Shown here piece by piece: positions 1-64,000 of a stretch of 64,000 bases of DNA. The notes beneath the pieces are model-generated. The model had not been told where the DNA came from and searched no databases. It saw only the letters and a program-made list of their open reading frames with translations. The first letter of the stretch is position 1. Each line of letters begins with the position of its first letter. The translations under genes and the position numbers were made by a program. The stretch lies in assembly GCA_015075625.1 (NCBI GenBank), contig JABTTZ010000002.1, positions 62,001-126,000 of the forward strand, in the 5' to 3' direction. Origin of the DNA: Anaerolineales bacterium (GTDB lineage Bacteria; Chloroflexota; Anaerolineae; Aggregatilineales; UBA2796).

Positions 1-1
1 C

Positions 2-1036
2 GCGGATGGCGTGCTGATCCTCGCCCCTGATGAACGGATTGTCCGCTTCAACCGTGCGTTGGAACGGATCACCGGTTGGCAGATGGCGGATGCCTTAGGG
101 CGCTTGCATGAGACGGTCATTGCCTGGGAGCGCATCGAACACGGGCTACCCCTCAGCGAGGCATTGCAGACAGGGTATTTCAAACACGGCGATGACACCC
201 TCTATGTCGAGGGCGATATTCTCCGCCCAGACGGATCGCGGATCAGCCTCGGTGTCACCTATGCCGCCTTGTATGGCGAGGATGGCGGGCTGCTCAATCT
301 GGTGGCAAACGTCCGTGATATTACCCATTGGCGGCGGGCGCAAGAGGCGAAAAATACCTTCATCTCGATCATCTCCCACGAATTGAAAACCCCCGTCGCC
401 CTGATCAAAGGCTACGCCAACACGCTGCGCCGCGACGACGCTACATGGGACAAAGCGACCATCCGCGAGGGGTTGGCGGTCATCGAAGATGAGACAGATC
501 GCCTGACCGAGTTAATTGAGAATCTGCTCACCGCGTCAAAGTTGCAGGCAGAGGGGATGCGCCTGACGCATATTGACAGCGTGAATCTCCCCGCAGTGGC
601 GGCACGCAGCGTAGAACGCTTTCGCACCCAAACACATCACCACACCCTGATTTTGGACTTTCCCCCACACTACCCCTCTGTGCCGGGGGATGAAGGGCGC
701 TTGCGGCAGGTCATTGATAACCTTGTTAGCAATGCGATCAAGTATTCCCCTAAGGGGGGTGAGATTCGCCTGACGGGGAAGGTTGAGGGAGATATGGTCA
801 CTCTCGCCATCAGCGATCAGGGTGTGGGCATCCCTGCCGATGAGCGAGACCATATTTTCGAGCCGTTTTATCGCGTAGACGATACCCTTACCCGCCAAAC
901 GCAAGGGACTGGCTTAGGGCTTTACCTTGCCCAAGCAGTGGTGAAGGCACACGGCGGCACAATCAGCGTCGAGAGCAAACCGGAGCGCGGGTCAACCTTC
1001 ACCATCCGCCTCCCCCGCGAAGTTACCGAAAGCTAA
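2..1036 (+). CDS. PAS-domain sensor histidine kinase, 5' end cut by window
   Basis: The reading frame is open from the first bases, so the start lies outside the window; a GTG at 11 is only an internal codon. A PAS domain (DGVLILAPDERIVRFN to about residue 110) is followed by a HisKA dimerisation domain with the phospho-acceptor His in FISIISHELKTP, then a HATPase domain with N box (NLVSNAIKYSP), G1 (DQGVGIP), F box (FEPFYR) and G2 (GTGLGL). No membrane segment is visible in the part present. It should autophosphorylate and pass phosphate to a response regulator, none of which is adjacent downstream. The signal is unknown. The next gene begins 19 bp later and may be co-transcribed. Confidence 0.9.
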   Translation, partial: ADGVLILAPDERIVRFNRALERITGWQMADALGRLHETVIAWERIEHGLPLSEALQTGYFKHGDDTLYVEGDILRPDGSRISLGVTYAALYGEDGGLLNLVANVRDITHWRRAQEAKNTFISIISHELKTPVALIKGYANTLRRDDATWDKATIREGLAVIEDETDRLTELIENLLTASKLQAEGMRLTHIDSVNLPAVAARSVERFRTQTHHHTLILDFPPHYPSVPGDEGRLRQVIDNLVSNAIKYSPKGGEIRLTGKVEGDMVTLAISDQGVGIPADERDHIFEPFYRVDDTLTRQTQGTGLGLYLAQAVVKAHGGTISVESKPERGSTFTIRLPREVTES

Positions 1037-1055
1037 GGAAAGAGATACACTCCCT

Positions 1056-2528
1056 ATGAATCCTCGTGGCGTGCCGCAAGTACAAGTGAAATGCCCCAAC
1101 TGTGGGCAGCCCTTCGCTACCTCCCTAGAGCAAGTGATTGATGGCGGGCGCGACCCCAACGGCAAGGCGCGGCTGCTTTCTGGGCGGGTGAATGTCGCCC
1201 AATGTCCGGCGTGCGGGGTTGATTTTCGCTTGTCAACGCCGCTGCTCTATCATGATGCCCGCAAGGAACTGCTGATCACCTACATCCCGATGGAATTGGG
1301 AATGCCCCGCGACGAGCAAGAACGGCTCATCGGGCAGATGCAGCAGGCGATCACGCAGAGCCTTCCCCAAGAGCAGCGCAAGGGCTATTTGCTCATGCCC
1401 AAAAATGCGCTCACCCTTCAGGGGATGCTTGATACCATCCTTGAAGCGGATGGAATCACGAAAGAAGTCCTTGAAGCGCGGCGGGCAAAGCTGGCGCTGG
1501 CAGAGCAGTTCCTCCAAGCACCGGAGGATAATTTTGATGCGCTTGTCCAAGAACACGACGATGCCCTTGATGAAGAATTCTTCATGATGCTCACCGCATC
1601 GGGCGAGGCGGCGTTGGCGGGCGGGCGGCAGGATGTAGCCGGACAAATTTTGGGGCTGCGCCAGAAACTTCTGGAACGGGCGACCATCGGGCAGACGCTG
1701 CTTGCCAATGCCAAACAGCAGGAGCAGGTAATTGCCGAAGTTGGGGCGATTCTAGATACCTTAGGGGGGACACCAACCCGTGACGACATTGTGAATGTCT
1801 TGATTCGGGTTGGGCAAGAGAAAGGCTTAGAGGCGCTCCCCATTGCTATCAGCATGATGCGCCCCGCCCTTGATTACAACGTGTTCATGCTCCTTGCGCG
1901 GCGGATTGAAGAAGCCCCCGACGCAGAGAAGGCAGCACTCACCGAAATACGCGATCTCGCTGTGCGCATCACCCAAGAGATTGACCAGCAGAGTCAGCAG
2001 GTGGCGGGGCAGGCGGTTCAGGTCTTGCAGGCAATTGTCGATAGCGACGATCTGGACGCGGCGTTGGAGCAGTATGCTGAAGTCATTGATGATACATTTC
2101 TCGCCGTCCTGACAGCAAACATGGATAACGCTGCCCAACGGGGTAACCAAGCAGCATTGGCAAAGCTGGAAGCGATCTATGGGCGGATCATGGACATGAT
2201 GCAAGAAAACGCCCCACCCCCGCTGCGGTTGATCAACGAGGCGATGCGTGCGCCAGACCTCCCCACCGCCGAGGGAATTATTCGGGCGCGGGCGGCAGAA
2301 TTCGGCACAGAACTGCCCGATCTCTTTGAGGTGCTGATCGCTGAACTGATGCCACAAGGGGAGACGCCCGTCTTGGAGCGTCTACGGGCGCTGAAGGCGG
2401 CGGCGGTGAGCGCCTTAAACGGCGGGACGGGCGGTGCGTCTGCGATGCCGCTTAGTGGGGATCAGGGTGAGGAAACCAGCAAGGGCGGCATCATCCTTCC
2501 CTTCACACGGAATCGCCCGAAAAAGTAA
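1056..2528 (+). CDS. CpXC-domain protein
   Basis: The 490-residue protein opens with two CPxC pairs (CPNCGQ near residue 13 and CPACG near 50), the spacing expected of the CpXC zinc-ribbon-like domain, followed by the typical segment ending LITYIPMEL. The rest (about 130-470) is predicted helical, rich in Ala, Glu and Leu, with no catalytic motif I recognise. An AAGGAAAGAG ribosome site precedes the ATG. The function of CpXC proteins is not established; metal binding is inferred from the cysteines. It follows the sensor kinase closely and converges on the next gene with only 37 bp between. Confidence 0.75.
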   Translation: MNPRGVPQVQVKCPNCGQPFATSLEQVIDGGRDPNGKARLLSGRVNVAQCPACGVDFRLSTPLLYHDARKELLITYIPMELGMPRDEQERLIGQMQQAITQSLPQEQRKGYLLMPKNALTLQGMLDTILEADGITKEVLEARRAKLALAEQFLQAPEDNFDALVQEHDDALDEEFFMMLTASGEAALAGGRQDVAGQILGLRQKLLERATIGQTLLANAKQQEQVIAEVGAILDTLGGTPTRDDIVNVLIRVGQEKGLEALPIAISMMRPALDYNVFMLLARRIEEAPDAEKAALTEIRDLAVRITQEIDQQSQQVAGQAVQVLQAIVDSDDLDAALEQYAEVIDDTFLAVLTANMDNAAQRGNQAALAKLEAIYGRIMDMMQENAPPPLRLINEAMRAPDLPTAEGIIRARAAEFGTELPDLFEVLIAELMPQGETPVLERLRALKAAAVSALNGGTGGASAMPLSGDQGEETSKGGIILPFTRNRPKK

Positions 2529-2565
2529 GGTGTGTAGGGGGTGAGGGGCGACATCCGCCCACCCT

Positions 2566-3174
2566 CTACCGCTTTTGCGGGGGGAGACGATAGAGAAACC
2601 AGAACGGCTCAGGGGGATATGCCCCCACAACCCGCTCATCCCAGATGAACCAATCAACCTGATCGGCAGCGCGGCGAATGCGGTTATCAACGTTCGCCAG
2701 CGTTCCGGTTAACTCCTCGTCCCATTTCCCAAGCCGCTCTAGGTCATCCTTTAGCCATTCAATCATGACCCGCTTTTCCATTGCCGAAGGGTAATTTTCG
2801 CGGGCAAGGCGAGGGTTTTCCTCTGCCTCGGCAAGGAACTGCCCCAATGCCGTTAGGCGAGATTTCACCTCGTGCAGCAGTTTTCCCTCGTAATGAAATG
2901 CCCATTCCTTGCGTTGCCCTTCAAAGACCTGCACTGCTTTCTCTAAAGCAAGGGCTTGGGCGGGCGCAAGGCGCTCCCGAAGGGCGTTCAGCCGGTGCAG
3001 CCGCATGAGCAGACTGCCCATCGTCAGTTTGGGCATTGTGTTGTTGCCCAATTCCCCGTAGAGTTCCGTCCCGTAGAGGTAATGTTTAAGCGTCTCAGGC
3101 TCGGTCATTGCCTCCACCGCTCGTAAATCACGGGTGAGATCGACATCAAATAGGGGCTTGGCGGGTGCGCCCAT
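2566..3174 (-). CDS. Conserved-looking hypothetical protein, helical
   Basis: I do not recognise this 202-residue protein. It is soluble, charged and predicted mostly alpha-helical, with no signal peptide or membrane segment; the C-terminus is aromatic-rich (QVDWFIWDERVV, PEPFWFLYRLP). The ATG is preceded by GAGG seven bases upstream. It lies 30 bp downstream of the other minus-strand unknown gene, so the two probably form a small operon. Good ribosome site, codon use like its neighbours and tight spacing support a real gene. Confidence 0.7.
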   Translation of the reverse strand: MGAPAKPLFDVDLTRDLRAVEAMTEPETLKHYLYGTELYGELGNNTMPKLTMGSLLMRLHRLNALRERLAPAQALALEKAVQVFEGQRKEWAFHYEGKLLHEVKSRLTALGQFLAEAEENPRLARENYPSAMEKRVMIEWLKDDLERLGKWDEELTGTLANVDNRIRRAADQVDWFIWDERVVGAYPPEPFWFLYRLPPQKR

Positions 3175-3204
3175 AAGTATACCTCTGGCTAGTTCTCTCG
3201 CCGT

Positions 3205-3606
3205 TTATCGCGCTTTGTAGCGTTTGACATTGGTGAAAGTGGGGTTGCCTTTGATCGCCTCGTAGCGCTTTTCGCCCTCTTCGCGCCACCATTCCACTAC
3301 ATAGACGCCTTCGGTGTTCGTGTAGCCAAAGGTGGGCAAAAATTGGAGCATTTGGGCAAAACCGGCAATCAGGGTTTGGTTTTCCTTATCGGCGGAAACC
3401 TTCAGCCACACATTTGGCTGCCATTCAAGCCCAATCGTCATGCCGTTCCATACCCCTTCCATAAGGAAGGGCGGTTCAGCGCGGACGCAATCAAGGTAGA
3501 TCGACCCAAAGCGCATTGCCCAAAGGTTTTGGTTCACCCGCTCCTCAATGTAATAGGGGCGGTGTTCTGGCTCGTTGTAAAACCATGTGCGGGAATTCGT
3601 CGTCAT
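3205..3606 (-). CDS. Hypothetical protein
   Basis: This 133-residue protein is unrecognised. It is rich in Trp, Tyr and Phe (for example VYVVEWWREEGEKRYEA) and looks like a compact mixed or beta-rich domain without signal or membrane segment. A purine-rich stretch (GGAG and AAGGGC) precedes the ATG. It is the first gene of a likely two-gene minus-strand unit with the 202-residue protein 30 bp downstream. No function can be assigned. Confidence 0.68.
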   Translation of the reverse strand: MTTNSRTWFYNEPEHRPYYIEERVNQNLWAMRFGSIYLDCVRAEPPFLMEGVWNGMTIGLEWQPNVWLKVSADKENQTLIAGFAQMLQFLPTFGYTNTEGVYVVEWWREEGEKRYEAIKGNPTFTNVKRYKAR

Positions 3607-3752
3607 GCCCTTGTCTCCGGGATGTGTTCTCAGAAATTCGTTCAGGTGTGGGGAAAGTGTATCGCTTTCCCCGCGTTTATGCCATGTTCTGCCATGTGTT
3701 TGTTGTTGCCGTTAGGCGTTAGGGTCTCGTCCTCGTCATAATTTATAGGGCG

Positions 3753-3800
3753 AACCCTCACCCCGTAGCCCTCTCAGCCCACTCGTGGGAGAGGGGGATC
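3753..3800. repeat. REP-like palindrome (CCCTCACCCC / GGGAGAGGGG type)
   Basis: An imperfect inverted repeat beginning AACCCTCACCCC and ending GGGAGAGGGGG lies in the 288-bp gap between an unknown gene and the first P450. Similar GGGAGAGGGGCTAGGGGGTGAGGG blocks recur near 15884-15925, 30380-30405 and 37250-37305, so this is a dispersed intergenic repeat. Nothing else is evident in the gap. Confidence 0.55.
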
Positions 3801-3894
3801 GTTCTTTGAGGGGGAAGGTCTCTCAGACTGCCCCTTTTGATAGATTTGATACATGCTGGGCTGACAGCTTCAACAGCGTAAGCATTAATTCTCT

Positions 3895-5226
3895 CTATTG
3901 TTTTGCGCTCACCCGCATGGCAAAACGATCCCCGGGATTCGGGGCGGGGGTGGACACAATCTGCGCGGTGTGGTTCGGTGGGTCGATGCTCAGATCAGCG
4001 CGGGTGACGATTACCGCCGCCGAGAGCATCAGCAAGGATTCCGCCATCCCCGCGCCGAGGCAGGTATGCGCTCCCAAACTGAAGGGCGTGTAGACATTTG
4101 CCGGCAGCCCGCTAAACGTCCGCTCATGGCGAAATTCATTGGGGGCATAGAAATACTCTGGCAAAAAGTGGGTAACACCGTTCGCCACCATGACATCCGT
4201 CCCAATAGGAATATCGTAACCACCAAACTGAAAAGCCTGCCGTGCGGTGCGCATGGTGATCGGGGCGATCATATACATGCGGAGCGTTTCCAATGCTGCG
4301 CCGTGCAGCGCCTTCAGCGAGCGTAAATCGCCCAGTGTTGGCGTCCCTTGTTGCAGCAGCGCCTCTGCCTCAGAGCGCACGGCGGCAAGGGCGGCGGGGT
4401 GCTTCAGCAAGGCATAGAGCATAAAACTGAGTGTGTTCGCCAGCGTATCCATGCCCGCCACATACGCGCCAATGCCGATCAAGATCAGGTCGTCATTTGT
4501 GTAAGGGTTGCCCTCCCGATCACGGGCATCCAGCGAGAGGTCAACGAGATCGCCGCCCTGTGGGGTTATTCGATGATCATCGATCAGGTGTTGGAGGAAT
4601 TCCCGCGTTTTTGCCCGTGCCGTCAGATAGCGCTTGGAGCGAAGCGTCCAACGGGGCGATGTGCCAAGCATTGTCACGTTGACGATGATCCGTAGAAAAT
4701 CACGGACATAAGGGAAATACGCGCCCAACGCCCGCCCGCCGAGGACGATCCCCAACTGATCGGTGATCAGGTGTTGGATTGCCGCCACAACCGGCACGCG
4801 CCCTCGCGTTGTCCAGCCCTCAACATGCTCACGGGCGATGCTGATCAAGCGTTCAATATGGGGGGTAATTGCCTCTTTTGCATAGCCCGGACGCAAGACT
4901 TTCCGTAAGTGGCGGTGCGGATCATCTTCCATTGCTGGCAAGAATGCGCCATTGCCCATCTCGCGGGCAAAACCGCCGAAAAAGCGCTCCCCTGTAAAGA
5001 GATCATTGCCCTGTTTTGCTAAGAGACGGTTTGCCTCAATGCCCGCAAGGATGGTGTAATCGCGGCTGAGAATGCGTATCCGGTAGATTGCCCCGAAGCG
5101 GTGGTAGTTTTCCACCAAAAAGCGCGTCATATCTCCACGCAGTTTGAGGGCGTTGCCCAGAAGGGGCAGCCCCGGCACAAGGGGGGGACGTTCGGCGGTG
5201 GTTGTGGTGAGCAGGGTATCGGTCAT
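3895..5226 (-). CDS. Cytochrome P450 (first of a tandem pair)
   Basis: The 443-residue protein carries the complete P450 signature set: an I-helix oxygen-binding motif (VAGMDTLANT), the ExxR of the K helix (ETLRM), and the haem-ligand loop FSLGAHTCLGAG with the cysteine thiolate. There is no N-terminal membrane anchor, so it is a soluble bacterial class enzyme that needs separate electron donors; no ferredoxin or reductase gene is nearby. Substrate is unknown. It is a clear paralogue of the next upstream P450 (same heme loop, same PGMPILGNA-like N-terminus), suggesting tandem duplication. A TATAAT hexamer and a 12-bp palindrome lie just upstream of the ATG and could regulate it alone. Confidence 0.92.
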   Translation of the reverse strand: MTDTLLTTTTAERPPLVPGLPLLGNALKLRGDMTRFLVENYHRFGAIYRIRILSRDYTILAGIEANRLLAKQGNDLFTGERFFGGFAREMGNGAFLPAMEDDPHRHLRKVLRPGYAKEAITPHIERLISIAREHVEGWTTRGRVPVVAAIQHLITDQLGIVLGGRALGAYFPYVRDFLRIIVNVTMLGTSPRWTLRSKRYLTARAKTREFLQHLIDDHRITPQGGDLVDLSLDARDREGNPYTNDDLILIGIGAYVAGMDTLANTLSFMLYALLKHPAALAAVRSEAEALLQQGTPTLGDLRSLKALHGAALETLRMYMIAPITMRTARQAFQFGGYDIPIGTDVMVANGVTHFLPEYFYAPNEFRHERTFSGLPANVYTPFSLGAHTCLGAGMAESLLMLSAAVIVTRADLSIDPPNHTAQIVSTPAPNPGDRFAMRVSAKQ

Positions 5227-5268
5227 GGGTAAAGCCTCGTCCTCGGCGCACGAAACAGGATAGTTTGC

Positions 5269-5308
5269 GGTAGAGATAGGGTGTATGCACCTATCTCTAC
5301 CGATTATA
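5269..5308 (-). promoter_or_regulatory. Candidate promoter -10 plus palindromic operator of P450
   Basis: On the minus strand TATAAT (5303-5308) is followed immediately by a perfect 12-bp inverted repeat, GGTAGAGATAGG (5269-5280) with CCTATCTCTACC (5290-5301), spaced by nine bases. No good -35 is seen. A palindrome placed over the expected transcription start is the usual site for a repressor, but a hairpin terminator of the upstream P450 is the alternative; there is no T-tract. Confidence 0.45.
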
Positions 5309-5355
5309 GATCATCACAGCAAGGGTGAGGCACGATGAACCGCAGCAGTTACTCG

Positions 5356-5446
5356 CTCACCTTACGGAGTTGGGTTTATTCACCCCGTATTCATGGAAAG
5401 GGACAGATTGAGGGGACTGGGGGGTGAGGGTCTGTGCATAAGGTGA
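5356..5446. mobile_element. MITE, family 1 (CACCTTAC ends), 8-bp target duplication
   Basis: The element begins CTCACCTTACGGAGTTGGG and ends with the inverse TAAGGTGA. It is flanked by the direct repeat GTTACTCG at 5348-5355 and 5447-5454. The right-hand copy contains the last codons and stop of the second P450, so the element inserted at the 3' end of that gene without disrupting it. A second copy with its own 8-bp duplication lies at 15794-15930. No transposase is encoded. Confidence 0.8.
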
Positions 5447-5447
5447 G

Positions 5448-6797
5448 TTACTCGTTATGCCGCAGTCGCACGACGCGCACATGAAATTTCTGACCCGGAT
5501 TGGGGACGGGAACGCCGATCACTTTCATCTGGAAATCAGCCGGTTCAAGGGCGAGTTCCACCGTGTGGAAAATCGTCGCCAGCGAGAGGGTGATCAAGAC
5601 ATCTGCCAAGCCAGCACCCATGCAAGTGTGCGCTCCCAACCCAAAGGGGGCATAGGTGTATGGTGCGGGAAGGGGACGATCCAGTTTGAAGGTGAATGGA
5701 TCGGGGAAATGCTCTGGGAGGTAGTGCGTCAGCGCAGTGACCATCATGACGCTTGCCCCTTCGGGGATAGATCGCCCGCCAAATTCAAAGGTCTTTATCG
5801 CATGGCGAGGCATGATCGGGGCGACGGGGTAGAGGCGCATCGTTTCCACCACCGCGCCATGCAATGCTTTGAGCGCTCGCAGATCGTGCAGGGTGAACGA
5901 TGCCCGCCCGAACAGATCGTCTACCTCGGCAACAACCTGTTGCAGCACTTCAGGATGTTTTAGAAGGGTGTAGAGCGTGAAACTCGTCGTATGGGCAGCG
6001 GTATCCATTCCGGCGAAGAACGCCCCAAAACCAATCGCGTTCAGATCGCCATCCGAAAGGGGCTTGCCGTCATGCCCAACGGCGTTCAATGCCGTATCGA
6101 TCAGATCGTTTGTTTCGGCGTCATCGCTGCGGTGGCGCTCAAGAAGTTCGCGCATAAACGCCGCAGCGCGTGCTTTTTGCCGTGTGTACATGGGCAGTTT
6201 TAAGATGAACTCCGGCGCACTGCGCATGATTTTGACCATAATCATGTAGCGCAGGGTATCGCGCAGCGCCTCGAAATAGTCGCCAGAAGCTGCTCCCACC
6301 AGTGCCGTCCCCAGTTGGTCGGTGATCACTTTCTGCATGGTGGGGACAACACGGATCACCTCATCGCCTTGCCACGCCCGAATCCGTTGGCGGGTAAGGG
6401 CGGTGAGCGCCTCAAAGCGTGGGGCGATCATCTCCCGTGAATAGGCGGGGCGGAACAGCCTTCGATAGTGGTTATGAACAGCCCCATCCAGGGCTGGAAA
6501 GACCAGCGAACTGCCCATTTCTTTGTTCAACCCACCAAAGAATTCCCGTCCAGAGAGGACATTATCGCCCTCTTTCGCCATAAACTCGTTGGCGGCAAGC
6601 CCACCGAGGATGGTCAATTCGCGGGTGAGGGCGCGAACGCGGAAGATAGCCCCAAGTTTGTGATAGAGTTGGGTGAGAAAAGCGACGGTATCGCCGCCCA
6701 TTTGAATGGCATTGCCGAGGATGGGCATCCCCGGCGCAAGCGTGGGCAGCGGCGCGGCGGTTTCGCCAATGCGCCATCCGGTAAAGACTGTTTCCAT
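5448..6797 (-). CDS. Cytochrome P450 (second of a tandem pair)
   Basis: A soluble P450 of 449 residues from the ATG at 6797. This start is chosen because AAGAAGGTG precedes it and because the next in-frame upstream codons (to 6866) add a sequence unlike the paralogue. Motifs: I helix FAGMDTAAHT, K-helix ETMR, haem loop FGLGAHTCMGAG. It shares most motifs with the downstream P450. Substrate and redox partners are not encoded here. The gene ends inside the target duplication of a MITE. Confidence 0.92.
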   Translation of the reverse strand: METVFTGWRIGETAAPLPTLAPGMPILGNAIQMGGDTVAFLTQLYHKLGAIFRVRALTRELTILGGLAANEFMAKEGDNVLSGREFFGGLNKEMGSSLVFPALDGAVHNHYRRLFRPAYSREMIAPRFEALTALTRQRIRAWQGDEVIRVVPTMQKVITDQLGTALVGAASGDYFEALRDTLRYMIMVKIMRSAPEFILKLPMYTRQKARAAAFMRELLERHRSDDAETNDLIDTALNAVGHDGKPLSDGDLNAIGFGAFFAGMDTAAHTTSFTLYTLLKHPEVLQQVVAEVDDLFGRASFTLHDLRALKALHGAVVETMRLYPVAPIMPRHAIKTFEFGGRSIPEGASVMMVTALTHYLPEHFPDPFTFKLDRPLPAPYTYAPFGLGAHTCMGAGLADVLITLSLATIFHTVELALEPADFQMKVIGVPVPNPGQKFHVRVVRLRHNE

Positions 6798-6890
6798 AAA
6801 ACACCTTCTTATGAGTGCTGCTGAGGTGCAGTGGGGAATTGTAACAGATGGTCGCCGCCACCCCATTCGGCTATTGGCATGAACCCTTGC

Positions 6891-6918
6891 TTGCCAACCA
6901 CGCCCAATACGCTACAAT
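6891..6918 (+). promoter_or_regulatory. Sigma-70-type promoter
   Basis: TTGCCA (6891-6896) and TACAAT (6913-6918) are separated by 16 bp, about 38 bp upstream of the ATG of the glycosidase-fold membrane protein and divergent from the P450 pair. Confidence 0.6.
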
Positions 6919-6955
6919 GGCACACTCGTAAAACGAAGGCTGAACACATAGACCT

Positions 6956-8830
6956 ATGGCGGCAAAACGCAGCGACGAACGCACGCTTCAACGCGCCCAA
7001 CAGCGTGCCGAATTCGCATTCTCCGATTCCCCCAACCCCGCGAACAACCGCCCCCGAAGGCACTTCACCCCTTTGGGAAAATTGACCGCCGCTGCTGCCG
7101 TTCTGATTGCCCTTGTGTTGGTCGGAATCGCCCTGCTTTTGCCGCCTTTTTCAATCTTGAATCGGATTATCCCAAACATTCCCATTCCCGATGGTATCGC
7201 CGCCCTTGATGGGCTACGGATCGAAGGTGGCGGGACGTTTGACGCCCGTCTATTGGCATTGACACGGGCAGAGTTCCTCGGTGAGCCGCTTCCGGCGGAT
7301 ACCCTTCTGCGGCAGGCGCGAACAGCATTCCCCCCTACCTTTACACTGCTCAGCAGCGTTTACCGGATAGCTTTTACCGAATTTAGCTCAGATACCCTGA
7401 CGATCACGCTCGCCGTGCCGCCTGATGCTGGCGACTCCGCCACCCGCGATCTGTATGGGTATGACGCGGCGGCAAAGGCTTGGCGCTTCATTCCCGCGCA
7501 GCAGCATGATGGGGTTGTTGTCGCCACCCGCCCTTCAGCCGAGATGCCCGCCGCCCTCGCCCTTGTTCGTTTGCCGCCGCCGATTCCCACTGTGGCGGTG
7601 ATGATTGAACCCGGTCAGTCGCTTACCCCACAGATTGCCGCTGCTGCAACGGTGATCTACCCTGCTGGTTTAACGCCTATCAGTTCAGGTGGCTTAGGCG
7701 GGGCGCTTCCCGCTGGCGTGGCGGTTGGGGCGGGCTATGCCGTCGCGCCGGTCCTGCGCAATTACGATGCGACGGGAAAGATTGACCCGCTTATAGCAGA
7801 CCGCCTGACGAATCCGGCGTTTGTTCTTGAACACACACGGCGCATTGTCGAACTTGTCCAGACGAATGGCTTCACCGGTGTTGTTTTGGACTATCGGGGG
7901 CTAATTCAGGATCGCCGCGATAAGTTTACCGCCTTTGTGAAGGGACTCAGCCGTGAACTGCACGCCATTGGAGCAACGCTCACCATCGTCATTGCCCCGC
8001 CAACGGTTGATCCCTCTGGACAGAGCGATGCCTATGATTGGGCGGCGCTTGGTGCGGCGGCGGATGGTGTGGGGTGGGTGCTGCCCCTCACACCCTCTCT
8101 GTGGGGGCAAAGGAATACCGTTGACGCCGCCTTTCGGTGGGTGTTAGAGGCGGTAGATAGACGTAAACTTAGCATCGTCCTCAGCGCCCAAACGGTGGAG
8201 ACAAGCGGCTCTGTTCGTACCATACCCTACCGCCAAAGCAGTGACCTTTTGGGGAAAATCAGTATCTCGCCCGGGACAGTCGTCAACCCAGGCAGCACGA
8301 TCACCGTTGGTTTAACAGGAGGAACACCTGAATTCGGGGTGGATGCCAGCGCCGGCGCCCCATACCTACGGCTGACCACCGCCGAAGGGGTTATCACCCG
8401 TTGGATCACCACCGATGCCGCCTTCCGCACACGAATCGCCCGTCTTTTCCCGTATACTTTGGGGGGAGTTTTGATTTCTGATGTGGGGTTGGGCGGAACA
8501 CCGACATGGATCATCGCCGCCCTAAACGATTATCGCTGGAGTGCGGCGGGGGCAAAATTCCTTGTCCCTGTGCCGGAGTCGCCACGCTTACTCTGGACAG
8601 TTCGGGATGGGACAGGTAAAGTGGTAGCAATGCAAGAAAGCGTCCCCAGTTTTAGCATGACCGTCATGGGGGCGCCGGGAACGCTGACCATTAGCGCGGA
8701 ATTCGTGGGCTTAGGCTTGGGCTTAGAAGCGGTGACGGTGAACGTTGTGTTGCCCGCGCCGCCCCCACCCACCGCTACCCCACCGCCTTCCCCCACTCCA
8801 GACAGCACACCGCTGCCGCCGGGGGGATAG
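6956..8830 (+). CDS. Membrane-anchored protein with GH18/YaaH-like barrel
   Basis: This 624-residue protein has a short basic cytoplasmic N-terminus, one membrane segment (about 42-68) and a large exterior part. Residues about 230-500 resemble the chitinase-like (GH18, spore-germination YaaH-type) barrel: NGFTGVVLDYRGL, LTIVIAPPT and GVGWVLPLTPSLWG match its strands. The DxE catalytic end expected after GVxxD is missing (LDYRG instead of a Glu), so hydrolysis is doubtful and glycan binding more likely. The tail is Pro/Thr-rich (PPPTATPPPSPTP). It stands beside another exported glycosidase-fold gene. Assignment of the barrel is by motif pattern only. Confidence 0.7.
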   Translation: MAAKRSDERTLQRAQQRAEFAFSDSPNPANNRPRRHFTPLGKLTAAAAVLIALVLVGIALLLPPFSILNRIIPNIPIPDGIAALDGLRIEGGGTFDARLLALTRAEFLGEPLPADTLLRQARTAFPPTFTLLSSVYRIAFTEFSSDTLTITLAVPPDAGDSATRDLYGYDAAAKAWRFIPAQQHDGVVVATRPSAEMPAALALVRLPPPIPTVAVMIEPGQSLTPQIAAAATVIYPAGLTPISSGGLGGALPAGVAVGAGYAVAPVLRNYDATGKIDPLIADRLTNPAFVLEHTRRIVELVQTNGFTGVVLDYRGLIQDRRDKFTAFVKGLSRELHAIGATLTIVIAPPTVDPSGQSDAYDWAALGAAADGVGWVLPLTPSLWGQRNTVDAAFRWVLEAVDRRKLSIVLSAQTVETSGSVRTIPYRQSSDLLGKISISPGTVVNPGSTITVGLTGGTPEFGVDASAGAPYLRLTTAEGVITRWITTDAAFRTRIARLFPYTLGGVLISDVGLGGTPTWIIAALNDYRWSAAGAKFLVPVPESPRLLWTVRDGTGKVVAMQESVPSFSMTVMGAPGTLTISAEFVGLGLGLEAVTVNVVLPAPPPPTATPPPSPTPDSTPLPPGG

Positions 8831-8896
8831 AAGGTTGGTTTCGCGCCAAAAACAGCGCTTCATCTGAGCTATGCTATGTAGGAAGAAAGAGACAAC

Positions 8897-10399
8897 ATGA
8901 CCGCACGCAACACCATGACCTTTACGGCAGTACAGCCCGCCGATACTGCAAAACGTCGCCGCCAAATGACGACCTTTGCCCTCGTTTGGATGGGGATCAC
9001 CTTGATCATTGGGGCGATCACCTTTGCCGCCCTTTTTGCCGCGACAGGGCTTGCCGCTCGCAACAACATTGGGGCAAACACAAACCGCGTTCAGCCTCCC
9101 CCGCCGCAAAACAACACAAATCTGGCGGCGGTCATTCAAATTACGGCAACGCCCCCCCCAGTGGTCGAGATACAGCCCACCACTGAATCTGTCGCCCCTG
9201 TCCAAGCTGCGCCTAGCGAAACACCGAACCTTCCCCTTCAGCCTACAAATGCCCCACCCACGCCAACCATCCAGCCCATTTTAGATACCGCCTTTGATTT
9301 AGGCATCGCCATCCAAAAGAACCCCGATCCGGCGGTTTATGCGCTTTGGGTACAAATGGCGGGCGACCAACTAAAACTGAATTGGGTGAAATCACAGGTC
9401 GTCTGGCGCGATACGGAATTGGCAAAAGGGCAGTACGAGTGGGGAGAACTGGATACAGCGATCAACCTTCTCTCGGCGGCAAACGTGAAAGTCCTTCTGA
9501 GCATCACGAAAGCGCCGGATTGGGCGCGTGATCCGGGGGCGAAACTTCAGCCGGGCGTCTTTGACGGTCCCCCCGCCAACCCGCAGGATTTTGCTGATTT
9601 CCTGACAGCGCTGCTCAACCGCTACAAGGGCAAGGTGCATGGCATTGAAGTGTGGAACGAGATCAACATTGATCGGGAATGGTCTACAAACCCCCCTGCC
9701 ATTGATGCTCGTCGCTATGTGACGCTGCTCCAAAGCGCTTACCAAACAATCAAAAGCATTGATCCCTCGATTGTCGTGCTGAGCAGCGGGCTTGCCCCTA
9801 CCGGAGCGAACATTCCGGGCGCGGTGACAGACGATTTCGTTTACATGGATCAATTGATCGCCGCCGGAATGCTCCAATTTGCCGATTGTGTCGGGGCGCA
9901 TCACAACGGGCTGAACGTTCCGCCCACCGCCGATTACAACAACATTCCAGAGCGCGTCCCGCCCGCCTCTTACCGTGGACCATGGCAAAACCCACACCAT
10001 AGTTGGTCATTTAAAAGCACCCTTGAAGGCTATGGACAGCGGATTGTGAACGCTGGCAGTTCCCTAAAATTGTGCGTGACGGAATTTGGCTGGCCCACCA
10101 TGGAAGACCTAAAGGGACGTGGAAATCCCCGCGATGGGTTCGGCTTTGCCTTTGATAACACCCTTGCCGACCAAGCCGATTTCACCCGCCAAGCGATTGA
10201 TATGATGGAGGCATCGGGCATTGTTCGCCTCGCCTTCCTGTGGAATCTGAACTATGGCGCACAAGCCGGCTGGCAGCTGGGCGATGCGACAGGCGACAAT
10301 GTTTTGTGGTCGATCTTGGGTCCAGATTATCAGGCACGTCCGGTCTGGAACGTGATTGTTGAGAAGAACTTCCGAGGTCGGGCGCGGTTGGGGCAGTAA
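8897..10399 (+). CDS. Exported clan-A-like glycoside hydrolase (GH39/GH5-type barrel)
   Basis: A 500-residue protein with one N-terminal membrane segment (about 32-55), a Pro/Thr/Gln-rich spacer to about 125 and a catalytic-type TIM barrel. The general acid/base Glu is expected in IEVWNEINID and the nucleophile Glu in CVTEFGWPT, both at the strand 4 and strand 7 positions typical of clan GH-A. Strand 3-like text (KVLLSITKAPDWA) fits the same fold. The substrate is unknown; an extracellular polysaccharide or glycoconjugate is likely. It follows the GH18-like gene by 66 bp and probably shares its transcript or has its own weak promoter. Confidence 0.8.
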   Translation: MTARNTMTFTAVQPADTAKRRRQMTTFALVWMGITLIIGAITFAALFAATGLAARNNIGANTNRVQPPPPQNNTNLAAVIQITATPPPVVEIQPTTESVAPVQAAPSETPNLPLQPTNAPPTPTIQPILDTAFDLGIAIQKNPDPAVYALWVQMAGDQLKLNWVKSQVVWRDTELAKGQYEWGELDTAINLLSAANVKVLLSITKAPDWARDPGAKLQPGVFDGPPANPQDFADFLTALLNRYKGKVHGIEVWNEINIDREWSTNPPAIDARRYVTLLQSAYQTIKSIDPSIVVLSSGLAPTGANIPGAVTDDFVYMDQLIAAGMLQFADCVGAHHNGLNVPPTADYNNIPERVPPASYRGPWQNPHHSWSFKSTLEGYGQRIVNAGSSLKLCVTEFGWPTMEDLKGRGNPRDGFGFAFDNTLADQADFTRQAIDMMEASGIVRLAFLWNLNYGAQAGWQLGDATGDNVLWSILGPDYQARPVWNVIVEKNFRGRARLGQ

Positions 10400-10534
10400 T
10401 CCCACACGCCTGCGCCTCTTTGGGGGGACGTTACCGAAAGGGCGTTCCCCCGAATAAGGCGGTGATCGCCCGATAGAGACTTCAACGAGTCAACAAGATA
10501 GAACACGTTTCCCCTTACCCCTTCGAGATTTTTT

Positions 10535-11155
10535 ATGCTGAATATTTCCGGTCATCCGCTAATCCAACACAAACTGACCATCCTACGCGATGTTCAGACA
10601 GACACAGTGAAATTCCGTCAACTGGTCAAAGAGCTAGGGACACTGCTCTGTTACGAGGCAACCCGCGATCTGATCATTGCGCCAACACCCATCCAAACGC
10701 CCATGGGGGCGACACAAGGGGCGACCTTGGCACAGGCAGTGGGGCTTGTCCCCATCCTCCGTGCTGGCTTGGGAATGGTGGAGGGTGTGTGGGAACTGAT
10801 CCCGAATGCGCAGGTCTGGCATATTGGCATTTACCGTGACGAGAAGACACTCCGTCCAGTGGAATACTACAACAAACTTCCCGTTGAACCGGCGGTCAGC
10901 CTGTGCCTCATCCTCGATCCGATGCTGGCAACGGGCGGCTCGGCGGTGGCGACGGCGAATGTCTTGAAACGGTGGGGCGTCAAACGGATCAAATTTGTTG
11001 GCTTGATCGGCGCACCGGAAGGAATCAAGGCGCTCAGCGAGGCACACCCCGATGTAGACATATACCTTGCCGCCCAAGATGAGCGGCTGAATGACATTGG
11101 CTATATCGTCCCCGGTCTAGGCGATGCCGGAGACCGTCAATTTGGGACGAGTTAA
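10535..11155 (+). CDS. upp: Uracil phosphoribosyltransferase
   Basis: The 206-residue length and sequence match UPRT, which makes UMP from uracil and PRPP in pyrimidine salvage. The PRPP-binding motif [13 protein letters not shown], the family segment [10 protein letters not shown] and the C-terminal [12 protein letters not shown] uracil site are all present. It is cytosolic. No Shine-Dalgarno is obvious before the ATG (the upstream stretch is pyrimidine- then T-rich), so it may be translated from a leaderless or weak site. The following glycosyltransferase starts at or just after its stop. Confidence 0.97.
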
Positions 11156-11189
11156 CGGGCGGCGTATCCCGCGCCCCAATAGCCTTTCC

Positions 11190-12452
11190 ATGCCCGCTCT
11201 TTCGCCCGCCCGCCGTTGGCTCGCCGTCATAGTCATTTCGGCTGTGGCGGTACGTCTCGGTTACATTCTCGCTTTCGGGGGAACGCTCAACCTCCAGACG
11301 AGCGGCTATGACATTTACGCTGTGAATCTTATGGCGGGAAATGGTTATACACGCTTTCCCGATTTTCGCCCTGATAGTGATCTCCCGCCGCTTTACCCCG
11401 CCTTCCTCGTCGGTGTATATACCGTTTTAGGGCGCAGTGCGGCGAGTGTTGCCCTTGCCCAGATCGCCCTTGAAGTGGTCACGATCACCACAATATACGC
11501 CATTGGGCGGCGTGTTGGCGGGGCATGGACGGGGATCGTTGCCGCTGCCTTCACCGCCTTTTATCCCTACCTGTTATTTCAAAACCTCACCCTCAACGAC
11601 ACGGCAATTTTCCTCACCCTCCTTGCGTTGGCGGTTTTGGCGCTTTACCGCACCACCGAACGCCCGACCCTTGCCCGCGCTGCACTGGTGGGTGTGGTAT
11701 TAGGGGGGGCGGCGCTGACGAAAACGCTTTGTTTGGCGCTGTTGCCCTTTGCCGCTGTGTGGTGGTGGCGCGTGCTTGGATGGCGGCAGGCGCTGCGTCT
11801 TTCGCTGGTGGTGGGCGGGGTGACGCTTGCCGTCCTTACCCCCTGGGTTGCCCGCAACATCGCCGTACAGGGCGGGTTTACCCTGATTAGCACAAACGAT
11901 GGGAGCAATCTCCATCAGGGGAATAATCCGTGCGTTGCCGATTACCTTCTCAACGGGTGGGACGCCCAATGGGTGAACTGCCTCCCCTCCCCCCCGGAGG
12001 GCTTGAACGAGCTTGCCCTTTCGGCGTGGCATCGGGATCAGGCGCTTCGCTATATACAGGAACATCTAGGGGCAATGCCGCGCCTGTTCGCAGTGAAATT
12101 GTGGACATTGTGGAGTCCAGAAATTCTCCCTCGCGCCGTGCCGCCCGATGCGCGGCTAGGGGATACAGCCGCATTGCAATACGAGCAGCCCCTCTTTCGG
12201 GCGGCACGGATTGTCCATCTGCTCTATTTCACGCCGCTGCTGCTCTTGGGTGGGATCGGTTGGTGGCAGGCGGCACGGCGAGCGGCGCGAATAGCCCCGA
12301 TCCTGATGGTCATTGCGGCGATCACCCTCGCCTATTTGGTGTTTCACCCCTCCACGCGCTACCGCGCTCCGGCTGATCCGTTTGTCTTTATCCTCGCTGC
12401 CTATGTGCTGACGGATCACCGTCAGCCCTACACTATAGTTCAAGGCGGTTGA
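11190..12452 (+). CDS. GT-C family (GT39/ArnT-like) membrane glycosyltransferase
   Basis: A hydrophobic protein with about ten membrane segments. The first exterior loop has the acidic residue expected of GT-C enzymes (SGYDIY) and the DLPPLYPAFLV segment common to ArnT/PMT-like transferases, which use polyprenyl-phosphate sugars on the outer face of the membrane. I start at the ATG 11190 because the protein then begins just before the first helix; an upstream ATG at 11124 would overlap upp by 32 bp, and neither has a good ribosome site. The last codons and stop lie inside dispersed element copy A, so that element supplies the C-terminus (YTIVQGG). Confidence 0.82.
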   Translation: MPALSPARRWLAVIVISAVAVRLGYILAFGGTLNLQTSGYDIYAVNLMAGNGYTRFPDFRPDSDLPPLYPAFLVGVYTVLGRSAASVALAQIALEVVTITTIYAIGRRVGGAWTGIVAAAFTAFYPYLLFQNLTLNDTAIFLTLLALAVLALYRTTERPTLARAALVGVVLGGAALTKTLCLALLPFAAVWWWRVLGWRQALRLSLVVGGVTLAVLTPWVARNIAVQGGFTLISTNDGSNLHQGNNPCVADYLLNGWDAQWVNCLPSPPEGLNELALSAWHRDQALRYIQEHLGAMPRLFAVKLWTLWSPEILPRAVPPDARLGDTAALQYEQPLFRAARIVHLLYFTPLLLLGGIGWWQAARRAARIAPILMVIAAITLAYLVFHPSTRYRAPADPFVFILAAYVLTDHRQPYTIVQGG

Positions 12453-12590
12453 CCCCCTATTGGTTAACAGCCTTACTCATCACAATAGACTTACCGATGG
12501 GTTATGCTGCGGTGATCAAGGGGTAAACGAACTACGCTCGTCCTTCTTGTAAGAAAGTTGGTTGCAGTCCAACCGGCAAGGGTACGGCAA
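12427..12590 (+). repeat. Dispersed promoter-RNA element, copy A
   Basis: This 164-bp block matches 42765-42930 and 45895-46060 along its full length, including the upstream CCTACA and the downstream GGTAC-GCAA end. It carries TTAACA and TAGACT 16 bp apart, a long-range GATGGG/CTCGTC pairing, a CTTCTTGTAAGAAAG hairpin and a GTTGGTTG/CAACCGGC hairpin. The last shows G-U and compensatory changes relative to the other copies. It starts inside the upstream glycosyltransferase gene and ends just before the promoter of a T-box leader. Confidence 0.7.
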
Positions 12591-12606
12591 TAGACAATTT
12601 CCTAAC

Positions 12607-12636
12607 TTGACCTTGATCATTGCCCTGTGTTATCCT
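12607..12636 (+). promoter_or_regulatory. Promoter of the T-box transcript
   Basis: TTGACC (12607-12612) and TATCCT (12631-12636) are 18 bp apart and sit immediately before the first bases of the T-box stem I region. Confidence 0.5.
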
Positions 12637-12639
12637 GAG

Positions 12640-12948
12640 ACGACAATCACATAGACCAATGGCTGTGATGGAAACCAGTAGGTGGTGTGCAGCGATCAGC
12701 GAATCCGGGAATGGTGAGAGCCGGATCGGAAGCGCCGCCGAATATCCTTCCTGAGCCGCGATCTGAACAACGAGAGAATCCTTGTGGTCTCTTTTTAAGT
12801 AAGATAGTGCCGGGGTTATGCCGTCCGTTATACGGCGCGAGTGCCTGTCTTGGCGCATGATTGCTCATGCCTGATCAGGAATTAGGGTGGCACCACGGGA
12901 GTTGATACGGATGCTCTCGTCCCTTTTGGGACGGGGGCATTTTTTTTG
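12640..12948 (+). promoter_or_regulatory. T-box riboswitch leader, Ile (AUC) specifier
   Basis: The T-box sequence AGGGTGGCACCACGGG (12884-12899) is followed by an intrinsic terminator: a 13-bp stem 12911-12940 with a TTTT loop and an eight-T tail. Stem I is recognisable: AGTA on the 5' side of the specifier loop, an ATCCGG/CCGGAT stem capped by GAATGGTGAGAG, and GAA-T-ATC before TTCCTGAGC, which places codon AUC (12744-12746) as specifier. Uncharged tRNA-Ile should favour readthrough. The UGGC of the T-box would pair best with a G discriminator rather than the A of most tRNA-Ile, a small inconsistency. The immediate downstream gene is not an Ile gene; ileS is 3.2 kb further on. Confidence 0.85.
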
Positions 12949-12960
12949 AGGAGGCGTACT

Positions 12961-13200
12961 GTGCCTATTCACGAGGGTCAAAGCGCTCAAGGAATTCAAT
13001 TGGAATCGGTGATCACCTGTCCGGCATGTGGGTTTTCCAAAACAGAAACGATGCCCACTGATGTTTGCCAGTTTTTCTATGTGTGCAGCGCTTGCGGGAC
13101 ACGCTTGCGCCCCAAAGAGGGGGATTGTTGTGTGTTTTGTTCGTATGGCAGTGTCCCTTGCCCACCGAAACAAGACCAGACATGTTCGACCTGCTCCTAG
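12961..13200 (+). CDS. Small cysteine-rich GDCCVFCSYG-type protein
   Basis: A 79-residue protein starting with GTG after a strong GAGGAGG site, 12 bp past the T-box terminator. It has CPACG, CSACG, GDCCVFCSYG and a CSTC end, ten cysteines in all, pointing to metal binding. Proteins with the GDCCVFCSYG segment are, as far as I recall, often found beside mercury or other metal-transport genes; no such transporter is here. It is the first gene behind the T-box, so its expression should follow tRNA-Ile charging. The exact role is unknown. Confidence 0.75.
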   Translation: MPIHEGQSAQGIQLESVITCPACGFSKTETMPTDVCQFFYVCSACGTRLRPKEGDCCVFCSYGSVPCPPKQDQTCSTCS

Positions 13201-13228
13201 TGAAGGAAAAGGATTAAAGACTCCGCTT

Positions 13229-13720
13229 ATGCCAGAAATCATCGTTCGCCGTGCCTCAGAGGGCGATCTGGAACGGATGCGTGCCATATGGCGTGAGGCA
13301 GCCGATCAGTATGCCACCCTTGACCCGCGTTACAAAGTCGCCCCCGATGGCGAGGCGCAGTGGGAAACCGCCCTCCGCAGTTGGCTTGTGCGGGCGGATA
13401 CAGCGGTCTTGGTCGGTGTTATCGAGGGAAAACCCCTCGGCTATTTGGTGGGGATGGTAGAACATGGACGTCCGGGCTTTTTACCAGAGCGGTACGGCTA
13501 TGTCAGTGAGCTTGCCGTTGATTTTCACACGAAACAGGGCGGCATGGGGCGAGCGCTTTTGAAGGCGTTCAAGGGGTGGCTGGCGGAACAAGGAATCGCC
13601 CATTTAGAGGCGCGTGTCCCGCTGGCTCAGCCCATTGCCCAAGCCTTTTGGCGAGCGCTTGGGGCGGGTAAGGTGTACGATCAAATGTGGCTGCCTGTGG
13701 GATCATCGGTAGGGGAGTGA
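13229..13720 (+). CDS. GNAT-family N-acetyltransferase
   Basis: The 163-residue frame from ATG 13229 fits a single GNAT domain: N-terminal IIVRRASEGDLERM, the central strand YVSELAVDFHTKQGGMGRALL with the acetyl-CoA pyrophosphate loop (Q/G-x-x-G-M-G), and the ARVPLAQPIAQAFWRALG C-terminal motif. An in-frame extension back to 13028 overlaps the preceding gene and is not part of the family. It sits 28 bp after the Cys-rich gene in the T-box transcript. The acceptor substrate is unknown. Confidence 0.85.
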   Translation: MPEIIVRRASEGDLERMRAIWREAADQYATLDPRYKVAPDGEAQWETALRSWLVRADTAVLVGVIEGKPLGYLVGMVEHGRPGFLPERYGYVSELAVDFHTKQGGMGRALLKAFKGWLAEQGIAHLEARVPLAQPIAQAFWRALGAGKVYDQMWLPVGSSVGE

Positions 13721-13729
13721 GGAAAACCA

Positions 13730-14764
13730 GTGGTTCATCGAATCTCAGTCAGCCTGACCCGCTTTGCCGCATGGTTAGGAGTAGGGCGAGCGCAGTTTCT
13801 TTTTGCCTTATTCGGCGGAACAGGGCTTGCCAGTCTGATTCTGAACGCCGTCCGCCCCGCTCCGGCGTGGGTTGCCCCCCTCCAATCGCTACTGGCAGCC
13901 GGAGCGCTGGTTGGGGCAGCGCTGATTATCGTGACGAATTACCCAAGCGCCGAGCGGCGACAGGCGCTTTATGTGATCGTTCCAGCAGTGGGAGCGCTGG
14001 TCGTCGCGCTGCTCATCCCTTCTTTGTCCGTCGTCATGGTGGTGCTGGCGGTGGGCTGGTTGGTGATTGCCGCAGTGACGCTCCGTTCTCAAGTCCGCCA
14101 AGAGTATCAAGCAGCGATCAAGCTGCTCCGCAAAGGGGAGTACGAGGAAGCGATCAAGGTGATGACGGGGTTGATCAAGGCGGAAGGAGCGGCTGCCGAT
14201 CACTACCGTTTTCGGGCAGAACTGTATCGCTTGACGGGAAAGGTGAAAAAGGCACGGACAGATTATGAACGGGTGATTGCTCTGACGCCTGATTCTGGGG
14301 TAGGCTACAACGGCGTTGCCGAATTACTGCTGCAAGTAGGCAATTATTCCGAAGCGCTCACCTTTGCTCACGAGGCGCTCTCGCGTGAGCCAAACCAATG
14401 GGTGGCAGCCTACAACACAGGGATGATCGAAGATCGCTTGGGGATGTGGCGTGAGGCGGAACATCACCTTCAACAAGCGTTAGACGCCGTGATCCCCGAC
14501 AGCCGTCACCGCTTGTTGGCGCATTTTTGGATGCTCCGCGCACGCTTACAACAGGATGACAGAGAGGGTGTAGAAAAGGCGCTGCTCAAGCTGAAGGCAG
14601 AACGTGCGGGGCTGCGTGAATGGCAAACAATCTTCGAGAGCGCCGATGCCGCCATTCTGCGAGACGTTTTAGCAGTGGACGTTGAATTAGCCGGAGGGCT
14701 GGCAGAGGGTAAACTCTCGCCAGATGCCCTTAAGGAAACCGAGGGCAGCACAGGAGGAAACTAA
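13730..14764 (+). CDS. Membrane-bound TPR protein
   Basis: A 344-residue protein with about four N-terminal membrane segments (about 22-125) followed by tetratricopeptide repeats from about 125 to 300: YRFRAELYRLTGKVKKARTDYERVIALTPD, GVAELLLQVGNYSEALTFAHEAL and NTGMIEDRLGMWREAEHHLQQAL. The start is GTG 13730, preceded by GGGGAGTGAGGA. The cytoplasmic TPR region is likely a protein-binding scaffold. It lies 9 bp after the GNAT gene and 2 bp before the next one, so it is clearly in the same operon. No enzymatic motif is present. Confidence 0.82.
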   Translation: MVHRISVSLTRFAAWLGVGRAQFLFALFGGTGLASLILNAVRPAPAWVAPLQSLLAAGALVGAALIIVTNYPSAERRQALYVIVPAVGALVVALLIPSLSVVMVVLAVGWLVIAAVTLRSQVRQEYQAAIKLLRKGEYEEAIKVMTGLIKAEGAAADHYRFRAELYRLTGKVKKARTDYERVIALTPDSGVGYNGVAELLLQVGNYSEALTFAHEALSREPNQWVAAYNTGMIEDRLGMWREAEHHLQQALDAVIPDSRHRLLAHFWMLRARLQQDDREGVEKALLKLKAERAGLREWQTIFESADAAILRDVLAVDVELAGGLAEGKLSPDALKETEGSTGGN

Positions 14765-14766
14765 TC

Positions 14767-15261
14767 ATGACGGAAGCCGTTGGAAATTCACCAGAAGCAG
14801 CCGCACCAAGTGCGGTACGCCCGAATCGCTTTTTACGGACATTGCTCATCCTGCTGGCAGCGGGAGTGGTTGTTGCTATCCTCGCCAATTTGATTCTGAA
14901 TGGGCAGCGAGGCGCTCGGAATTCACCTCTTTCTTATGAGGAATTCCCCGGCGCAGTCAAGTTGGAAGAATTCAAGGCGCAAGGCGAAGACCGCACCATC
15001 TACGAGACAAAGGCAACGGTCAATCAAGTCTTTGAATTCTATGGGACGCGGCTAGGGAAAGAGCAGACCAGCGGATGTAAGAAGATTTACACCACCGACC
15101 CGCCCGATGCCGAGACGCCCGGAAAATCCTTTGCCCGCTGTGTGATCGATAATTCGCAGGATGAGATCGCCCAGACGCTCATGATCAGCATTACATACGA
15201 CCTTACCAATGAGCGCACCTTGATTGAAGTGGTGCGCGAATGGGGCAGCCGTGGGAGCTGA
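14767..15261 (+). CDS. Small single-pass membrane protein
   Basis: A 164-residue protein with an excellent AGGAGG site nine bases before the ATG. One membrane helix (about 20-42) is followed by an exterior domain of about 110 residues with two cysteines (SGCKKIY, FARCVID) that could form a disulphide. I do not recognise the family. It is two bases behind the TPR gene and overlaps the next gene, which has a similar membrane-plus-small-domain layout; the two could be partners or diverged duplicates. Confidence 0.75.
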   Translation: MTEAVGNSPEAAAPSAVRPNRFLRTLLILLAAGVVVAILANLILNGQRGARNSPLSYEEFPGAVKLEEFKAQGEDRTIYETKATVNQVFEFYGTRLGKEQTSGCKKIYTTDPPDAETPGKSFARCVIDNSQDEIAQTLMISITYDLTNERTLIEVVREWGSRGS

Positions 15262-15760
15262 ACTACCTTCTTCTCCACTTGGGGTAGGGACAGGCAAGGG
15301 AGGGAGGGGGCTTCCGGCATGGCTGCCCCTTCTGGTAATGCTTGCCGCCTTTGCCCTCGCAGTGATCGTCGGGGTGCGGGTCTGTCCTGTCCTGAGCATC
15401 CTGCTTTTTCCGCCCGCACCGCCGCTGCCGCCGGGGGATGTTAAGCTGATCACAGAGTTCCCATCGGGCGGCATCGATTACGGCGAATGGCTCTACGGGA
15501 CAGACATCAAGCCCTGTGAGGTCGTCGCGTACTATCAAGATCGGGTGGGCGACTGCGGCTTCGATATTGACTCGGGGTGTGGACGCAGCCCCGATTGGGG
15601 GCTGCTCCCCCGCGATGGACAGGCATTTCCGGTGGCAGCCTGTCAGGGCGTGCAGCGTTACGGTCCCTTTTACAGTGTCCGCTGGACGGTTCGTATTGCC
15701 GCTGGCTATACCGAAGATGGGAATACCCATATCCGCATCACCCGCGATGTCGGTGATTAA
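15251..15760 (+). CDS. Small membrane-anchored protein, paired with upstream gene
   Basis: The open frame extends back to a TTG at 15224; I favour the GTG at 15251, which overlaps the previous stop by 11 bp and lacks a clear ribosome site. The protein has one membrane helix (PLLVMLAAFALAVIVGVRV), a Pro-rich linker and an exterior domain with five cysteines (PCEVVAYYQ, GDCGFDIDSGCG, VAACQG). Like its neighbour it looks like an exported disulphide-bonded domain. Function unknown. It is the last gene of the run behind the T-box before the MITE-filled gap. Confidence 0.65.
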   Translation: MGAELPSSPLGVGTGKGGRGLPAWLPLLVMLAAFALAVIVGVRVCPVLSILLFPPAPPLPPGDVKLITEFPSGGIDYGEWLYGTDIKPCEVVAYYQDRVGDCGFDIDSGCGRSPDWGLLPRDGQAFPVAACQGVQRYGPFYSVRWTVRIAAGYTEDGNTHIRITRDVGD

Positions 15761-15793
15761 GCATTGGCAGCGATGAGGTCACAGATTGAATCA

Positions 15794-15930
15794 CCCACCT
15801 TACGCAATTGGGTTTGTTCACCCCGTATTCATCCAAAGGGGCAGATTGAGGGAGAAGCCCCCTCAAAAAATGCATTCCCCCTCTCCCGCGGGAGAGGGGG
15901 CTAGGGGGTGAGGGTCTGTGTGTAAGGTGG
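15794..15930. mobile_element. MITE, family 1, 8-bp target duplication TTGAATCA
   Basis: The ends are CCCACCTTACGCAATTGGG and its inverse GTGTGTAAGGTGG, flanked by TTGAATCA at 15786-15793 and 15931-15938. The internal GGGAGAGGGGGCTAGGGGGTGAGGG block is shared with other intergenic repeats. It differs from the 5356 copy by a longer middle. It lies between the T-box gene run and ileS and its long hairpin could weaken readthrough. Confidence 0.8.
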
Positions 15931-15953
15931 TTGAATCAGATCGGCAGCGCCCT

Positions 15954-16116
15954 CTATGTACCGCCACAAACGTTCTTTGGGGTGAAGAGGGTGAAGAGGG
16001 TAGAACAACCAGTGCGAGGATGCCTTTCAAGCCCCGAAGGGGTGGCTGCTTTCAGCCCGCTGCTTTAGCGGCGGGATCATGCGCCATGCCGCTTGGTTCA
16101 TTGTGGTTGTACTCAG
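15954..16116. mobile_element. MITE-like element, family 2 (CTAAGTAC ends)
   Basis: The left end CTATGTACCGCCACAA and right end GTTGTACTCAG are imperfect inverses. The middle contains CAAGCCCCGAAGGGGTGGCTGCT and the palindrome GCCCGCTGCTTTAGCGGCGGG. Copies with the same order occur at 36964-37116 and, shortened, 37886-37974. It fills the 418-bp gap upstream of ileS together with the family 1 element; no T-box or other leader is visible next to ileS. Confidence 0.6.
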
Positions 16117-16178
16117 TCTGCTTTGGGTGAGTGTCAAAACGCTATTCGAGTAGGAACAACAGCAAGGGTTTTTCAGCA

Positions 16179-19100
16179 ATGAAGTTCAAACCGGTCTCGT
16201 CCCGTGTGGACATCCAAGCCCTAGAGGGTGAACAACTCGCCTTCTGGCGCGAGAAGAAAGTCTTTGAGCGCACCCGTACCGAGCGCGAAAGCGGCAAACG
16301 CTATGTCTTTTATGAAGGACCGCCAACGGCGAACGGACGCCCGGGCATCCATCACGTTATGGCGCGGTCTTTCAAAGATTTATTCCCTCGCTACCACATC
16401 ATGAAGGGCGAATACGTTCTGCGCAAGGGTGGTTGGGATACGCACGGGCTGCCCGTTGAGATCGAGGTAGAGAAAGAACTCGGCATCAACCACAAGCGCG
16501 AGATCGAGGCGTATGGCATTGCCGAATTCAACAAAAAGTGCCGCGAAAGCGTTCTGCGCTACCTTGAGGATTGGGAACGCCTGACGGAACGGATGGGATT
16601 CTGGGTCTCTTTGGAGGATGCTTACGTCACCTTCAAGAACGAGTACATCGAATCCGTGTGGTGGATTCTGAAGCAGTTCTTTGATAAGGACTTGCTCTTT
16701 CAGGATTACAAAACCGTCCCCTACTGCGCCCGCTGCGGGACTCCGCTGAGCAGCCACGAAATCTCGGACGCCTATGAAGATGTAGACGATCCCTCGGTGT
16801 TCGTCCGCTTTCGGCTGAAAGATGAGCCGAACACTGCCTTCCTTGTCTGGACGACGACCCCCTGGACGCTCCCCGGCAATGTCGCCCTTGCCGTCGGGCG
16901 GGAGGTTGATTATGTCCTTGTTGAGGGACCGGCGCAGTATGGCGCAGAAGGCGAGACAGAACGCCTGATCTTGGCAAAGGCGCTCATGGGGAAGGCGCTC
17001 AAAAAGCCAGAGTTGTACACGGTTGTTCGGGAAATGAAGGGTGCAGACCTTCTAGGCAAGCACTACGAGCCGCTGTATACCTTCCTCCCCGTCACGGCGG
17101 ATTACGCCTATGTGGTGGATGGATCGCACTTCGTCAGCACCGAGGATGGGTCGGGCATTGTCCATATTGCCCCCGCTTTTGGTCAGGACGATATGGAAAT
17201 GGGCAAGGCAAACCGGCTGCCGACGCTGCTCACGGTGAAAGCGGATGGGGCGTTTGTGGATGCGGTAACGCCCTGGGCGGGCGTCTGGGTGAAGGATGCC
17301 GATCCACAGATCATCAAAGAACTGCGCGGGCGAAAACTGTTGTTTCGGGCAGAGACGTACCGCCACCCCTACCCGTTCTGTTGGCGGTGCAAATCGCCCC
17401 TACTCTACTATGCCCGTGAGACGTGGTATATTCGCACGACCCAGTTCCGCGATGAACTGGTCGGCTTGAACGATACAATCCACTGGACGCCTGACCACAT
17501 CCGCGATGGGCGTTTTGGGATGTGGCTGGCAAACAACCGCGATTGGGCATTGGGGCGCGAACGCTATTGGGGGACGCCGCTTCCCGTCTGGGTGTGTGAT
17601 AACCCTGAGTGCAAGCACAAGGAATGTGTTGGCGGGGCAAAGGAACTCAGCGCGAAGGTTGGGCGCGACCTGAGCGATCTTGACCTTCACCGCCCCTATG
17701 TTGATGAGGTGACATGGACATGTGCGGCGTGCAGTACGGGGACGATGCGCCGCGTCCCAGAACTGATCGATGTCTGGTTCGATTCAGGGGCGATGCCCTT
17801 TGCCCAGTGGGGCTACCCACACGGCGGCGAGGCGGCGAACAAACTCTTTGAAGAACAGTTCCCGGCAGATTACATCTGCGAGGCAATCGATCAGACACGC
17901 GGCTGGTTCTACAGTCTGCACGCCATCTCAACACTGCTGATGGGCAGTGTCGCTTACAAAAATGTGATCTGTTTGGGGCATCTTTTGGACGAACACGGGA
18001 AGAAAATGTCCAAGAGCAAGGGCAACGTGGTTGATCCTTGGTCGATCCTCAATAAGCAGGGGGCGGACACCGCCCGCTGGTATATGTACACAAGCGCCCC
18101 GCCGGGGGATAGCCGCCGCTTTTCGGGGAAACTTGTCGATGAGGTGATCAGCGGCTTTTACCTGACGCTGTGGAACACCTATAGTTTCTTCGTCACCTAT
18201 GCCAACCTTGATTTCGCCGATGTGCGCGATATGCTGCGGGAAACTGTCCCCCTCCGCGCCCGTGATGAACTGGATCGTTGGATTTTAGGGGAGTTGAACA
18301 CGCTCATCAGAACCGTCACACAGGCGTATGAGACCTACGATGTGACGGGCTGCACGCGCCCCATCGAAACATTCGTGGATGACCTCTCGAATTGGTGGCT
18401 GCGCCGTTCCCGCCGCCGTTTCTGGCAAGATTCCAGCGACGCGCAACATACGGCGAAACGTGCCGCCTATCAGACGCTCTATGAATGCCTGGTGGGAGTG
18501 GCGCGGCTGCTTGCTCCGGCAATGCCTTTCCTTGCCGAGGCGCTCTATCGCGGCTTGGTCACCGATCTGGATCCAACGGCGGCGGACAGCGTTCATCTGA
18601 CGGCATGGCTGACGCCCAACGAATCGGTGATCGATCAGACGCTGCTGGACGAGATGCGGCTGATCAAACGTCTTGTCAGCCTCGGACACGCAGCCCGAAA
18701 CAGCGTCAATCTGAAGGTGCGCCAACCGCTTGCCGAAGCCTCGTTTGGCGTGCGCACGGCGGCAGAAGCAGCCGCGCTGCGTCGCATGGCGCACACAGTG
18801 GGCGAAGAACTGAACGTGAAAGCAGTCCATGTCTTGGACGACTCTGCTACGGGAATGATGGTCAGCTATGTCCTGAACCCGCTCCCAGTGAAACTAGGGA
18901 AACGGTTGGGCAAGCACTTTCCGGCGGTGCAAAAGACACTCCGCGAGGGGGACGCTGCCAGCGTCACAGCATGGGCAACCGCGCTGCTTAAGGGGCAAAA
19001 TGTCACCCTCGCCGTGAATGGCGCCTCGGTGGAGGTGACCCCCGATGAAGTGGAAGTGCTGCGGCGGGCGGCAGAGGGCTTTACCGTTGCTGAGGAAAAC

Positions 19101-19406
19101 GGCTATGTGGCGGCACTTCAAACGGCGCTCACCGAGGCATTGATCCTCGAAGGGTTGGCGCGGGAGGTTGTGCGGCGGGTGAATACGATGCGCCGTGATG
19201 CCGACTATGGCTTGAGCGATACAATCACCGTCAGCTACACGGCAAGCGCGAAGGTGCGCCAAGCCTTAGCCCAGTTTGGGACGTATATTTCCGACGAAGT
19301 GCAGGCGACAGCCCTGACAGAAAGCACTGCCCCCAGTGGAGATCGCGTTGAGACCTTTGACTTTGACGGCGAAAGCGTGACACTGGCAGTCAAACGTGCC
19401 GGATAG
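16179..19406 (+). CDS. ileS: Isoleucyl-tRNA synthetase
   Basis: A 1075-residue class I synthetase, charging tRNA-Ile in the cytosol. The ATP motif appears as GPPTANGRPGIHH (HIGH equivalent), the KMSKS loop as GKKMSKSKGN, and the editing (CP1) domain as VWTTTPWTLPGN. The C-terminal anticodon-binding region is long. The NGRPGIHH form is that of the second IleRS type found in actinobacteria and Chloroflexota. I chose ATG 16179; an upstream GTG at 16131 lies in the edge of a MITE and adds a non-family sequence. Its own leader lacks a T-box, while an Ile T-box stands 3.2 kb upstream on the same strand. Confidence 0.97.
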   Translation: MKFKPVSSRVDIQALEGEQLAFWREKKVFERTRTERESGKRYVFYEGPPTANGRPGIHHVMARSFKDLFPRYHIMKGEYVLRKGGWDTHGLPVEIEVEKELGINHKREIEAYGIAEFNKKCRESVLRYLEDWERLTERMGFWVSLEDAYVTFKNEYIESVWWILKQFFDKDLLFQDYKTVPYCARCGTPLSSHEISDAYEDVDDPSVFVRFRLKDEPNTAFLVWTTTPWTLPGNVALAVGREVDYVLVEGPAQYGAEGETERLILAKALMGKALKKPELYTVVREMKGADLLGKHYEPLYTFLPVTADYAYVVDGSHFVSTEDGSGIVHIAPAFGQDDMEMGKANRLPTLLTVKADGAFVDAVTPWAGVWVKDADPQIIKELRGRKLLFRAETYRHPYPFCWRCKSPLLYYARETWYIRTTQFRDELVGLNDTIHWTPDHIRDGRFGMWLANNRDWALGRERYWGTPLPVWVCDNPECKHKECVGGAKELSAKVGRDLSDLDLHRPYVDEVTWTCAACSTGTMRRVPELIDVWFDSGAMPFAQWGYPHGGEAANKLFEEQFPADYICEAIDQTRGWFYSLHAISTLLMGSVAYKNVICLGHLLDEHGKKMSKSKGNVVDPWSILNKQGADTARWYMYTSAPPGDSRRFSGKLVDEVISGFYLTLWNTYSFFVTYANLDFADVRDMLRETVPLRARDELDRWILGELNTLIRTVTQAYETYDVTGCTRPIETFVDDLSNWWLRRSRRRFWQDSSDAQHTAKRAAYQTLYECLVGVARLLAPAMPFLAEALYRGLVTDLDPTAADSVHLTAWLTPNESVIDQTLLDEMRLIKRLVSLGHAARNSVNLKVRQPLAEASFGVRTAAEAAALRRMAHTVGEELNVKAVHVLDDSATGMMVSYVLNPLPVKLGKRLGKHFPAVQKTLREGDAASVTAWATALLKGQNVTLAVNGASVEVTPDEVEVLRRAAEGFTVAEENGYVAALQTALTEALILEGLAREVVRRVNTMRRDADYGLSDTITVSYTASAKVRQALAQFGTYISDEVQATALTESTAPSGDRVETFDFDGESVTLAVKRAG

Positions 19407-19541
19407 TCATCCACTGTAGGCTGTCTCTATCGAGTTGTGGGGTTTGTTGCAACACTGACTCCGGCACTTAAAGCGCCGGAGTTACCATGCCAACAGAATC
19501 TGCGTTTGTATGCACCCATCAGGAGAGAAGGGTACACTCTT

Positions 19542-19742
19542 ATGCCAAAAGTTATTTTTGTCGATTTACCCGAAGCCGCTGATTATAACGTGTACATTGT
19601 TGAACTTCCCTCCCAAGCGGATGAGAAAATCTATGTAGTTGATTTTCCCGCACAAGCACAGAAAAAGGTCTATGAGGTGGACGAACCGCGCAAGGCGGAT
19701 AAAAAAGTCTACATTGTGAAATTTCCATCAGAGGCAACCTGA
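19542..19742 (+). CDS. DUF6150-like strand-repeat small protein
   Basis: A 66-residue protein starting at ATG 19542 after an AGGAGAGAAGGG site. It consists of five near-repeats of about 12-13 residues: KVIFVDLPEAAD, YNVYIVELPSQAD, EKIYVVDFPAQAQ, KKVYEVDEPRKAD, KKVYIVKFPSEAT. Each has a beta-strand followed by a turn with Pro and Ala-Asp. This matches, by pattern, the short DUF6150-type proteins whose function is not known. No signal or membrane segment is present. It is followed 43 bp later by the agmatinase-family gene. Confidence 0.75.
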   Translation: MPKVIFVDLPEAADYNVYIVELPSQADEKIYVVDFPAQAQKKVYEVDEPRKADKKVYIVKFPSEAT

Positions 19743-19785
19743 CCTCTCGCGCCGACCATACCTTAGCAAGGGGGAGCTATGAGCT

Positions 19786-20718
19786 ATGAGTGATTTGCAT
19801 TACCGCACACCAGAGCGTTTTTTGGGTGTGGATGATGAAGCAGCGGATCGAGACCGCAGCGCTGTATGGGTCTTGCCCATCCCATTGGATATGACCACCT
19901 CCTACCTCGGCGGAACGCGGCACGGCGCGGCGGCGATCATTGACGCCAGCAACCAAGTCGAACTCTATGATCCGGTGCTAGGCAGCGAGGCGGCGCTGAG
20001 TTATGGCGTCCATACCTTGCCCCATTTTCACCCACCACTCGCCTCGGCAGAAGGGGCCGTGGCAGCGATCACGGCAGCGGTGTCCGATCTCCATCTTTAT
20101 GATCGCCTGTTGGTGACGCTTGGCGGGGAACACAGCCTGACCCCCGGTGTTATTCGCGCTCTTGCCCCGCGTTTTCCGGGTCTGGTCATGGTGCAACTTG
20201 ACGCCCATTGCGATCTGCGCGAATCCTTTGATGGGACGCCCTACAGCCATGCCAGCGCCACTCGCCGCTCATTAGGCTATGTCGAGCGCGTCTACCAGTT
20301 TGGGATTCGCTCCATATGCCAAGAGGAAGTTGATTTCCTTGCCGAAACAAGCCGTGTCCATGTGTGGTATGCCGACGCCATGCACGCGGATCGGGAACGG
20401 CTCTATCTGAAGGACATTCGCGCTGCCCTCAGCGGGCGTCCGATTTACCTAAGTATCGATTTAGACGGCTTCGATCCGTCGGTTTTTCCCGCCGTAGGGA
20501 CGCCTGAGCCGGGGGGAATCAGTTGGTACGATGGCTTGGCGTTGATTCAGGCGGTGGTGGAGGCGGGAGATGTGGTCGCCTTTGATTGTGTGGAGTTGTG
20601 TCCTATGCCCGGGGCGCATGGGTCAGCGTTTGCGGCGGCGAAGTTGGTTTACAAAACGATGTCGATGATCATGCATAAACGCGGGCGCGTCTCAAAAGTA
20701 TCCCCACTACAAGGGTAA
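19786..20718 (+). CDS. speB: Agmatinase / ureohydrolase-family enzyme
   Basis: The 310-residue protein has all metal-ligand motifs of the arginase-agmatinase fold: GGEHS, VQLDAHCDLRESFDGTPYSHAS and SIDLDGFDPSVFPAVGTPEPGG, which bind two Mn ions that activate water. The SFDGTPYSHAS segment favours agmatinase (agmatine to putrescine and urea) over arginase, though other guanidino substrates are possible. ATG 19786 is the family-length start. It overlaps no neighbour and lies 3 bp before recJ, so they are probably co-transcribed. Confidence 0.9.
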   Translation: MSDLHYRTPERFLGVDDEAADRDRSAVWVLPIPLDMTTSYLGGTRHGAAAIIDASNQVELYDPVLGSEAALSYGVHTLPHFHPPLASAEGAVAAITAAVSDLHLYDRLLVTLGGEHSLTPGVIRALAPRFPGLVMVQLDAHCDLRESFDGTPYSHASATRRSLGYVERVYQFGIRSICQEEVDFLAETSRVHVWYADAMHADRERLYLKDIRAALSGRPIYLSIDLDGFDPSVFPAVGTPEPGGISWYDGLALIQAVVEAGDVVAFDCVELCPMPGAHGSAFAAAKLVYKTMSMIMHKRGRVSKVSPLQG

Positions 20719-20721
20719 GTT

Positions 20722-23046
20722 ATGTCCCTGATTCAACGCCCCTGGGTAGAACCATCCCCCGTCACACCAAGCGAGGTTGTCCTCGCCGCCTGCGGAGGCG
20801 ATGCGCTCATTGCGACGATCCTCACTCAGCGCGGATTCACCGATCCCGAACACATTCGGGCGTTCCTTGATCCAGATTCTTACGAGCCAACACCACCCGA
20901 AACACTTCCCGATCTAGTCAGTGCCTCGACACTGCTGGCAGAAGCGCTCCGCGCTGAGAAGAAAATCCTGATCTGGGGCGATTTTGACGCCGACGGACAA
21001 ACGGCAACGGCGCTGCTCTATGAAGGGCTGACGCGCCTCGGCGGGGAGGCTGCCTATTACGTCCCCAATCGTCAAAGTGAGTCGCACGGGATTGGGATCG
21101 AACGGCTGCGCGAGCAAATCGCCCGCCACGCGCCCGCCGTGCTGATCACCTGCGACACAGGAATCACTGAATATGAGTCTATCCAAGAGGCAAAGCGGCT
21201 AGGACTTACGGTGATCATCACTGATCACCATAACTTAGGTGATCACCTCCCACCCGCTGACGCCGTGATCAACCCGAAGCGGCTTGCCGAAACAACCCCC
21301 CATCACCCGCTGATCACGCTCCCCGGTGTGGGTGTTGCCTATAAACTGATGCAGCACCTCTACATCACCCTAGATCGGGCGCGGGAGGTGGGGCGCTTGC
21401 TCGATCTCGTGGCGTTGGGGATTGTCTCGGATGTTGCTGAACAGGTGAACGATACCCGCTTTCTGTTGCAGATTGGTCTAAGCCAACTGCGGCGGGCGGA
21501 ACGGGTTGGCTTAGCCGCACTCATGGCGGTGGCAAAGATTCAGCCAGAGGCGCTCACTGCCGAAGACCTCGGCTTCCAACTTGGACCGCGCTTGAACGCT
21601 GTGGGACGGTTGGGGGATGCAGCCCTTGCTGTGGAACTGCTGGTGACTCGTGACGCGCACCGTGCTGCCACCCTTGCCCAGACCCTCGAAGGGCTGAACA
21701 ATGAGCGAAAATTGCTCTCCCGACAGGTGGAAGAATCTGCCGAGGCAATGCTCGAACGGGATCGGACACTCCTTGACCATGCTGCCCTTGTCATGTACAA
21801 CCCAGAGTGGCAGGCGGGCATTTTGGGTATTGCCGCCAACACCTTAGCCGGGCGGTATGGTCGCCCTGTTGTGCTGCTCACCGGAGACGGTGATAGCCTC
21901 AGTGGGTCAGCACGCACGGCGGGCGGCTACGATATTGGCGGGGCAATTGCTCAGCACGGCGAGATGTTAGAACGCTATGGCGGTCATTTCGGCGCAGCGG
22001 GGTTAAGCCTCCAGCGCGAACGGTTGGATCAATTCCGGCGGCGTTTGTCGCGCACCCTTGTGGCGATGGGCGGCAAGCAGGAAATCCCCCCCCTCCAGAT
22101 TGACTGCCTATTGCCCCTTTCAGAGATCACCGATGGGCTTGCCTACCGCCTTGAAAAACTCTCGCCCTTTGGGGAAGGAAATCCCCCCGTCGTGGCTGCC
22201 ACGAAGGGTGTTCATCTCAGCCACGCGGCAATTTTGGGACGGGATGAGCGCCATCTGAAATTGACCATTGAAGATGATTCGGGGGCATCCCTGCCCGTTT
22301 TGTGGTGGGGCGGGGCAGAACGACGGATTCCCGAAGGCGTTTTTGACATTGCCTTTCTCCCGAAGATGCGGCGCGGCGAGTTGCAATTGGAATTCGTGGA
22401 TTACCGCGAGACGGGTGAGGTATGGCTAGAGGATGTGGACACCTCCGCCATTACCATCCTTGATTGGCGGCGCGACCCCGCCCCTGCCCACCGTCTCGCC
22501 ATACTGCTTGAGGATGGAACAGAGGCACAGGTTTGGGCAGAGGGCTTCTCGCGCCAAACGTACCCTCACTTCAAACGTCGTGCCGACCTCTCCGAAGGCG
22601 AGACACTGATTATTTACAGCGCCCCGCCCGACCCCAAAACATTGGCGGCGGTGATTGCCCGCGTCCAGCCCCAAACGATTCACTTGTTTGGCATTGACCC
22701 ACCCATTGCCGACCTTCCGGCGTTCTTGCGTCTGCTTCAGACTGCTACCCGCAACGTGATTGCCCACTTCGGCGGGCGTACCACACTGGACATCCTCAGC
22801 GGGGCGATAGCGGGATCGCGGGCGGCGCTCCGCGCTGGTTTGGACTTTCTCGCCCTTGATGGGCAGATCACTCTCTCGTGGGTGGATGAAAACACGCTGA
22901 CAATCGGTGAAGGGGACGGCACATCCGCCGGACGGGAGGTGCTGAAGCGTCCCTATGAGCGGCTTGTTATGGCGTTCGAGGAGATGAACGCCTACCGCCG
23001 CTACTTCCGCGTCTTGCCAACAAAGCAGATTGTGCGTGAAGCATGA
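20722..23046 (+). CDS. recJ: Single-stranded-DNA-specific exonuclease RecJ
   Basis: A 774-residue DHH-family 5'-3' exonuclease acting in recombination and mismatch repair. The N-terminal phosphoesterase motifs GDFDADGQTATA, CDTGITEYE and ITDHHN are present, followed by DHHA1 with GRLGDAALAVELL and the GGYDIGGAI-QHGEMLERYGGHFGAAG block. The C-terminal region (about 590-774) is longer than in compact RecJ and carries an extra alpha/beta domain, as is seen in some phyla. The ATG follows the agmatinase stop by three bases. Confidence 0.92.
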   Translation: MSLIQRPWVEPSPVTPSEVVLAACGGDALIATILTQRGFTDPEHIRAFLDPDSYEPTPPETLPDLVSASTLLAEALRAEKKILIWGDFDADGQTATALLYEGLTRLGGEAAYYVPNRQSESHGIGIERLREQIARHAPAVLITCDTGITEYESIQEAKRLGLTVIITDHHNLGDHLPPADAVINPKRLAETTPHHPLITLPGVGVAYKLMQHLYITLDRAREVGRLLDLVALGIVSDVAEQVNDTRFLLQIGLSQLRRAERVGLAALMAVAKIQPEALTAEDLGFQLGPRLNAVGRLGDAALAVELLVTRDAHRAATLAQTLEGLNNERKLLSRQVEESAEAMLERDRTLLDHAALVMYNPEWQAGILGIAANTLAGRYGRPVVLLTGDGDSLSGSARTAGGYDIGGAIAQHGEMLERYGGHFGAAGLSLQRERLDQFRRRLSRTLVAMGGKQEIPPLQIDCLLPLSEITDGLAYRLEKLSPFGEGNPPVVAATKGVHLSHAAILGRDERHLKLTIEDDSGASLPVLWWGGAERRIPEGVFDIAFLPKMRRGELQLEFVDYRETGEVWLEDVDTSAITILDWRRDPAPAHRLAILLEDGTEAQVWAEGFSRQTYPHFKRRADLSEGETLIIYSAPPDPKTLAAVIARVQPQTIHLFGIDPPIADLPAFLRLLQTATRNVIAHFGGRTTLDILSGAIAGSRAALRAGLDFLALDGQITLSWVDENTLTIGEGDGTSAGREVLKRPYERLVMAFEEMNAYRRYFRVLPTKQIVREA

Positions 23047-23125
23047 TTTATGCCATGATCAGTGGATGAGTCATCGCAGCAAACAAGGCGGGACGCATTC
23101 TAGCAAACGTTATGGGGAATGACGT

Positions 23126-25054
23126 ATGTTTCATGGCGGCGGTTGGTTTTCTTTTCTAACGGCGGACTCCACAAAGCGTCCGAAGATTGATATTGCGCTG
23201 GTACGGCGCGTCTTTGCTTATGCCCGTCCCTATCGGGGGCGGATTATCCTCGTCTTACTGTCGATCACCCTAACAACCTTTTTGGGGCTGCTTTCGCCAG
23301 CGCTCTTTCGCCAGTTGATCGACGTTGCCCTGCCGAACGGCAACACGGCAATGCTGAATCTCTTGGCGGTGGGCATTGTGGCGATTCCCATCTTCAGCGG
23401 GGTGATCGCCATCCTCCAGCGCCGCCTAACTGCCGGCATTGGTGAGGGCGTGATCTACGAACTGCGGGTGGCGCTCTATACCCATCTGCAAAAGATGTCG
23501 CTGCGCTTTTTTACGCACGCCAAACCGGGCGAACTCATCAGCCGCCTAAACAACGATGTGGTTGGGGCGCAAAGCGCGATCAATAACACGATCATCAGCA
23601 CGATCACGAATCTGCTTGCCGTTGTGGGGACGTTGGCGGCGATGCTCTCGTTGGAATGGCGGCTGACGATCTTAGGCTTGATTGTCGTCCCCTTATTCAT
23701 CCTTCCGGCGTGGCGGGTGGGGCAAAAACTGCGCACCCTCATGCGGACGCAGAGCGAACTAAACGCCCAAATGAACGCCATGATCAATGAGACGCTCAAC
23801 ATCAGCGGGGCGCTGTTGGTGAAATTGTTTGGGCGTCTGCCAGAGGAAGTGGATCGCTTTGGCTCACGGGCGGCGGGCGTCCGCGATATTGGCGTTCAGC
23901 GGGCGGTGACGGGCAGCCTGATGTTCGTGAGTTTGGGGCTGATCAGCACGGTGGGGGTGGGCATCACCTATTGGGTGGGGGGGCATCTCGTCGTAGAGGG
24001 CGTTTTCACCGTCGGCTTGATTGTCGCCTTCGTGTTGTACCTCACTCAGGTTTACGGTCCCCTGCAAGCGCTGGCAAATGCGCCGGTGGAGTTTGCCACC
24101 TCGATGGTCAGCTTTGAGCGCGTGTTTGAGATCATCGATCTCCCCATCGAAATTGCCGAGAAGCCAGACGCGCTCACGCTGAGCGAGGTGCGCGGGGAGA
24201 TCACTTTTGATCAGGTGACGTTCAAATACTTAGACGAAGAAGGGGGAACGCTCAGTGAGGTACGGCGTGGGGCGGAAGTGCGCGGTGTCTTTTCGCTTGG
24301 CGAGCGCCCCACCAACGGCACAGAGTCCGATTCCTCACTGCCACATACCCAAGCACGTACCGTCGCCCTAGAGAATGTATCTTTCACTGCCAAAGCTGGA
24401 CAATTGATCGCGCTGGTTGGTCCCAGTGGGGCGGGCAAGACGACCATCACCTACCTTTTGCCGCGCCTTTACGATCCTACCTCTGGGCGCGTCCTTTTGG
24501 ATGGGCATGATCTGCGTGATTTGAAACTCAGCACAATCACCGATTCCATTGGAATGGTTACACAGGAAAACTACCTGTTCCATGACACCATCCGCACAAA
24601 CTTGCTCTATGCCCGTCCGGGGGCGACCGATCACGATCTTCATGAGGCGTGCCGAGCGGCGAACATCCATGATTTCATCATGGGCTTGCCCAATGGCTAT
24701 GATACGATGGTCGGAGAGCGCGGTTATCGCCTGAGTGGTGGGGAGAAACAGCGCATCGCCATTGCCCGTGTGATCCTGAAAAACCCACGCATCCTCGTTT
24801 TGGACGAGGCAACCTCCCACCTTGATTCGCAGTCAGAGGCGTTGATCCAAACGGCATTAGAGCGCGTTATGACGGGGCGGACGAGTTTGGTGATTGCCCA
24901 TCGCCTTAGCACGATCCTTGCCGCTGATCATATTTTGGTGCTGGATCGTGGGCAGATTGTTGAACAGGGTTCACATGGGGAACTTGTGGCGCAAGGCGGC
25001 TTATACGCCACCTTGTACGAAACCCAGTTTCGGGGCGATCAAACCCCCGCCTAA
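23126..25054 (+). CDS. ABC exporter, half-transporter with insertion in the NBD
   Basis: A 642-residue type IV ABC half-transporter with six membrane helices (about 35-340) and a C-terminal ATPase: Walker A GPSGAGKT, Q loop VTQENYLF, signature LSGGEKQRIAIAR, Walker B ILVLDEATSHLD and the H loop IAHRLST. Between the A-loop (FKYLDEEGG) and the next strand (VALENVSFTAKAGQ) there is an extra stretch of about 40 residues, low in complexity and polar, which is normally a short turn. It probably works as a homodimer exporting lipid or drug-like compounds. No partner gene is adjacent. Confidence 0.92.
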   Translation: MFHGGGWFSFLTADSTKRPKIDIALVRRVFAYARPYRGRIILVLLSITLTTFLGLLSPALFRQLIDVALPNGNTAMLNLLAVGIVAIPIFSGVIAILQRRLTAGIGEGVIYELRVALYTHLQKMSLRFFTHAKPGELISRLNNDVVGAQSAINNTIISTITNLLAVVGTLAAMLSLEWRLTILGLIVVPLFILPAWRVGQKLRTLMRTQSELNAQMNAMINETLNISGALLVKLFGRLPEEVDRFGSRAAGVRDIGVQRAVTGSLMFVSLGLISTVGVGITYWVGGHLVVEGVFTVGLIVAFVLYLTQVYGPLQALANAPVEFATSMVSFERVFEIIDLPIEIAEKPDALTLSEVRGEITFDQVTFKYLDEEGGTLSEVRRGAEVRGVFSLGERPTNGTESDSSLPHTQARTVALENVSFTAKAGQLIALVGPSGAGKTTITYLLPRLYDPTSGRVLLDGHDLRDLKLSTITDSIGMVTQENYLFHDTIRTNLLYARPGATDHDLHEACRAANIHDFIMGLPNGYDTMVGERGYRLSGGEKQRIAIARVILKNPRILVLDEATSHLDSQSEALIQTALERVMTGRTSLVIAHRLSTILAADHILVLDRGQIVEQGSHGELVAQGGLYATLYETQFRGDQTPA

Positions 25055-25073
25055 CGGTCAACTATAATGAAAA

Positions 25074-25097
25074 GGCGGGATCAGGATCGATCCCGCC
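25074..25097 (+). terminator. Hairpin after the ABC exporter
   Basis: GGCGGGAT and ATCCCGCC form an 8-bp stem with an eight-base loop 20 bp beyond the stop. No T-run follows, so termination is uncertain. Just downstream, 25110-25150 contains a minus-strand fragment of the AAGCCCCGAAGGGGTGGCTGC repeat. Confidence 0.4.
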
Positions 25098-25198
25098 GAA
25101 AACAGGGGACAAAAGCAGCCACCCTTTCGGGGATTGAATTAGGATGGCTGCCTAGGAAGGGCTGCGTTCTTCATCCCAAAGGCGTTTAGAGGATGTAC

Positions 25199-25822
25199 TT
25201 AGAGCAGTTTAACGATCCCATCGTCCAGATCATAACGCGCTGCCACAATCATGATGTGCTGTTCGTGCAGTGCCTCGGAAATAATCGGTTCGCTCTCCCC
25301 CAGTGATTCTGCGACCATGACTGCGTTGGCGGTCACTGTCGCTTCGATCAAATCGCCTCCCTTGTCATGAACACTCTCAACTGCGGGCTTGATTGCCTCT
25401 GCCAAGCTGCTGATCTTGCCGGGGAAGGTGGCATTTTTCGTCACCATGTCTACGGCAGCCGAAACCGCCCCGCAGCGTTCATGTCCTAGTACCATAATCA
25501 GCGGCGCACCGAGATATTCTACCGCGTATTCGATGCTCCCAATGACGACATCGGCAAGCACGTTGCCAGCGGTGCGCAGCACAAACAAATCTCCCAACCC
25601 CTGATCAAAGAGAATCTCCGGCGCAATACGGGAATCGGAACATGTCAGGATTATTGCGAAGGGCGATTGCCCTTTGGCGACTTCGATCCGCCGTTCTTCC
25701 GTCTGATCGGGGTGTTCCAGTTTCGATGCCACATAGCGTGCGTTGCCTTCCATCAATTTGATCAAGGCTTCTTCAGGCGTAAGGGCAGAATCTTTACCAG
25801 GAATCAATCCTTGATAGGGCAA
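25199..25822 (-). CDS. Beta-class carbonic anhydrase
   Basis: A 207-residue zinc enzyme interconverting CO2 and bicarbonate. The zinc ligands are visible in CSDSRIAPE and GHERCGA, with the Asp-Arg dyad of CSDSR. The N-terminal LTPEEALIKLMEGNARYV is the standard beta-CA opening, which supports a start at the TTG at 25822, since the first ATG would cut into this helix. No export signal is seen. The gene stands alone facing the ABC exporter; an AT-rich stretch at 25965-26020 upstream probably holds its promoter. Confidence 0.93.
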   Translation of the reverse strand: MPYQGLIPGKDSALTPEEALIKLMEGNARYVASKLEHPDQTEERRIEVAKGQSPFAIILTCSDSRIAPEILFDQGLGDLFVLRTAGNVLADVVIGSIEYAVEYLGAPLIMVLGHERCGAVSAAVDMVTKNATFPGKISSLAEAIKPAVESVHDKGGDLIEATVTANAVMVAESLGESEPIISEALHEQHIMIVAARYDLDDGIVKLL

Positions 25823-26185
25823 AGGTCTATCAGAGGCTCGAAGAATACTGGGGGGTACCCGAAAGCATCGCAGCGGCGGTGCTTGCCGTCAGCAGGCTTA
25901 GAAAATGGCGAGGCGATAGAGAGGAACTATCATCCCTAGTATTAGACATAGGACGCCCCCAAAAAGAAATAAGAATCGAATTAATAGTACCACAGAAATA
26001 ATTTATCTCCAAATGCTCTTGAGCATCAGTTGTTGTGAATGTTGCCATATCGTGAGGCACGCCCAGGGACGTTGAGTACAAACGTCCGAATCATTGACCG
26101 CTGAAGGCGCTGGCACGTGCCTCTTGATTGTCCTTGTGTTGCCTTCCACCTCAGACAAACGAGGTTGACTGTAGAGCGAACTGCA

Positions 26186-26281
26186 CTACAGCCCACGTCG
26201 AAACAAGCGGCGGCGTACTACACGGCGCACCACCCCCCGACGAATTGCCCGACGGCGTAAGCGGCGAAAGAAAAATCCCAT
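26186..26281 (-). CDS. Putative 31-residue arginine-rich small protein
   Basis: In the 607-bp gap between the carbonic anhydrase and the next plus-strand gene, an ATG at 26281 with an AGAGG ribosome site eight bases upstream opens a 31-codon frame ending in TAG at 26186. The product starts MGFFFRRLRRRAIRR and contains 14 arginines, arranged as RR or RRR every three to four residues and alternating with hydrophobic residues, giving an amphipathic cationic helix. It could bind membrane or nucleic acid. The rest of the gap shows no other gene. Reality rests on the ribosome site and the regular composition only. Confidence 0.45.
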   Translation of the reverse strand: MGFFFRRLRRRAIRRGVVRRVVRRRLFRRGL

Positions 26282-26380
26282 GATCGCGCCTCTCTTTCCC
26301 TTCTATCCTCAATCTCAGATTCACCTATACGCTAAGGTAAGGCAAATTCATGTCTTGTTTGTTCCCTAGATGTAAACTAA

Positions 26381-26393
26381 GTGTAATATACAC
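26381..26393. promoter_or_regulatory. Small palindrome in promoter region
   Basis: GTGTA-ATA-TACAC overlaps a plausible -10 (TAATAT or TATACA) about 40 bp upstream of the next gene. It could be an operator; evidence is weak. Confidence 0.3.
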
Positions 26394-26430
26394 AGAGTGA
26401 CTGGTCCGAGAGGTCTTAGGGAGGTATTTG

Positions 26431-27285
26431 ATGAACATCCCAAAATATTGGGCAAAGAGCGTCCAATCAGCCCAAACGATACAAGGGAAAACCGTCCAGT
26501 TCACGGCGTGGCAGTGGTCAGACACCAGCCCTGAGGACGCCCGCTACAAGGCAGAAAGCCGCGCCCGACAGCTTGCTCAAAAGCTGCTCAGCGGGCAAGC
26601 CCTGAATCGTTACTTTTATGGCGAACGCCCGCCGCGTGAAGAAATTCTGGATCGGATCGTCAATGGCGCTGGCAAAGAGATCGCCCTAATTACTCGCAAT
26701 GCCTACGGCGCACAAGTCTTGAATGCAGCGAATGCGATGTTCATTGATATTGATTTTCCCGACAGCGCGAATACCACGCCGCGTCGAGGGTTGTTCCGTA
26801 AGCCCTCGCCCGTCGTAAGTCATGAAGAAGCAGCAGTGCAAAAGGTGAGATTATGGGCGGCGGGGCGACCCGATCTGGGGATTCGCGTTTACCGCACCTT
26901 CGGCGGGCTGCGCTGTTTGGTCACGTCCCACCTCTTTCATCCGGCAGATCGGGACGCATTGGCTATTTTGCAGGCGTTGGAGAGCGACCCACTCTACATT
27001 CGCTTATGTCAGGCACAGGCGTGTTTCCGCGCCCGTCTGACGGCAAAACCCTGGCGGATGGGCATTAAGCCACCGCCTTTTGGCTGCGTCTACCCCTGGG
27101 AAACGCCGAGTGCCGAAACGACCTTTCGCGGGTGGGAAAAAACCTATCAGCAAAGCAGCCAACAATATGCCGCTTGTCACTACCTTGTCCACCTCGGTCC
27201 GGGCAGTGTCCATCCAGAGATCGAACCCATTCTGAAATGGCACGACAACACAGCCTGTTCGCGGCAAAACCTCCCCCTAGCTTAA
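26431..27285 (+). CDS. Unknown protein, possible primase-polymerase-like fold
   Basis: A 284-residue soluble protein starting at ATG 26431 behind GGGAGG. It contains NAMFIDIDFPDS near residue 107, a DxD pair at the end of a strand, and later GIRVYRTFGGLRCLVTS followed by a helical stretch with ARLTAKPWRMG. The order of a hydrophobic DxD strand and a later basic Gly-rich strand recalls archaeo-eukaryotic primase-like domains, but this is a weak pattern match and the family remains unrecognised. Codon use matches the neighbours. It is preceded by its own promoter-like region and followed by an 80-bp gap. Confidence 0.6.
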   Translation: MNIPKYWAKSVQSAQTIQGKTVQFTAWQWSDTSPEDARYKAESRARQLAQKLLSGQALNRYFYGERPPREEILDRIVNGAGKEIALITRNAYGAQVLNAANAMFIDIDFPDSANTTPRRGLFRKPSPVVSHEEAAVQKVRLWAAGRPDLGIRVYRTFGGLRCLVTSHLFHPADRDALAILQALESDPLYIRLCQAQACFRARLTAKPWRMGIKPPPFGCVYPWETPSAETTFRGWEKTYQQSSQQYAACHYLVHLGPGSVHPEIEPILKWHDNTACSRQNLPLA

Positions 27286-27365
27286 CCGATAGAAACCATG
27301 CTGGCGGGGTGAGGTAAAATAGTCCCCAAATCTAGCCCATCTCGTTGAGTTGATGTAGAGGTGTC

Positions 27366-28355
27366 ATGCGTACTCGCCCCCTGCTCATTATCAGCCTGTC
27401 CCTGTGTCTGATTGCCCTCAGCACGCTTGCCTTGGGTATCACACCGCCCATGCGCACCCATGCCGCAACCACTTTCACCCCCCCACCGCCGTTTCCCCTT
27501 CCCGAACCGGAAGAAGGGACGTTCGATGAGACAGCGGTTAAAGCCATCGACCTGCGCAGTTTGCCGATCCTTCCTAATTTTTTGGATTACAAACAGTGGC
27601 TCTCAATCATCGCTAGAAAAGGCGTTGAAAACGGACTGAACGCCAACGCCTTCACAAAATTGGGCGATTGCATGACCGCTTCAGAATCCTTCCTGCGCCC
27701 GATTGCCTCTGGGACATACGATCTTGCCACGTATACTTCGTTGGAGTCGGTGATCGCCTATTACAAAGGCGTTCCCATCCGCGAGGGCAATCCTCTCGAC
27801 TCCTTTGCCAATCCTAGTTTTGGCGCAGAGAGCGGCTTTAACGCCGCATCCGTCTTGGATTCGACATGGAGTGACCCAACAGCCTGCGGCGCAGAGGAAT
27901 CACCGCTTGCCTGTGAACTGCGCCAAACGAAACCCGCCATTGCCGTGATCCTCTTTGGCACAAACGACCTAAAATCGCTCACGCCGGCGCAGTTCGATTA
28001 CTATTTCCGGCGTGTTGTGGTGGAGACGGTGAACAGCGGCGTTGTGCCGATCCTCAGCACCTTTCCCAACCAGCCCGGACTCCTTGAGCAGTCGGAATTT
28101 TTCAATCAGATTGTGGCGAAGGTGGCAGCCGAATACCAACTCCCTCTGATTAACTTGTGGTTGGCGTTTGACACGCTCCCCAATCAAGGCATTGATCCGG
28201 CAAACCCCACCCACATGACTGCCCCGGAAAGCGGCAAGGTCATGTCCTTTGCCGAAGCCGACCTAAACGCCGGACATAATGTTCACAACCTGCTCACCCT
28301 GCAAGCGTTGGAGGGTGTCTTGACGACCTTAGACCTTCTTCCGGTGAAACAATGA
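27366..28355 (+). CDS. Exported SGNH/GDSL-type hydrolase
   Basis: A 329-residue protein with an N-terminal signal peptide (about 1-35). The central FGTNDL is the block III Asn motif of SGNH hydrolases, and the region ending with DPANPTHMT is close to the catalytic Asp/His end, although the block V spacing is not classic. A Ser in a GDS motif is not obvious; the ASESFL region near residue 100 is a candidate. The enzyme would act on esters outside the membrane. Its stop overlaps the start of the HerA-like gene by four bases (ATGA), indicating translational coupling. Confidence 0.68.
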   Translation: MRTRPLLIISLSLCLIALSTLALGITPPMRTHAATTFTPPPPFPLPEPEEGTFDETAVKAIDLRSLPILPNFLDYKQWLSIIARKGVENGLNANAFTKLGDCMTASESFLRPIASGTYDLATYTSLESVIAYYKGVPIREGNPLDSFANPSFGAESGFNAASVLDSTWSDPTACGAEESPLACELRQTKPAIAVILFGTNDLKSLTPAQFDYYFRRVVVETVNSGVVPILSTFPNQPGLLEQSEFFNQIVAKVAAEYQLPLINLWLAFDTLPNQGIDPANPTHMTAPESGKVMSFAEADLNAGHNVHNLLTLQALEGVLTTLDLLPVKQ

Positions 28356-30115
28356 CCATCCGCCGCGTCCCTGACCCCAACAATCTTGATGACTGGTTTC
28401 CCTCTGAGGAGGATAAGCCCGCCCCACGCGCTGAGGCAAAAAAGGGCAAGGCAGGGGCACGCTCCGCCCCTAAAGATGAACCCGCCCTCCCCCCTTCCCC
28501 AGCACGACGCCTGGGGGTTGTGGTCGGCGGCTCGCTCAGCAAGGGCTTGGATGTCAAGCTAGACCGCGAGACGGAAATTGAAGATTTGGCAGTGGGGCGC
28601 TATGTGGTGGTGCGGGGAAAACAGAAGCGTTTTTTCTGCATGATCACCGATGTGCTGCTCGACACGACGAATTCTGCTATACGTGCCGATCCCCCCGACC
28701 TCAGCGATCCTTTCCTCCGTGAAATTTACGTGGGGACGGCAGCTTTCGGGACGATTCACGTCGCCCCGATGCTCTCCATTGATGCCGAGGTGGGTGAGCC
28801 AAAACCGGTCAAGACGATTCCCGGTCACTTTACACCCGTTGAGATTGCCGAAGCGACAGATGTAAACGATGTCTTTGGGCAGGAAGATGCGACCCACTTC
28901 AATATCGGGACGCCGCTGGAATTGGATAACACCCAAGTCAACCTCGACCTGCGCCGCCTTGTCGAGCGCTCCAGTGGGGTTTTTGGCAAAAGCGGGACGG
29001 GAAAATCCTTCCTAACGCGGATCATCCTCTCCGGTATTTTGCAGCGCGATGTTGCCGTAAACCTGATCTTTGACATGCACAATGATTACGGGTGGGAGGT
29101 TGCCGACGAACGCGGACCGAAAGCGAAGGGGCTTCGCCAGCTCTTTCCTAGCAAGGTGAGCATCTTCACGCTGGATGAAGAATCAAGCCGCCGCCGGAAC
29201 GCCCGCTACGATTACGTTGTGACGCTTGGCTATGACGAAATCGAGCCGGAAGACCTCGCCATGCTCAAAGTGACGATGAACCTTTCCGATGGGATGATCG
29301 ACGCCGCCTATACGCTCCGCAAAAAATGGGGGAAGGAATGGATCAGCAAGCTGCTGGATGCCACCGCCGATCAGATAGATCAGGTTGTGGAAAACTCCAA
29401 CATCAGCAGCGCCTCGCTTACGGCATTGGCGCGGCGCTTGGAACGCTTTGAGCGCTTTGAGTTCCTCCGTAAAGAGGGGGCAATCTCCGACAGCGTGAAA
29501 ACGATTCTCAGCTACATCACCGAACAGCAGCGGAGCGTTGTCTTGGAATTCGGGCGCTACGGCTCAGCGTTGGAGGCGTACATCCTTGTCGCCAATTACC
29601 TCACGCGCCGGATTCACGAGGAATATGTCAAGCGCGTTGAGCAATCCCTCGGTGATAAACACCTTGAACCGCCGCAGCTTTTGATCACGATTGAGGAAGC
29701 CCATAAGTTCCTTGATCCGTTGATCGCCCGCCAGACGATCTTTGGCACGATTGCCCGCGAACTGCGCAAGTACAACGTCACTCTGCTGATCGTTGACCAG
29801 CGTCCTAGCGGAATCGATGAAGAAGTGATGAGCCAGATCGGGACACGCATCACCGCGCTGCTAGACAACGAGCGGGACATCACCGCCGTTCTCACGGGGA
29901 TCAGCGGCGCGGGGGGGCTGCGGGAAGTTCTCGCCCGCTTGGATACAAAACAGCAAGCAATCGTGATGGGTCATGCCGTCCCCATGCCTGTTGTCGTCAA
30001 GTCCCGCGCCTACGATGCCGAGTTCTACAAATCGCTCAATGGCGATGAGCATGGTGAGGAGGCGAAACCCCGCTTAAACGCCGGAGGCGGCGGAAAGAAG
30101 CGCTTGGGAGAGTGA
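28352..30115 (+). CDS. HerA-like ATPase (HAS-barrel plus FtsK/HerA motor)
   Basis: A 587-residue ATPase. Residues about 60-130 resemble the N-terminal HAS-barrel (VGRYVVVRGKQKRFFCMITDV). Walker A is GKSGTGKSFLTR, Walker B LLITIEEAHKF, and the arginine-finger region DERDITAVLTGISG lies near the C-terminus. HerA-type motors form hexamers that pump DNA, in repair or in defence islands; the usual partner NurA nuclease is not adjacent here. The acidic/charged N-terminal 50 residues are Pro/Ala/Lys rich. It is coupled to the SGNH gene by an ATGA overlap. Confidence 0.82.
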   Translation: MTIRRVPDPNNLDDWFPSEEDKPAPRAEAKKGKAGARSAPKDEPALPPSPARRLGVVVGGSLSKGLDVKLDRETEIEDLAVGRYVVVRGKQKRFFCMITDVLLDTTNSAIRADPPDLSDPFLREIYVGTAAFGTIHVAPMLSIDAEVGEPKPVKTIPGHFTPVEIAEATDVNDVFGQEDATHFNIGTPLELDNTQVNLDLRRLVERSSGVFGKSGTGKSFLTRIILSGILQRDVAVNLIFDMHNDYGWEVADERGPKAKGLRQLFPSKVSIFTLDEESSRRRNARYDYVVTLGYDEIEPEDLAMLKVTMNLSDGMIDAAYTLRKKWGKEWISKLLDATADQIDQVVENSNISSASLTALARRLERFERFEFLRKEGAISDSVKTILSYITEQQRSVVLEFGRYGSALEAYILVANYLTRRIHEEYVKRVEQSLGDKHLEPPQLLITIEEAHKFLDPLIARQTIFGTIARELRKYNVTLLIVDQRPSGIDEEVMSQIGTRITALLDNERDITAVLTGISGAGGLREVLARLDTKQQAIVMGHAVPMPVVVKSRAYDAEFYKSLNGDEHGEEAKPRLNAGGGGKKRLGE

Positions 30116-30158
30116 TCTAGCAGGGGGAGTGCAGTGGGCGCTCCCACCAAAGGGGTAC

Positions 30159-30184
30159 GTTGGGGGGGAATCCCCCTCAACGTG
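30159..30184. repeat. GC-rich hairpin
   Basis: CGTTGGGGGGG and CCCCCTCAACG form a near-perfect stem 45 bp beyond the HerA stop. It may act as a terminator or be part of a degraded repeat; there is no T-run. Confidence 0.35.
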
Positions 30185-30284
30185 CGGGAGAACAAGAATA
30201 AAGGTAAAAATCCGGTGTGATCTTTTAGTCCGTTTCAATGGCTTGTTAGCTTATACATCCTGATGTGTAAAGTCCACCTTAGTG

Positions 30285-30437
30285 CCTATCTCTAAATTGG
30301 GCTGTGACGTGTGAGCGTACCCTCTTGGCAAAAGGCAAGTCGCCTTCTCAAAAGATGTTTTCCTCACTGTCTTCTACTGAAGGGGCTAGGGGGTGAGGGG
30401 CTGCACCTACCCTTCACATATTTAATTTACGGATAGA
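30285..30437. mobile_element. MITE-like element, family 3 (CTATCCGTAAATT ends)
   Basis: CCTATCTCTAAATT at the left and AATTTACGGATAG at the right are imperfect inverses. The middle has the CTAGGGGGTGAGGGG block. The related copy at 37117-37329 has a 6-bp flanking repeat; none is obvious here. It occupies most of the 439-bp gap between the HerA-like gene and the PKS. Confidence 0.5.
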
Positions 30438-30554
30438 TACATAATCTCCCTTCGTACCAACTTCGTGATCGCCCTCACCCCCCCTCCGCGTTATGATTCA
30501 AGATGATCCAATGTCTCTTGGTGTTCATGTGTCGGCTGATCAGAAGGAAAAACG

Positions 30555-33500
30555 ATGCCCCCCATCCGCGAACCGCTTGCTCTGGTTGGCATTGGCTGCC
30601 GCTTCCCCGGTAATGCCGATTCACCCACCGCCTTTTGGGAACTTCTTCGGAATGGCGAAGATGCGATCACCGATGTGCCAGTGGATCGCTGGAGTCTGCG
30701 CCGTTTTTACCACCCCAACCCGGACGCTCCGGGCAAGGCATATGTGCGGCAAGGCGGGTTTTTACGCGGGGCAATCAGCAGTTTTGAGCCAGCCTTTTTC
30801 GGGATCACCCCCCGCGAGGCAGCGGCGCTTGATCCCCAACAGCGCGTCTTGCTGGAAGTGACCTATGAGGCATTTGAAGACGCCGGTCTTAGCCTAGATG
30901 CCGTGCGCGGCGCAAACATCGGCGTTTACATCGGGGCGTTCACCATGGACAACCTGAGCCAGCAGCTTGGCGTCCTAAGCCGCGAGGCGATCACCACACA
31001 CACTGCCGTTGCCACGACGATGACCATGCTCTCCAACCGTCTTTCCTACACCTTTGATCTGCGCGGAACAAGCCTCTCGCTGGATACGGCGTGTTCGTCC
31101 TCGTTGGTGGCGTTTCACCTCGCTTGTCAGGCGGTGTGGAACGGGGAATGTGAGGCAGCGTTGGCGGGGGGGGTGAACATCATGTTCCGCCCCGAATTTG
31201 TGATCGCCATGTGCAAGGGTCATTTCCTCTCGCCGGATGCCCGCTGCAAGGCGTTTGACGCCGCCGCCAATGGCTATGTGCGCGGGGAGGGGGCGGGAGT
31301 TGTCCTTCTGAAGCCGCTCAGTCAGGCGCTGGCGGATGGGGATCGCATCTATGCCCTTGTTCGTGGGACGGGCAGCAACCAAGATGGGCGCACCGCCGGA
31401 ATCACGCTTCCCAATGAAGCCGCCCAAGAATCCCTCGTGCAAACGGTCTGCGCCGCCGCCGGAATCGCCGGAGGGCAGGTGGCTTATGTCGAGGCGCACG
31501 GCACGGGGACAGCCGCTGGCGACCCGATTGAGGCGCGGTCACTAAGCGCGGCGCTCCAAGCCGAACGGACAACCCCACTCTGGATCGGCTCGGTCAAGAC
31601 AAACATCGGGCATTTGGAGGCGGCGGCGGGCGTGGCGGGGGTGATCAAGGCGGCGCTCATCCTCTACCACAAGCAGATTCCGCCGCACCTTCATTTTCGG
31701 ACGGCGAATCCTGAGATCGATCTCGATGCCCTCCGTCTGCGCATCCCTTTGAAGGTTGAGCCTCTCCCCGCTGTGGCAGGCGAATCCTATGTGGGGATCA
31801 ATTCCTTTGGCTATGGGGGGACGAACGCCCACGCCATTTTATCGAACGCTCCACCTCCCACAGAGGCAGAGGACGATCCCGCGCTATCGTCCAGTGTGTA
31901 TGCTGTTCCGCTCTCCGCCCGCTCTAGCGAGGCACTGCACCAAACCGCCGCCGCCCATGCCGCCCATCTGACGGCATACCCTCGCCTCCCCCTTGCTGAT
32001 TACGCCTACACCGTCTCGCGGCGGCGGACAGCACACCCCTTGCGGGCGGTGGCGTTTGCCTCGGATCGCCCCTCCCTTTTGGCGCGTTTAGGGGAGATTG
32101 CCGAAGGGAGCGGGATCAACGGGGTAGGGCAGACGGCGCGGCGGCTCGTGTTTGTTTATACGGGGATGGGTCCCCAGTGGTGGGGAATGGGGGTGGAGCT
32201 CTACCGCGAGTCGCCCACCTTCCGCGCTGTGATTGATGAGTGTGAAGCTCTTTTCCGTCAGATAGCCCCGCCGGATGTCTCGATCCATGCTTTGTTCGTG
32301 GCGGGAGATCGTCAGGGGGCGGTGATGAGCGACCCAATCCACGCCCAACCGGGAAATTTTGCCCTTCAAGCAGGGCTGACCGCCCTTTGGCGGGAGATGG
32401 GCGTAATACCCGCCGCCATTGTTGGGCATAGCGCCGGGGAGATTGCCGCTGCTTATGCCGCCGGGACGCTGACGCTCTATGATGCGCTTTGGGTGACCTA
32501 TTGGCGGGCGTCACTCATGCAGCGGACGGTAGGGCAGGGGGCAATGTTGGCGGCGAGCATTCCCCCTACCGAAGCGAATGCCATGCTTGCGGCGGCGCTG
32601 AATGGCGAGGCGCAGTGGGTCAGTATTGCCGCGCTCAACAGCCCCACCTCCGTCACCCTTGCCGGTGCGCCGGAGGCATTGGAGAAAGTCGCCGCGCACC
32701 TGACCGAACGAGGGATATTCAATGCCTTTCTGAAGGTGGCGGTTGCTTACCACAGCTACCAAATGTCTCCCTTAGAAGGGGATTTTCGCGCCGGACTGGG
32801 GGACGTTCATCCCGCCGCACCAATGATACCCCTTTACAGCACCGTCACGGGTGGGCGGGTGGGTGCGGGCGACCATACTACCGATTATTGGTGGCAAAAC
32901 GCCCAACAACCCGTGCAGCTTGCCCCCGCAATTCAGGCGATCAGCGGCGAGGGGGGCGATGCCTTCCTCGAAATTGGACCCCATCCTGTGTTGGGGACAG
33001 CGATTCTCGAAACGCTGCGGGCAGAGGGGCGCGAGGGAATCACCTTCCCCTCGCTGCGGCGGGGGAAACCAGAGCGAGAAACCCTCCATGTCGCGCTAGG
33101 CGGGTTGTGGGCGGGCGGTGTGGCGGTGGATTGGGCGTGTTGGTCGCCAAGCGGACGGATCGTGTCGCTCCCCACCTACGCCTGGCAGCGCGATACACTT
33201 TGGGCAGAGACACCCCGCGCCTCGGCGGATCGGCTCACCCCCGACGAACACCCCCTTTTACAACGGCGCTTACCCACCCCTGAGCCGACATGGGAAGGCG
33301 ATCTCGGCGCATATTTCTTGGACTACCTGCGCGATCACCGCGTTCAGGGTACGCCGATTTTTCCAGCGGCGGGTTATGTAGAGGCGCTGTTGGCAGCCGC
33401 CGGAACGCTCCCGGTGACGTTGGAGCGGCTGCGCTTTAGCCAAGCCTTGTCGTTGGAGAGCGCCGCCTCCATCTGCCTCACGGAGCGGGCGGGTGCGGTG

Positions 33501-34346
33501 ACGATCAGCAGCCGGACGGTGGATGACCACTGGACAACTCACGCCACAGGGACCATCTTGACAAAGGCGCTGCCCATTGGCGATGGACAGCGCCCCCATC
33601 TTTCCGGCGCGGCGCTTGAATCGATCTACCCCGCCCTTGCCGAGCGCGGCTTGCCCTATGGTGAGTCTTTCCGCCCGATTCGCGCCTTATGGCGTGCTGA
33701 ACAAAAGGTGACCGCCGCCCTCGCCCTTCCTGATGGGCTTGCCGAGGATTATGAGCGTTACCACCTTCATCCGGTGCTTCTCGATGGGGCGCTGCAAACC
33801 TTTTTTGCCTTTTTGGATGAGGCGGCGGAGGGCTTGTTCATCCCAACGGGCATTCAGCGGGTGCGCCTTCACCGCCAAGCGCCACGCGGGAGGGTTTGGA
33901 GCGTGGCGCGGCTCACCCGGCGAGCGGTACGGTTTGTCGAGGGGGATGTGCGGCTCTACGACGAAGCGGGCGGCGTGATCGCTGAATTAGAGGGGGTGCG
34001 TCTGACACGCCTTGCCGGATGGAAACACGAGACGCCAGAGGTTTTGTATCATTTAGCATGGGTGGCGCAAGCACCCATACAGGGGCATCCGGCGGCGATC
34101 AGCGCGATTCACGAAACGAACGACTCACACCCACCATCGGTCACGCTTATCTTTGCTGATTCCGTCGGCATGGCGAGGGTGATTGGTGGGGCAGGGACAC
34201 ATGACGCGGTGTATGTCCTGCGGGGTCAAACGTTTCGTGCCGATGCCGCCGGAGTAACTCTGAATCCGAACGATCCTGAGGGGTGGGCGGCGTTATTTGC
34301 CCACCCACCCACCCGTTTTGAACGAATTCTATGCGTGGGGCATTGA
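30555..34346 (+). CDS. Type I polyketide synthase, N-terminal part (KS-AT-DH)
   Basis: The 1263-residue frame starts at ATG 30555 after AAGGAAAAACG. Domains in order: ketosynthase (about 5-430; Cys in DTACSSSL near 180, His in VEAHGTGT and in NIGHLEAA), acyltransferase (about 520-830; Ser in IVGHSAGE near 626, YHSYQM specificity region), dehydratase (about 900-1170; DHRVQGTPIFPAAGY and Asp in HPVLLDGALQ). It then runs out of frame at LCVGH just before the sequence WGIDLNTL, which is read in the next frame. This is one PKS module with an internal frameshift. No loading or release domain is encoded. Confidence 0.9.
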   Translation: MPPIREPLALVGIGCRFPGNADSPTAFWELLRNGEDAITDVPVDRWSLRRFYHPNPDAPGKAYVRQGGFLRGAISSFEPAFFGITPREAAALDPQQRVLLEVTYEAFEDAGLSLDAVRGANIGVYIGAFTMDNLSQQLGVLSREAITTHTAVATTMTMLSNRLSYTFDLRGTSLSLDTACSSSLVAFHLACQAVWNGECEAALAGGVNIMFRPEFVIAMCKGHFLSPDARCKAFDAAANGYVRGEGAGVVLLKPLSQALADGDRIYALVRGTGSNQDGRTAGITLPNEAAQESLVQTVCAAAGIAGGQVAYVEAHGTGTAAGDPIEARSLSAALQAERTTPLWIGSVKTNIGHLEAAAGVAGVIKAALILYHKQIPPHLHFRTANPEIDLDALRLRIPLKVEPLPAVAGESYVGINSFGYGGTNAHAILSNAPPPTEAEDDPALSSSVYAVPLSARSSEALHQTAAAHAAHLTAYPRLPLADYAYTVSRRRTAHPLRAVAFASDRPSLLARLGEIAEGSGINGVGQTARRLVFVYTGMGPQWWGMGVELYRESPTFRAVIDECEALFRQIAPPDVSIHALFVAGDRQGAVMSDPIHAQPGNFALQAGLTALWREMGVIPAAIVGHSAGEIAAAYAAGTLTLYDALWVTYWRASLMQRTVGQGAMLAASIPPTEANAMLAAALNGEAQWVSIAALNSPTSVTLAGAPEALEKVAAHLTERGIFNAFLKVAVAYHSYQMSPLEGDFRAGLGDVHPAAPMIPLYSTVTGGRVGAGDHTTDYWWQNAQQPVQLAPAIQAISGEGGDAFLEIGPHPVLGTAILETLRAEGREGITFPSLRRGKPERETLHVALGGLWAGGVAVDWACWSPSGRIVSLPTYAWQRDTLWAETPRASADRLTPDEHPLLQRRLPTPEPTWEGDLGAYFLDYLRDHRVQGTPIFPAAGYVEALLAAAGTLPVTLERLRFSQALSLESAASICLTERAGAVTISSRTVDDHWTTHATGTILTKALPIGDGQRPHLSGAALESIYPALAERGLPYGESFRPIRALWRAEQKVTAALALPDGLAEDYERYHLHPVLLDGALQTFFAFLDEAAEGLFIPTGIQRVRLHRQAPRGRVWSVARLTRRAVRFVEGDVRLYDEAGGVIAELEGVRLTRLAGWKHETPEVLYHLAWVAQAPIQGHPAAISAIHETNDSHPPSVTLIFADSVGMARVIGGAGTHDAVYVLRGQTFRADAAGVTLNPNDPEGWAALFAHPPTRFERILCVGH

Positions 34347-36885
34347 TTTGAACACGCTTGCCGAGGACGATCCGTGCCGTGTGGGGTCTACCGAGTGTGT
34401 TGGCTTGCTCCATCTCATTCAAGCCCTACACGGGGCTGATCCAGACTCGCGTATGAAGCGCCTTGTCATTCTGACGGCGGGGGCATGTGCCGTTGATGAG
34501 GAGGATGACCTCCCCGCACCCGGGGCGGCGGCGCTGTGGGGAATGGGGCGGGTGATTGCCAACGAACACAGCGCCCTTCGCGCCCAGATGATTGACCTCC
34601 CAAGTGCTGCGCTCACCGACCCATTGGCAATGCTGCACGCCGCAGAGTTGGCGGCACAGGTGATTAACGACCCCGCCAGCGAACCCGAGATCGCCCTACG
34701 GGGCGGGATCATCTTTCACCACCGCCTCGCCCCCTATCACCCCTCAGCGCATGTTCCCCGCCCACCGCTGCCAGAGGAAAATTACGCCCTTCGCGTGGGG
34801 ACGCCGGGCATCATCGATAGTTTGTTCTTTGAAGCTGTCCCCCGCCGAGCCCCGAAAACGGGTGAGATTGAGGTGATCATCGCCAGCGCCGGACTCAACT
34901 TCAAGGATGTGATGAAGGTGATGAACGTCCTCAGCGACGATTATCTTGAGGGGACGTTTTTCACCGATACGCTTGGGTTGGAAAGCGCCGGAGAAGTCAT
35001 CGCCGTCGGGGATGGCGTCACCGATATACGGGTGGGGGATCGAGTGATTGTCTTTCCGCCCGGCGGGGGGATGCAGCGCTATGTGACGCTCCCCGCCGCC
35101 CATGCCGTCCCTCGCCCTGCTACGCTCCCCCTTGCCCAAGCGCCAACCCTGACCAATTTTGTGACCGCCTATTATGCCCTTGTCACGGTGGGGGGGTTAC
35201 AAGCGGGCGAGACGGTCCTGATCCACGCCGCAGCGGGTGGTGTTGGCTTGGCGGCGATTCAGGTGGCGCAGTCTATCGGGGCAGTGATCTACGCCACCGC
35301 CGGAAATAAGGAAAAGCGCGACTATCTGAACAGGTTGGGCATTTCCTATGTGAGCGATTCACGTTCGCTCCGTTTTGTCGATGATGTGCGCCGCTGGACA
35401 GACGGGCGTGGCGTGGATGTGATTTTGAATTCTCTATGGGGCGAGATGCTCAGCCAGAGTGTTGATCTGCTTGCCCCTTATGGACGGTTTGTTGAAATTG
35501 GCAAACGAGACATTAGTGCCAACGCAAACTTAGCGATGGGAGTATTTAACCGAGGAGCGACCTTCAGCGCCATTGATCTTGATACGATGATGGTGGATCA
35601 TCCGCAGCGCTTTCAACAAGCGCTCCGCATCGTGTGCGCTCTTTTTGAGGCGGGAACGCTCACGCCCCTCCCCGCAACGCACTATCCCGCAACGGCCGTC
35701 CATGAGGCGTTTCGGCAGATGGCAGCGGCGCAGCACATCGGGAAATTGTTCGTCACCTTTGACGATCCAGCCGTGCTAATCACCCCACAGCCGCAGCCGA
35801 TTGTTCAGGCAGAGGGGACATACCTCGTCACGGGGGGAGTGGGGGGCTTTGGGCTAGCGGTTGGGCGCTGGCTTGCCGAGCAGGGCGCGGGGACAATCGT
35901 CCTTGTGGGGCGGCGCGGGGCGGCGTCCGAGGAACTGGGCGAGACCTTGTCAGCGTTGCAGGCGCAGGGCGTTACTGTCCGCGTTGAAGCTTGTGATGTC
36001 TCTGATGCGGCGGCAGTGAAGGCGCTGATCGCCATGATTCAAGGGGAACTCCCGCCGCTGCGGGGGGTCTACCATGCGGCGATGGTGTTGGATGATGAGG
36101 TGTTGATCCATCTGAATCGGGCGCGGTTTGAGTCCGTCACAGCACCGAAAGCAGTGGGCGCGTGGAATCTCTATGAGGCGCTTCGGGCGGCACAGGTCAC
36201 ACCGGATCACATTGTTTTCTTTTCCTCCGTATCAGCCTTCATCGGTAATCCGCGTCAGGCAAACTATGTGGCGGCAAACGCCTTTTTGGATGGTTTTGCG
36301 GCGTACCTTCGTCGGCGGGGGCTGAACGCGCTCAGCGTGAATTGGGGGAGTATCGGAAAGGTGGGGGTGGTGGCACGAAACCCAAAGATCGAGCAGTACC
36401 TAAGCTCCGTTGGGGTGATGCCCCTTGATCCCGTCGCCGCTGCCGAGGGGATGGCGGCGATGCTTCGTGACCCACACTGCCCACCACAGGTGGCGATTGT
36501 GGCAATGGATTGGGCGCGGTGGGCGTCAAACCCATTGAATGTGACAGATGCCCCTCTTTATGTTGACCTTGTGCGGCGCTATGAGAGCGGCAGCGGCGAT
36601 GGAGAACTTCCTTTTGTGGCTGCTTTGCGCAGCGCCCCCGAAGGAGAGCGCGTAACCCTTGCCACCGATTTTCTGCGGGAGAAGATCGCCGCCGTGACAC
36701 GCCTTCCGCTGGCACGTTTGGATGGCGGGGGGCGGCTTGATCAATTAGGCATTGATTCGCTCATGGGCGTTGAGTTGAACAATGTGATCCGCCATGAGAG
36801 CGGCGTTGAATTTTCGGTGATGACACTTATGCAAGGGTTGACCATCCGCCAATTGGGGGAAAAATTAGCGCAGAACGCGCTCTGA
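34297..36885 (+). CDS. Type I polyketide synthase, C-terminal part (ER-KR-ACP)
   Basis: This frame continues the PKS. It opens formally at a TTG at 34297, but the PKS homology begins near 34337 (YAWGIDLNTL), so the TTG is probably not a true start. Domains: structural KR region, enoylreductase (GLNFKDVMKVM; NADPH loop HAAAGGVGLAAIQVA), ketoreductase (TGGVGGFGLAVGRWLAEQG; catalytic Ser-Tyr-Asn in FFSSVSAF and YVAANAF) and acyl carrier protein (LGIDSLMGVELN, phosphopantetheine Ser). A fully reducing set suggests an iterative enzyme making a saturated chain, as in mycobacterial lipids. There is no thioesterase. Confidence 0.88.
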   Translation: MPTHPPVLNEFYAWGIDLNTLAEDDPCRVGSTECVGLLHLIQALHGADPDSRMKRLVILTAGACAVDEEDDLPAPGAAALWGMGRVIANEHSALRAQMIDLPSAALTDPLAMLHAAELAAQVINDPASEPEIALRGGIIFHHRLAPYHPSAHVPRPPLPEENYALRVGTPGIIDSLFFEAVPRRAPKTGEIEVIIASAGLNFKDVMKVMNVLSDDYLEGTFFTDTLGLESAGEVIAVGDGVTDIRVGDRVIVFPPGGGMQRYVTLPAAHAVPRPATLPLAQAPTLTNFVTAYYALVTVGGLQAGETVLIHAAAGGVGLAAIQVAQSIGAVIYATAGNKEKRDYLNRLGISYVSDSRSLRFVDDVRRWTDGRGVDVILNSLWGEMLSQSVDLLAPYGRFVEIGKRDISANANLAMGVFNRGATFSAIDLDTMMVDHPQRFQQALRIVCALFEAGTLTPLPATHYPATAVHEAFRQMAAAQHIGKLFVTFDDPAVLITPQPQPIVQAEGTYLVTGGVGGFGLAVGRWLAEQGAGTIVLVGRRGAASEELGETLSALQAQGVTVRVEACDVSDAAAVKALIAMIQGELPPLRGVYHAAMVLDDEVLIHLNRARFESVTAPKAVGAWNLYEALRAAQVTPDHIVFFSSVSAFIGNPRQANYVAANAFLDGFAAYLRRRGLNALSVNWGSIGKVGVVARNPKIEQYLSSVGVMPLDPVAAAEGMAAMLRDPHCPPQVAIVAMDWARWASNPLNVTDAPLYVDLVRRYESGSGDGELPFVAALRSAPEGERVTLATDFLREKIAAVTRLPLARLDGGGRLDQLGIDSLMGVELNNVIRHESGVEFSVMTLMQGLTIRQLGEKLAQNAL

Positions 36886-36963
36886 AGATATGAGGACTGA
36901 GGGGGGCAACCCTATAAGGTCTGCTCCGACGAAAACGACGCACACCTTCATGACGGATATACC

Positions 36964-37116
36964 CTCAGTACCACAACATAAACCCTTTGGGGAGAAGAAG
37001 GTAGAAAACCCTGTGCGACAATGCCTTTCAAGCCCCGAAGGGGTGGCTGCTTTCCGCCCGCTGCTAAAGCAGCGGGATCATATGCCATGCTGCCTGTTCA
37101 CTGAGGTTGTACTTAG
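36964..37116. mobile_element. MITE-like element, family 2
   Basis: The left end CTCAGTACCACAACA and right end GGTTGTACTTAG mirror each other. The middle repeats the CAAGCCCCGAAGGGGTGGCTGCT and CCCGCTGCTAAAGCAGCGGG blocks of the 15954 copy, with compensatory changes in the palindrome (TTTAGCGG to AAAGCAGC). It adjoins a family 3 element directly on its right. Confidence 0.6.
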
Positions 37117-37329
37117 AACCTATCCGTAAATTCGAGTTTGGCTTGTAATCAGGGTGGTGCTAAGAAAGATACCTTTGGCAAGTACCGCATCTTTCCCTGA
37201 ATGCCATCACCAAAAGGGTGGTGAGGGGCGCTGCCCTTCGCCGGAATGATTCCCCCTCTCCCGCTACGCGGGAGAGGGGCTAGGGGGTGAGGGTTTGCCC
37301 TAAACGTTACCTATAATTTACCGATAGAC
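37117..37329. mobile_element. MITE-like element, family 3, flanked by ACTTAG
   Basis: Ends AACCTATCCGTAAATT and AATTTACCGATAGAC are inverse; ACTTAG flanks both sides (37111-37116, 37330-37335). The right ACTTAG contains the stop codon of the minus-strand 2TM gene. The middle holds GGGTGGTGAGGGG and GGGAGAGGGGCTAGGGGGTGAGGG blocks. Together with the previous element it fills the 446-bp gap downstream of the PKS. Confidence 0.6.
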
Positions 37330-37331
37330 AC

Positions 37332-37814
37332 TTAGTTCGTGTAATGGCGTGCCTTAAGCCCCGACGTCTCCTCGGTGATCAACTCCCCATCATCAGAGAT
37401 TCGCACACTAAATTCCCCATGTGCCAATTCCCGTTTTACCTTTTCCCGCCGGACTAGATCGGTTGTCCCCTTGTAAAGGAAAGTTTTTCCCAATTCGCGG
37501 ATAAGCAGCTGCTCTCGTAGTTTCTTTTCGCCCACTTTTGATTCAAAGTAGAGCGAGGCAATATGAAAGAGAATCACCACAGACCACATAAGTGTTGGGA
37601 CGAGAACAATCAGGGATGCCTCTGACGACTCCCTAGAGAAAACATCAGCCACTATCGAACTCATACTAACCGTTCGCCAAACAACGAACATGGATACGAA
37701 GTAAAAAACGGCATGGACGGCAAAAAAGATCATTCGATAGAGCCGTTTTTGCTTCTGGACAGCGATTTCGACATTCTCACGCAGGGCGAACTGATCGAGG
37801 TCTTGCTCAGACAT
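37332..37814 (-). CDS. 2TM-domain-like membrane protein
   Basis: A 160-residue protein from ATG 37814, chosen because GGAG lies seven bases upstream; the open frame runs on to 37901 through unlikely sequence overlapping a MITE. Two membrane helices (about 35-57 and 72-95) are preceded by a charged N-terminal helix and followed by a basic cytoplasmic tail of about 60 residues. The layout resembles the 2TM domain found beside or inside sensory proteins, but no partner is adjacent. Both flanks are repeat elements, and base composition is somewhat lower in GC than its neighbours. Confidence 0.72.
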   Translation of the reverse strand: MSEQDLDQFALRENVEIAVQKQKRLYRMIFFAVHAVFYFVSMFVVWRTVSMSSIVADVFSRESSEASLIVLVPTLMWSVVILFHIASLYFESKVGEKKLREQLLIRELGKTFLYKGTTDLVRREKVKRELAHGEFSVRISDDGELITEETSGLKARHYTN

Positions 37815-37885
37815 GGCATCTCCGTCTTTGCACTCCGTATGGATACCTATACGCAGCAAGGAGAGGGAGGGTCGCACCGTATGGA

Positions 37886-37974
37886 CTAAGTACCGCCACA
37901 AAAGCCCTTTTCAACCCGCTGTTTTAGCGGCGGGATCATGCACTATGCCGCCGGTTCATTGTAGTTGTACTTAG
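37886..37974. mobile_element. MITE-like element, family 2, short copy
   Basis: Begins CTAAGTACCGCCACAA and ends TTGTAGTTGTACTTAG, 13 of 16 positions inverse. The middle keeps only the CCCGCTGTTTTAGCGGCGGG palindrome. It gives the cleanest view of the family 2 termini. Confidence 0.65.
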
Positions 37975-38012
37975 TGGACACTATCCTATCCCCAGCGTCT
38001 CACAAACAAAAG

Positions 38013-38036
38013 CGCCACGATATGTTTATCGTGGCG
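38013..38036 (-). terminator. Hairpin terminator, probably of prfB
   Basis: CGCCACGATA and TATCGTGGCG pair perfectly across a four-base loop. On the minus strand the stem is followed by CTTTTGTTTG, a modest T-rich tail, consistent with the end of the prfB transcript. Confidence 0.5.
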
Positions 38037-38080
38037 TTTGGTCTTTCTTCTGGAAAGGGGGTTCGGCTTAGGTTTCCTAA

Positions 38081-38317
38081 GTTGTGTTGACGTTTTGGTT
38101 TAGAACCACTATCCCTCCGCCCCCTTTCCCTGTAGACGGGGAAAGAAATTCTGCGGGCGAGGGGGTGAGATTCTCTCTGTGTTTACGGGGTGGGGATTAG
38201 GGTTTCCAAGCCCCGAAGGGGCGGCTGCTCCTAGCCCGCTGCTTTAGCGGCGGGCGCTCACGGGCGGCGCTGAGCGCAAGGCATGTCGCCCTACGGGAAT
38301 TACAATGTCAACACAAC
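38081..38317. mobile_element. MITE-like element, family 5 (GTTGTGTTGAC ends)
   Basis: GTTGTGTTGAC at 38081-38091 is repeated inverted at 38307-38317. Inside are CAAGCCCCGAAGGGGCGGCTGCTCC, CCCGCTGCTTTAGCGGCGGG and CGCAAGGCATGTCGCCCTAC. A related right half occurs at 57612-57734. With its neighbours it fills the 638-bp gap downstream of prfB; no gene is visible there. Confidence 0.55.
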
Positions 38318-38344
38318 CTAGCATAAGACCCTAGTAGACAAGTC

Positions 38345-38443
38345 ATTTCAAAACCCCACCCCTTGCCCCTCCTCGTAAACGGCTGAGGGGTTGTTCACCC
38401 CCTTTCCTTGCAAGCGGGGAAAGGGGGTAGGGGTTTTTGAAAT
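38345..38443. mobile_element. MITE-like element, family 4 (ATTTCAAAA ends)
   Basis: ATTTCAAAACCCC at the left and GGGGTTTTTGAAAT at the right are inverse. The middle includes CCTTTCCTTGCAAGCGGGGAAAGG. An inverted-orientation copy lies at 53124-53237. It ends 10 bp from the prfB stop codon. Confidence 0.65.
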
Positions 38444-38452
38444 AAATTCGAG

Positions 38453-39545
38453 TTATCCCACCTTTCCCACGCGGGACTTGAGGTATGCCTCCATGAACTC
38501 GTCAAGGTAGCCATCCAACACCGCGCTGGTGTTCCCCATCTCGAAATCGGTGCGGTGATCCTTCACCATTTGGTAGGGATGCAGCACATACGAGCGAATT
38601 TGGCTGCCAAAATTCACAGCGACATGATCGCCCTTCAACTGGCTGAATTCTTCTTCTTGTTTGCGCCGCTCAAGGTCGAACAACCGCGCCCGCAGAACTT
38701 GCATTGCCCGTTCACGATTTTGTAGTTGGCTGCGTTCGTTTTGGCAGGTAACAACGAGTCCCGTCGGCTTGTGGACAATGCGCACTGCGGTCTCATTCTT
38801 TTGGACGTGCTGCCCACCCGCCCCGCTGGAGCGATAGTAGCCGATCTCTAAATCGGTGTCGTTGATCTCAATGGTGATGTCGCCTTGCACGTCGGGGACG
38901 ACCTCCACAAGGGCGAACGAGGTATGGCGGCGTTTGTTCGCGTCAAAGGGGCTGATGCGCACAAGGCGGTGAACCCCACGTTCCGATTGCAAATACCCGT
39001 AAGCGTAATTGCCCTTGATCTCTAGGGTGGCACTCTTGATGCCCGCTTCTTCACCCTCCATTTGATCGATGATCTCAACACTCATGTTATGCTGCTCTGC
39101 CCAACGAAGGAACATCCGCAAGAGCATTGCCGCCCAATCTTGAGATTCCGTCCCACCCGCACCAGCATGGATGGAGAGAATCGCATTCTCATGGTCATAC
39201 TTTCCGCTCATCATCGATTCAAAGGCGAATGTGTTCACAAGTTTTGCCAGCGCGTTTGTTTCTTTCAGCAAATCATCTTCAAGAGAGGAATCATCCATAG
39301 AGGCAAGCTCAAGGGCATCGCTAATGCGTGTCTGAACCGTAGTCCATGTTTCAATTTCCGCACGCAGGCGGCTAAGGCGCTGCATAACAGCTTGGGCAGC
39401 ACGCGGATCATCCCAGAAGGTGGGTGTGGCGGATTGCTCCTCTAATTCGGCGGCATCGTGTTCTTTGGCTGGAAAGTCAAAGACGCTCCATAAGCATTTC
39501 GAGTGTCTGGCGAAGTTCGTTCAAGCGGCTGACAAGGGCTTCCAT
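38453..39545 (-). CDS. prfB: Peptide chain release factor 2, programmed +1 frameshift
   Basis: Release factor 2 recognises UGA and UAA and triggers peptide release via GGQ, seen in SSGAGGQHVQKNE. The gene is split in the classic way: ATG at 39545, 22 codons, then CTT TGA C with the in-frame TGA at 39479-39477. A +1 shift at CTT gives LDFPAKEHDAAELEEQ and rejoins the main frame down to 38453, about 363 residues in total, the usual length. An upstream purine-rich ATGGAG acts as the candidate internal Shine-Dalgarno. This allows autoregulation: low RF2 means more shifting and more RF2. Confidence 0.95.
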
Positions 39546-39573
39546 AATTGTCTTTGATTCCTTCCTTCCTTCT

Positions 39574-39607
39574 AAAACAGCCGTCTATCATACAGGAAGG
39601 CTGTTTT
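39574..39607. terminator. Hairpin in prfB upstream region
   Basis: AAAACAGCC and GGCTGTTTT form a 9-bp stem, with T-runs at both ends of the palindrome, 29 bp upstream of the prfB ATG. It could be an attenuator of prfB or a plus-strand terminator. The rest of 39608-39905 shows a TACAAT-like hexamer near 39856 and no gene. Confidence 0.4.
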
Positions 39608-39905
39608 TTGGGTAGGGGGATATTCGGCTTGGGCTGTGGGAGTGTCTTTCCTTCCTTGTTGTCTACCACAGCGATAAAGTATAGATACATCTGATGCAAC
39701 ATGAGGCATTGTGCCTTCATTCCGCACATCCTCTCTATAGTTCTTCATCTCCGTTACCCCCTCGTAGGAGCATGCTACAGCACCTCCGCGCCATTGCCCT
39801 TCGCTCTCACCTTCTCATCATCCCTTCCCTAGCCCCTCCCCTATCCGGCGCGGTACAATGCGAAGGCAAAATGATCACAGCATGGAGGGAGTACCGTTTA
39901 GCCTT

Positions 39906-40889
39906 ATGCCGACACGGGCGCTGATCACTGGCGGGGCGGGGTTTATTGGCTCACATCTCGCTGAATATCTCTTGGCGCGGGGTTACCACGTCACCATCAT
40001 TGATAACTTGCTCTCTGGGCTGTTTGAAAACATTGCCCACCTTGAGCGCAACCCAAACTTCCGCTATGCCATAGAGGATATTCGCACCGCGCCCATCATG
40101 GATCGCTTGGTCAGCGAATGCGACGTGATTTTTCATCTGGCGGCAGCAGTGGGTGTTTTCTCCATCGTCAGTTCGCCCATCGATACAATTGAAGTGAACG
40201 TCGGGGGGACGGAGATCGTCCTTCAGACGGCACGCCGCTACCGCCGAAAAGTCTTGATCGCCTCCACCTCGGAGGTCTACGGAAAGAACGAAAAAATCCC
40301 TTTCAGCGAGGACGATGATCGCACCTTAGGGGCAACGACAAAAGCACGCTGGAGCTACGCCGCATCCAAAGAATTGGATGAATTCCTCGGTTTGGCGTAC
40401 CACAAAGCGGCAAATCTTCCAGTGACCATCTTCCGCTTGTTCAACACGGTTGGAGCGCGGCAGCGCGGGCATTATGGGATGGTGCTGCCTCGCTTTGTCC
40501 AATGGGCACTGCGCGGTGAGCCGCTCCAACTGTATGGCGATGGGCAGCAGCAGCGCTGTTTCTGCAATGTGCGCGATGTCGTCACTGCGATCACCGGCTT
40601 GGCGGAAACTCCGCACGCTGTAGGGGAGGTGTTCAATATCGGCTCTAACGAGGAAATTACCATCCACGCCCTTGCCCAACGGGTCATTGCCCGCACGGGG
40701 AGTTCATCTACCATTCAGAGGATTTCCTACGAGCAAGCCTATGGCGAGGGCTTTGAAGATATGCGCCGCCGTATTCCCGATATTGCCAAAATTCAGGCGG
40801 CAATTGGTTGGCAACCCACCATTGGCTTAGACGAAACGATTGACCAAATCATCCGCCACGAACAGGCGCGAACAGACGGCAAAGATTAG
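39906..40889 (+). CDS. NAD-dependent epimerase/dehydratase (extended SDR)
   Basis: A 327-residue sugar-nucleotide-type SDR. The NAD loop is TGGAGFIGSHLAEYLL, Asp of IIDNLLSG binds the adenine ribose, and the catalytic residues are Ser/Thr in ASTSEVYG and the Tyr-Lys pair in WSYAASKELDE. It resembles UDP-glucuronate decarboxylases and GDP-sugar epimerases (YGDGQQQRCFCNVRDVV), so a UDP- or GDP-sugar is the likely substrate. ATG 39906 starts right at the Rossmann strand; an ATG at 39882 is possible. It abuts the lipoprotein gene (one base gap). Confidence 0.88.
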   Translation: MPTRALITGGAGFIGSHLAEYLLARGYHVTIIDNLLSGLFENIAHLERNPNFRYAIEDIRTAPIMDRLVSECDVIFHLAAAVGVFSIVSSPIDTIEVNVGGTEIVLQTARRYRRKVLIASTSEVYGKNEKIPFSEDDDRTLGATTKARWSYAASKELDEFLGLAYHKAANLPVTIFRLFNTVGARQRGHYGMVLPRFVQWALRGEPLQLYGDGQQQRCFCNVRDVVTAITGLAETPHAVGEVFNIGSNEEITIHALAQRVIARTGSSSTIQRISYEQAYGEGFEDMRRRIPDIAKIQAAIGWQPTIGLDETIDQIIRHEQARTDGKD

Positions 40890-40890
40890 T

Positions 40891-41730
40891 ATGGCGCAAC
40901 AAAATCCCCACCTGGCGCGGCGTTTCTGTGTTGGGCTGTGGCTCATCGTCATGGTGGCATTGATCGCCGCTGGCTGCCTTCCGCGCAATGACCCGCTGCC
41001 AACAGTTGCCAACATTCCGATGGGGCAAACGGCTGCCTACCTGACCCAAAATGCACCCCCACCGGGCTTTGGGGTGGTCAATTTCGCCCCCATCGATAAA
41101 AACCTAGAGCGCCTTCCCCATTGGCACTACCTTGTATCTCTTTCCTTTGAGGGGACATTTGCCGACACGAAAGACCCGACCACTGGCACGATTAGCGCCG
41201 AGCTTTTCAGCAACGAACTCGCCGGGACGCGGCGCGTTGTCCTTCGTGCCTCAGGGGATGCCTTTGGCGAAACGGCTGAACGCAATGTGGAAGGTGTGCG
41301 CTTGGGGAACGAGTATTATTTTGTCGATCAAAACAAGACGTGCAGCCGCGCCACCGATGATCCGAATCGGCGGCGGGTGGCGGCGCTGACGGCTGGCGAA
41401 TTGATCGGGGGAATCAAGGTGGGGACGCACATGCCCACCCGCCGTGAGGCAGACGGAATCACCGTCTTTCAATATGCCTTCCTCCCGGGCGACGTTGACC
41501 CGCCCGTGATGCAGGTAGCACAAGGTGGAAGTGTCACCATTGCCTCTGGTGAATTATGGATTGCTCCCTCACTGGGTGTTGTCCGCGATTACGCCCTCAC
41601 GCTCACGCTGCGCAACGTGATTTTGCCGATCTTTCAGGGAGACCGTCAACTGAGCGGCACGCTCACAGTCGTCTATACCCTTGTGGAGGTTGATACGGCG
41701 TACAGCATCGCCATTCCTTATGGATGCTAA
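40891..41730 (+). CDS. Exported lipoprotein of unknown function
   Basis: A 279-residue protein whose N-terminus has a basic start, a hydrophobic core and the lipobox LIAAGC, so the Cys should carry lipid. The mature part is beta-rich and polar (SFEGTFADTKDPTTGTISAELFSNEL, NVEGVRLGNEYYFVD), reminiscent of the LppX/LprG-type or outer-layer carrier folds but not clearly assignable. Start ATG 40891 is one base after the epimerase stop; the longer open frame to 40840 would bury the signal peptide. It is followed immediately by the CAP-domain gene. Confidence 0.75.
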   Translation: MAQQNPHLARRFCVGLWLIVMVALIAAGCLPRNDPLPTVANIPMGQTAAYLTQNAPPPGFGVVNFAPIDKNLERLPHWHYLVSLSFEGTFADTKDPTTGTISAELFSNELAGTRRVVLRASGDAFGETAERNVEGVRLGNEYYFVDQNKTCSRATDDPNRRRVAALTAGELIGGIKVGTHMPTRREADGITVFQYAFLPGDVDPPVMQVAQGGSVTIASGELWIAPSLGVVRDYALTLTLRNVILPIFQGDRQLSGTLTVVYTLVEVDTAYSIAIPYGC

Positions 41731-41731
41731 G

Positions 41732-42742
41732 ATGACACAGTTCCTCCGCACAGGCGCTCTGCGAACGGCGCTCTCGCTGTTTGCCTTAAGCGTCCTCGCC
41801 CTCTTATTCATTGGGATACTCCCGCCCGCTCGCGCCCAAGACCCGGCAAGCGAGATGCTGGCGAAGATCAACGCCCTCCGCGCTCAGAATGGGCTTGCCC
41901 CCCTCCAAACGAACGCGGCGTTGGCGGCGGCGGCGCAGCAGCACAGCGCTTACCTCTCCAACAACCCCTTTGGCGACGCCCACACCGAAGCGGATGGCTC
42001 TACGCCGCAAGATCGCGCTGCTCGCAACGGCTATGGCGGGTATGTCAGCGAAAATGTGGTGGGGGGAACAAGCGCCACGATAGAATGGGGGTTCACGTGG
42101 TGGCTGAACTCCCCCGTCCATCGCAACAACCTTTTGGGCAATTTCACCGAGGTCGGGATCGGCTATGCCGAAGGTGCAACGGGGCGCTGGTTTACGGCGG
42201 TCTTTGGGAAACTTGCTCCCGCCGCACCGTACCAACCGCCCTCGCAGCCAATCAGCAACCCCAGTTTAGGCGGGGGGAGTGGCGGCGGTGGAACAGGTGG
42301 CGACTCTGCGCCGGCGCCAACACAGCGCCCGCGCCCCACACAACCACCACCGCCCACCTTTACCCCCACCTACACGCTCACTCCGTCGATGACCTTCACC
42401 TCCCGTCCGACCTTCACCCCAACAGAGACGGGAACGCCGCCCCCGCCAACGAGTACGGCAATTATCTTAGAACTCTCCCCACAGGCAGCCTTTGTTGGGG
42501 TTATCGTCACAGCCACCGAAATGCCCCTCGTTGCCAGCGAAACACCCACGACACCGCCCACCGCAGCGGTCAGTGGCTATTCCTCACCCGCTGCGCCCTA
42601 TGAGGACGAACGCCGAGGCAAGAGTGAGCCGCCGCTCATCCAATCAACGGGGGGAGGGCTGCGCGATCTGATCCCAATCTTGATCTTCGTTCAGATTTTA
42701 ATTCTTGGCGGGTTGATCCTCGGCGGGGTGCGGCGGCGTTGA
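41732..42742 (+). CDS. Secreted CAP-domain protein with C-terminal anchor
   Basis: Signal peptide (MTQFLRTGALRTALSLFAL and on), then a CAP/SCP domain (about 40-165) with MLAKINALRAQNGLAPLQ, AQQHSAYLSNN, DAHTEADG, ENVVGG and HRNNLLGNFTEVGIGYA. After this come a Gly/Pro/Thr-rich spacer (TPTYTLTPSMTFTSRPTFTP) and a final membrane helix (LIPILIFVQILILGGLILGG) ending in Arg residues. Bacterial CAP proteins are exported and of unclear role. ATG 41732 lies one base after the lipoprotein stop; ATG 41720 overlapping it is an alternative. Confidence 0.85.
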   Translation: MTQFLRTGALRTALSLFALSVLALLFIGILPPARAQDPASEMLAKINALRAQNGLAPLQTNAALAAAAQQHSAYLSNNPFGDAHTEADGSTPQDRAARNGYGGYVSENVVGGTSATIEWGFTWWLNSPVHRNNLLGNFTEVGIGYAEGATGRWFTAVFGKLAPAAPYQPPSQPISNPSLGGGSGGGGTGGDSAPAPTQRPRPTQPPPPTFTPTYTLTPSMTFTSRPTFTPTETGTPPPPTSTAIILELSPQAAFVGVIVTATEMPLVASETPTTPPTAAVSGYSSPAAPYEDERRGKSEPPLIQSTGGGLRDLIPILIFVQILILGGLILGGVRRR

Positions 42743-42764
42743 GGCTGCTCCCCCGTCTCCCGCT

Positions 42765-42930
42765 GCCTACAGCATTTTTCAAGGAGATTGACCCCTTAGT
42801 GGTTGACAGCCCCGCTTATCACCATATACTTGCCGATGGGCTAGGGGGTGGTGATCAAGGGGTAAACGAACGATGCCCGCCCTTCTTGTAAGAAGGCTGG
42901 TTGCCGCCCAACCAGTGAGGGTACTGCAAT
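42765..42930 (+). repeat. Dispersed promoter-RNA element, copy B
   Basis: The best-preserved copy. It contains TTGACA (42803-42808) and TATACT (42825-42830) 16 bp apart, flanked by ACCCCTT and its inverse AAGGGGT. The presumed transcript begins near 42836 and folds with GATGGGC/GCCCGCC, CCTTCTT-GT-AAGAAGG and CTGGTTG-CCGC-CCAACCAG. It ends GGGTACTGCAAT, where copy C reaches its ATG. Confidence 0.72.
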
Positions 42931-42999
42931 AATCTACGAAACCTTAACACTCTTGCCCTAGACAGGATTCTTTACTCATGGTAACCTTTCCCCTGCCTG

Positions 43000-43197
43000 C
43001 TGTGTGCGTGATGTCGCACCCGGTTTTGCGCCAACACCCATCTGAAGGGCATCCCCTTCTGGGGAAAACGTGATAGACCTCGGTCAAGACGCTTACTCCA
43101 GAAAGATGACCCACCTGCGAAAGCAGGTGCAAAACAGCGCGTCACACGGCATAGCGGGTTTTTTCTGAGAATAACACCCTCATATTGTGGGGGTGTT
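43000..43197 (+). promoter_or_regulatory. Unassigned structured 5' leader with terminator
   Basis: The 475-bp gap before the second epimerase holds copy B and then this leader. CTGTGTG (43000) can pair with CACACGG (43143-43149), enclosing CATCT/AGATG, GAAGGG-CATC-CCCTTC, TGGGG/CTCCA, GACC-TC-GGTC and CACCTGC-GAAA-GCAGGTG. It ends in AACACCC (43173)/GGGTGTT with a T-tail, 20 bp before the ATG. I cannot match it to a known riboswitch class. Pairings are by eye. Confidence 0.5.
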
Positions 43198-43217
43198 TTT
43201 GTTTCGGGAGGGGCGTT

Positions 43218-44204
43218 ATGGCACGGGCGTTGATCACAGGCGGCACAGGGTTTATTGGGTCGCATCTGGCGCGGACGTTGGTTGCCGCTGGACACAGCGT
43301 GCGCATCCTTCGGCGGGCGTCCTCTCGCCTCGATCTGATTGAGGATTTATCCCTTGATCATGCTCTCGGTGATGTCCTTGATGAAGACTCCCTTCGGCGG
43401 GCGATGGAGGGCTGCCAGTGGGTCTTTCACAGCGCCGCCGTTGCCGATTATTGGCGCTCCCCACGTGTGACGATGTACCTTGTCAATGTGGAAGGGACGC
43501 GCCTTGTCTTTAAAACAGCGAAAGCCGCTGGCGTAGAACGTGTCGTCGTCACCAGCAGTGCGGCGGCAGTGGGCTTGCGAGCGGATGGTACGCCCGCCGA
43601 CGAAAGCGACCCCTTCAACCTCCCCGTCGCCCGCTTTCCCTATGGACATAGCAAGGCGATCAGTGAGGGCGACGCACAGCGGGCAGTAGCAGAGGGGCTG
43701 CCCGTCGTCCTCGTCAACCCCACAGTGGTCTTTGGACCCGGCGACCTCAACCTGATTTCCGGCAGCATGGTTGCTGAATTTGCCCGAGGGGTGATCCCCC
43801 CCTTTTACCCGCCGGGGGCAATCACCGCCATAGATGTCCGTGATGTGGCGCGGGCGCACCTTGCCGCCGCCGAACGCGGGACACCGGGTGAGCGCTACAT
43901 CCTCGGCACGGAGGATATCACCTACAAGGCGCTATTTGCCCTCATTGCCGAGATCGTCGGCAAGCGTCCGCCAATGCTCCCCTTGCCGCGTGTGGTCGCT
44001 CCGCTGCTCAGTCGGGGGGTGAACGCCCTAAAAGCGCTTGGCGCAGCCTTTCCCATTGATGGTAATCAAGTGTGGTTGAGTGCGCAGAATGTCTGTTTTA
44101 ACAGCGCAAAAGCGCGGCAGGTGTTGGGCACTCCGCAGATCACACTTCGCCAAAGCCTCACCGATACCTATGCTTGGTATAAGGAAAAGGGTATGGTGCC
44201 ATAA
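43218..44204 (+). CDS. NAD-dependent epimerase/reductase-like SDR
   Basis: A 328-residue extended SDR starting at ATG 43218 behind GGGAGGGG. The cofactor loop is TGGTGFIGSHLARTL and the Arg-rich end of strand 2 (RILRRASSR) suggests NADP rather than NAD. Active-site residues are in VTSSAAAVG and the YGHSKAISE Tyr-Lys pair. It resembles dihydroflavonol reductase-like and hopanoid-associated sugar epimerase families; substrate uncertain. Expression is probably controlled by the structured leader and copy B of the dispersed element just upstream. Confidence 0.86.
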   Translation: MARALITGGTGFIGSHLARTLVAAGHSVRILRRASSRLDLIEDLSLDHALGDVLDEDSLRRAMEGCQWVFHSAAVADYWRSPRVTMYLVNVEGTRLVFKTAKAAGVERVVVTSSAAAVGLRADGTPADESDPFNLPVARFPYGHSKAISEGDAQRAVAEGLPVVLVNPTVVFGPGDLNLISGSMVAEFARGVIPPFYPPGAITAIDVRDVARAHLAAAERGTPGERYILGTEDITYKALFALIAEIVGKRPPMLPLPRVVAPLLSRGVNALKALGAAFPIDGNQVWLSAQNVCFNSAKARQVLGTPQITLRQSLTDTYAWYKEKGMVP

Positions 44205-44344
44205 AGGGCTGACTCGTTCGTCAGCACGATACCAAAAGATAAAATCATTGCCCCTCTCAGCAAGGAAAGGAGAATGCTGCGGGTGAGCGTTGTCCACTGG
44301 TTATTAAGGGGTTGGTGAGGCTGAACAAGCGCCAAAAGTTTCTC

Positions 44345-44373
44345 TTGACACAAGTCCTTCCCCCTGTTACGAT
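44345..44373 (+). promoter_or_regulatory. Promoter of tRNA-Asn
   Basis: TTGACA (44345-44350) and TACGAT (44368-44373) with an exact 17-bp spacer, 11 bp upstream of the tRNA. Confidence 0.75.
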
Positions 44374-44384
44374 TTAACGTACCT

Positions 44385-44456
44385 TCCGGAGTAGCTCAAT
44401 GGCAGAGCAATCGGCTGTTAACCGATGGGTTGTAGGTTCGAGTCCTACCTCCGGAG
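44385..44456 (+). tRNA. tRNA-Asn (GTT)
   Basis: A full cloverleaf: acceptor TCCGGAG/CTCCGGA, D arm GCTC...GAGC, anticodon stem ATCGG/CCGAT with loop CTGTTAA (anticodon GTT), T arm GTAGG-TTCGAGT-CCTAC and discriminator G. The CCA end is not encoded. Confidence 0.97.
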
Positions 44457-44467
44457 CTATTTTCTCC

Positions 44468-44494
44468 AACTGCCCGTAACCACAGCGGGCAGTT
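44468..44494 (+). terminator. tRNA terminator
   Basis: AACTGCCCG and CGGGCAGTT form a 9-bp stem with a nine-base loop, followed by TTGATTCT, 12 bp after the tRNA. Confidence 0.65.
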
Positions 44495-44520
44495 TGATTC
44501 TGGTCTAAGGTTGTGCCACT

Positions 44521-45780
44521 ATGCAAAATGTTCTAATGCTTACGCCCTACCTTCCCTACCCACCAGTCAGCGGCGGGCGTTCGCGCACCTTCAACCTCAT
44601 CAAACACCTCGCTGGCGAGTTCAAATTCACCCTGCTGTGTTTTGGACGCCCCGAAGAACAGGTTTTTGATCTCTCCTCCCTGCGTGAATTTGCCGATGTG
44701 ATTGTCCTGCCCCGTGCCAGCAGCCCCAGTACACTGAAAGCCGCCTTCCTCAGCCTGACGAACATTCAGCCGATCACGATGAAACTCTACGGATCGCCTG
44801 AATTTCGGGAGACCCTCCGCCAACTGCTGCGCAAACGCCTGTTTGACGCCATTCACATTGAATCCTTCTACATGATGCAGAATCTCCCCTGGGAGTTAAA
44901 CCTGCCCCCTGTGCTGCTTTCTGAACCCGCTATTGAATACATTGCCTGGGGACGCCATGCGCGGGTGGCACAGCCCATCTTGCAGCGTCCGGCAGTTGCC
45001 CTAGAAGCGCTCAAAATGCGTTATTTTGAACCGCAGTGGTGGCGGCGGGCGACGCTCATTGGGGCAATGTCCGAGGTGGACGCCAAGATCATCCGCCAGC
45101 GCGTCCCCGAAAAACCGATTGCGATCACCCCCAACGGTGTAGATGTCGATTACTTCACCCCCCAAACCAGCACCCCCCGCGACCCCGATAACGCTGTGTT
45201 TATGGGCGATTACAAGTACTTCCCCAATACCGATGCCGCCCTCTATTTCATCCGCGAAATCATGCCGCGTATCCGCGCTGAGCGTCCCAATTTCACGCTT
45301 ACGCTGCTTGGCAAAGATCCCACTCCCGAACTGCTTGAAATTGGCACGACAGCCGGATCGGGCGTGAAGGTTGAGGGGCTGGTTGAAGATACCCGTCCCT
45401 ATCTGCTGCGGGCAGCGCTGTTCGTTTGCCCCCTGCGCAGCGGCAGTGGGACGCGCTTTAAACTTTTGGAATCGCTGGCGTGCGGGCTGCCTGTCGTCAG
45501 CACAACATTGGGCGCGGAGGGTCTAGACGCCACGAATGACCGCCATATGATCATTGCCGATACCCCCGATGCCTTCGCCAGTGCCGTGATCCGCCTGTTG
45601 AAATACCCCGATGAGGCAATGCGCCTCGGACGCTACGGGCGGAACTGGGTGAACGAACGCCACTCATGGCGGCGTAGCGCTGCCCTCCTTGCCGATGCCT
45701 ACCACCGCGTCATTGGCAGCGAGGATATGACCATCCCTAGCCCGATGGGGCGGCGGGCGCGGCGGCGCGATGGCACGTAG
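44521..45780 (+). CDS. GT4-type glycosyltransferase
   Basis: A 419-residue GT-B glycosyltransferase. The N-terminal domain opens MLTPYLPYPPVSGGRSRTFNLIKHL, typical of WcaI/RfaB-like enzymes, and the C-terminal domain has ITPNGVDVDYF, VFMGDYKYFPNTDAA, the donor-site VEGLVEDTRPYLLRAALFVCPLRSGSGTRFKLLESLACGLPVVSTTLGAEGL with the conserved Glu. It transfers a nucleotide-activated sugar to a cell-surface glycan or lipid on the cytoplasmic side. The C-terminus is basic (GRRARRRDGT). It stands directly after the tRNA-Asn. Confidence 0.9.
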   Translation: MQNVLMLTPYLPYPPVSGGRSRTFNLIKHLAGEFKFTLLCFGRPEEQVFDLSSLREFADVIVLPRASSPSTLKAAFLSLTNIQPITMKLYGSPEFRETLRQLLRKRLFDAIHIESFYMMQNLPWELNLPPVLLSEPAIEYIAWGRHARVAQPILQRPAVALEALKMRYFEPQWWRRATLIGAMSEVDAKIIRQRVPEKPIAITPNGVDVDYFTPQTSTPRDPDNAVFMGDYKYFPNTDAALYFIREIMPRIRAERPNFTLTLLGKDPTPELLEIGTTAGSGVKVEGLVEDTRPYLLRAALFVCPLRSGSGTRFKLLESLACGLPVVSTTLGAEGLDATNDRHMIIADTPDAFASAVIRLLKYPDEAMRLGRYGRNWVNERHSWRRSAALLADAYHRVIGSEDMTIPSPMGRRARRRDGT

Positions 45781-45799
45781 GACACTTCGCTTCATGATG

Positions 45800-45892
45800 T
45801 TAAGTTAACACCGTTAACTTAACAGTGTTAACGTTTGGCATTGCTTTACAGTGTTAAGTTAATCCTGTAAAGTAAACCGTCCGCGCTATAAT
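45800..45892. promoter_or_regulatory. TTAAC operator array and -10 box
   Basis: TTAAGTTAAC-acc-GTTAACTTAA (45800-45822) is a perfect 10-bp inverted repeat. CAGTGTTAAC follows, then TTTACAG (45845-45851) and CTGTAAA (45865-45871) flanking TGTTAAGTTAAT. A TATAAT sits at 45887-45892. Six or more GTTAA/TTAAC half-sites in about 65 bp suggest cooperative binding by a repressor. It lies between the GT4 gene and dispersed copy C, in the 280-bp gap. Confidence 0.55.
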
Positions 45893-45894
45893 TC

Positions 45895-46060
45895 CCCTAC
45901 AGTATTTTTCAAAGAGATTGACCCCTTAGTGGTTGACAGCGCCGCATATCACAATAAACTTACTGATGGGCTAGGCGGTGGTGATCACGAGGGAAACAAA
46001 CGACGCCCGTCCTTTTTGTAAGAAGGCTGGGTGCCGTCCAACCAGTGGGGGTACTGCAAC
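45895..46060 (+). repeat. Dispersed promoter-RNA element, copy C
   Basis: Matches copy B closely from CCTACAGTATTTTTCAA to GGGTACTGCAAC. The promoter is TTGACA-16 bp-TAAACT. The outer stem GATGGGC/GCCCGTC is perfect; the AAGGGGT arm is degraded. The final bases run directly into the ATG at 46061, so GTGGGGGT within the element is the ribosome site of the next gene. Confidence 0.72.
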
Positions 46061-46951
46061 ATGACCACCGACAGCCTGATCACCATTCGTCCCCTCGCCC
46101 GCCCAGAGGAATTTCACCAAGCGGAAGATGTGCAGCGCAGTGCGTGGCACATGACCGGTGAACGGAGCATTGTTCCTCTCAACATCTTGCTTGCCATTCA
46201 AAAATATGGCGGGTTGGCTGCCGGCGCGTTTGACGAATCGCAGCCAGAACAGCCCATGATCGGATTCGTCCTCGGTTTTTTGGGGTTCACCAGCGGCGGC
46301 GCGATCAAACACTGTTCCCATATGCTTGGCGTGATTCCCACCGCCCAGAAAAGCAATGTGGGCTATCGGCTAAAGGCATTTCAGCGCAGTTATGTCCTCA
46401 AACAGGGTTTGGACTTGATCACCTGGACGTATGACCCGCTGGAAGGGATGAACGCCCGCCTAAACATTGGGAAATTGGGCTGCCTTGCCCGAACCTATCA
46501 CTATAATTTCTATGGCGATTGGGCGGATGGAATTAATCAGGGGTTGGCGACGGATCGTTTTGAGGTGGAGTGGTGGATTCGCTCAGAGCGCGTCGAATCG
46601 CGGGTGGAACGCCGCGGACAGGTTGCCTTTGGAACGCTGGCAGAGGCACAGGGGCGCGGGTATCAAACCATTTTACGGGCTGTGCCGGATAAAGCAGGCA
46701 TTGTTCATCCAGAGACGGATACGATTATGGTAGAGGGCAAAGGGCTAATCGTTGAGATTCCAAGCAGTTTTCAGACAGTGAAACTGGCATCGATGACGGC
46801 GGCGAAAGCATGGCGCGGGGAGACGGCGAAACTCTTTACCACCCTCTTTGCCAAAGGGTACGCCGTCGTTGATTTTGTGCGCGATGAGGTTGGGCGCTGC
46901 AACGCCTATCTGTTGACGCCTACCCCGTCGGAATTTCCGCCGAAGGGGTAG
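46061..46951 (+). CDS. COG3375-type GNAT acetyltransferase
   Basis: A 296-residue protein resembling the predicted acetyltransferases of COG3375: ITIRPLARPEEFHQAEDVQRSAWHM, then MIGFVLGF, SHMLGVIPTAQKSNVGYRLKAFQR with the CoA loop and LDLITWTYDPLEGMNARLNIGKLG. The start ATG 46061 abuts dispersed element C, which supplies promoter and ribosome site; a TTG at 46031 inside the element is unlikely. It overlaps the convergent LysR gene by 32 bp at the 3' end. The acceptor is unknown. Confidence 0.84.
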   Translation: MTTDSLITIRPLARPEEFHQAEDVQRSAWHMTGERSIVPLNILLAIQKYGGLAAGAFDESQPEQPMIGFVLGFLGFTSGGAIKHCSHMLGVIPTAQKSNVGYRLKAFQRSYVLKQGLDLITWTYDPLEGMNARLNIGKLGCLARTYHYNFYGDWADGINQGLATDRFEVEWWIRSERVESRVERRGQVAFGTLAEAQGRGYQTILRAVPDKAGIVHPETDTIMVEGKGLIVEIPSSFQTVKLASMTAAKAWRGETAKLFTTLFAKGYAVVDFVRDEVGRCNAYLLTPTPSEFPPKG

Positions 46952-47861
46952 GTATCTCTAAGTCGAAGTGGGTTGATTCTAATTCGATGATGTCGCGCAC
47001 AACCTGAGCAAAGGATAGCGATGCCGCACAGCGGTATCGGTGACGATGCCAGAGCATCCCTACCGTTCGTCGCAGTGAGGGGTGATCAAAACGTAGGCAG
47101 GATAGAGGGCTGCCTGTGTGCTGTTGGATCACCGATTGCGGCAAAATCGTTGCCAACGAAGTCCGCGAAACGGTGGCGAGCAGAGAGCTAATCGTATTCA
47201 TTTCAAGGCGGATATTGCTGGCAAGCCCCGACTGCGCAGCATAGCTATCCCACAAACGGCGCGTGCAATACGTCTTGGGCAACAGCGCCATCGGCAACCC
47301 CTCAATATCGGCTGGCGTGACATAGTGACATCCCGCAAGGGGATGATTGGCTGAGACAATGATCACTAACCGTTCGGCAAAAAGCGCTTCCCCGTCGATA
47401 TTGGGGGAGGTTACCGGAACAAAGCCTATCCCCAGTTGTAATCTCCCTGAGTGCAACCCCTGTTCAATCTCATTGGCGGGAAGTTCTTCAACAACCATTT
47501 CGATGTTTGGGTAGGACTCCATGAACAGTGAGATGGCTTGCGGGACAAAGTAAGCGTTTACCGTCTGCACCGCCCCCAAACGTATCGACCCGCGCTGTAT
47601 CCCTTGCATCTCCCGCAAGGCGAGATGGGCGGCATCCAATTCATCGAATACATTCCGCGCCCGTCCCAGTAAGATTTCTCCCGCTGCTGTAAGGCGAACC
47701 TGCCGTGATGTGCGATCCAATAGGGGAATTCCTACCTCTTCCTCAAGTTTCTGGATCTGTTGAGATAAGGCGGATTGTGTTACGAACAGTTTCTCTGCTG
47801 CCCGTGTGAAATTTGCTTCGTCGGCAATCAGAGCAAGATAGCGCAGCTGGCGAAGTTCCAT
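46920..47861 (-). CDS. LysR-family transcriptional regulator
   Basis: A 313-residue LTTR: winged HTH at 1-60 (MELRQLRYLALIADEANFTRAAEKLFVTQSALSQQI), linker helix, and two-lobed effector domain from about 90 (GSIRLGAVQTVNAYFVP). It most resembles CynR/CysL-like regulators. It is divergent from the protoglobin gene with 124 bp between, the standard arrangement for a LysR protein and its target, so regulation of the protoglobin is likely. Its 3' end overlaps the convergent acetyltransferase gene by 32 bp. Confidence 0.92.
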   Translation of the reverse strand: MELRQLRYLALIADEANFTRAAEKLFVTQSALSQQIQKLEEEVGIPLLDRTSRQVRLTAAGEILLGRARNVFDELDAAHLALREMQGIQRGSIRLGAVQTVNAYFVPQAISLFMESYPNIEMVVEELPANEIEQGLHSGRLQLGIGFVPVTSPNIDGEALFAERLVIIVSANHPLAGCHYVTPADIEGLPMALLPKTYCTRRLWDSYAAQSGLASNIRLEMNTISSLLATVSRTSLATILPQSVIQQHTGSPLSCLRFDHPSLRRTVGMLWHRHRYRCAASLSFAQVVRDIIELESTHFDLEIPTPSAEIPTG

Positions 47862-47886
47862 GCTTCCTCCATTAGAAACCCTTATT

Positions 47887-47912
47887 CATTCAATTAATTC
47901 CATGAATTGGAC
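47887..47912. promoter_or_regulatory. Candidate LysR binding site
   Basis: TTCA (47889) and TGAA (47903) form a dyad with ATT-rich spacing, fitting the T-N11-A LysR pattern. CAATT...AATTG overlaps it. It lies between the divergent starts. Confidence 0.4.
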
Positions 47913-47985
47913 TTATCATTGGGGCTATTGTAAGCTGATTTCGAGATCAAACGCAAGAGATGTAGGTAAAAAGGTGAGTGTACCG

Positions 47986-48591
47986 ATGACCCAAACCCAA
48001 GCGCCACAGACGACGATTCCCGGTTATACCTATGGACAAGCGAATACAACCGTCTCACCCATTTCCGCCGAGGTATTCGATCTGCTTAAGCAAACGGTGC
48101 TTTTCACAGAGGAAGATGCTGGATACCTTCGGCAAGCTGGTGAAGTGCTACGCGATCAGATTGACCATGTTTTAGATGTGTGGTATGGATTCGTGGGAAG
48201 CCACGCCCATCTGCTCCACTATTTTACGGGCATGGATGGGCAGCCCATTGGCAATTACTTGGGGCGCGTTCGGCAGCGCTTTGCCCAATGGATTCTGGAT
48301 ACATGCAATCGCCCTTACGAGCGCGATTGGCTAAACTATCAGCATGAAATTGGGCTGCGACATCATTCGACAAAAAAGAATCAAACCGATCAGGTTGCCG
48401 CTGTGCCTCTCATTCCCGTGCGCTATTTGCTTGCCTTCATTGTCCCGATCACTGTGACGATAAAACCCTTTTTTGCCAAAAAGGGACACAGGGCAGAGGA
48501 TGTTGAGAAGATGTATGGGGCATGGTTCAAGGCGGTTGTCTTACACGTTATTCTATGGAGCTACCCCTACGTGAAAGAAGGGGAATTTTAG
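47986..48591 (+). CDS. Protoglobin
   Basis: A 201-residue stand-alone globin-sensor-type domain. The F-helix motif HEIGLRHHSTKKNQTDQV contains the proximal His, and the segment LRQAGEVLRDQIDHVLDVWYGFVGSHAHLLHYF is the pre-A/B region of protoglobins. No signalling output domain is attached. It binds haem and small ligands (O2, CO, NO); the cellular role is unsettled. I start at ATG 47986, with GGTGAG upstream; an in-frame GTG at 47974 would add four residues. The LysR gene next door is its probable regulator. Confidence 0.92.
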   Translation: MTQTQAPQTTIPGYTYGQANTTVSPISAEVFDLLKQTVLFTEEDAGYLRQAGEVLRDQIDHVLDVWYGFVGSHAHLLHYFTGMDGQPIGNYLGRVRQRFAQWILDTCNRPYERDWLNYQHEIGLRHHSTKKNQTDQVAAVPLIPVRYLLAFIVPITVTIKPFFAKKGHRAEDVEKMYGAWFKAVVLHVILWSYPYVKEGEF

Positions 48592-48619
48592 GGCAAGTTA
48601 TGTCGGGCGCTGACCCCCC

Positions 48620-49447
48620 TTAGCGCCCGACATAGAGGGGCAGAAAACTGAGCGCGTCGGGGAGTGCGTTGAGCGCAGCACGCTCATCGGGCATCAGATC
48701 GGCATTGGGGGAGCGCCGCAGACGCCGCCCCACCTGATAGGCATCGCGCAGCACTTCAAAGGTGGGCGTTTCCCACCCCGCCGGAATCATTAAGAGCGCC
48801 GCCGCCGCAAGGAGTCGCCCCCCCCCCAACCCTGACCATCCCCCACCGCCAAGCATCGCCGCCGCCTCCCCGCGCATCCCGCCCGCCGCGCCGCCGCTTT
48901 GTTTGTCCAACCGTCCAAAGACGCCGCCAGCAAAACGTTCGATAAAGCCCGCCGCTTGGCTAGGGTTTACCTGATGCGTTTTGGCAAAATCGGCAAGATC
49001 ATCGGGGAGATCGGCGGGCGGTGTTTCTCGTCCGCGCCGTTTTCGTCCGCCCTCTGGCGCTTGGGCTAAGGATGCCGCGAGGGCATCTTCGCCAACACCC
49101 GCCTTCAAAAAAGCCGTTAGCGAGGCGGGTTTGCCACCCTGATAGGCATCCAATGCGGCGTGTTCGCCGTTAAAGCGCAGCCAGAGCGCATCGCGTGGGT
49201 CTCCCTGCTCACTGAGTGCCACTAAAAGAGGGGTAGCGAGTTCCGCTGTGATCTCCCCGATGAGGCGCACCCAGCCAGCGAGAGGGGGGGCAGCGAACAG
49301 CCGCACAAACTCCTTCATCTGAATTGGCGTTCCCGTCCCACCGGGGAAGGGATCATAGGGGGCAAAGCCCGCCGCGCTGAAAACGTGATGGGCGATTTTG
49401 GCAGTGCGTTCTACTGTTTCAGCCCGACAAAGAATGATACTGGGCAT
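48620..49447 (-). CDS. Hypothetical protein with Gly/Ala-rich segment
   Basis: I do not recognise this 275-residue protein. Residues 1-130 form a predicted alpha/beta domain (MPSIILCRAETVERTAKIAHHVFSAAG), a basic linker RKRRGRETPP follows, then a Gly/Met/Ala-rich stretch (GGAAGGMRGEAAAMLGGGG) and a helical C-terminus. Start ATG 49447 has GGAG ten bases upstream. It is 7 bp after the histidine kinase stop, making it the third gene of the regulator-kinase operon, so it may be an effector or target of that system. Confidence 0.65.
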   Translation of the reverse strand: MPSIILCRAETVERTAKIAHHVFSAAGFAPYDPFPGGTGTPIQMKEFVRLFAAPPLAGWVRLIGEITAELATPLLVALSEQGDPRDALWLRFNGEHAALDAYQGGKPASLTAFLKAGVGEDALAASLAQAPEGGRKRRGRETPPADLPDDLADFAKTHQVNPSQAAGFIERFAGGVFGRLDKQSGGAAGGMRGEAAAMLGGGGWSGLGGGRLLAAAALLMIPAGWETPTFEVLRDAYQVGRRLRRSPNADLMPDERAALNALPDALSFLPLYVGR

Positions 49448-49454
49448 TGGTTCA

Positions 49455-51491
49455 TCACTCCGCTTCCTCTGTTGTTGTAAGGGGTAGGGCAAAGACAAAG
49501 GTAGCCCCTTCCCCTAGCTGGCTATGCACCCACAGGCTGCCACCGTGCAGTTCCACCAATTGACGGGAGATTGCCAAGCCTAAGCCCGTCCCCTGATATT
49601 CGCGAATAGGCGAGTTATCGACCTGCCGAAAGGCATCAAAGATCATCGCCTGATATTCACTGGCAATGCCAATCCCTGTATCTTCAACCACAAACACCAT
49701 GTGTTCCCCGTCGGGCAGTTCGGCTGTGCTGAAATCCACCCCTGGCACGGAATCGCCCATCACATCGCCGCCGAGTGTGCGCACAATGGCGATCCGCAAG
49801 CTAATACGCCCCTCGCGGGTGAACTTTACAGCGTTGCTCATCAGGTTGATGACGATCTGGCGCAGGCGGACTTCATCGGCACGGACGAGGGGTAGGGTGT
49901 CGGGGATGATCGCTTCGAGGGCAAGACGCTTCGCTTCGGCAAGGGGGGTGATGTTGGAGAGGACACGGGACATGAGCAGGGGAACATCAATGGCATCGAA
50001 ATGGAGATTCAACCGCCCCGATTCGATCCGTGCCAGATCGAGGACATCGTTGATCAACTCCAGAAGGTGCTGAGCGTTCACATAGACGCGGCGCAAGCGA
50101 TCCGCTTGTTTATCGCTGAGCGCCCCGTACATTCCGCTGAGAACCATCTCGGTATAGCCAAGAATGGCGTTCAGCGGTGTTCGCAGTTCGTGGCTCATCG
50201 TCGCCAAGAACTGGCTTTTCATCTCGTTTGCTTCCAGCGCATCACGGTAAAGACGGGCATTCTCTATGGCAAGGCTCAGGTGGGTGGCAATGCTTTCCAT
50301 CGTCTCCAAGTCTTCAGCATGGAGCGAATTTGGTTTCGCATTTTGGACATCCAGCGTCCCAATGACGCGATCCCCCATGCGCAAGGGGACAACCAATTCG
50401 CAGCCCGCTTCGGGCATCCCCTCAAGGGTCAGGCAGCGGGCATCCTGACTGACATCGGTGATGAGGATGGAGCGTCCGTGAGTGCCAACCCACCCGTTTA
50501 GACTCGTTTCATCCAGCGCCAACACCCCGTTGCGGGGGAGAAGGACACCTTTCTCCGTATAGGATATTTTGATATGGAGGGCATCTTCTTCAATGAGCAT
50601 GACGCTGACGAGGTTGTAGTGAAACAACTGTTGGGCAACCGAGGCAGCTTCCAGGAGCAGCGAATCAAGATCAAGTTTGGAGACGGCTGCTTGTGCTACC
50701 TGTGCGGCTGCCCTCAGACGTTGTGTTTGCTGCCGGAGCGAAAGTAGAAGACGCTGCTGCTCGCCAAGACTCTGGGCAATCCCCCCATAACCTGTTAGAC
50801 CCTGCCCAGGCTCGCCAATGGAAAAGACAGCCAAACGCACCGGGAGCGCGTTTCCGGCGGCGTCTTTCTGCAAGACATCGCCCGCCCACCCCGCCTGAGA
50901 ACGCGATCCGAGGACGATCTCACGGGCAACGCGCTGCTCGTCATCGCCAAAGTAGAGTTCGATCACGGTTTTGCCAATCAATTCGGACGGCTCATCGTAG
51001 CCATACAAGAGCGCTGCCGCCTGATTTGCATAGGTAATTCGCCCATCCAAGCCAGCAACATCAATGGCGACATTGGCGTTTTCCACCAGTTGACGAAAGA
51101 CTTCAGGGCTTGCCGGATAAGAGAGCCGCTCTAAGGCAGCGGCAGCAGCGCGACTGAGGGCGTAAGCCAAGCCAATAATTGCCTCGGAGAGGGGGGAGGG
51201 GTTGAGGAGAAACACCAGCCCATGCACAACGCGATCCACGTTCAAGGGGAATGCCACCTCCCGCCCTTCAGCCGCAACTTGTGGGTGTAGTGTGAGATGG
51301 GCTTCATGGGCAGCGGCGGGCATATCCCCCTCGCCATCCCGTACTTCCTCGCCAAGCCAAAGACGCACCTCGCTCTGATCCCCCATAAGCCAGTGAAGGG
51401 CGTTCGTGAGGGTCTCGGCAAGGGTGTTTACAGTGGGGGCAGTTTCTAGTGCAGTGTGGGCGATTTGGTAGGTTGCCAACCAATCAATCAT
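49455..51491 (-). CDS. Soluble hybrid-input histidine kinase (GAF/PAS-GAF-HisKA-HATPase)
   Basis: A 678-residue cytosolic sensor kinase. An N-terminal GAF-like region (about 1-120) is followed by PAS (FRQLVENANVAIDVAG to about 245), a GAF domain (about 265-415; LFHYNLVSVMLIEEDALHI), HisKA with FLATMSHELRTPLNAILGY and HATPase with NLMSNAVKF, VEDTGIGI, FDAFRQVD and GTGLGL. No membrane helix is seen. It is 12 bp downstream of the response regulator gene, its obvious partner. The signal is unknown, probably a small diffusible ligand via GAF or PAS. Confidence 0.93.
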   Translation of the reverse strand: MIDWLATYQIAHTALETAPTVNTLAETLTNALHWLMGDQSEVRLWLGEEVRDGEGDMPAAAHEAHLTLHPQVAAEGREVAFPLNVDRVVHGLVFLLNPSPLSEAIIGLAYALSRAAAAALERLSYPASPEVFRQLVENANVAIDVAGLDGRITYANQAAALLYGYDEPSELIGKTVIELYFGDDEQRVAREIVLGSRSQAGWAGDVLQKDAAGNALPVRLAVFSIGEPGQGLTGYGGIAQSLGEQQRLLLSLRQQTQRLRAAAQVAQAAVSKLDLDSLLLEAASVAQQLFHYNLVSVMLIEEDALHIKISYTEKGVLLPRNGVLALDETSLNGWVGTHGRSILITDVSQDARCLTLEGMPEAGCELVVPLRMGDRVIGTLDVQNAKPNSLHAEDLETMESIATHLSLAIENARLYRDALEANEMKSQFLATMSHELRTPLNAILGYTEMVLSGMYGALSDKQADRLRRVYVNAQHLLELINDVLDLARIESGRLNLHFDAIDVPLLMSRVLSNITPLAEAKRLALEAIIPDTLPLVRADEVRLRQIVINLMSNAVKFTREGRISLRIAIVRTLGGDVMGDSVPGVDFSTAELPDGEHMVFVVEDTGIGIASEYQAMIFDAFRQVDNSPIREYQGTGLGLAISRQLVELHGGSLWVHSQLGEGATFVFALPLTTTEEAE

Positions 51492-51503
51492 AGAGTTTCT
51501 TCT

Positions 51504-52196
51504 TCAGCCTGAGACCATATAGCCAACGCCATGAATGGTGCGGATAAACCGTAGGGATTCCGAACTTTCCTCGATCTTTGCCCGCAGATTGCGTATGTGC
51601 GCCCGCACCAGATCAGGATCGCCTGTGTTGGGGGGATAATCCCACACCATTTCTAAAAGTTTCTGTGGGGAAATGGCGATATTAGGGTGTTCCATCAGAT
51701 AACGCAACAAGCGGTGTTCTGTCGCCGTGAGTTGAATTTCCTGATCGCTGGTCATCACTTTATAGGTGTCTGAATCAAGGCGAACGTTCCCCAATTCGAT
51801 GACTGCCGCCGAACCTTCATCACGCCGAATACGGCGCAAGAGCGCCCGCACCCGCGCCTTAAGTTCAGTCACTTCAAAGGGTTTTGTTACATAATCATCG
51901 CCGCCAGCGTCTAAGCCGGCAATCACTTCATCGGTGCTGGTGTGTGCTGTTAGGAAAAGGACGGGCAAACTCGTAAACCGTGCATCGGCGCGAATTTGGC
52001 GGCAGAGCGTCAACCCATCCATGATGGGCATGTTGATATCTAAGATCACCAAATCGGGACGACGGATGATGATTTTGTACCACGCCTCTTGCCCGGACGA
52101 TGCCTGCCCAACTTCATAGCCTTCACGCCCTAGCGCACGTCCCACCGTCCCTAAGACTTCATCATCATCATCCACCGTTAAGATATACGTCATCAT
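51504..52196 (-). CDS. OmpR/PhoB-family response regulator
   Basis: A 230-residue regulator from ATG 52196 (AAGGA six bases upstream; the frame extends to 52289 without family similarity). Receiver domain: acidic pocket VDDDDE, phospho-Asp in LVILDINMP, Thr in FLTAHT and Lys in VTKPFE. C-terminal winged helix (about 130-228) with LTATEHRLLRYLMEHPNIAIS and VRAHIRNLRAKIE recognition region. It heads the regulator-kinase-unknown operon and likely controls its own transcription. Confidence 0.93.
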   Translation of the reverse strand: MMTYILTVDDDDEVLGTVGRALGREGYEVGQASSGQEAWYKIIIRRPDLVILDINMPIMDGLTLCRQIRADARFTSLPVLFLTAHTSTDEVIAGLDAGGDDYVTKPFEVTELKARVRALLRRIRRDEGSAAVIELGNVRLDSDTYKVMTSDQEIQLTATEHRLLRYLMEHPNIAISPQKLLEMVWDYPPNTGDPDLVRAHIRNLRAKIEESSESLRFIRTIHGVGYMVSG

Positions 52197-52342
52197 GCCC
52201 GTCCTTAGCCCGATTCTCACTGTATTACGCCAGTGAGTATAGCGCGGTGTAGGGAAGGATTCTATGAGGAATTTAGGGGGAACGCACACCTTAAGGAAAA
52301 CAGCCCCCAGTGCTGAACTTGCCGCGCCTAACTGTCCCTACC

Positions 52343-52371
52343 TTGACGATCCGTTCCCCTTCCACTACAAT
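52343..52371 (+). promoter_or_regulatory. Promoter of rplY
   Basis: TTGACG (52343-52348) and TACAAT (52366-52371) with an exact 17-bp spacer, about 85 bp before the start codon. Confidence 0.65.
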
Positions 52372-52460
52372 GGCGGTTTTGCGGGCGCAGTATGCTCCCC
52401 TCAGAGACAGATATTCGCCCCGCGAAAACCGGGGAAAAAAGCGAAAAGAGGACTTTTCCT

Positions 52461-53099
52461 GTGAGTGAATCCTATACCCTTGATGTTCAAACGCGCACTG
52501 TCATCGGCAAAAAGGTTGGTGCGCTGCGCCGTGAAAACATGATCCCCGGCGTGATCTATGGCTATGACATGACACCCATCAGCATCACCATCCCTCGCCG
52601 TCCGCTGGAGATTGTCCTCCAAAAAGCAGGGACAACCCATTTGGTCTTGGTCAATGTGGGCGGGGAAACCTATAACACACTCGTCCGCGAGGTGCAGCGC
52701 GATTCGATCAAGCGCACCATCCGCCATATCGACTTCCTTCGCGTTGACCTGACCAAGACGCTGCGCACCGATGTGCAGGTTGTTTTGGTGGGCATTCCCA
52801 AGCTCAGCGCTGATATGAGCCTAAGCCAATCCATGCTCACTATTGAGGTGGAGTGCTTGCCCACGAACATCCCGACGGTTGTCCAAGCCGATGCCAGCAA
52901 ACTGACTCGTGTCGATGCGCGGATCATCGTTGCCGATCTGCCCGCACTGCCCAATGTGAAGTACATTGCCGAGCCAACGGAGATTGTCGCCATTATCAAC
53001 GCCCTTGTTGAACTGACCGAGGGTGCTGATGGGGAATTGACCCTGCTTGAACCAGAAGTGGTGGAGCGCGGGAAGAAGGAAGCCGACGACGAGGCGTAA
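52461..53099 (+). CDS. rplY: 50S ribosomal protein L25/general stress protein Ctc
   Basis: A 212-residue long-form L25: the N-terminal 5S-rRNA-binding domain (YTLDVQTRTVIGKKVGALRRENMIPGVIYG, VREVQRDSIKRTIRHIDFLRV) and the C-terminal TL5/Ctc domain (VPVVLVGIPK-like VQVVLVGIPKLSADM, LPTNIPTVVQADAS), ending in an acidic tail. It binds 5S rRNA in the central protuberance. The start is GTG 52461 with GAGGAC seven bases upstream; an in-frame extension to 52392 is not part of the family. Confidence 0.94.
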   Translation: MSESYTLDVQTRTVIGKKVGALRRENMIPGVIYGYDMTPISITIPRRPLEIVLQKAGTTHLVLVNVGGETYNTLVREVQRDSIKRTIRHIDFLRVDLTKTLRTDVQVVLVGIPKLSADMSLSQSMLTIEVECLPTNIPTVVQADASKLTRVDARIIVADLPALPNVKYIAEPTEIVAIINALVELTEGADGELTLLEPEVVERGKKEADDEA

Positions 53100-53123
53100 A
53101 CCTGCCCCTATTGCTTAGAACGT

Positions 53124-53237
53124 ATTTCAAAAATCCCTATCCCCCTACCCCTTTTCCCCGCTTGCAAGGAAAGGGGTAAACAACCCCTCCTCGTTTATGG
53201 AGATTATGGAGAGGGGCAAAGAGCGGGGTTTTGAAAT
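53124..53237. mobile_element. MITE-like element, family 4
   Basis: ATTTCAAAAATCCC and GGGGTTTTGAAAT ends, with CCGCTTGCAAGGAAAGG in the middle. It is the reverse complement of the 38345-38443 copy in layout. It sits between rplY and the convergent mreC, where it may serve as a bidirectional terminator. Confidence 0.62.
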
Positions 53238-53294
53238 GATTTGTAAGGTATGTTCTGAACCCGCTCGATGAGCGGTTTTTTTTGAGACGGTGAT

Positions 53295-54143
53295 TTAGCG
53301 TGAGGGGGTGGGCGTGGGGAAGGCAGAGAGGTCTACCGGCTCAAAGTTGGTGATGACAAGGACGATCTCTAAGCGGGTGAAGTCGATCAGGCTGCGGATC
53401 ACCGCCTCCTGAAACAACTTGGAGTCGTCCAGGCGGGAACTGGTGACCTGCCCAATGACAATTCCGCGTGGAAACTTCCCCCCAATCCCAGAGGTGACGA
53501 CAGAATCGCCGTTGTTGATTTTATCGGTGAGGGGAATATAGATCATCGATAAGCCGCCGGCTGCCGTCCCTTGTACAGAGCCTTCGGCGCGGGTGGTCTG
53601 CAACCGCGCATTGACGAAACTGTTCACGTCGGAGATTAACTGCACTTGGGCGCTGGTGGCGCTCACCCGCAAAATGCGCCCGACCAAGCCCAACTCGGTG
53701 ACGACGGGCATCCCCGCTGAAAGCCCATCCCGCGAGCCGCGATCAATGGTCACGCTGCGGATCAAGCCGCTTGTCTCACGGCTGATCACCGTCGCGGCGG
53801 TGTATTGGCGGGTTGTTTCAACCCCTTTGTAATTGAGTAAAGCGGCAAGACGGGCGTAGTCGGCGCGAATCTCACGCAGTTCAACGATCTCCGCCTGAAA
53901 GTTGACCAACGCCCGTTCCAATTCGGCATTTCGCTGGCGGAGCGAATTCAGATCGCGCAGGGTATCAAAGACATCCGAAATACGGCGGGAGAGTCCGCTG
54001 CTCCACTGCTGAAGAAGGGTGATCGGCAACGAGGCGACGTTTTGCGCCGGGGAGAGCAGCCCCGCCACCCCGACAACCAACACCCCCAACGAGAGGAACA
54101 TGGCAATCCCAAAAACAATCAAGCGGCGTGGTGCGTTACTCAT
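53295..54143 (-). CDS. mreC: Rod-shape-determining protein MreC
   Basis: A 282-residue protein with an N-terminal membrane helix (about 8-28), a coiled coil (RDLNSLRQRNAELERALVNFQAEIVELREIRADY) and the beta-rich MreC core (VISRETSGLIRSVTIDRGSRDGLSAGMPVVTELGLVGRI; DSVVTSGIGGKFPRGIVIG). It links the MreB cytoskeleton to cell-wall synthesis outside the membrane. The usual mreB and mreD neighbours are absent from this window, so the gene is detached or the rest lies elsewhere. Confidence 0.93.
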   Translation of the reverse strand: MSNAPRRLIVFGIAMFLSLGVLVVGVAGLLSPAQNVASLPITLLQQWSSGLSRRISDVFDTLRDLNSLRQRNAELERALVNFQAEIVELREIRADYARLAALLNYKGVETTRQYTAATVISRETSGLIRSVTIDRGSRDGLSAGMPVVTELGLVGRILRVSATSAQVQLISDVNSFVNARLQTTRAEGSVQGTAAGGLSMIYIPLTDKINNGDSVVTSGIGGKFPRGIVIGQVTSSRLDDSKLFQEAVIRSLIDFTRLEIVLVITNFEPVDLSAFPTPTPSR

Positions 54144-54243
54144 GGTGAAAAGAGTATCGCAAAAACGGCGTGGCGCTAGGGATTCTCATGCCGTGCCAAC
54201 AGAGATGTGCTGTGTGGGGATATAGCAAGAGGGTGCGAGGCGC

Positions 54244-54276
54244 AAAAAAAGGGTGAGCCGCTGCCGACTCACCCTT
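54244..54276 (-). terminator. Terminator of the rplJ-rplL operon
   Basis: On the minus strand AAGGGTGAG (54276-54268) pairs with CTCACCCTT (54257-54249), followed by a run of seven T, 36 bp after the rplL stop. Confidence 0.85.
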
Positions 54277-54312
54277 CTGCTCAGCGCGAAGGCTGACACC
54301 TACGCGAGTCGC

Positions 54313-54702
54313 CTACTTAACTTCGACCACTGCGCCAACTTCTTCCAGCTTCTTCTTGCCATCTTCAGCGGCGTCTTTTGTAACCGCTTCGAGGACGGGC
54401 TTGGGCGCACCTTCAACGAGGTCTTTCGCTTCCTTCAAACCGAGGTTTGTCAACTGACGCACAACCTTGATCACGTCAATCTTCTTGGGACCAATGTCCT
54501 TGAGGATGAGCGTGAATTCGGTCTGCTCTTCTTTTTCCTCGACAGCGACAGCCGCCCCACCAGCCATAGCACCCATCGCCATCATGGGCATGGCTGCCGC
54601 AGCCTGAACGCCCCACTTGTCTTCGAGTGCCTTCTTGAGTTCAACAGCTTCCATCACCGTCAGGCTGCTCAATGCTTCAATCAATGCATTCATGTCTGCC
54701 AT
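54313..54702 (-). CDS. rplL: 50S ribosomal protein L7/L12
   Basis: A 129-residue protein: N-terminal dimerisation helices ([32 protein letters not shown]), a flexible Ala/Gly/Met hinge ([17 protein letters not shown]) and the C-terminal factor-binding domain ([36 protein letters not shown]). It forms the ribosomal stalk with L10. The ATG at 54702 is the family start; the longer frame to 54927 overlaps rplJ. It lies 76 bp after rplJ in the same operon. Confidence 0.97.
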
Positions 54703-54778
54703 GAGTTTGGTATCCTTTTCGTCTTTCGCTTTTGTTCTTCCGAGAGTTCGTCTAAGGTGGAGATGGAGAGGGCTGCCT

Positions 54779-55318
54779 TTAGGCGGCGCTGCCTTCCCCA
54801 TCACGTTGTTTATCGCTGTATGCTTGCAACACAAGCGCCAGATCAATGGCGGGCTGCGCCAAGACTGTGACCAAGCCCGTTGCGGGTGTGGCGAGGGTCG
54901 CCAGCAGCGCTGCCCGTGCTTCGTCAAGGGTGGGCATTTTCGAGAGCGCTTCGATCTGCTCTGCTTTGAACACCGTTTCGCCCATAATCGCGCCCTTCAG
55001 CACGAGAAGTGGTTGATCTTTGATGTCCAAGAGTACCTTAGCTGTCTTCGCCAAATCCGTCTTGGGGACGGCGACGGCGACGGGACCAGCCAGCAAATCG
55101 TCTGGTACGGGAAAGCCATAGTGGGCAAGAATCTTCTTGAAAATGCTCGTCTTGACGACGTTGTATGATGCACCAACCGGACGCAGCAGCGCCCGCACCG
55201 CAGTGATGTTCTTCATCTGCATCCCGCGATATTCGGTGATGATCAAGCCCGGCACGCCGTCCATCAACTGGAGGTAATCGGCGTACATCGTGTTCTTCTT
55301 TTCTTTTGTAATTGGCAA
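54779..55318 (-). CDS. rplJ: 50S ribosomal protein L10
   Basis: A 179-residue stalk base protein ([37 protein letters not shown]). I favour TTG 55318: the GGAGG of AAAGGAGG lies nine bases upstream of it, and MPITKEKK matches the family N-terminus. The ATG at 55327 directly abuts the GGAGG and would be poorly used. L10 binds L12 dimers and, when in excess, its own leader RNA. rplK and rplA are not upstream, so rplJL is a separate operon here. Confidence 0.95.
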
Positions 55319-55370
55319 GTGACTCATCCTCCTTTCCGTAGTAATGTGGTTCTGCGCAGGGGCGAGGCAC

Positions 55371-55555
55371 AAAAAACGGTCTTTCGTGGGCGTTCTGGCG
55401 CCCACGAAAGACCGCAGGGGAGTTCCAAAGAGGGTTGCCCAAAGGCAACACCCTGATGATGGCTGCTTGGAACACCTCGGCAAGGTGGGGAGTGTTCCCC
55501 GATTAAGCCCCTTTGGGTTAAGGATGGCGCTTGCTTTCTGCGGTGCGAACCGAGG
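55371..55555 (-). promoter_or_regulatory. Ribosomal L10 leader with attenuator
   Basis: The leader of about 230 bases contains the GTTCCAAG...CTTTGGAAC paired element typical of L10 leaders. Near its end is a strong intrinsic terminator, GGTCTTTCGTGGGCG with CGCCCACGAAAGACC (55413-55378) and a TTTTTT tail (55376-55371). This fits transcription attenuation by L10(L12)4 binding. Confidence 0.75.
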
Positions 55556-55558
55556 CGT

Positions 55559-55587
55559 ATTGTACTGGTGGCGCGTCGTCCGGTCAA
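55559..55587 (-). promoter_or_regulatory. Promoter of rplJ-rplL
   Basis: On the minus strand TTGACC (55587-55582) and TACAAT (55564-55559) are 17 bp apart. The -35 overlaps the last codons of the NUDIX gene. Confidence 0.72.
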
Positions 55588-56111
55588 GGGGAAAGGTGCG
55601 TTGTTTCCTCCGTTGTTGGCGCTGCTGTTGGTGCTGCGGCAAGGGCAGCCCGCAGCGATGCCTTATGAAAGATCGTCATAGGGACATTGAGCGCCTCGGC
55701 GGGGGGAAGCCAGCGGTGATCGAGCAGTTCCTCGCTCAAGTGGACGGTTTCCGTCTCCGCACGGCAAAGAAAGGCGGTATCAAGGTGGCGGCGATGGTAG
55801 GGGGAAATCATGACGAGGATGGGGTTGATTATGGTGATGGACAGACTCGTCTCCTCGCGGACTTCGCGGATCACCCCTTCGTGGGGGTGTTCGCGCCGTC
55901 CAAGCCAGCCCCCGGGGAAACCCCAAGGGGTTTTAGGGTGATAGACATGCTCCACCACAAGGATGCGCCCCACTGGACTGAACACCACCCCCAAAACACC
56001 CAATGTAAAACGGGGTTGGGTCGCACGGTAGGCAATCTGCAAGACCGCCCAGAGTAAGGGCGATTGGCGTACCCAATGGGCGATACGCTGTTTCGTTGTG
56101 TCGGGTGTCAT
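55584..56111 (-). CDS. NUDIX hydrolase
   Basis: A 175-residue NUDIX protein. The box GGWLGRREHPHEGVIREVREETSL supplies the metal-binding Glu residues of the GX5EX7REUXEEXGU pattern. The N-terminal part (LGVLGVVFSPVGRILVVEHVY) is the usual beta strand pair. It cleaves nucleoside-diphosphate-linked substrates; which one is not evident. The Pro/Thr/Ala-rich C-terminal tail is probably disordered. Its 3' end overlaps the rplJ promoter. Confidence 0.9.
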   Translation of the reverse strand: MTPDTTKQRIAHWVRQSPLLWAVLQIAYRATQPRFTLGVLGVVFSPVGRILVVEHVYHPKTPWGFPGGWLGRREHPHEGVIREVREETSLSITIINPILVMISPYHRRHLDTAFLCRAETETVHLSEELLDHRWLPPAEALNVPMTIFHKASLRAALAAAPTAAPTTEETTHLSP

Positions 56112-56171
56112 AGAATCAGCAAGGGGTCTACCAGCGCATGAACGTTAGCAGACCGATCACAGTTCTCGTCG

Positions 56172-56852
56172 TTAATTGGGCGCATTGGGGTTGGCTGCCA
56201 TGCGCGTGCTGCCACTGCGTGCGCCAAAGAGCAGATCAAACTTTCCCACCGTCACAATGTCATTGGGCAAAACCAAGCGCCGCTCCCCCACACGGACGAT
56301 GCTCCGGTTCAGGTAGGCGGGGTTATGGTCGGCAAGGCTCTCAAGGTAAAACTGCCCATTGTCTTCGGTAATGCGGGCGTGGTAGCGAGAGACGCTCTTT
56401 GCCCCTTCAAAATTTCCCAAATTCACTGCCAATGCCTCAGCAGTTTGTGGGTTTTGGGGGTCAGGTCGCCCGATGAGGGCAGGCTGGAAACGGAGTTCAA
56501 AAATCTTCCCCGTCCCTTGTTCACGGAAATAGGGCTGAATCACACCATTACCAATCACGCGGCGTTCTTCAGGGCGAACGGCAACCGCTTCGCGTATACC
56601 ACGCGCACGCTGCTCCCGGACGAGGACAAGCTGCGCCCCGGTCTGGACGTTCTGCTGCTCTAGGGTCTTGTCTGGCTCAAGCGCTTTCCCCGTGCTTTCG
56701 ACGCGCAGGGAGTAGATATCTTCTTCAGGGAACATGAACTCTTTGCGTGTTTCGGTAAGGAAGGTGCGCACAGGTAGGTTTTCCCGAATCGAAACTTCCT
56801 GAGGTGAGACATCAAAGAGATCAGAGACAATCGTCAAACGAATTCTAGGCAT
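56172..56852 (-). CDS. Ubiquitin-like (YukD-type) plus FHA domain protein
   Basis: A 226-residue protein from ATG 56852 (GAGGG upstream). Residues 1-80 look like a beta-grasp, ubiquitin-like fold (MPRIRLTIVSDLFDVSPQEVSIRENLPV... LEQQNVQTGAQLVLVRE), and 115-215 are a forkhead-associated domain with the phosphothreonine-binding pattern LIGRPD, SVSRYHARI and LNRSIVRVGERRLVLPNDIVTVG. FHA proteins read Ser/Thr-kinase signals; YukD-like domains occur in type VII secretion. No kinase or secretion ATPase is adjacent. The pairing of the two folds is inferred from sequence alone. Confidence 0.8.
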   Translation of the reverse strand: MPRIRLTIVSDLFDVSPQEVSIRENLPVRTFLTETRKEFMFPEEDIYSLRVESTGKALEPDKTLEQQNVQTGAQLVLVREQRARGIREAVAVRPEERRVIGNGVIQPYFREQGTGKIFELRFQPALIGRPDPQNPQTAEALAVNLGNFEGAKSVSRYHARITEDNGQFYLESLADHNPAYLNRSIVRVGERRLVLPNDIVTVGKFDLLFGARSGSTRMAANPNAPN

Positions 56853-56988
56853 AGGTATTCCCTCTCTCCCGTAATGCGATAACGATAGCCGATCACCCCC
56901 TTGTGCGCAAGCGGCTAGTAGACCATCAAGAAGGTAACCATAGAAAGAGACCCTCATCCCCCCTACCCCCCTTCCCCCTGTGGGAAAA

Positions 56989-57597
56989 GGAGAGGACATA
57001 TTTTCAAGTGAACCTTATGTCTGGGATAAAGGGTAATCCTAAACACAAGGTTTGGCGTTGAACAACTTGCACGAAGTAGCGCAAGCCTTCCCGAAACAAG
57101 CTCCAGAGCCGCCGGAACGAACCGTCGGGACGACGAACGAGCGGTTGGGCGATGCCAGCAGCAACGGCTTGGCTGCCGAGGGCGACCACCCACGTGTAGG
57201 CAATGGTCAACAGAACCAGCCGGTTGGCGAGATGCTGCTTCCAGCAGGGCGCGAATCATCTCCACTTGTCCTTCGGCAAAAAAGGCTGTCAGGTCGAGCG
57301 CTTTATTAGCGAGCCAGCGGCGAAAGCGCCGCGCTGTACTCTCTACCTGCTCCCCGCAACTCACCGCCCGCGCAATCGCTCCTTGCTGACAGCTCTCCGC
57401 TTGAATCACCCCATAGCTAAACAGGCTTACATTTTGCTGCTGCCAACCATTGAAACACGGTAGATGGGCTGACAAGTGCTGCTCTAATTGGTACAGTAGT
57501 TTGTAGTTCATCGTTCCTCACTGGGTTTCTTGGTCGATTTCCAGTTTGAACGATGAACTCCCTATTTTTCAACCCGCCTTCCAAACATGTCCTCTCC
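56989..57597 (-). pseudogene. IS element relic with broken DDE transposase
   Basis: Inverted ends GGAGAGGACATATTTTC (56989) and its inverse ACATGTCCTCTCC (57585-57597) bound a minus-strand transposase remnant. The N-terminal part is read in one frame from 57511 (CGEQVESTARRFRRWLANKALDLTAFF), and the C-terminal part in another frame from about 57210 (LTIAYTWVVALGSQAV-like). The middle with the catalytic DDE core is missing. It resembles IS4-like transposases by pattern. The element is therefore dead. No target duplication is seen. Confidence 0.7.
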
Positions 57598-57611
57598 TCA
57601 GATGTTTATGG

Positions 57612-57734
57612 GGAGGGGACAAGCCCCGAAGGAGTGGTTACTCCTAGCCCGCTGCTTTAGCAGCGGGCGTTCACGGACGGCAATGGGCGCAAGCATTGCG
57701 CTCCTACAGGGATTACACCCTCAATACACCCTAG
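57612..57734. repeat. Repeat related to family 5
   Basis: Contains CAAGCCCCGAAGGAGTGGTTACTCC, CCCGCTGCTTTAGCAGCGGG, GCGCAAGCATTGCGCTCC and an end TCAATACACCCTAG matching the right half of 38081-38317. The left end is not found and may have been lost to the IS insertion. No gene is visible from 57598 to 57789. Confidence 0.5.
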
Positions 57735-57789
57735 TTACCGGACAAGCCTTTTAGCGCCGGGGGTACTTTGCAAACAAGCCCATCATGGG

Positions 57790-58854
57790 CTAGAGGTGCG
57801 TTTTACTCCCGCGTGCTTCGATAATCTTGACCGCCTCGCGCACGTCTTGGGCGCGATCTCGGTGGCAGATCATCAACACATCATCCGTATCAACAATCAC
57901 CAAATCATTGACGCCAATGGTGACCACCATCCGGTTGCTGACGATAAGCGTCCCCCGTGTGTCAATCTGAACATGGGCGTGATAATCCCCCCGCGAGATG
58001 TTATCCTCAGCGTTTTCGGAGAGGATTTCAAAGAGAGTCGCCCACGAGCCAACATCGCTCCAGCCAATATCCACTGGAATGACCGCCACATCGTGCGCCC
58101 CTTCCATAATGGCATAGTCAATAGGTTGTTTTTTCATCTTTCCCCACAGGTCGGTTAGCCATTCGGGGTGAGTTACCACCTGATTGAGCAAGGCATCCAT
58201 CGACGGCTGTTGGCGGGCAAATTCTTCCTTCGCCCGCTTCACAGTCATGATAAACATCCCGGCGTTCCAACTATACAACCCCGTTTGGAGAAAAACCTGT
58301 GCGGTGGCAGCATCGGGCTTTTCGACAAAACGCTGACTGTGAAAGACTTCAAAACCTCGCATTGTGCCGATAGACGTCCCACGCTGGATGTAGCCGAACC
58401 CCGTTGCCGGATAGGAAGGGGGAATCCCTAAGGTGACGATATAGCCCCGTTCGGCAACCTCCGCCGCTGTGCGCAGTGCCTCGCGGAAGCGTTCTTCGTT
58501 GGCAATGTGATGATCGGCAGAAAGGACGGCAACAATGGCGTCTGGGTCGCGTCCAGCAATGGTATACAGCCCTAACCCCGCTGCGGGACCACTATCCCGC
58601 CCGAAGGGTTCACAGATAACATTTGTGGCGGGGATATAGGGTGTGCTTTCGCGCAGCGCCTCCGCCATGCCTGTTCCGGTAATCACAAAAATCCGCTCCG
58701 GGGGAAGCAAGTCTGTCAAGCGCTCGACAGTGATCTGGAACATGGTGCGTTCTTCGGTCAGGGGGAGCATTTGTTTGGGGCGACCTTTGCGGCTGAGTGG
58801 CCACAGGCGCGTGCCACCACCGCCCGCCATGATCAAAGCATAGAGGTTCGGCAT
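57790..58854 (-). CDS. manC: Mannose-1-phosphate guanylyltransferase
   Basis: A 354-residue single-domain GDP-mannose pyrophosphorylase. The nucleotide-binding signature is ALIMAGGGGTRLWPLSRKGRPKQ, followed by the sugar-phosphate motif FVEKPD and the SWNAGMF and DIGWSDVGSW segments. It makes GDP-mannose from Man-1-P and GTP in the cytosol, feeding glycan synthesis that fits the nearby glycosyltransferases and flippase. No fused isomerase domain is present. It is the first minus-strand gene after the unknown STAS-like gene. Confidence 0.93.
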   Translation of the reverse strand: MPNLYALIMAGGGGTRLWPLSRKGRPKQMLPLTEERTMFQITVERLTDLLPPERIFVITGTGMAEALRESTPYIPATNVICEPFGRDSGPAAGLGLYTIAGRDPDAIVAVLSADHHIANEERFREALRTAAEVAERGYIVTLGIPPSYPATGFGYIQRGTSIGTMRGFEVFHSQRFVEKPDAATAQVFLQTGLYSWNAGMFIMTVKRAKEEFARQQPSMDALLNQVVTHPEWLTDLWGKMKKQPIDYAIMEGAHDVAVIPVDIGWSDVGSWATLFEILSENAEDNISRGDYHAHVQIDTRGTLIVSNRMVVTIGVNDLVIVDTDDVLMICHRDRAQDVREAVKIIEARGSKTHL

Positions 58855-58883
58855 AAACGAGAGTGTTCCTTATACAGGTGGGA

Positions 58884-59330
58884 TTAGCCGTTGACGTGTT
58901 CCATCAACCAATCAATGGCTTCCCGTTCGTTGAAGAAGGCGCGGTAGGTATGGGTAGGGGTGCTTGCTGAGCGAAGGGCTAAGCTGACGACGCGCCCAAC
59001 TACCGATTTGGATAAGTTGAAGGCAAAAAAGGATCGGAGGTCTGGACGTACTTTCAAAATTTCTTGCGAGCGAGTCTTGATGTACGGGGTCGGTCCGGCT
59101 TTTTCGGCGGTCATATCAAGAAGGGTGAGAACCACAGGATGCGCCCACGCGGCGCGAAGGTCGGTGGCACGCTGCGCCCACGCATCCACCGTTGTGCGGG
59201 CAGAGTCCGTCATTTTGACAACGAAGATGCGCCCTTCCCACAGGAATCCGACTTGGCAGCCGTGAAGGGTTTCAACCTGTTCCATCGTGGCAATGGTGGG
59301 CAGAGGCTTCACAAACCCTTGAGATGTCAT
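58884..59330 (-). CDS. STAS/SpoIIAA-like small protein
   Basis: A 148-residue soluble protein. Its alternating strand-helix pattern (GFLWEGRIFVVKMTDSA, HPVVLTLLDMTAEKAG, LRSFFAFNLSKSVVGRVVSLAL, THTYRAFFNEREAIDWLMEHV) is the STAS-like alpha/beta layout with the C-terminal edge typical of SpoIIAA-like proteins. No phosphorylatable Ser motif is obvious. It lies 29 bp upstream of manC on the same strand and may share its transcript. Function unknown. Confidence 0.65.
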   Translation of the reverse strand: MTSQGFVKPLPTIATMEQVETLHGCQVGFLWEGRIFVVKMTDSARTTVDAWAQRATDLRAAWAHPVVLTLLDMTAEKAGPTPYIKTRSQEILKVRPDLRSFFAFNLSKSVVGRVVSLALRSASTPTHTYRAFFNEREAIDWLMEHVNG

Positions 59331-59441
59331 ACCAGTATTTACTCCAAACCATACAAACCATATCGTCCTATTTTAGCGTTCTGTTTTCCGGTTGTCATGC
59401 GCTGCTGCACGTTTTGAGATTCTTTTGAGTGAGTGTCATAT

Positions 59442-59470
59442 TTGCTGCTCTACCTGTGTGGCAGTACAAT
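59442..59470 (+). promoter_or_regulatory. Promoter of the sugar ABC operon
   Basis: TTGCTG (59442-59447) and TACAAT (59465-59470) with a 17-bp spacer, about 50-90 bp before the candidate starts of the binding protein. Confidence 0.55.
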
Positions 59471-59560
59471 CGATTAAGCGTTTGTGGATTTCTCTTTATT
59501 TTTAGGAGGGAAATACATAACATGCGAACTATTAAAAGTAGTTTAGTAGGAGTTTACCAT

Positions 59561-60853
59561 ATGCGTAAGTTTAGCCTCCTTCTGTTGGTCGCCGCCCTTA
59601 TTCTCGGTTTTGCCAGTATGGGTCATGCTAGAGCCCAGACGGTTGAACTGCGGATGATTTGGTACAACGACGGTAATGAAGGCGAGGTGCTGCGTGGACT
59701 GCTTGATAAATTCGAGGCAGATCACAGCGGTATCAAAGTCGTGATCGAAACAGTCCCCTTTAAAGACCTCCCCACCGTGATGCAAACGCAATTGGAATCG
59801 AACAACCCGCCAGACATGGCGCGGTTGACGGACGTTCCGCGTTATCGTGGGAAATACCTTGATCTGCGTCCCTTGTTGAAGGATGCCGAGTTGTTCGAGT
59901 CCAGCTTCCCGGCAGAGGTGTTGGCAACCTACCGTAGCGGCAGCGAGGATAAGGGCTTGTATGGTTACCCGACCCAATTTACGGTGACCGGTCCGCTGAT
60001 CAATGCGACACTCTTTGCCCAAGCAGGAGTAGACATTCCAACGGGCGATACGACCCTTGCCGAATGGGTTGAACTGGCGAAACAGGTCAAAGAAGCGACA
60101 GGCGTTCCCTATGCCGTTGCCATTGATCGTTCGCTGCACCGGATCACCGGACCGTCCCTCTCGCTTGGGGGGCAGTGGGTTGATAAAGAGACGGGGAAGA
60201 TCACCTTTGATAACCCCGCCACTCGCGAATTCCTCGACATGCTCAAGAGTTGGCACGATGAGGACATCACCCCTAAGAACATTTGGATCGCAGAGAACGA
60301 TAAATATGCCGCCGGACGGGATTACTTCGTGAACGGCGAACTCGTTTTCTACTACTCTGGCAGTTGGCAGGTTGGTGGGTTTGCCAACGACATTGGCGAC
60401 AAGTTCGATTGGCGTGCCGTCCCCATGCCTTGCGGACCCGGCGGCTGCACGGGAATGCCCGGAGGCGCATCGGTCATGGCATTTGGTGGGACGAAACACC
60501 CTGAAGCCGTGGCAATGGTCATGGAATACCTCTCCAGCGAAGCTGTCTATGGCGAATTCGCCGCTAAAACGTTGTTCCTCCCTGGTCACTTGGGGTTGAT
60601 TGCGAAGGGTGTTGACTACCCCACGCAAAAAGACAACCTGAATGTGTTCGCCTCCAGCATCCCCAAACTCTCTGAGCAGGGCTATTTGTTCCAACAATCG
60701 TCCCTGACGGGTCCGATGAACGAAGAACTGCGGATTCGGATTGGGCAAGCATTGGTGGGCGAGATCACGATGGACGAGGCAGTTAAAGCCGTCCAGAAGG
60801 TTGCCGATGACGCCTGTGCTGCTGAACCGGCGAAATGCCCGCCATTCAATTAG
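59561..60853 (+). CDS. Sugar ABC transporter substrate-binding protein
   Basis: A 430-residue extracellular-type binding protein of the CUT1 (family 1) class: signal peptide MRKFSLLLLVAALILGFASM, then LRMIWYNDGNEGEVLRGLLDKFEADHSGIKVVIE and the paired lobes with LYGYPTQFTVTGPLINATLF and FFVNGELVFYYSGSWQVGGF. No lipobox Cys is evident. I start at ATG 59561 with AGGAG eight bases upstream; an ATG at 59522 also follows AGGAGGG and would extend the leader by 13 residues. It heads the importer operon. The carbohydrate is unknown. Confidence 0.9.
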   Translation: MRKFSLLLLVAALILGFASMGHARAQTVELRMIWYNDGNEGEVLRGLLDKFEADHSGIKVVIETVPFKDLPTVMQTQLESNNPPDMARLTDVPRYRGKYLDLRPLLKDAELFESSFPAEVLATYRSGSEDKGLYGYPTQFTVTGPLINATLFAQAGVDIPTGDTTLAEWVELAKQVKEATGVPYAVAIDRSLHRITGPSLSLGGQWVDKETGKITFDNPATREFLDMLKSWHDEDITPKNIWIAENDKYAAGRDYFVNGELVFYYSGSWQVGGFANDIGDKFDWRAVPMPCGPGGCTGMPGGASVMAFGGTKHPEAVAMVMEYLSSEAVYGEFAAKTLFLPGHLGLIAKGVDYPTQKDNLNVFASSIPKLSEQGYLFQQSSLTGPMNEELRIRIGQALVGEITMDEAVKAVQKVADDACAAEPAKCPPFN

Positions 60854-60920
60854 GGATCAGCTTTTACCCCCCTCACTTATCAAGGTGAGGGGATCCTGAT
60901 GTGACGTGGAATCTGTTTAC

Positions 60921-60961
60921 GGGGCGTGTGAAAAGCACGCCCCTCACCATCTAATTTTTTT
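60921..60961 (+). terminator. Partial terminator between binding protein and permeases
   Basis: GGGGCGTG (60921-60928) pairs with CACGCCCC (60936-60943) and a T-run follows about 11 bases later. A second stem, CCCCTCAC/GTGAGGGG, lies just upstream. Such attenuators keep permease levels below the binding protein. Confidence 0.5.
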
Positions 60962-60985
60962 TAATGATTTTTTAGGAGCGTTGCC

Positions 60986-61996
60986 GTGTTTGCTCCGCTT
61001 CGAGGGTTTATTCAAGACGTGCTGCGGATTCTTTTTCTGCCTATCCTCGCCCTAGTGTACGCCGTTGATTGGCTGATCACCCGTCTAGAGCGGCGAATCA
61101 GTGCGAAGCGAATGCCCTATTTCTTCTTGCTGCCCAATCTGGCAATTTTTGGCATCTTCATCCTCTTGCCGATGATGCTCAATTTTGCTTACGGATTCAC
61201 CAAAGGGGAGTCGATTCGCTTTGACCAACGCCCCGCCGCCGGGCTGGAAAACTTCAACCGTTTATTCACCTGTGAAAACGTTACGATAGCCACCACCTGC
61301 CAAGAAGAATTTTTCTGGCGGGCGCTGCGCACAAGTATTGTCTACACAGGGTTTGAAGTCCCCCTAATGATCTTCTGCGCCCTCGCCATAGCCGTCGCCT
61401 TGAATCGAGAGATTATTTTTCGGGGGATGTTCCGGGCAATCTTTTTCTATCCCGTGCTGCTCTCCCCTGTGGTGGTCGGTATCATCTGGAAATGGGTATT
61501 GGAAAAAGACAAGGGCTTGTTGAACAACCTGATTATTACGCTTGGGGGGCGTGCGGTTGATTTTAAGATCAGTTCAGAATGGTCATTTTTGTGGGTGGTT
61601 GTCGTCAGTGTGTGGGCGATGGTTGGCTTTTACATGCTGATTCTGCTCGCCGGGCTGCAATCCATTCCCCCCACACTCTACGAGGCGGCACGGATGGACG
61701 GGGCGAACGAATGGCAGCAGTTCACCGGGGTCACACTCCCCATGTTGCGCCCAACGCTGCTTGTTGTGTTTGTCTTGGCAATGATCCGCTCGGTACAGGT
61801 CTTTGACATGATTTATGTTTTAACGGGGGGCGGACCCGGCACGGCAACAACGACAATGGTGCAGTATATCTACAACTTATTCAGCAAATTTAACTATGGC
61901 TTGGCTGCCGCCGCCTCCCTAATTTTGGCGATTATTTTGGCGGTTCTGACCCTGATTCAATTGTTCCTCAACCGACGACAAACCGAAGCAATTTAA
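60986..61996 (+). CDS. Sugar ABC transporter permease (MalF-like)
   Basis: A 336-residue inner-membrane permease with about six to seven helices, starting at GTG 60986 behind AGGAG. The EAA loop reads EAARMDGANEWQQFTGVTLPMLRP, which contacts the ATPase. It is the first of two permeases and pairs with the next gene. The ATPase (MsmX/UgpC-like) is not encoded in the window, as often happens for CUT1 systems that share one. Confidence 0.93.
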   Translation: MFAPLRGFIQDVLRILFLPILALVYAVDWLITRLERRISAKRMPYFFLLPNLAIFGIFILLPMMLNFAYGFTKGESIRFDQRPAAGLENFNRLFTCENVTIATTCQEEFFWRALRTSIVYTGFEVPLMIFCALAIAVALNREIIFRGMFRAIFFYPVLLSPVVVGIIWKWVLEKDKGLLNNLIITLGGRAVDFKISSEWSFLWVVVVSVWAMVGFYMLILLAGLQSIPPTLYEAARMDGANEWQQFTGVTLPMLRPTLLVVFVLAMIRSVQVFDMIYVLTGGGPGTATTTMVQYIYNLFSKFNYGLAAAASLILAIILAVLTLIQLFLNRRQTEAI

Positions 61997-62026
61997 CCGA
62001 AGCGATCTAAACGGAGCAATCGTTAC

Positions 62027-63142
62027 ATGACCACCCCACAGGAGACGTTCCGGGGTTTTGGCGCTGGTGTTCTCAATTTCCTCATTCGGCGGCAAGGCGG
62101 TAGAGCGCGCTTTACGACAACCGATGTGATCACCTACCTCTTTCTCATTATCGGTTCGTTGATCATGTTTATTCCCGTGTTATGGTTAGTGATGTCCTCC
62201 TTCAAGCCAGTGGATGCGCTCTCTGAACGCCCACCCTCGCTGCTACCTTATTGGAACGAAACGATTGTTGTCCCGGGCTATGAAAAACCTTTGAACTTGG
62301 TGGATGTGCGCTTTGCGGATGGGACCGTGAAACGGATGGCGCAAGCAGGTGCGCCAATTGGGATCGAAATGCCAGTGATCGACCCTGCCCAACCGGATTT
62401 GCCGCCGGTCAAAGTGATTATGGCGCGGGGGCGGGAACGTTTTGTCACCTTTGTGCGCACCATAAATTTCAGCCTTGCCAACTATACCGAGGCGATTCGT
62501 AATTTCCCCTTCTTCAACGCTCTTCGCAACAGTGTGGTGATCACACTCACGGCGACGCTCGTCACCCTATTAGTGAACAGTATGGCAGCCTTCGCCCTCA
62601 GCAAATACCGTTTTCGCGGGCGGACGGCGATGCTCTTTGTGATTCTCTCCACGCTTATGGTGCCGCTGGCGGTGATCATCATCCCCGTCTTTTTTGTCAT
62701 TGATCGCCTCGGTTGGTCGCAAAACTTGTTGGGGGTCATCATTCCCCCCGCCGCCACGCCAACGGGCGTGTTCTTGCTCCGCCAATATATGTTGACCATT
62801 CCCGATGAACTGCTGGAAGCGGCGCGGATGGACGGGGCAACCGAGTGGCGGATTTATTGGCGGATCATCCTCCCGCTGACAGCCCCGGCGCTGGCTGTGC
62901 TGGCAATTTTCTCCATTATGTGGCGCTGGAACGACTTTTTGTGGCCCCTCATTGTCCTCGGTGGACGGCAAGACCTTGCCACACTGCAACTTGCTTTGAA
63001 TAACTTTCAGGGTGACCTGAACAGCCGTTGGCATCTCGTCATTGCGCTCACGGTGCTAAGTATGCTGCCGATCACTTTTGTCTTTGCCTTCTTGCAGCGC
63101 TATATCACCAGTGGCATTGCGGCGACGGGGGTAAAAGGATAA
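62027..63142 (+). CDS. Sugar ABC transporter permease (MalG-like) with long exterior loop
   Basis: A 371-residue permease with the EAA loop EAARMDGATEWRIYWRIILPLTAPA and a C-terminal helix set typical of MalG. Between the first helix and FSLANYTEAIRNFPF there is an extra exterior stretch of about 70 residues (YEKPLNLVDVRFADGTVKRMAQAG... VKVIMARGRERFVTFV), making it longer than the family usual 270-300. The insert may cap the binding protein. It is 30 bp after the first permease and forms the heterodimeric channel with it. Confidence 0.93.
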   Translation: MTTPQETFRGFGAGVLNFLIRRQGGRARFTTTDVITYLFLIIGSLIMFIPVLWLVMSSFKPVDALSERPPSLLPYWNETIVVPGYEKPLNLVDVRFADGTVKRMAQAGAPIGIEMPVIDPAQPDLPPVKVIMARGRERFVTFVRTINFSLANYTEAIRNFPFFNALRNSVVITLTATLVTLLVNSMAAFALSKYRFRGRTAMLFVILSTLMVPLAVIIIPVFFVIDRLGWSQNLLGVIIPPAATPTGVFLLRQYMLTIPDELLEAARMDGATEWRIYWRIILPLTAPALAVLAIFSIMWRWNDFLWPLIVLGGRQDLATLQLALNNFQGDLNSRWHLVIALTVLSMLPITFVFAFLQRYITSGIAATGVKG

Positions 63143-63154
63143 TTTTTACCTCCC

Positions 63155-64000
63155 TCAGGGGAGAATCCGCCGTATCAATGCCCAGTCAGCAGGGGTGATT
63201 GCTCGCAATAAGATCACCCCCCCACCATAAAGCAGCCCGCCAACAAGTCCCGCCAAAATTGGGCTGCTCTCCCGCAGCGCCAGCATCCCCGCCAGCATAA
63301 TGCCGCCCGCAGCACCTGTCCGCAGCATCCCCCAGAACACCGTGCGTGACATAGGGCGATCCCGCCGCATCCACAAAAAAGCGGCGAAAATTGCCGATTG
63401 GGCAATGAGGATGGAGACTGCCGCCCCCGCCACCCCTAAAACGGGGAGCAATAGCAAATTGAGGGTAATGTTCAAAAGTAAGCCCCCTATACGTACGAAT
63501 AGGGTCGTTCGTTGGCGGTTTTCGATGATCAACTGTTGTCCATAGGCATTGCCGACCATCATGACAACAGCATACCAGATCAGCACTTCCAAAATTTGGG
63601 AGGTGTTGAGAAACCCAGGAAAGAGCAGCCCCGCCAACGTGGAGGCTAAGACAGTCACCCCCACCCCAACAGGAAGGGTGACGATTAAGGTCAGGTGTGC
63701 TAAGCGGTCTGTGATCCCTTGCAAGGCAAGGCGATCCCCCGACAGGCGTGCCATAAGGGGAAACAGCGCGGTGAGAACAGCCGTGTTCAGCAGTTCTACA
63801 ACGCCAAAAACGATCACGAAGGCGGTCATCAGGTTGCCCGCCGCCGCCGGAGAAAGCCGCGTATAGACGAGGACGCGATCCACCTGCTGATAAACAAGGG
63901 TGATGAAGGATGCTGCGGCAAGGGGCGCTCCCTCCCGAAACAAAAGCGTGACAATGTGCCGTTCCAACGGAAACAGGGGGATTATTCCCGCTCGGCGCAA
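63155..64000 (-). CDS. Wzx-type polysaccharide flippase, 5' end beyond window
   Basis: Only the C-terminal 281 residues are present; the gene continues past 64000. It is highly hydrophobic with about eight helices in view, and the segment ENRQRTTLFVRIGGLLLNITLNLLLLPVLGVAGAAVSILIAQ is the signature helix pair of Wzx/MATE-like O-antigen flippases. It would move lipid-linked oligosaccharides across the membrane. Together with manC and the GT4 and GT-C enzymes it points to surface glycan assembly. It converges on the permease gene with 12 bp between stops. Confidence 0.85.
   Translation of the reverse strand: MRRAGIIPLFPLERHIVTLLFREGAPLAAASFITLVYQQVDRVLVYTRLSPAAAGNLMTAFVIVFGVVELLNTAVLTALFPLMARLSGDRLALQGITDRLAHLTLIVTLPVGVGVTVLASTLAGLLFPGFLNTSQILEVLIWYAVVMMVGNAYGQQLIIENRQRTTLFVRIGGLLLNITLNLLLLPVLGVAGAAVSILIAQSAIFAAFLWMRRDRPMSRTVFWGMLRTGAAGGIMLAGMLALRESSPILAGLVGGLLYGGGVILLRAITPADWALIRRILP

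Follow-up and report, generated by a model that had tools for sequence, protein, structure and literature searches.

An isoleucine T-box that lies 3.2 kb upstream of ileS, with five other genes in between, poses the question of whether the leader and the synthetase gene still belong together. The arrangement occurs in the stretch of 64,000 nucleotides analysed here (the window), from a genome of the Chloroflexota. An earlier note on this DNA, made from the sequence alone, offered two readings: either the T-box was once the leader of ileS and has been separated from it by the insertion of a foreign gene run, or the whole run is one long operon that responds to isoleucine. Judging from the comparisons below, the T-box, ileS and the genes between them most likely form a single transcription unit that responds to isoleucine. 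The features concerned are the following (window coordinates).

12607–12636, plus strand: possible promoter directly before the T-box (TTGACC, 18 nt, TG before TATCCT; consensus match only)
12656–12927, plus strand: T-box leader, specifier AUC (Ile) (Rfam RF00230 covariance match)
12885–12897, plus strand: antiterminator T-box sequence GGGTGGCACCACG (sequence, Rfam match)
12909–12948, plus strand: intrinsic terminator of the T-box (15-pair stem and T run)
12961–13200, plus strand: small Cys-rich protein with a GDCCVxC domain, 79 aa (NCBIfam NF041374, 102.8 bits)
13229–13720, plus strand: GNAT acetyltransferase (PF00583)
13730–14764, plus strand: TPR membrane protein (Pfam TPR)
14767–15261, plus strand: M1, single-pass membrane protein with two invariant cysteines (alignment; model pLDDT 89.9)
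15251–15760, plus strand: M2, single-pass membrane protein, topology as M1 (alignment; model pLDDT 82.4)
15787–15938, plus strand: MITE-like repeat present at about 44 genomic places; 20-nt terminal inverted repeats (85%)
15990–16103, plus strand: second multicopy repeat, about 50 places in the genome
16179–19406, plus strand: ileS, isoleucyl-tRNA synthetase (TIGR00392, 918.6 bits)

The regulator of the window is an ordinary Ile T-box. Its covariance match reaches 94.8 bits with cmscan, just above the gathering score of 93. The specifier loop reads GAA-U-AUC-C, and its AUC codon (12744–12746) matches the amino acid of the ileS gene in the same run. A T-box sequence of the UGGNACC type (GGGUGGCACCACGG at 12885) is present together with the competing terminator, whose fold (12909–12942, -29.1 kcal/mol) is well below those of its shuffles (z -3.3); the whole leader, judged on free energy only, has an unremarkable fold (z -0.9). 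The T-box, its specifier and its strong terminator are thus as the earlier note had described them. We surveyed the specifiers of 43 leaders, including that of the window, and parsed 32 of them; the pattern left 11 unparsed, four of these from family f8. All 32 parsed homologous leaders at ileS loci have AUC, in a loop that is mostly GAAAAUCC, with a variable base before the codon. The promoter-like matches were near chance (3 found versus 1.6 expected in shuffles).

The genes behind the T-box, from the Cys-rich protein to the two membrane proteins, also come in the order that the earlier note gave, and ileS follows on the same strand. There is a single copy of ileS in the genome. The genes before it are tightly packed, with 28 bp between the GDCCVxC and GNAT genes, 9 bp between GNAT and TPR, 2 bp between TPR and M1, and an overlap of M1 and M2. 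The last two share a predicted topology (one membrane helix, then strand-strand-helix-strands), both have conserved cysteines, and they look like paralogues. A Foldseek search of the PDB with the M1 model returned nothing that reached E 0.001 (TM-scores near 0.3); assigning a function from the fold was hence dropped, and we claim none.

Gene order in relatives

For 41 genomes we combined the positions of T-boxes, TPR genes and ileS, and we mapped every part of the loci so defined. The run T-box-GNAT-TPR-M1-M2-ileS, on one strand and in fixed order, is common to three families of the order: f1 (G000, G001, G002, G006), f4 (G013, G020, G026, G031, G036 and nine more, one without a TPR match) and f8 (G017, G028, G033, G038, G119, G127, G134). 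Forty further loci of the order agree, with a T-box core in every f4 locus that is sufficiently long and in three of the four further f8 loci. Most genomes of f3 have T-box-AlaX-c10-c22-ileS. In f2 and f5 the run TPR-...-ileS comes without a T-box, and most f2 loci have AlaX and GNAT upstream. Genus g5 of f1 has the run divided between two places, GNAT-TPR at one and M1-M2-ileS at the other. Permissive Rfam scans of a sample of loci from g5, G004, f2 and f5 found no T-box, and we rejected the idea that it had merely been overlooked there.

The GDCCVxC gene behaves differently from the rest of the run. Its homologues in relatives are found elsewhere only, never at the site of the ileS operon, and the congeneric genome G001 has T-box-GNAT-TPR-M1-M2-ileS without the GDCCVxC gene and without either repeat at the locus. 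By these gene orders, nothing but these three elements was added recently in the lineage of the window. An arrangement in which the T-box is tied to the Cys-rich gene and ileS has a separate T-box was looked for in relatives and not seen.

In other orders of the class, the T-box directly precedes ileS in about a dozen genomes (e.g., G066, G110, G098, G064, G092, G102). More than a dozen others have it ahead of AlaX-ileS, and in four it is followed by GNAT, alone or with AlaX, and ileS (examples of AlaX and/or GNAT between T-box and ileS are G050, G057, G070, G073, G045, G046, G096 and G103). Rfam scores at sampled loci of both groups, direct and via AlaX or GNAT, were 73–113 bits in six cases and 52.7 bits in the seventh. 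The best match of the window's GNAT lies within an ileS operon in all eight genomes tested, four of them from other orders. More generally, many genomes of the class have a gene for an AlaX-type alanyl-tRNA editing protein next to ileS or the Ile T-box (L074 5321–6040, L105, L109, L116, L136 and others).

Because GNAT is tied to the ileS operon and T-box-ileS arrangements occur in other orders, the T-box is, as far as gene order tells, the ancestral leader of ileS-containing transcription units across the class. The simplest history would begin with T-box and ileS as an ancestral unit, which GNAT and AlaX joined early. GNAT and later, in this order, TPR, M1 and M2 would have been added between leader and ileS, and the order then kept in several families. 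In the species of the window, the GDCCVxC gene and two repeats that form no plus-strand terminator would be the sole recent additions.

The extent of the transcription unit

The gap between M2 and ileS is 418 bp long and contains two repeats, which the earlier note had taken for two MITEs. Both are multicopy, and the element at 15787–15938, which is short, lacks a transposase gene and has about 43 further matches in the genome, is MITE-like; the one at 15990–16103 (about 49 further matches, a weak match to Acido-Lenti-1 on the minus strand) is classed as a multicopy repeat. Less both repeats, the gap would be about 150 bp; in relatives it measures 140–330 bp, and in genus g5 32–36 bp. In agreement with the earlier note, no second T-box turned up before ileS, either with cmscan across the window or in a permissive scan of 12500–16300. 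There is no strong plus-strand terminator between 12949 and 16179, that of the T-box being the only strong one. The hairpin of the MITE was considered as an operon terminator and ruled out, since it has no T run on the plus strand.

The T-box probably serves as transcriptional leader for a single long operon, (GDCCVxC)-GNAT-TPR-M1-M2-ileS. The genes are on the same strand in a conserved order, they are separated by 2–28 bp or overlap as far as M2, the following gap is only 32–36 bp in g5, and no internal terminator is found; gene order, gaps and the terminator scan together suggest that the transcript continues to ileS. From T-box biology, we infer tRNA sensing, antitermination and read-through to ileS. 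Uncharged tRNA-Ile (anticodon GAU) would pair with the AUC specifier and the antiterminator, upon which RNA polymerase would pass the terminator at 12909–12948 and transcribe the whole run including ileS, whereas charged tRNA-Ile would permit termination. What counts against a single operon is that g5 splits the run and shows no T-box at the loci tested, and that f2 and f5 keep the run without one, so that the linkage is not indispensable.

The T-box might instead govern the upstream genes only, with ileS transcribed from a promoter of its own, which the M2-ileS gap could contain. In most relatives this gap (140–330 bp) exceeds the others of the run, and M1-M2-ileS of g5 stands at a place without a T-box. 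We nevertheless regard this as improbable: a simple consensus scan of the window's gap gave no promoter-like match (Chloroflexota promoters may differ from that consensus), no plus-strand terminator separates M2 from ileS, an Ile-specific T-box would be left controlling no obvious Ile gene, and the same T-box directly precedes ileS in other orders. That mobile elements recently carried a foreign run between T-box and ileS in this genome, leaving ileS uncontrolled or newly promoted, would fit the direct T-box-ileS neighbours of other orders, the multicopy repeats in the gap and the absence of the GDCCVxC gene from the site in relatives, but we hold it to be very unlikely, because it is largely refuted by the run shared with its T-box among f1, f4 and f8, by GNAT within the ileS operon of other orders, and by G001, which has the run without the window's repeats.

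The same comparisons settle the insertion proposed in the earlier note. The gene run is not foreign, being kept with the T-box in three families and, in the case of GNAT, within the ileS operon beyond the order. The proposal that genes were added between a former ileS leader and ileS stands, given the T-boxes directly before ileS in other orders; within the order, f1, f4 and f8 have the full run, which speaks against a recent event. We therefore retain a single long operon as the preferred reading.

Other leaders in the relatives and in the genome

In f2 and f5, and in some members of f4 and f8, ileS is preceded at about 95–140 nt by a short ORF with a strong ribosome-binding site. Examples within the M2-ileS gap are L239, L240, L242 and L244 (f2), L216 (f4), L227 (f8) and L068 (f5). 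Under a strict definition it is present in 24 of 28 loci of f2, 5 of 15 of f4, 3 of 4 of f5 and 1 of 8 of f8, in none of the 11 loci of the window's own family f1, and in 1 of 40 outgroup loci; the rate in dinucleotide shuffles is 0.3–1.1%. An in-frame [RP]xI motif occurs in 22 of 28 f2 loci versus 0.1% in shuffles. The motif was picked after viewing the data, and the genomes share ancestry, so that these rates overstate independence. In 27 of 28 cases Ile is encoded by AUU. This codon follows the start at 30, 33, 36 or 39 nt in 19 f2 loci, always in frame, which argues for a coding leader ORF. A hairpin on the same stretch ends just before the AUU (mean z -2.5 versus mononucleotide shuffles, 32 sequences), and we replaced a purely coding interpretation by one in which coding and structure overlap. 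When the whole f2 leader was aligned with MAFFT, RNAalifold recovered a single 7-bp helix, because this alignment is gappy. The region has no Rfam match. The ORF and its hairpin form a candidate Ile-responsive leader-ORF attenuator. It is conceivable, at somewhat less than an even chance, that the order has swapped Ile sensors, with a T-box at the head of the operon in some families and a hairpin-embedded AUU leader ORF in f2 and f5 (both in parts of f4 and f8), and that GNAT, AlaX and TPR-M1-M2 are true members of an Ile-starvation response rather than passengers.

The genome has three T-boxes besides that of the window. One is the leader of leuS (L003 1501–1818, i.e., G000:C2:1249841–1250158, minus strand; specifier CUC; 72.6 bits, below the gathering score). 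A pattern search aimed at tRNA T-arms revealed that this leader encloses a tRNA-Ala(GGC) gene, which has the leader's orientation and sits between Stem III and the antiterminator; by an anticodon-arm pattern it is the only tRNA-Ala(GGC) detected in the genome. In six further genomes, from f4 and f8, ARAGORN found the same nested tRNA within a T-box match that spans it. A pattern scan of 84,980 species gave 32 matches, all in records whose titles name Chloroflexota or members of it and all 32 with tRNA-Ala(GGC), followed by leuS in most of the loci that could be parsed. Besides L003, loci with this arrangement are L143, L144, L145, L146, L150, L157 and L183–L214. No published description of a tRNA gene within a T-box leader was found in the literature covered, which excludes most subscription journals. 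Of the other two T-boxes, L004 (G000:C1:1582286–1582541, plus strand) stands before a methyltransferase-like gene, behind which comes an apparent valS, both identified by eye from the sequence, and is a second T-box with an intervening gene before a synthetase gene; L001 (G000:C2:310171–310443, minus strand) precedes a gene resembling that for anthranilate synthase component I (trpE). The window also contains a 6S RNA (42991–43164, plus strand; RF00013, 63 bits) and a tRNA gene (44385–44456).

Relation to known regulators

T-box operons with a distal synthetase gene are already on record, as is an ile-tRNA-ligase T-box in Chloroflexi, where a transcriptional T-box controlling ileS is reported for Dehalococcoides (PMC2494555). 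Like the ileS T-boxes of Firmicutes and Dehalococcoides, that of the window has Stem I, an AUC specifier, a T-box sequence, an antiterminator and a terminator, and would end up controlling ileS. It differs from them in that ileS is the sixth gene, 3.2 kb downstream, and in that the GNAT, TPR and two membrane-protein genes have no evident role in isoleucine metabolism. With the known distal-synthetase operons it shares a synthetase gene far behind a T-box of its own specificity; the gene set, in contrast, is GNAT, AlaX, TPR, M1 and M2, conserved over families of one order, and we found no published description of it in the literature searched. The leader ORFs of f2, f5 and some f4 and f8 genomes resemble the ribosome-mediated attenuators of trp and ilv type in that they are short, have their own ribosome-binding site and contain an Ile codon, and in that a hairpin accompanies them ahead of ileS. 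Unlike these, they have one conserved AUU and no run of Ile codons, lie inside an operon, match nothing in Rfam and are absent from the window. The type of regulator is thus already known, and the composition of the operon is apparently new, at least to us.

The distance between T-box and ileS would then reflect an ancient and maintained operon design rather than damage, so that a distal synthetase can have had the genes nearest to its T-box as partners for a long time. The relatives and the other T-boxes offer two new RNA arrangements that can be tested: in one, a leader ORF is the candidate attenuator of ileS, and in the other a T-box leader encloses a tRNA gene. For a phylum that has been little studied, the locus itself ties several uncharacterised genes to isoleucine charging, namely those for a GNAT, a TPR protein, two membrane proteins and an editing protein of the AlaX type.
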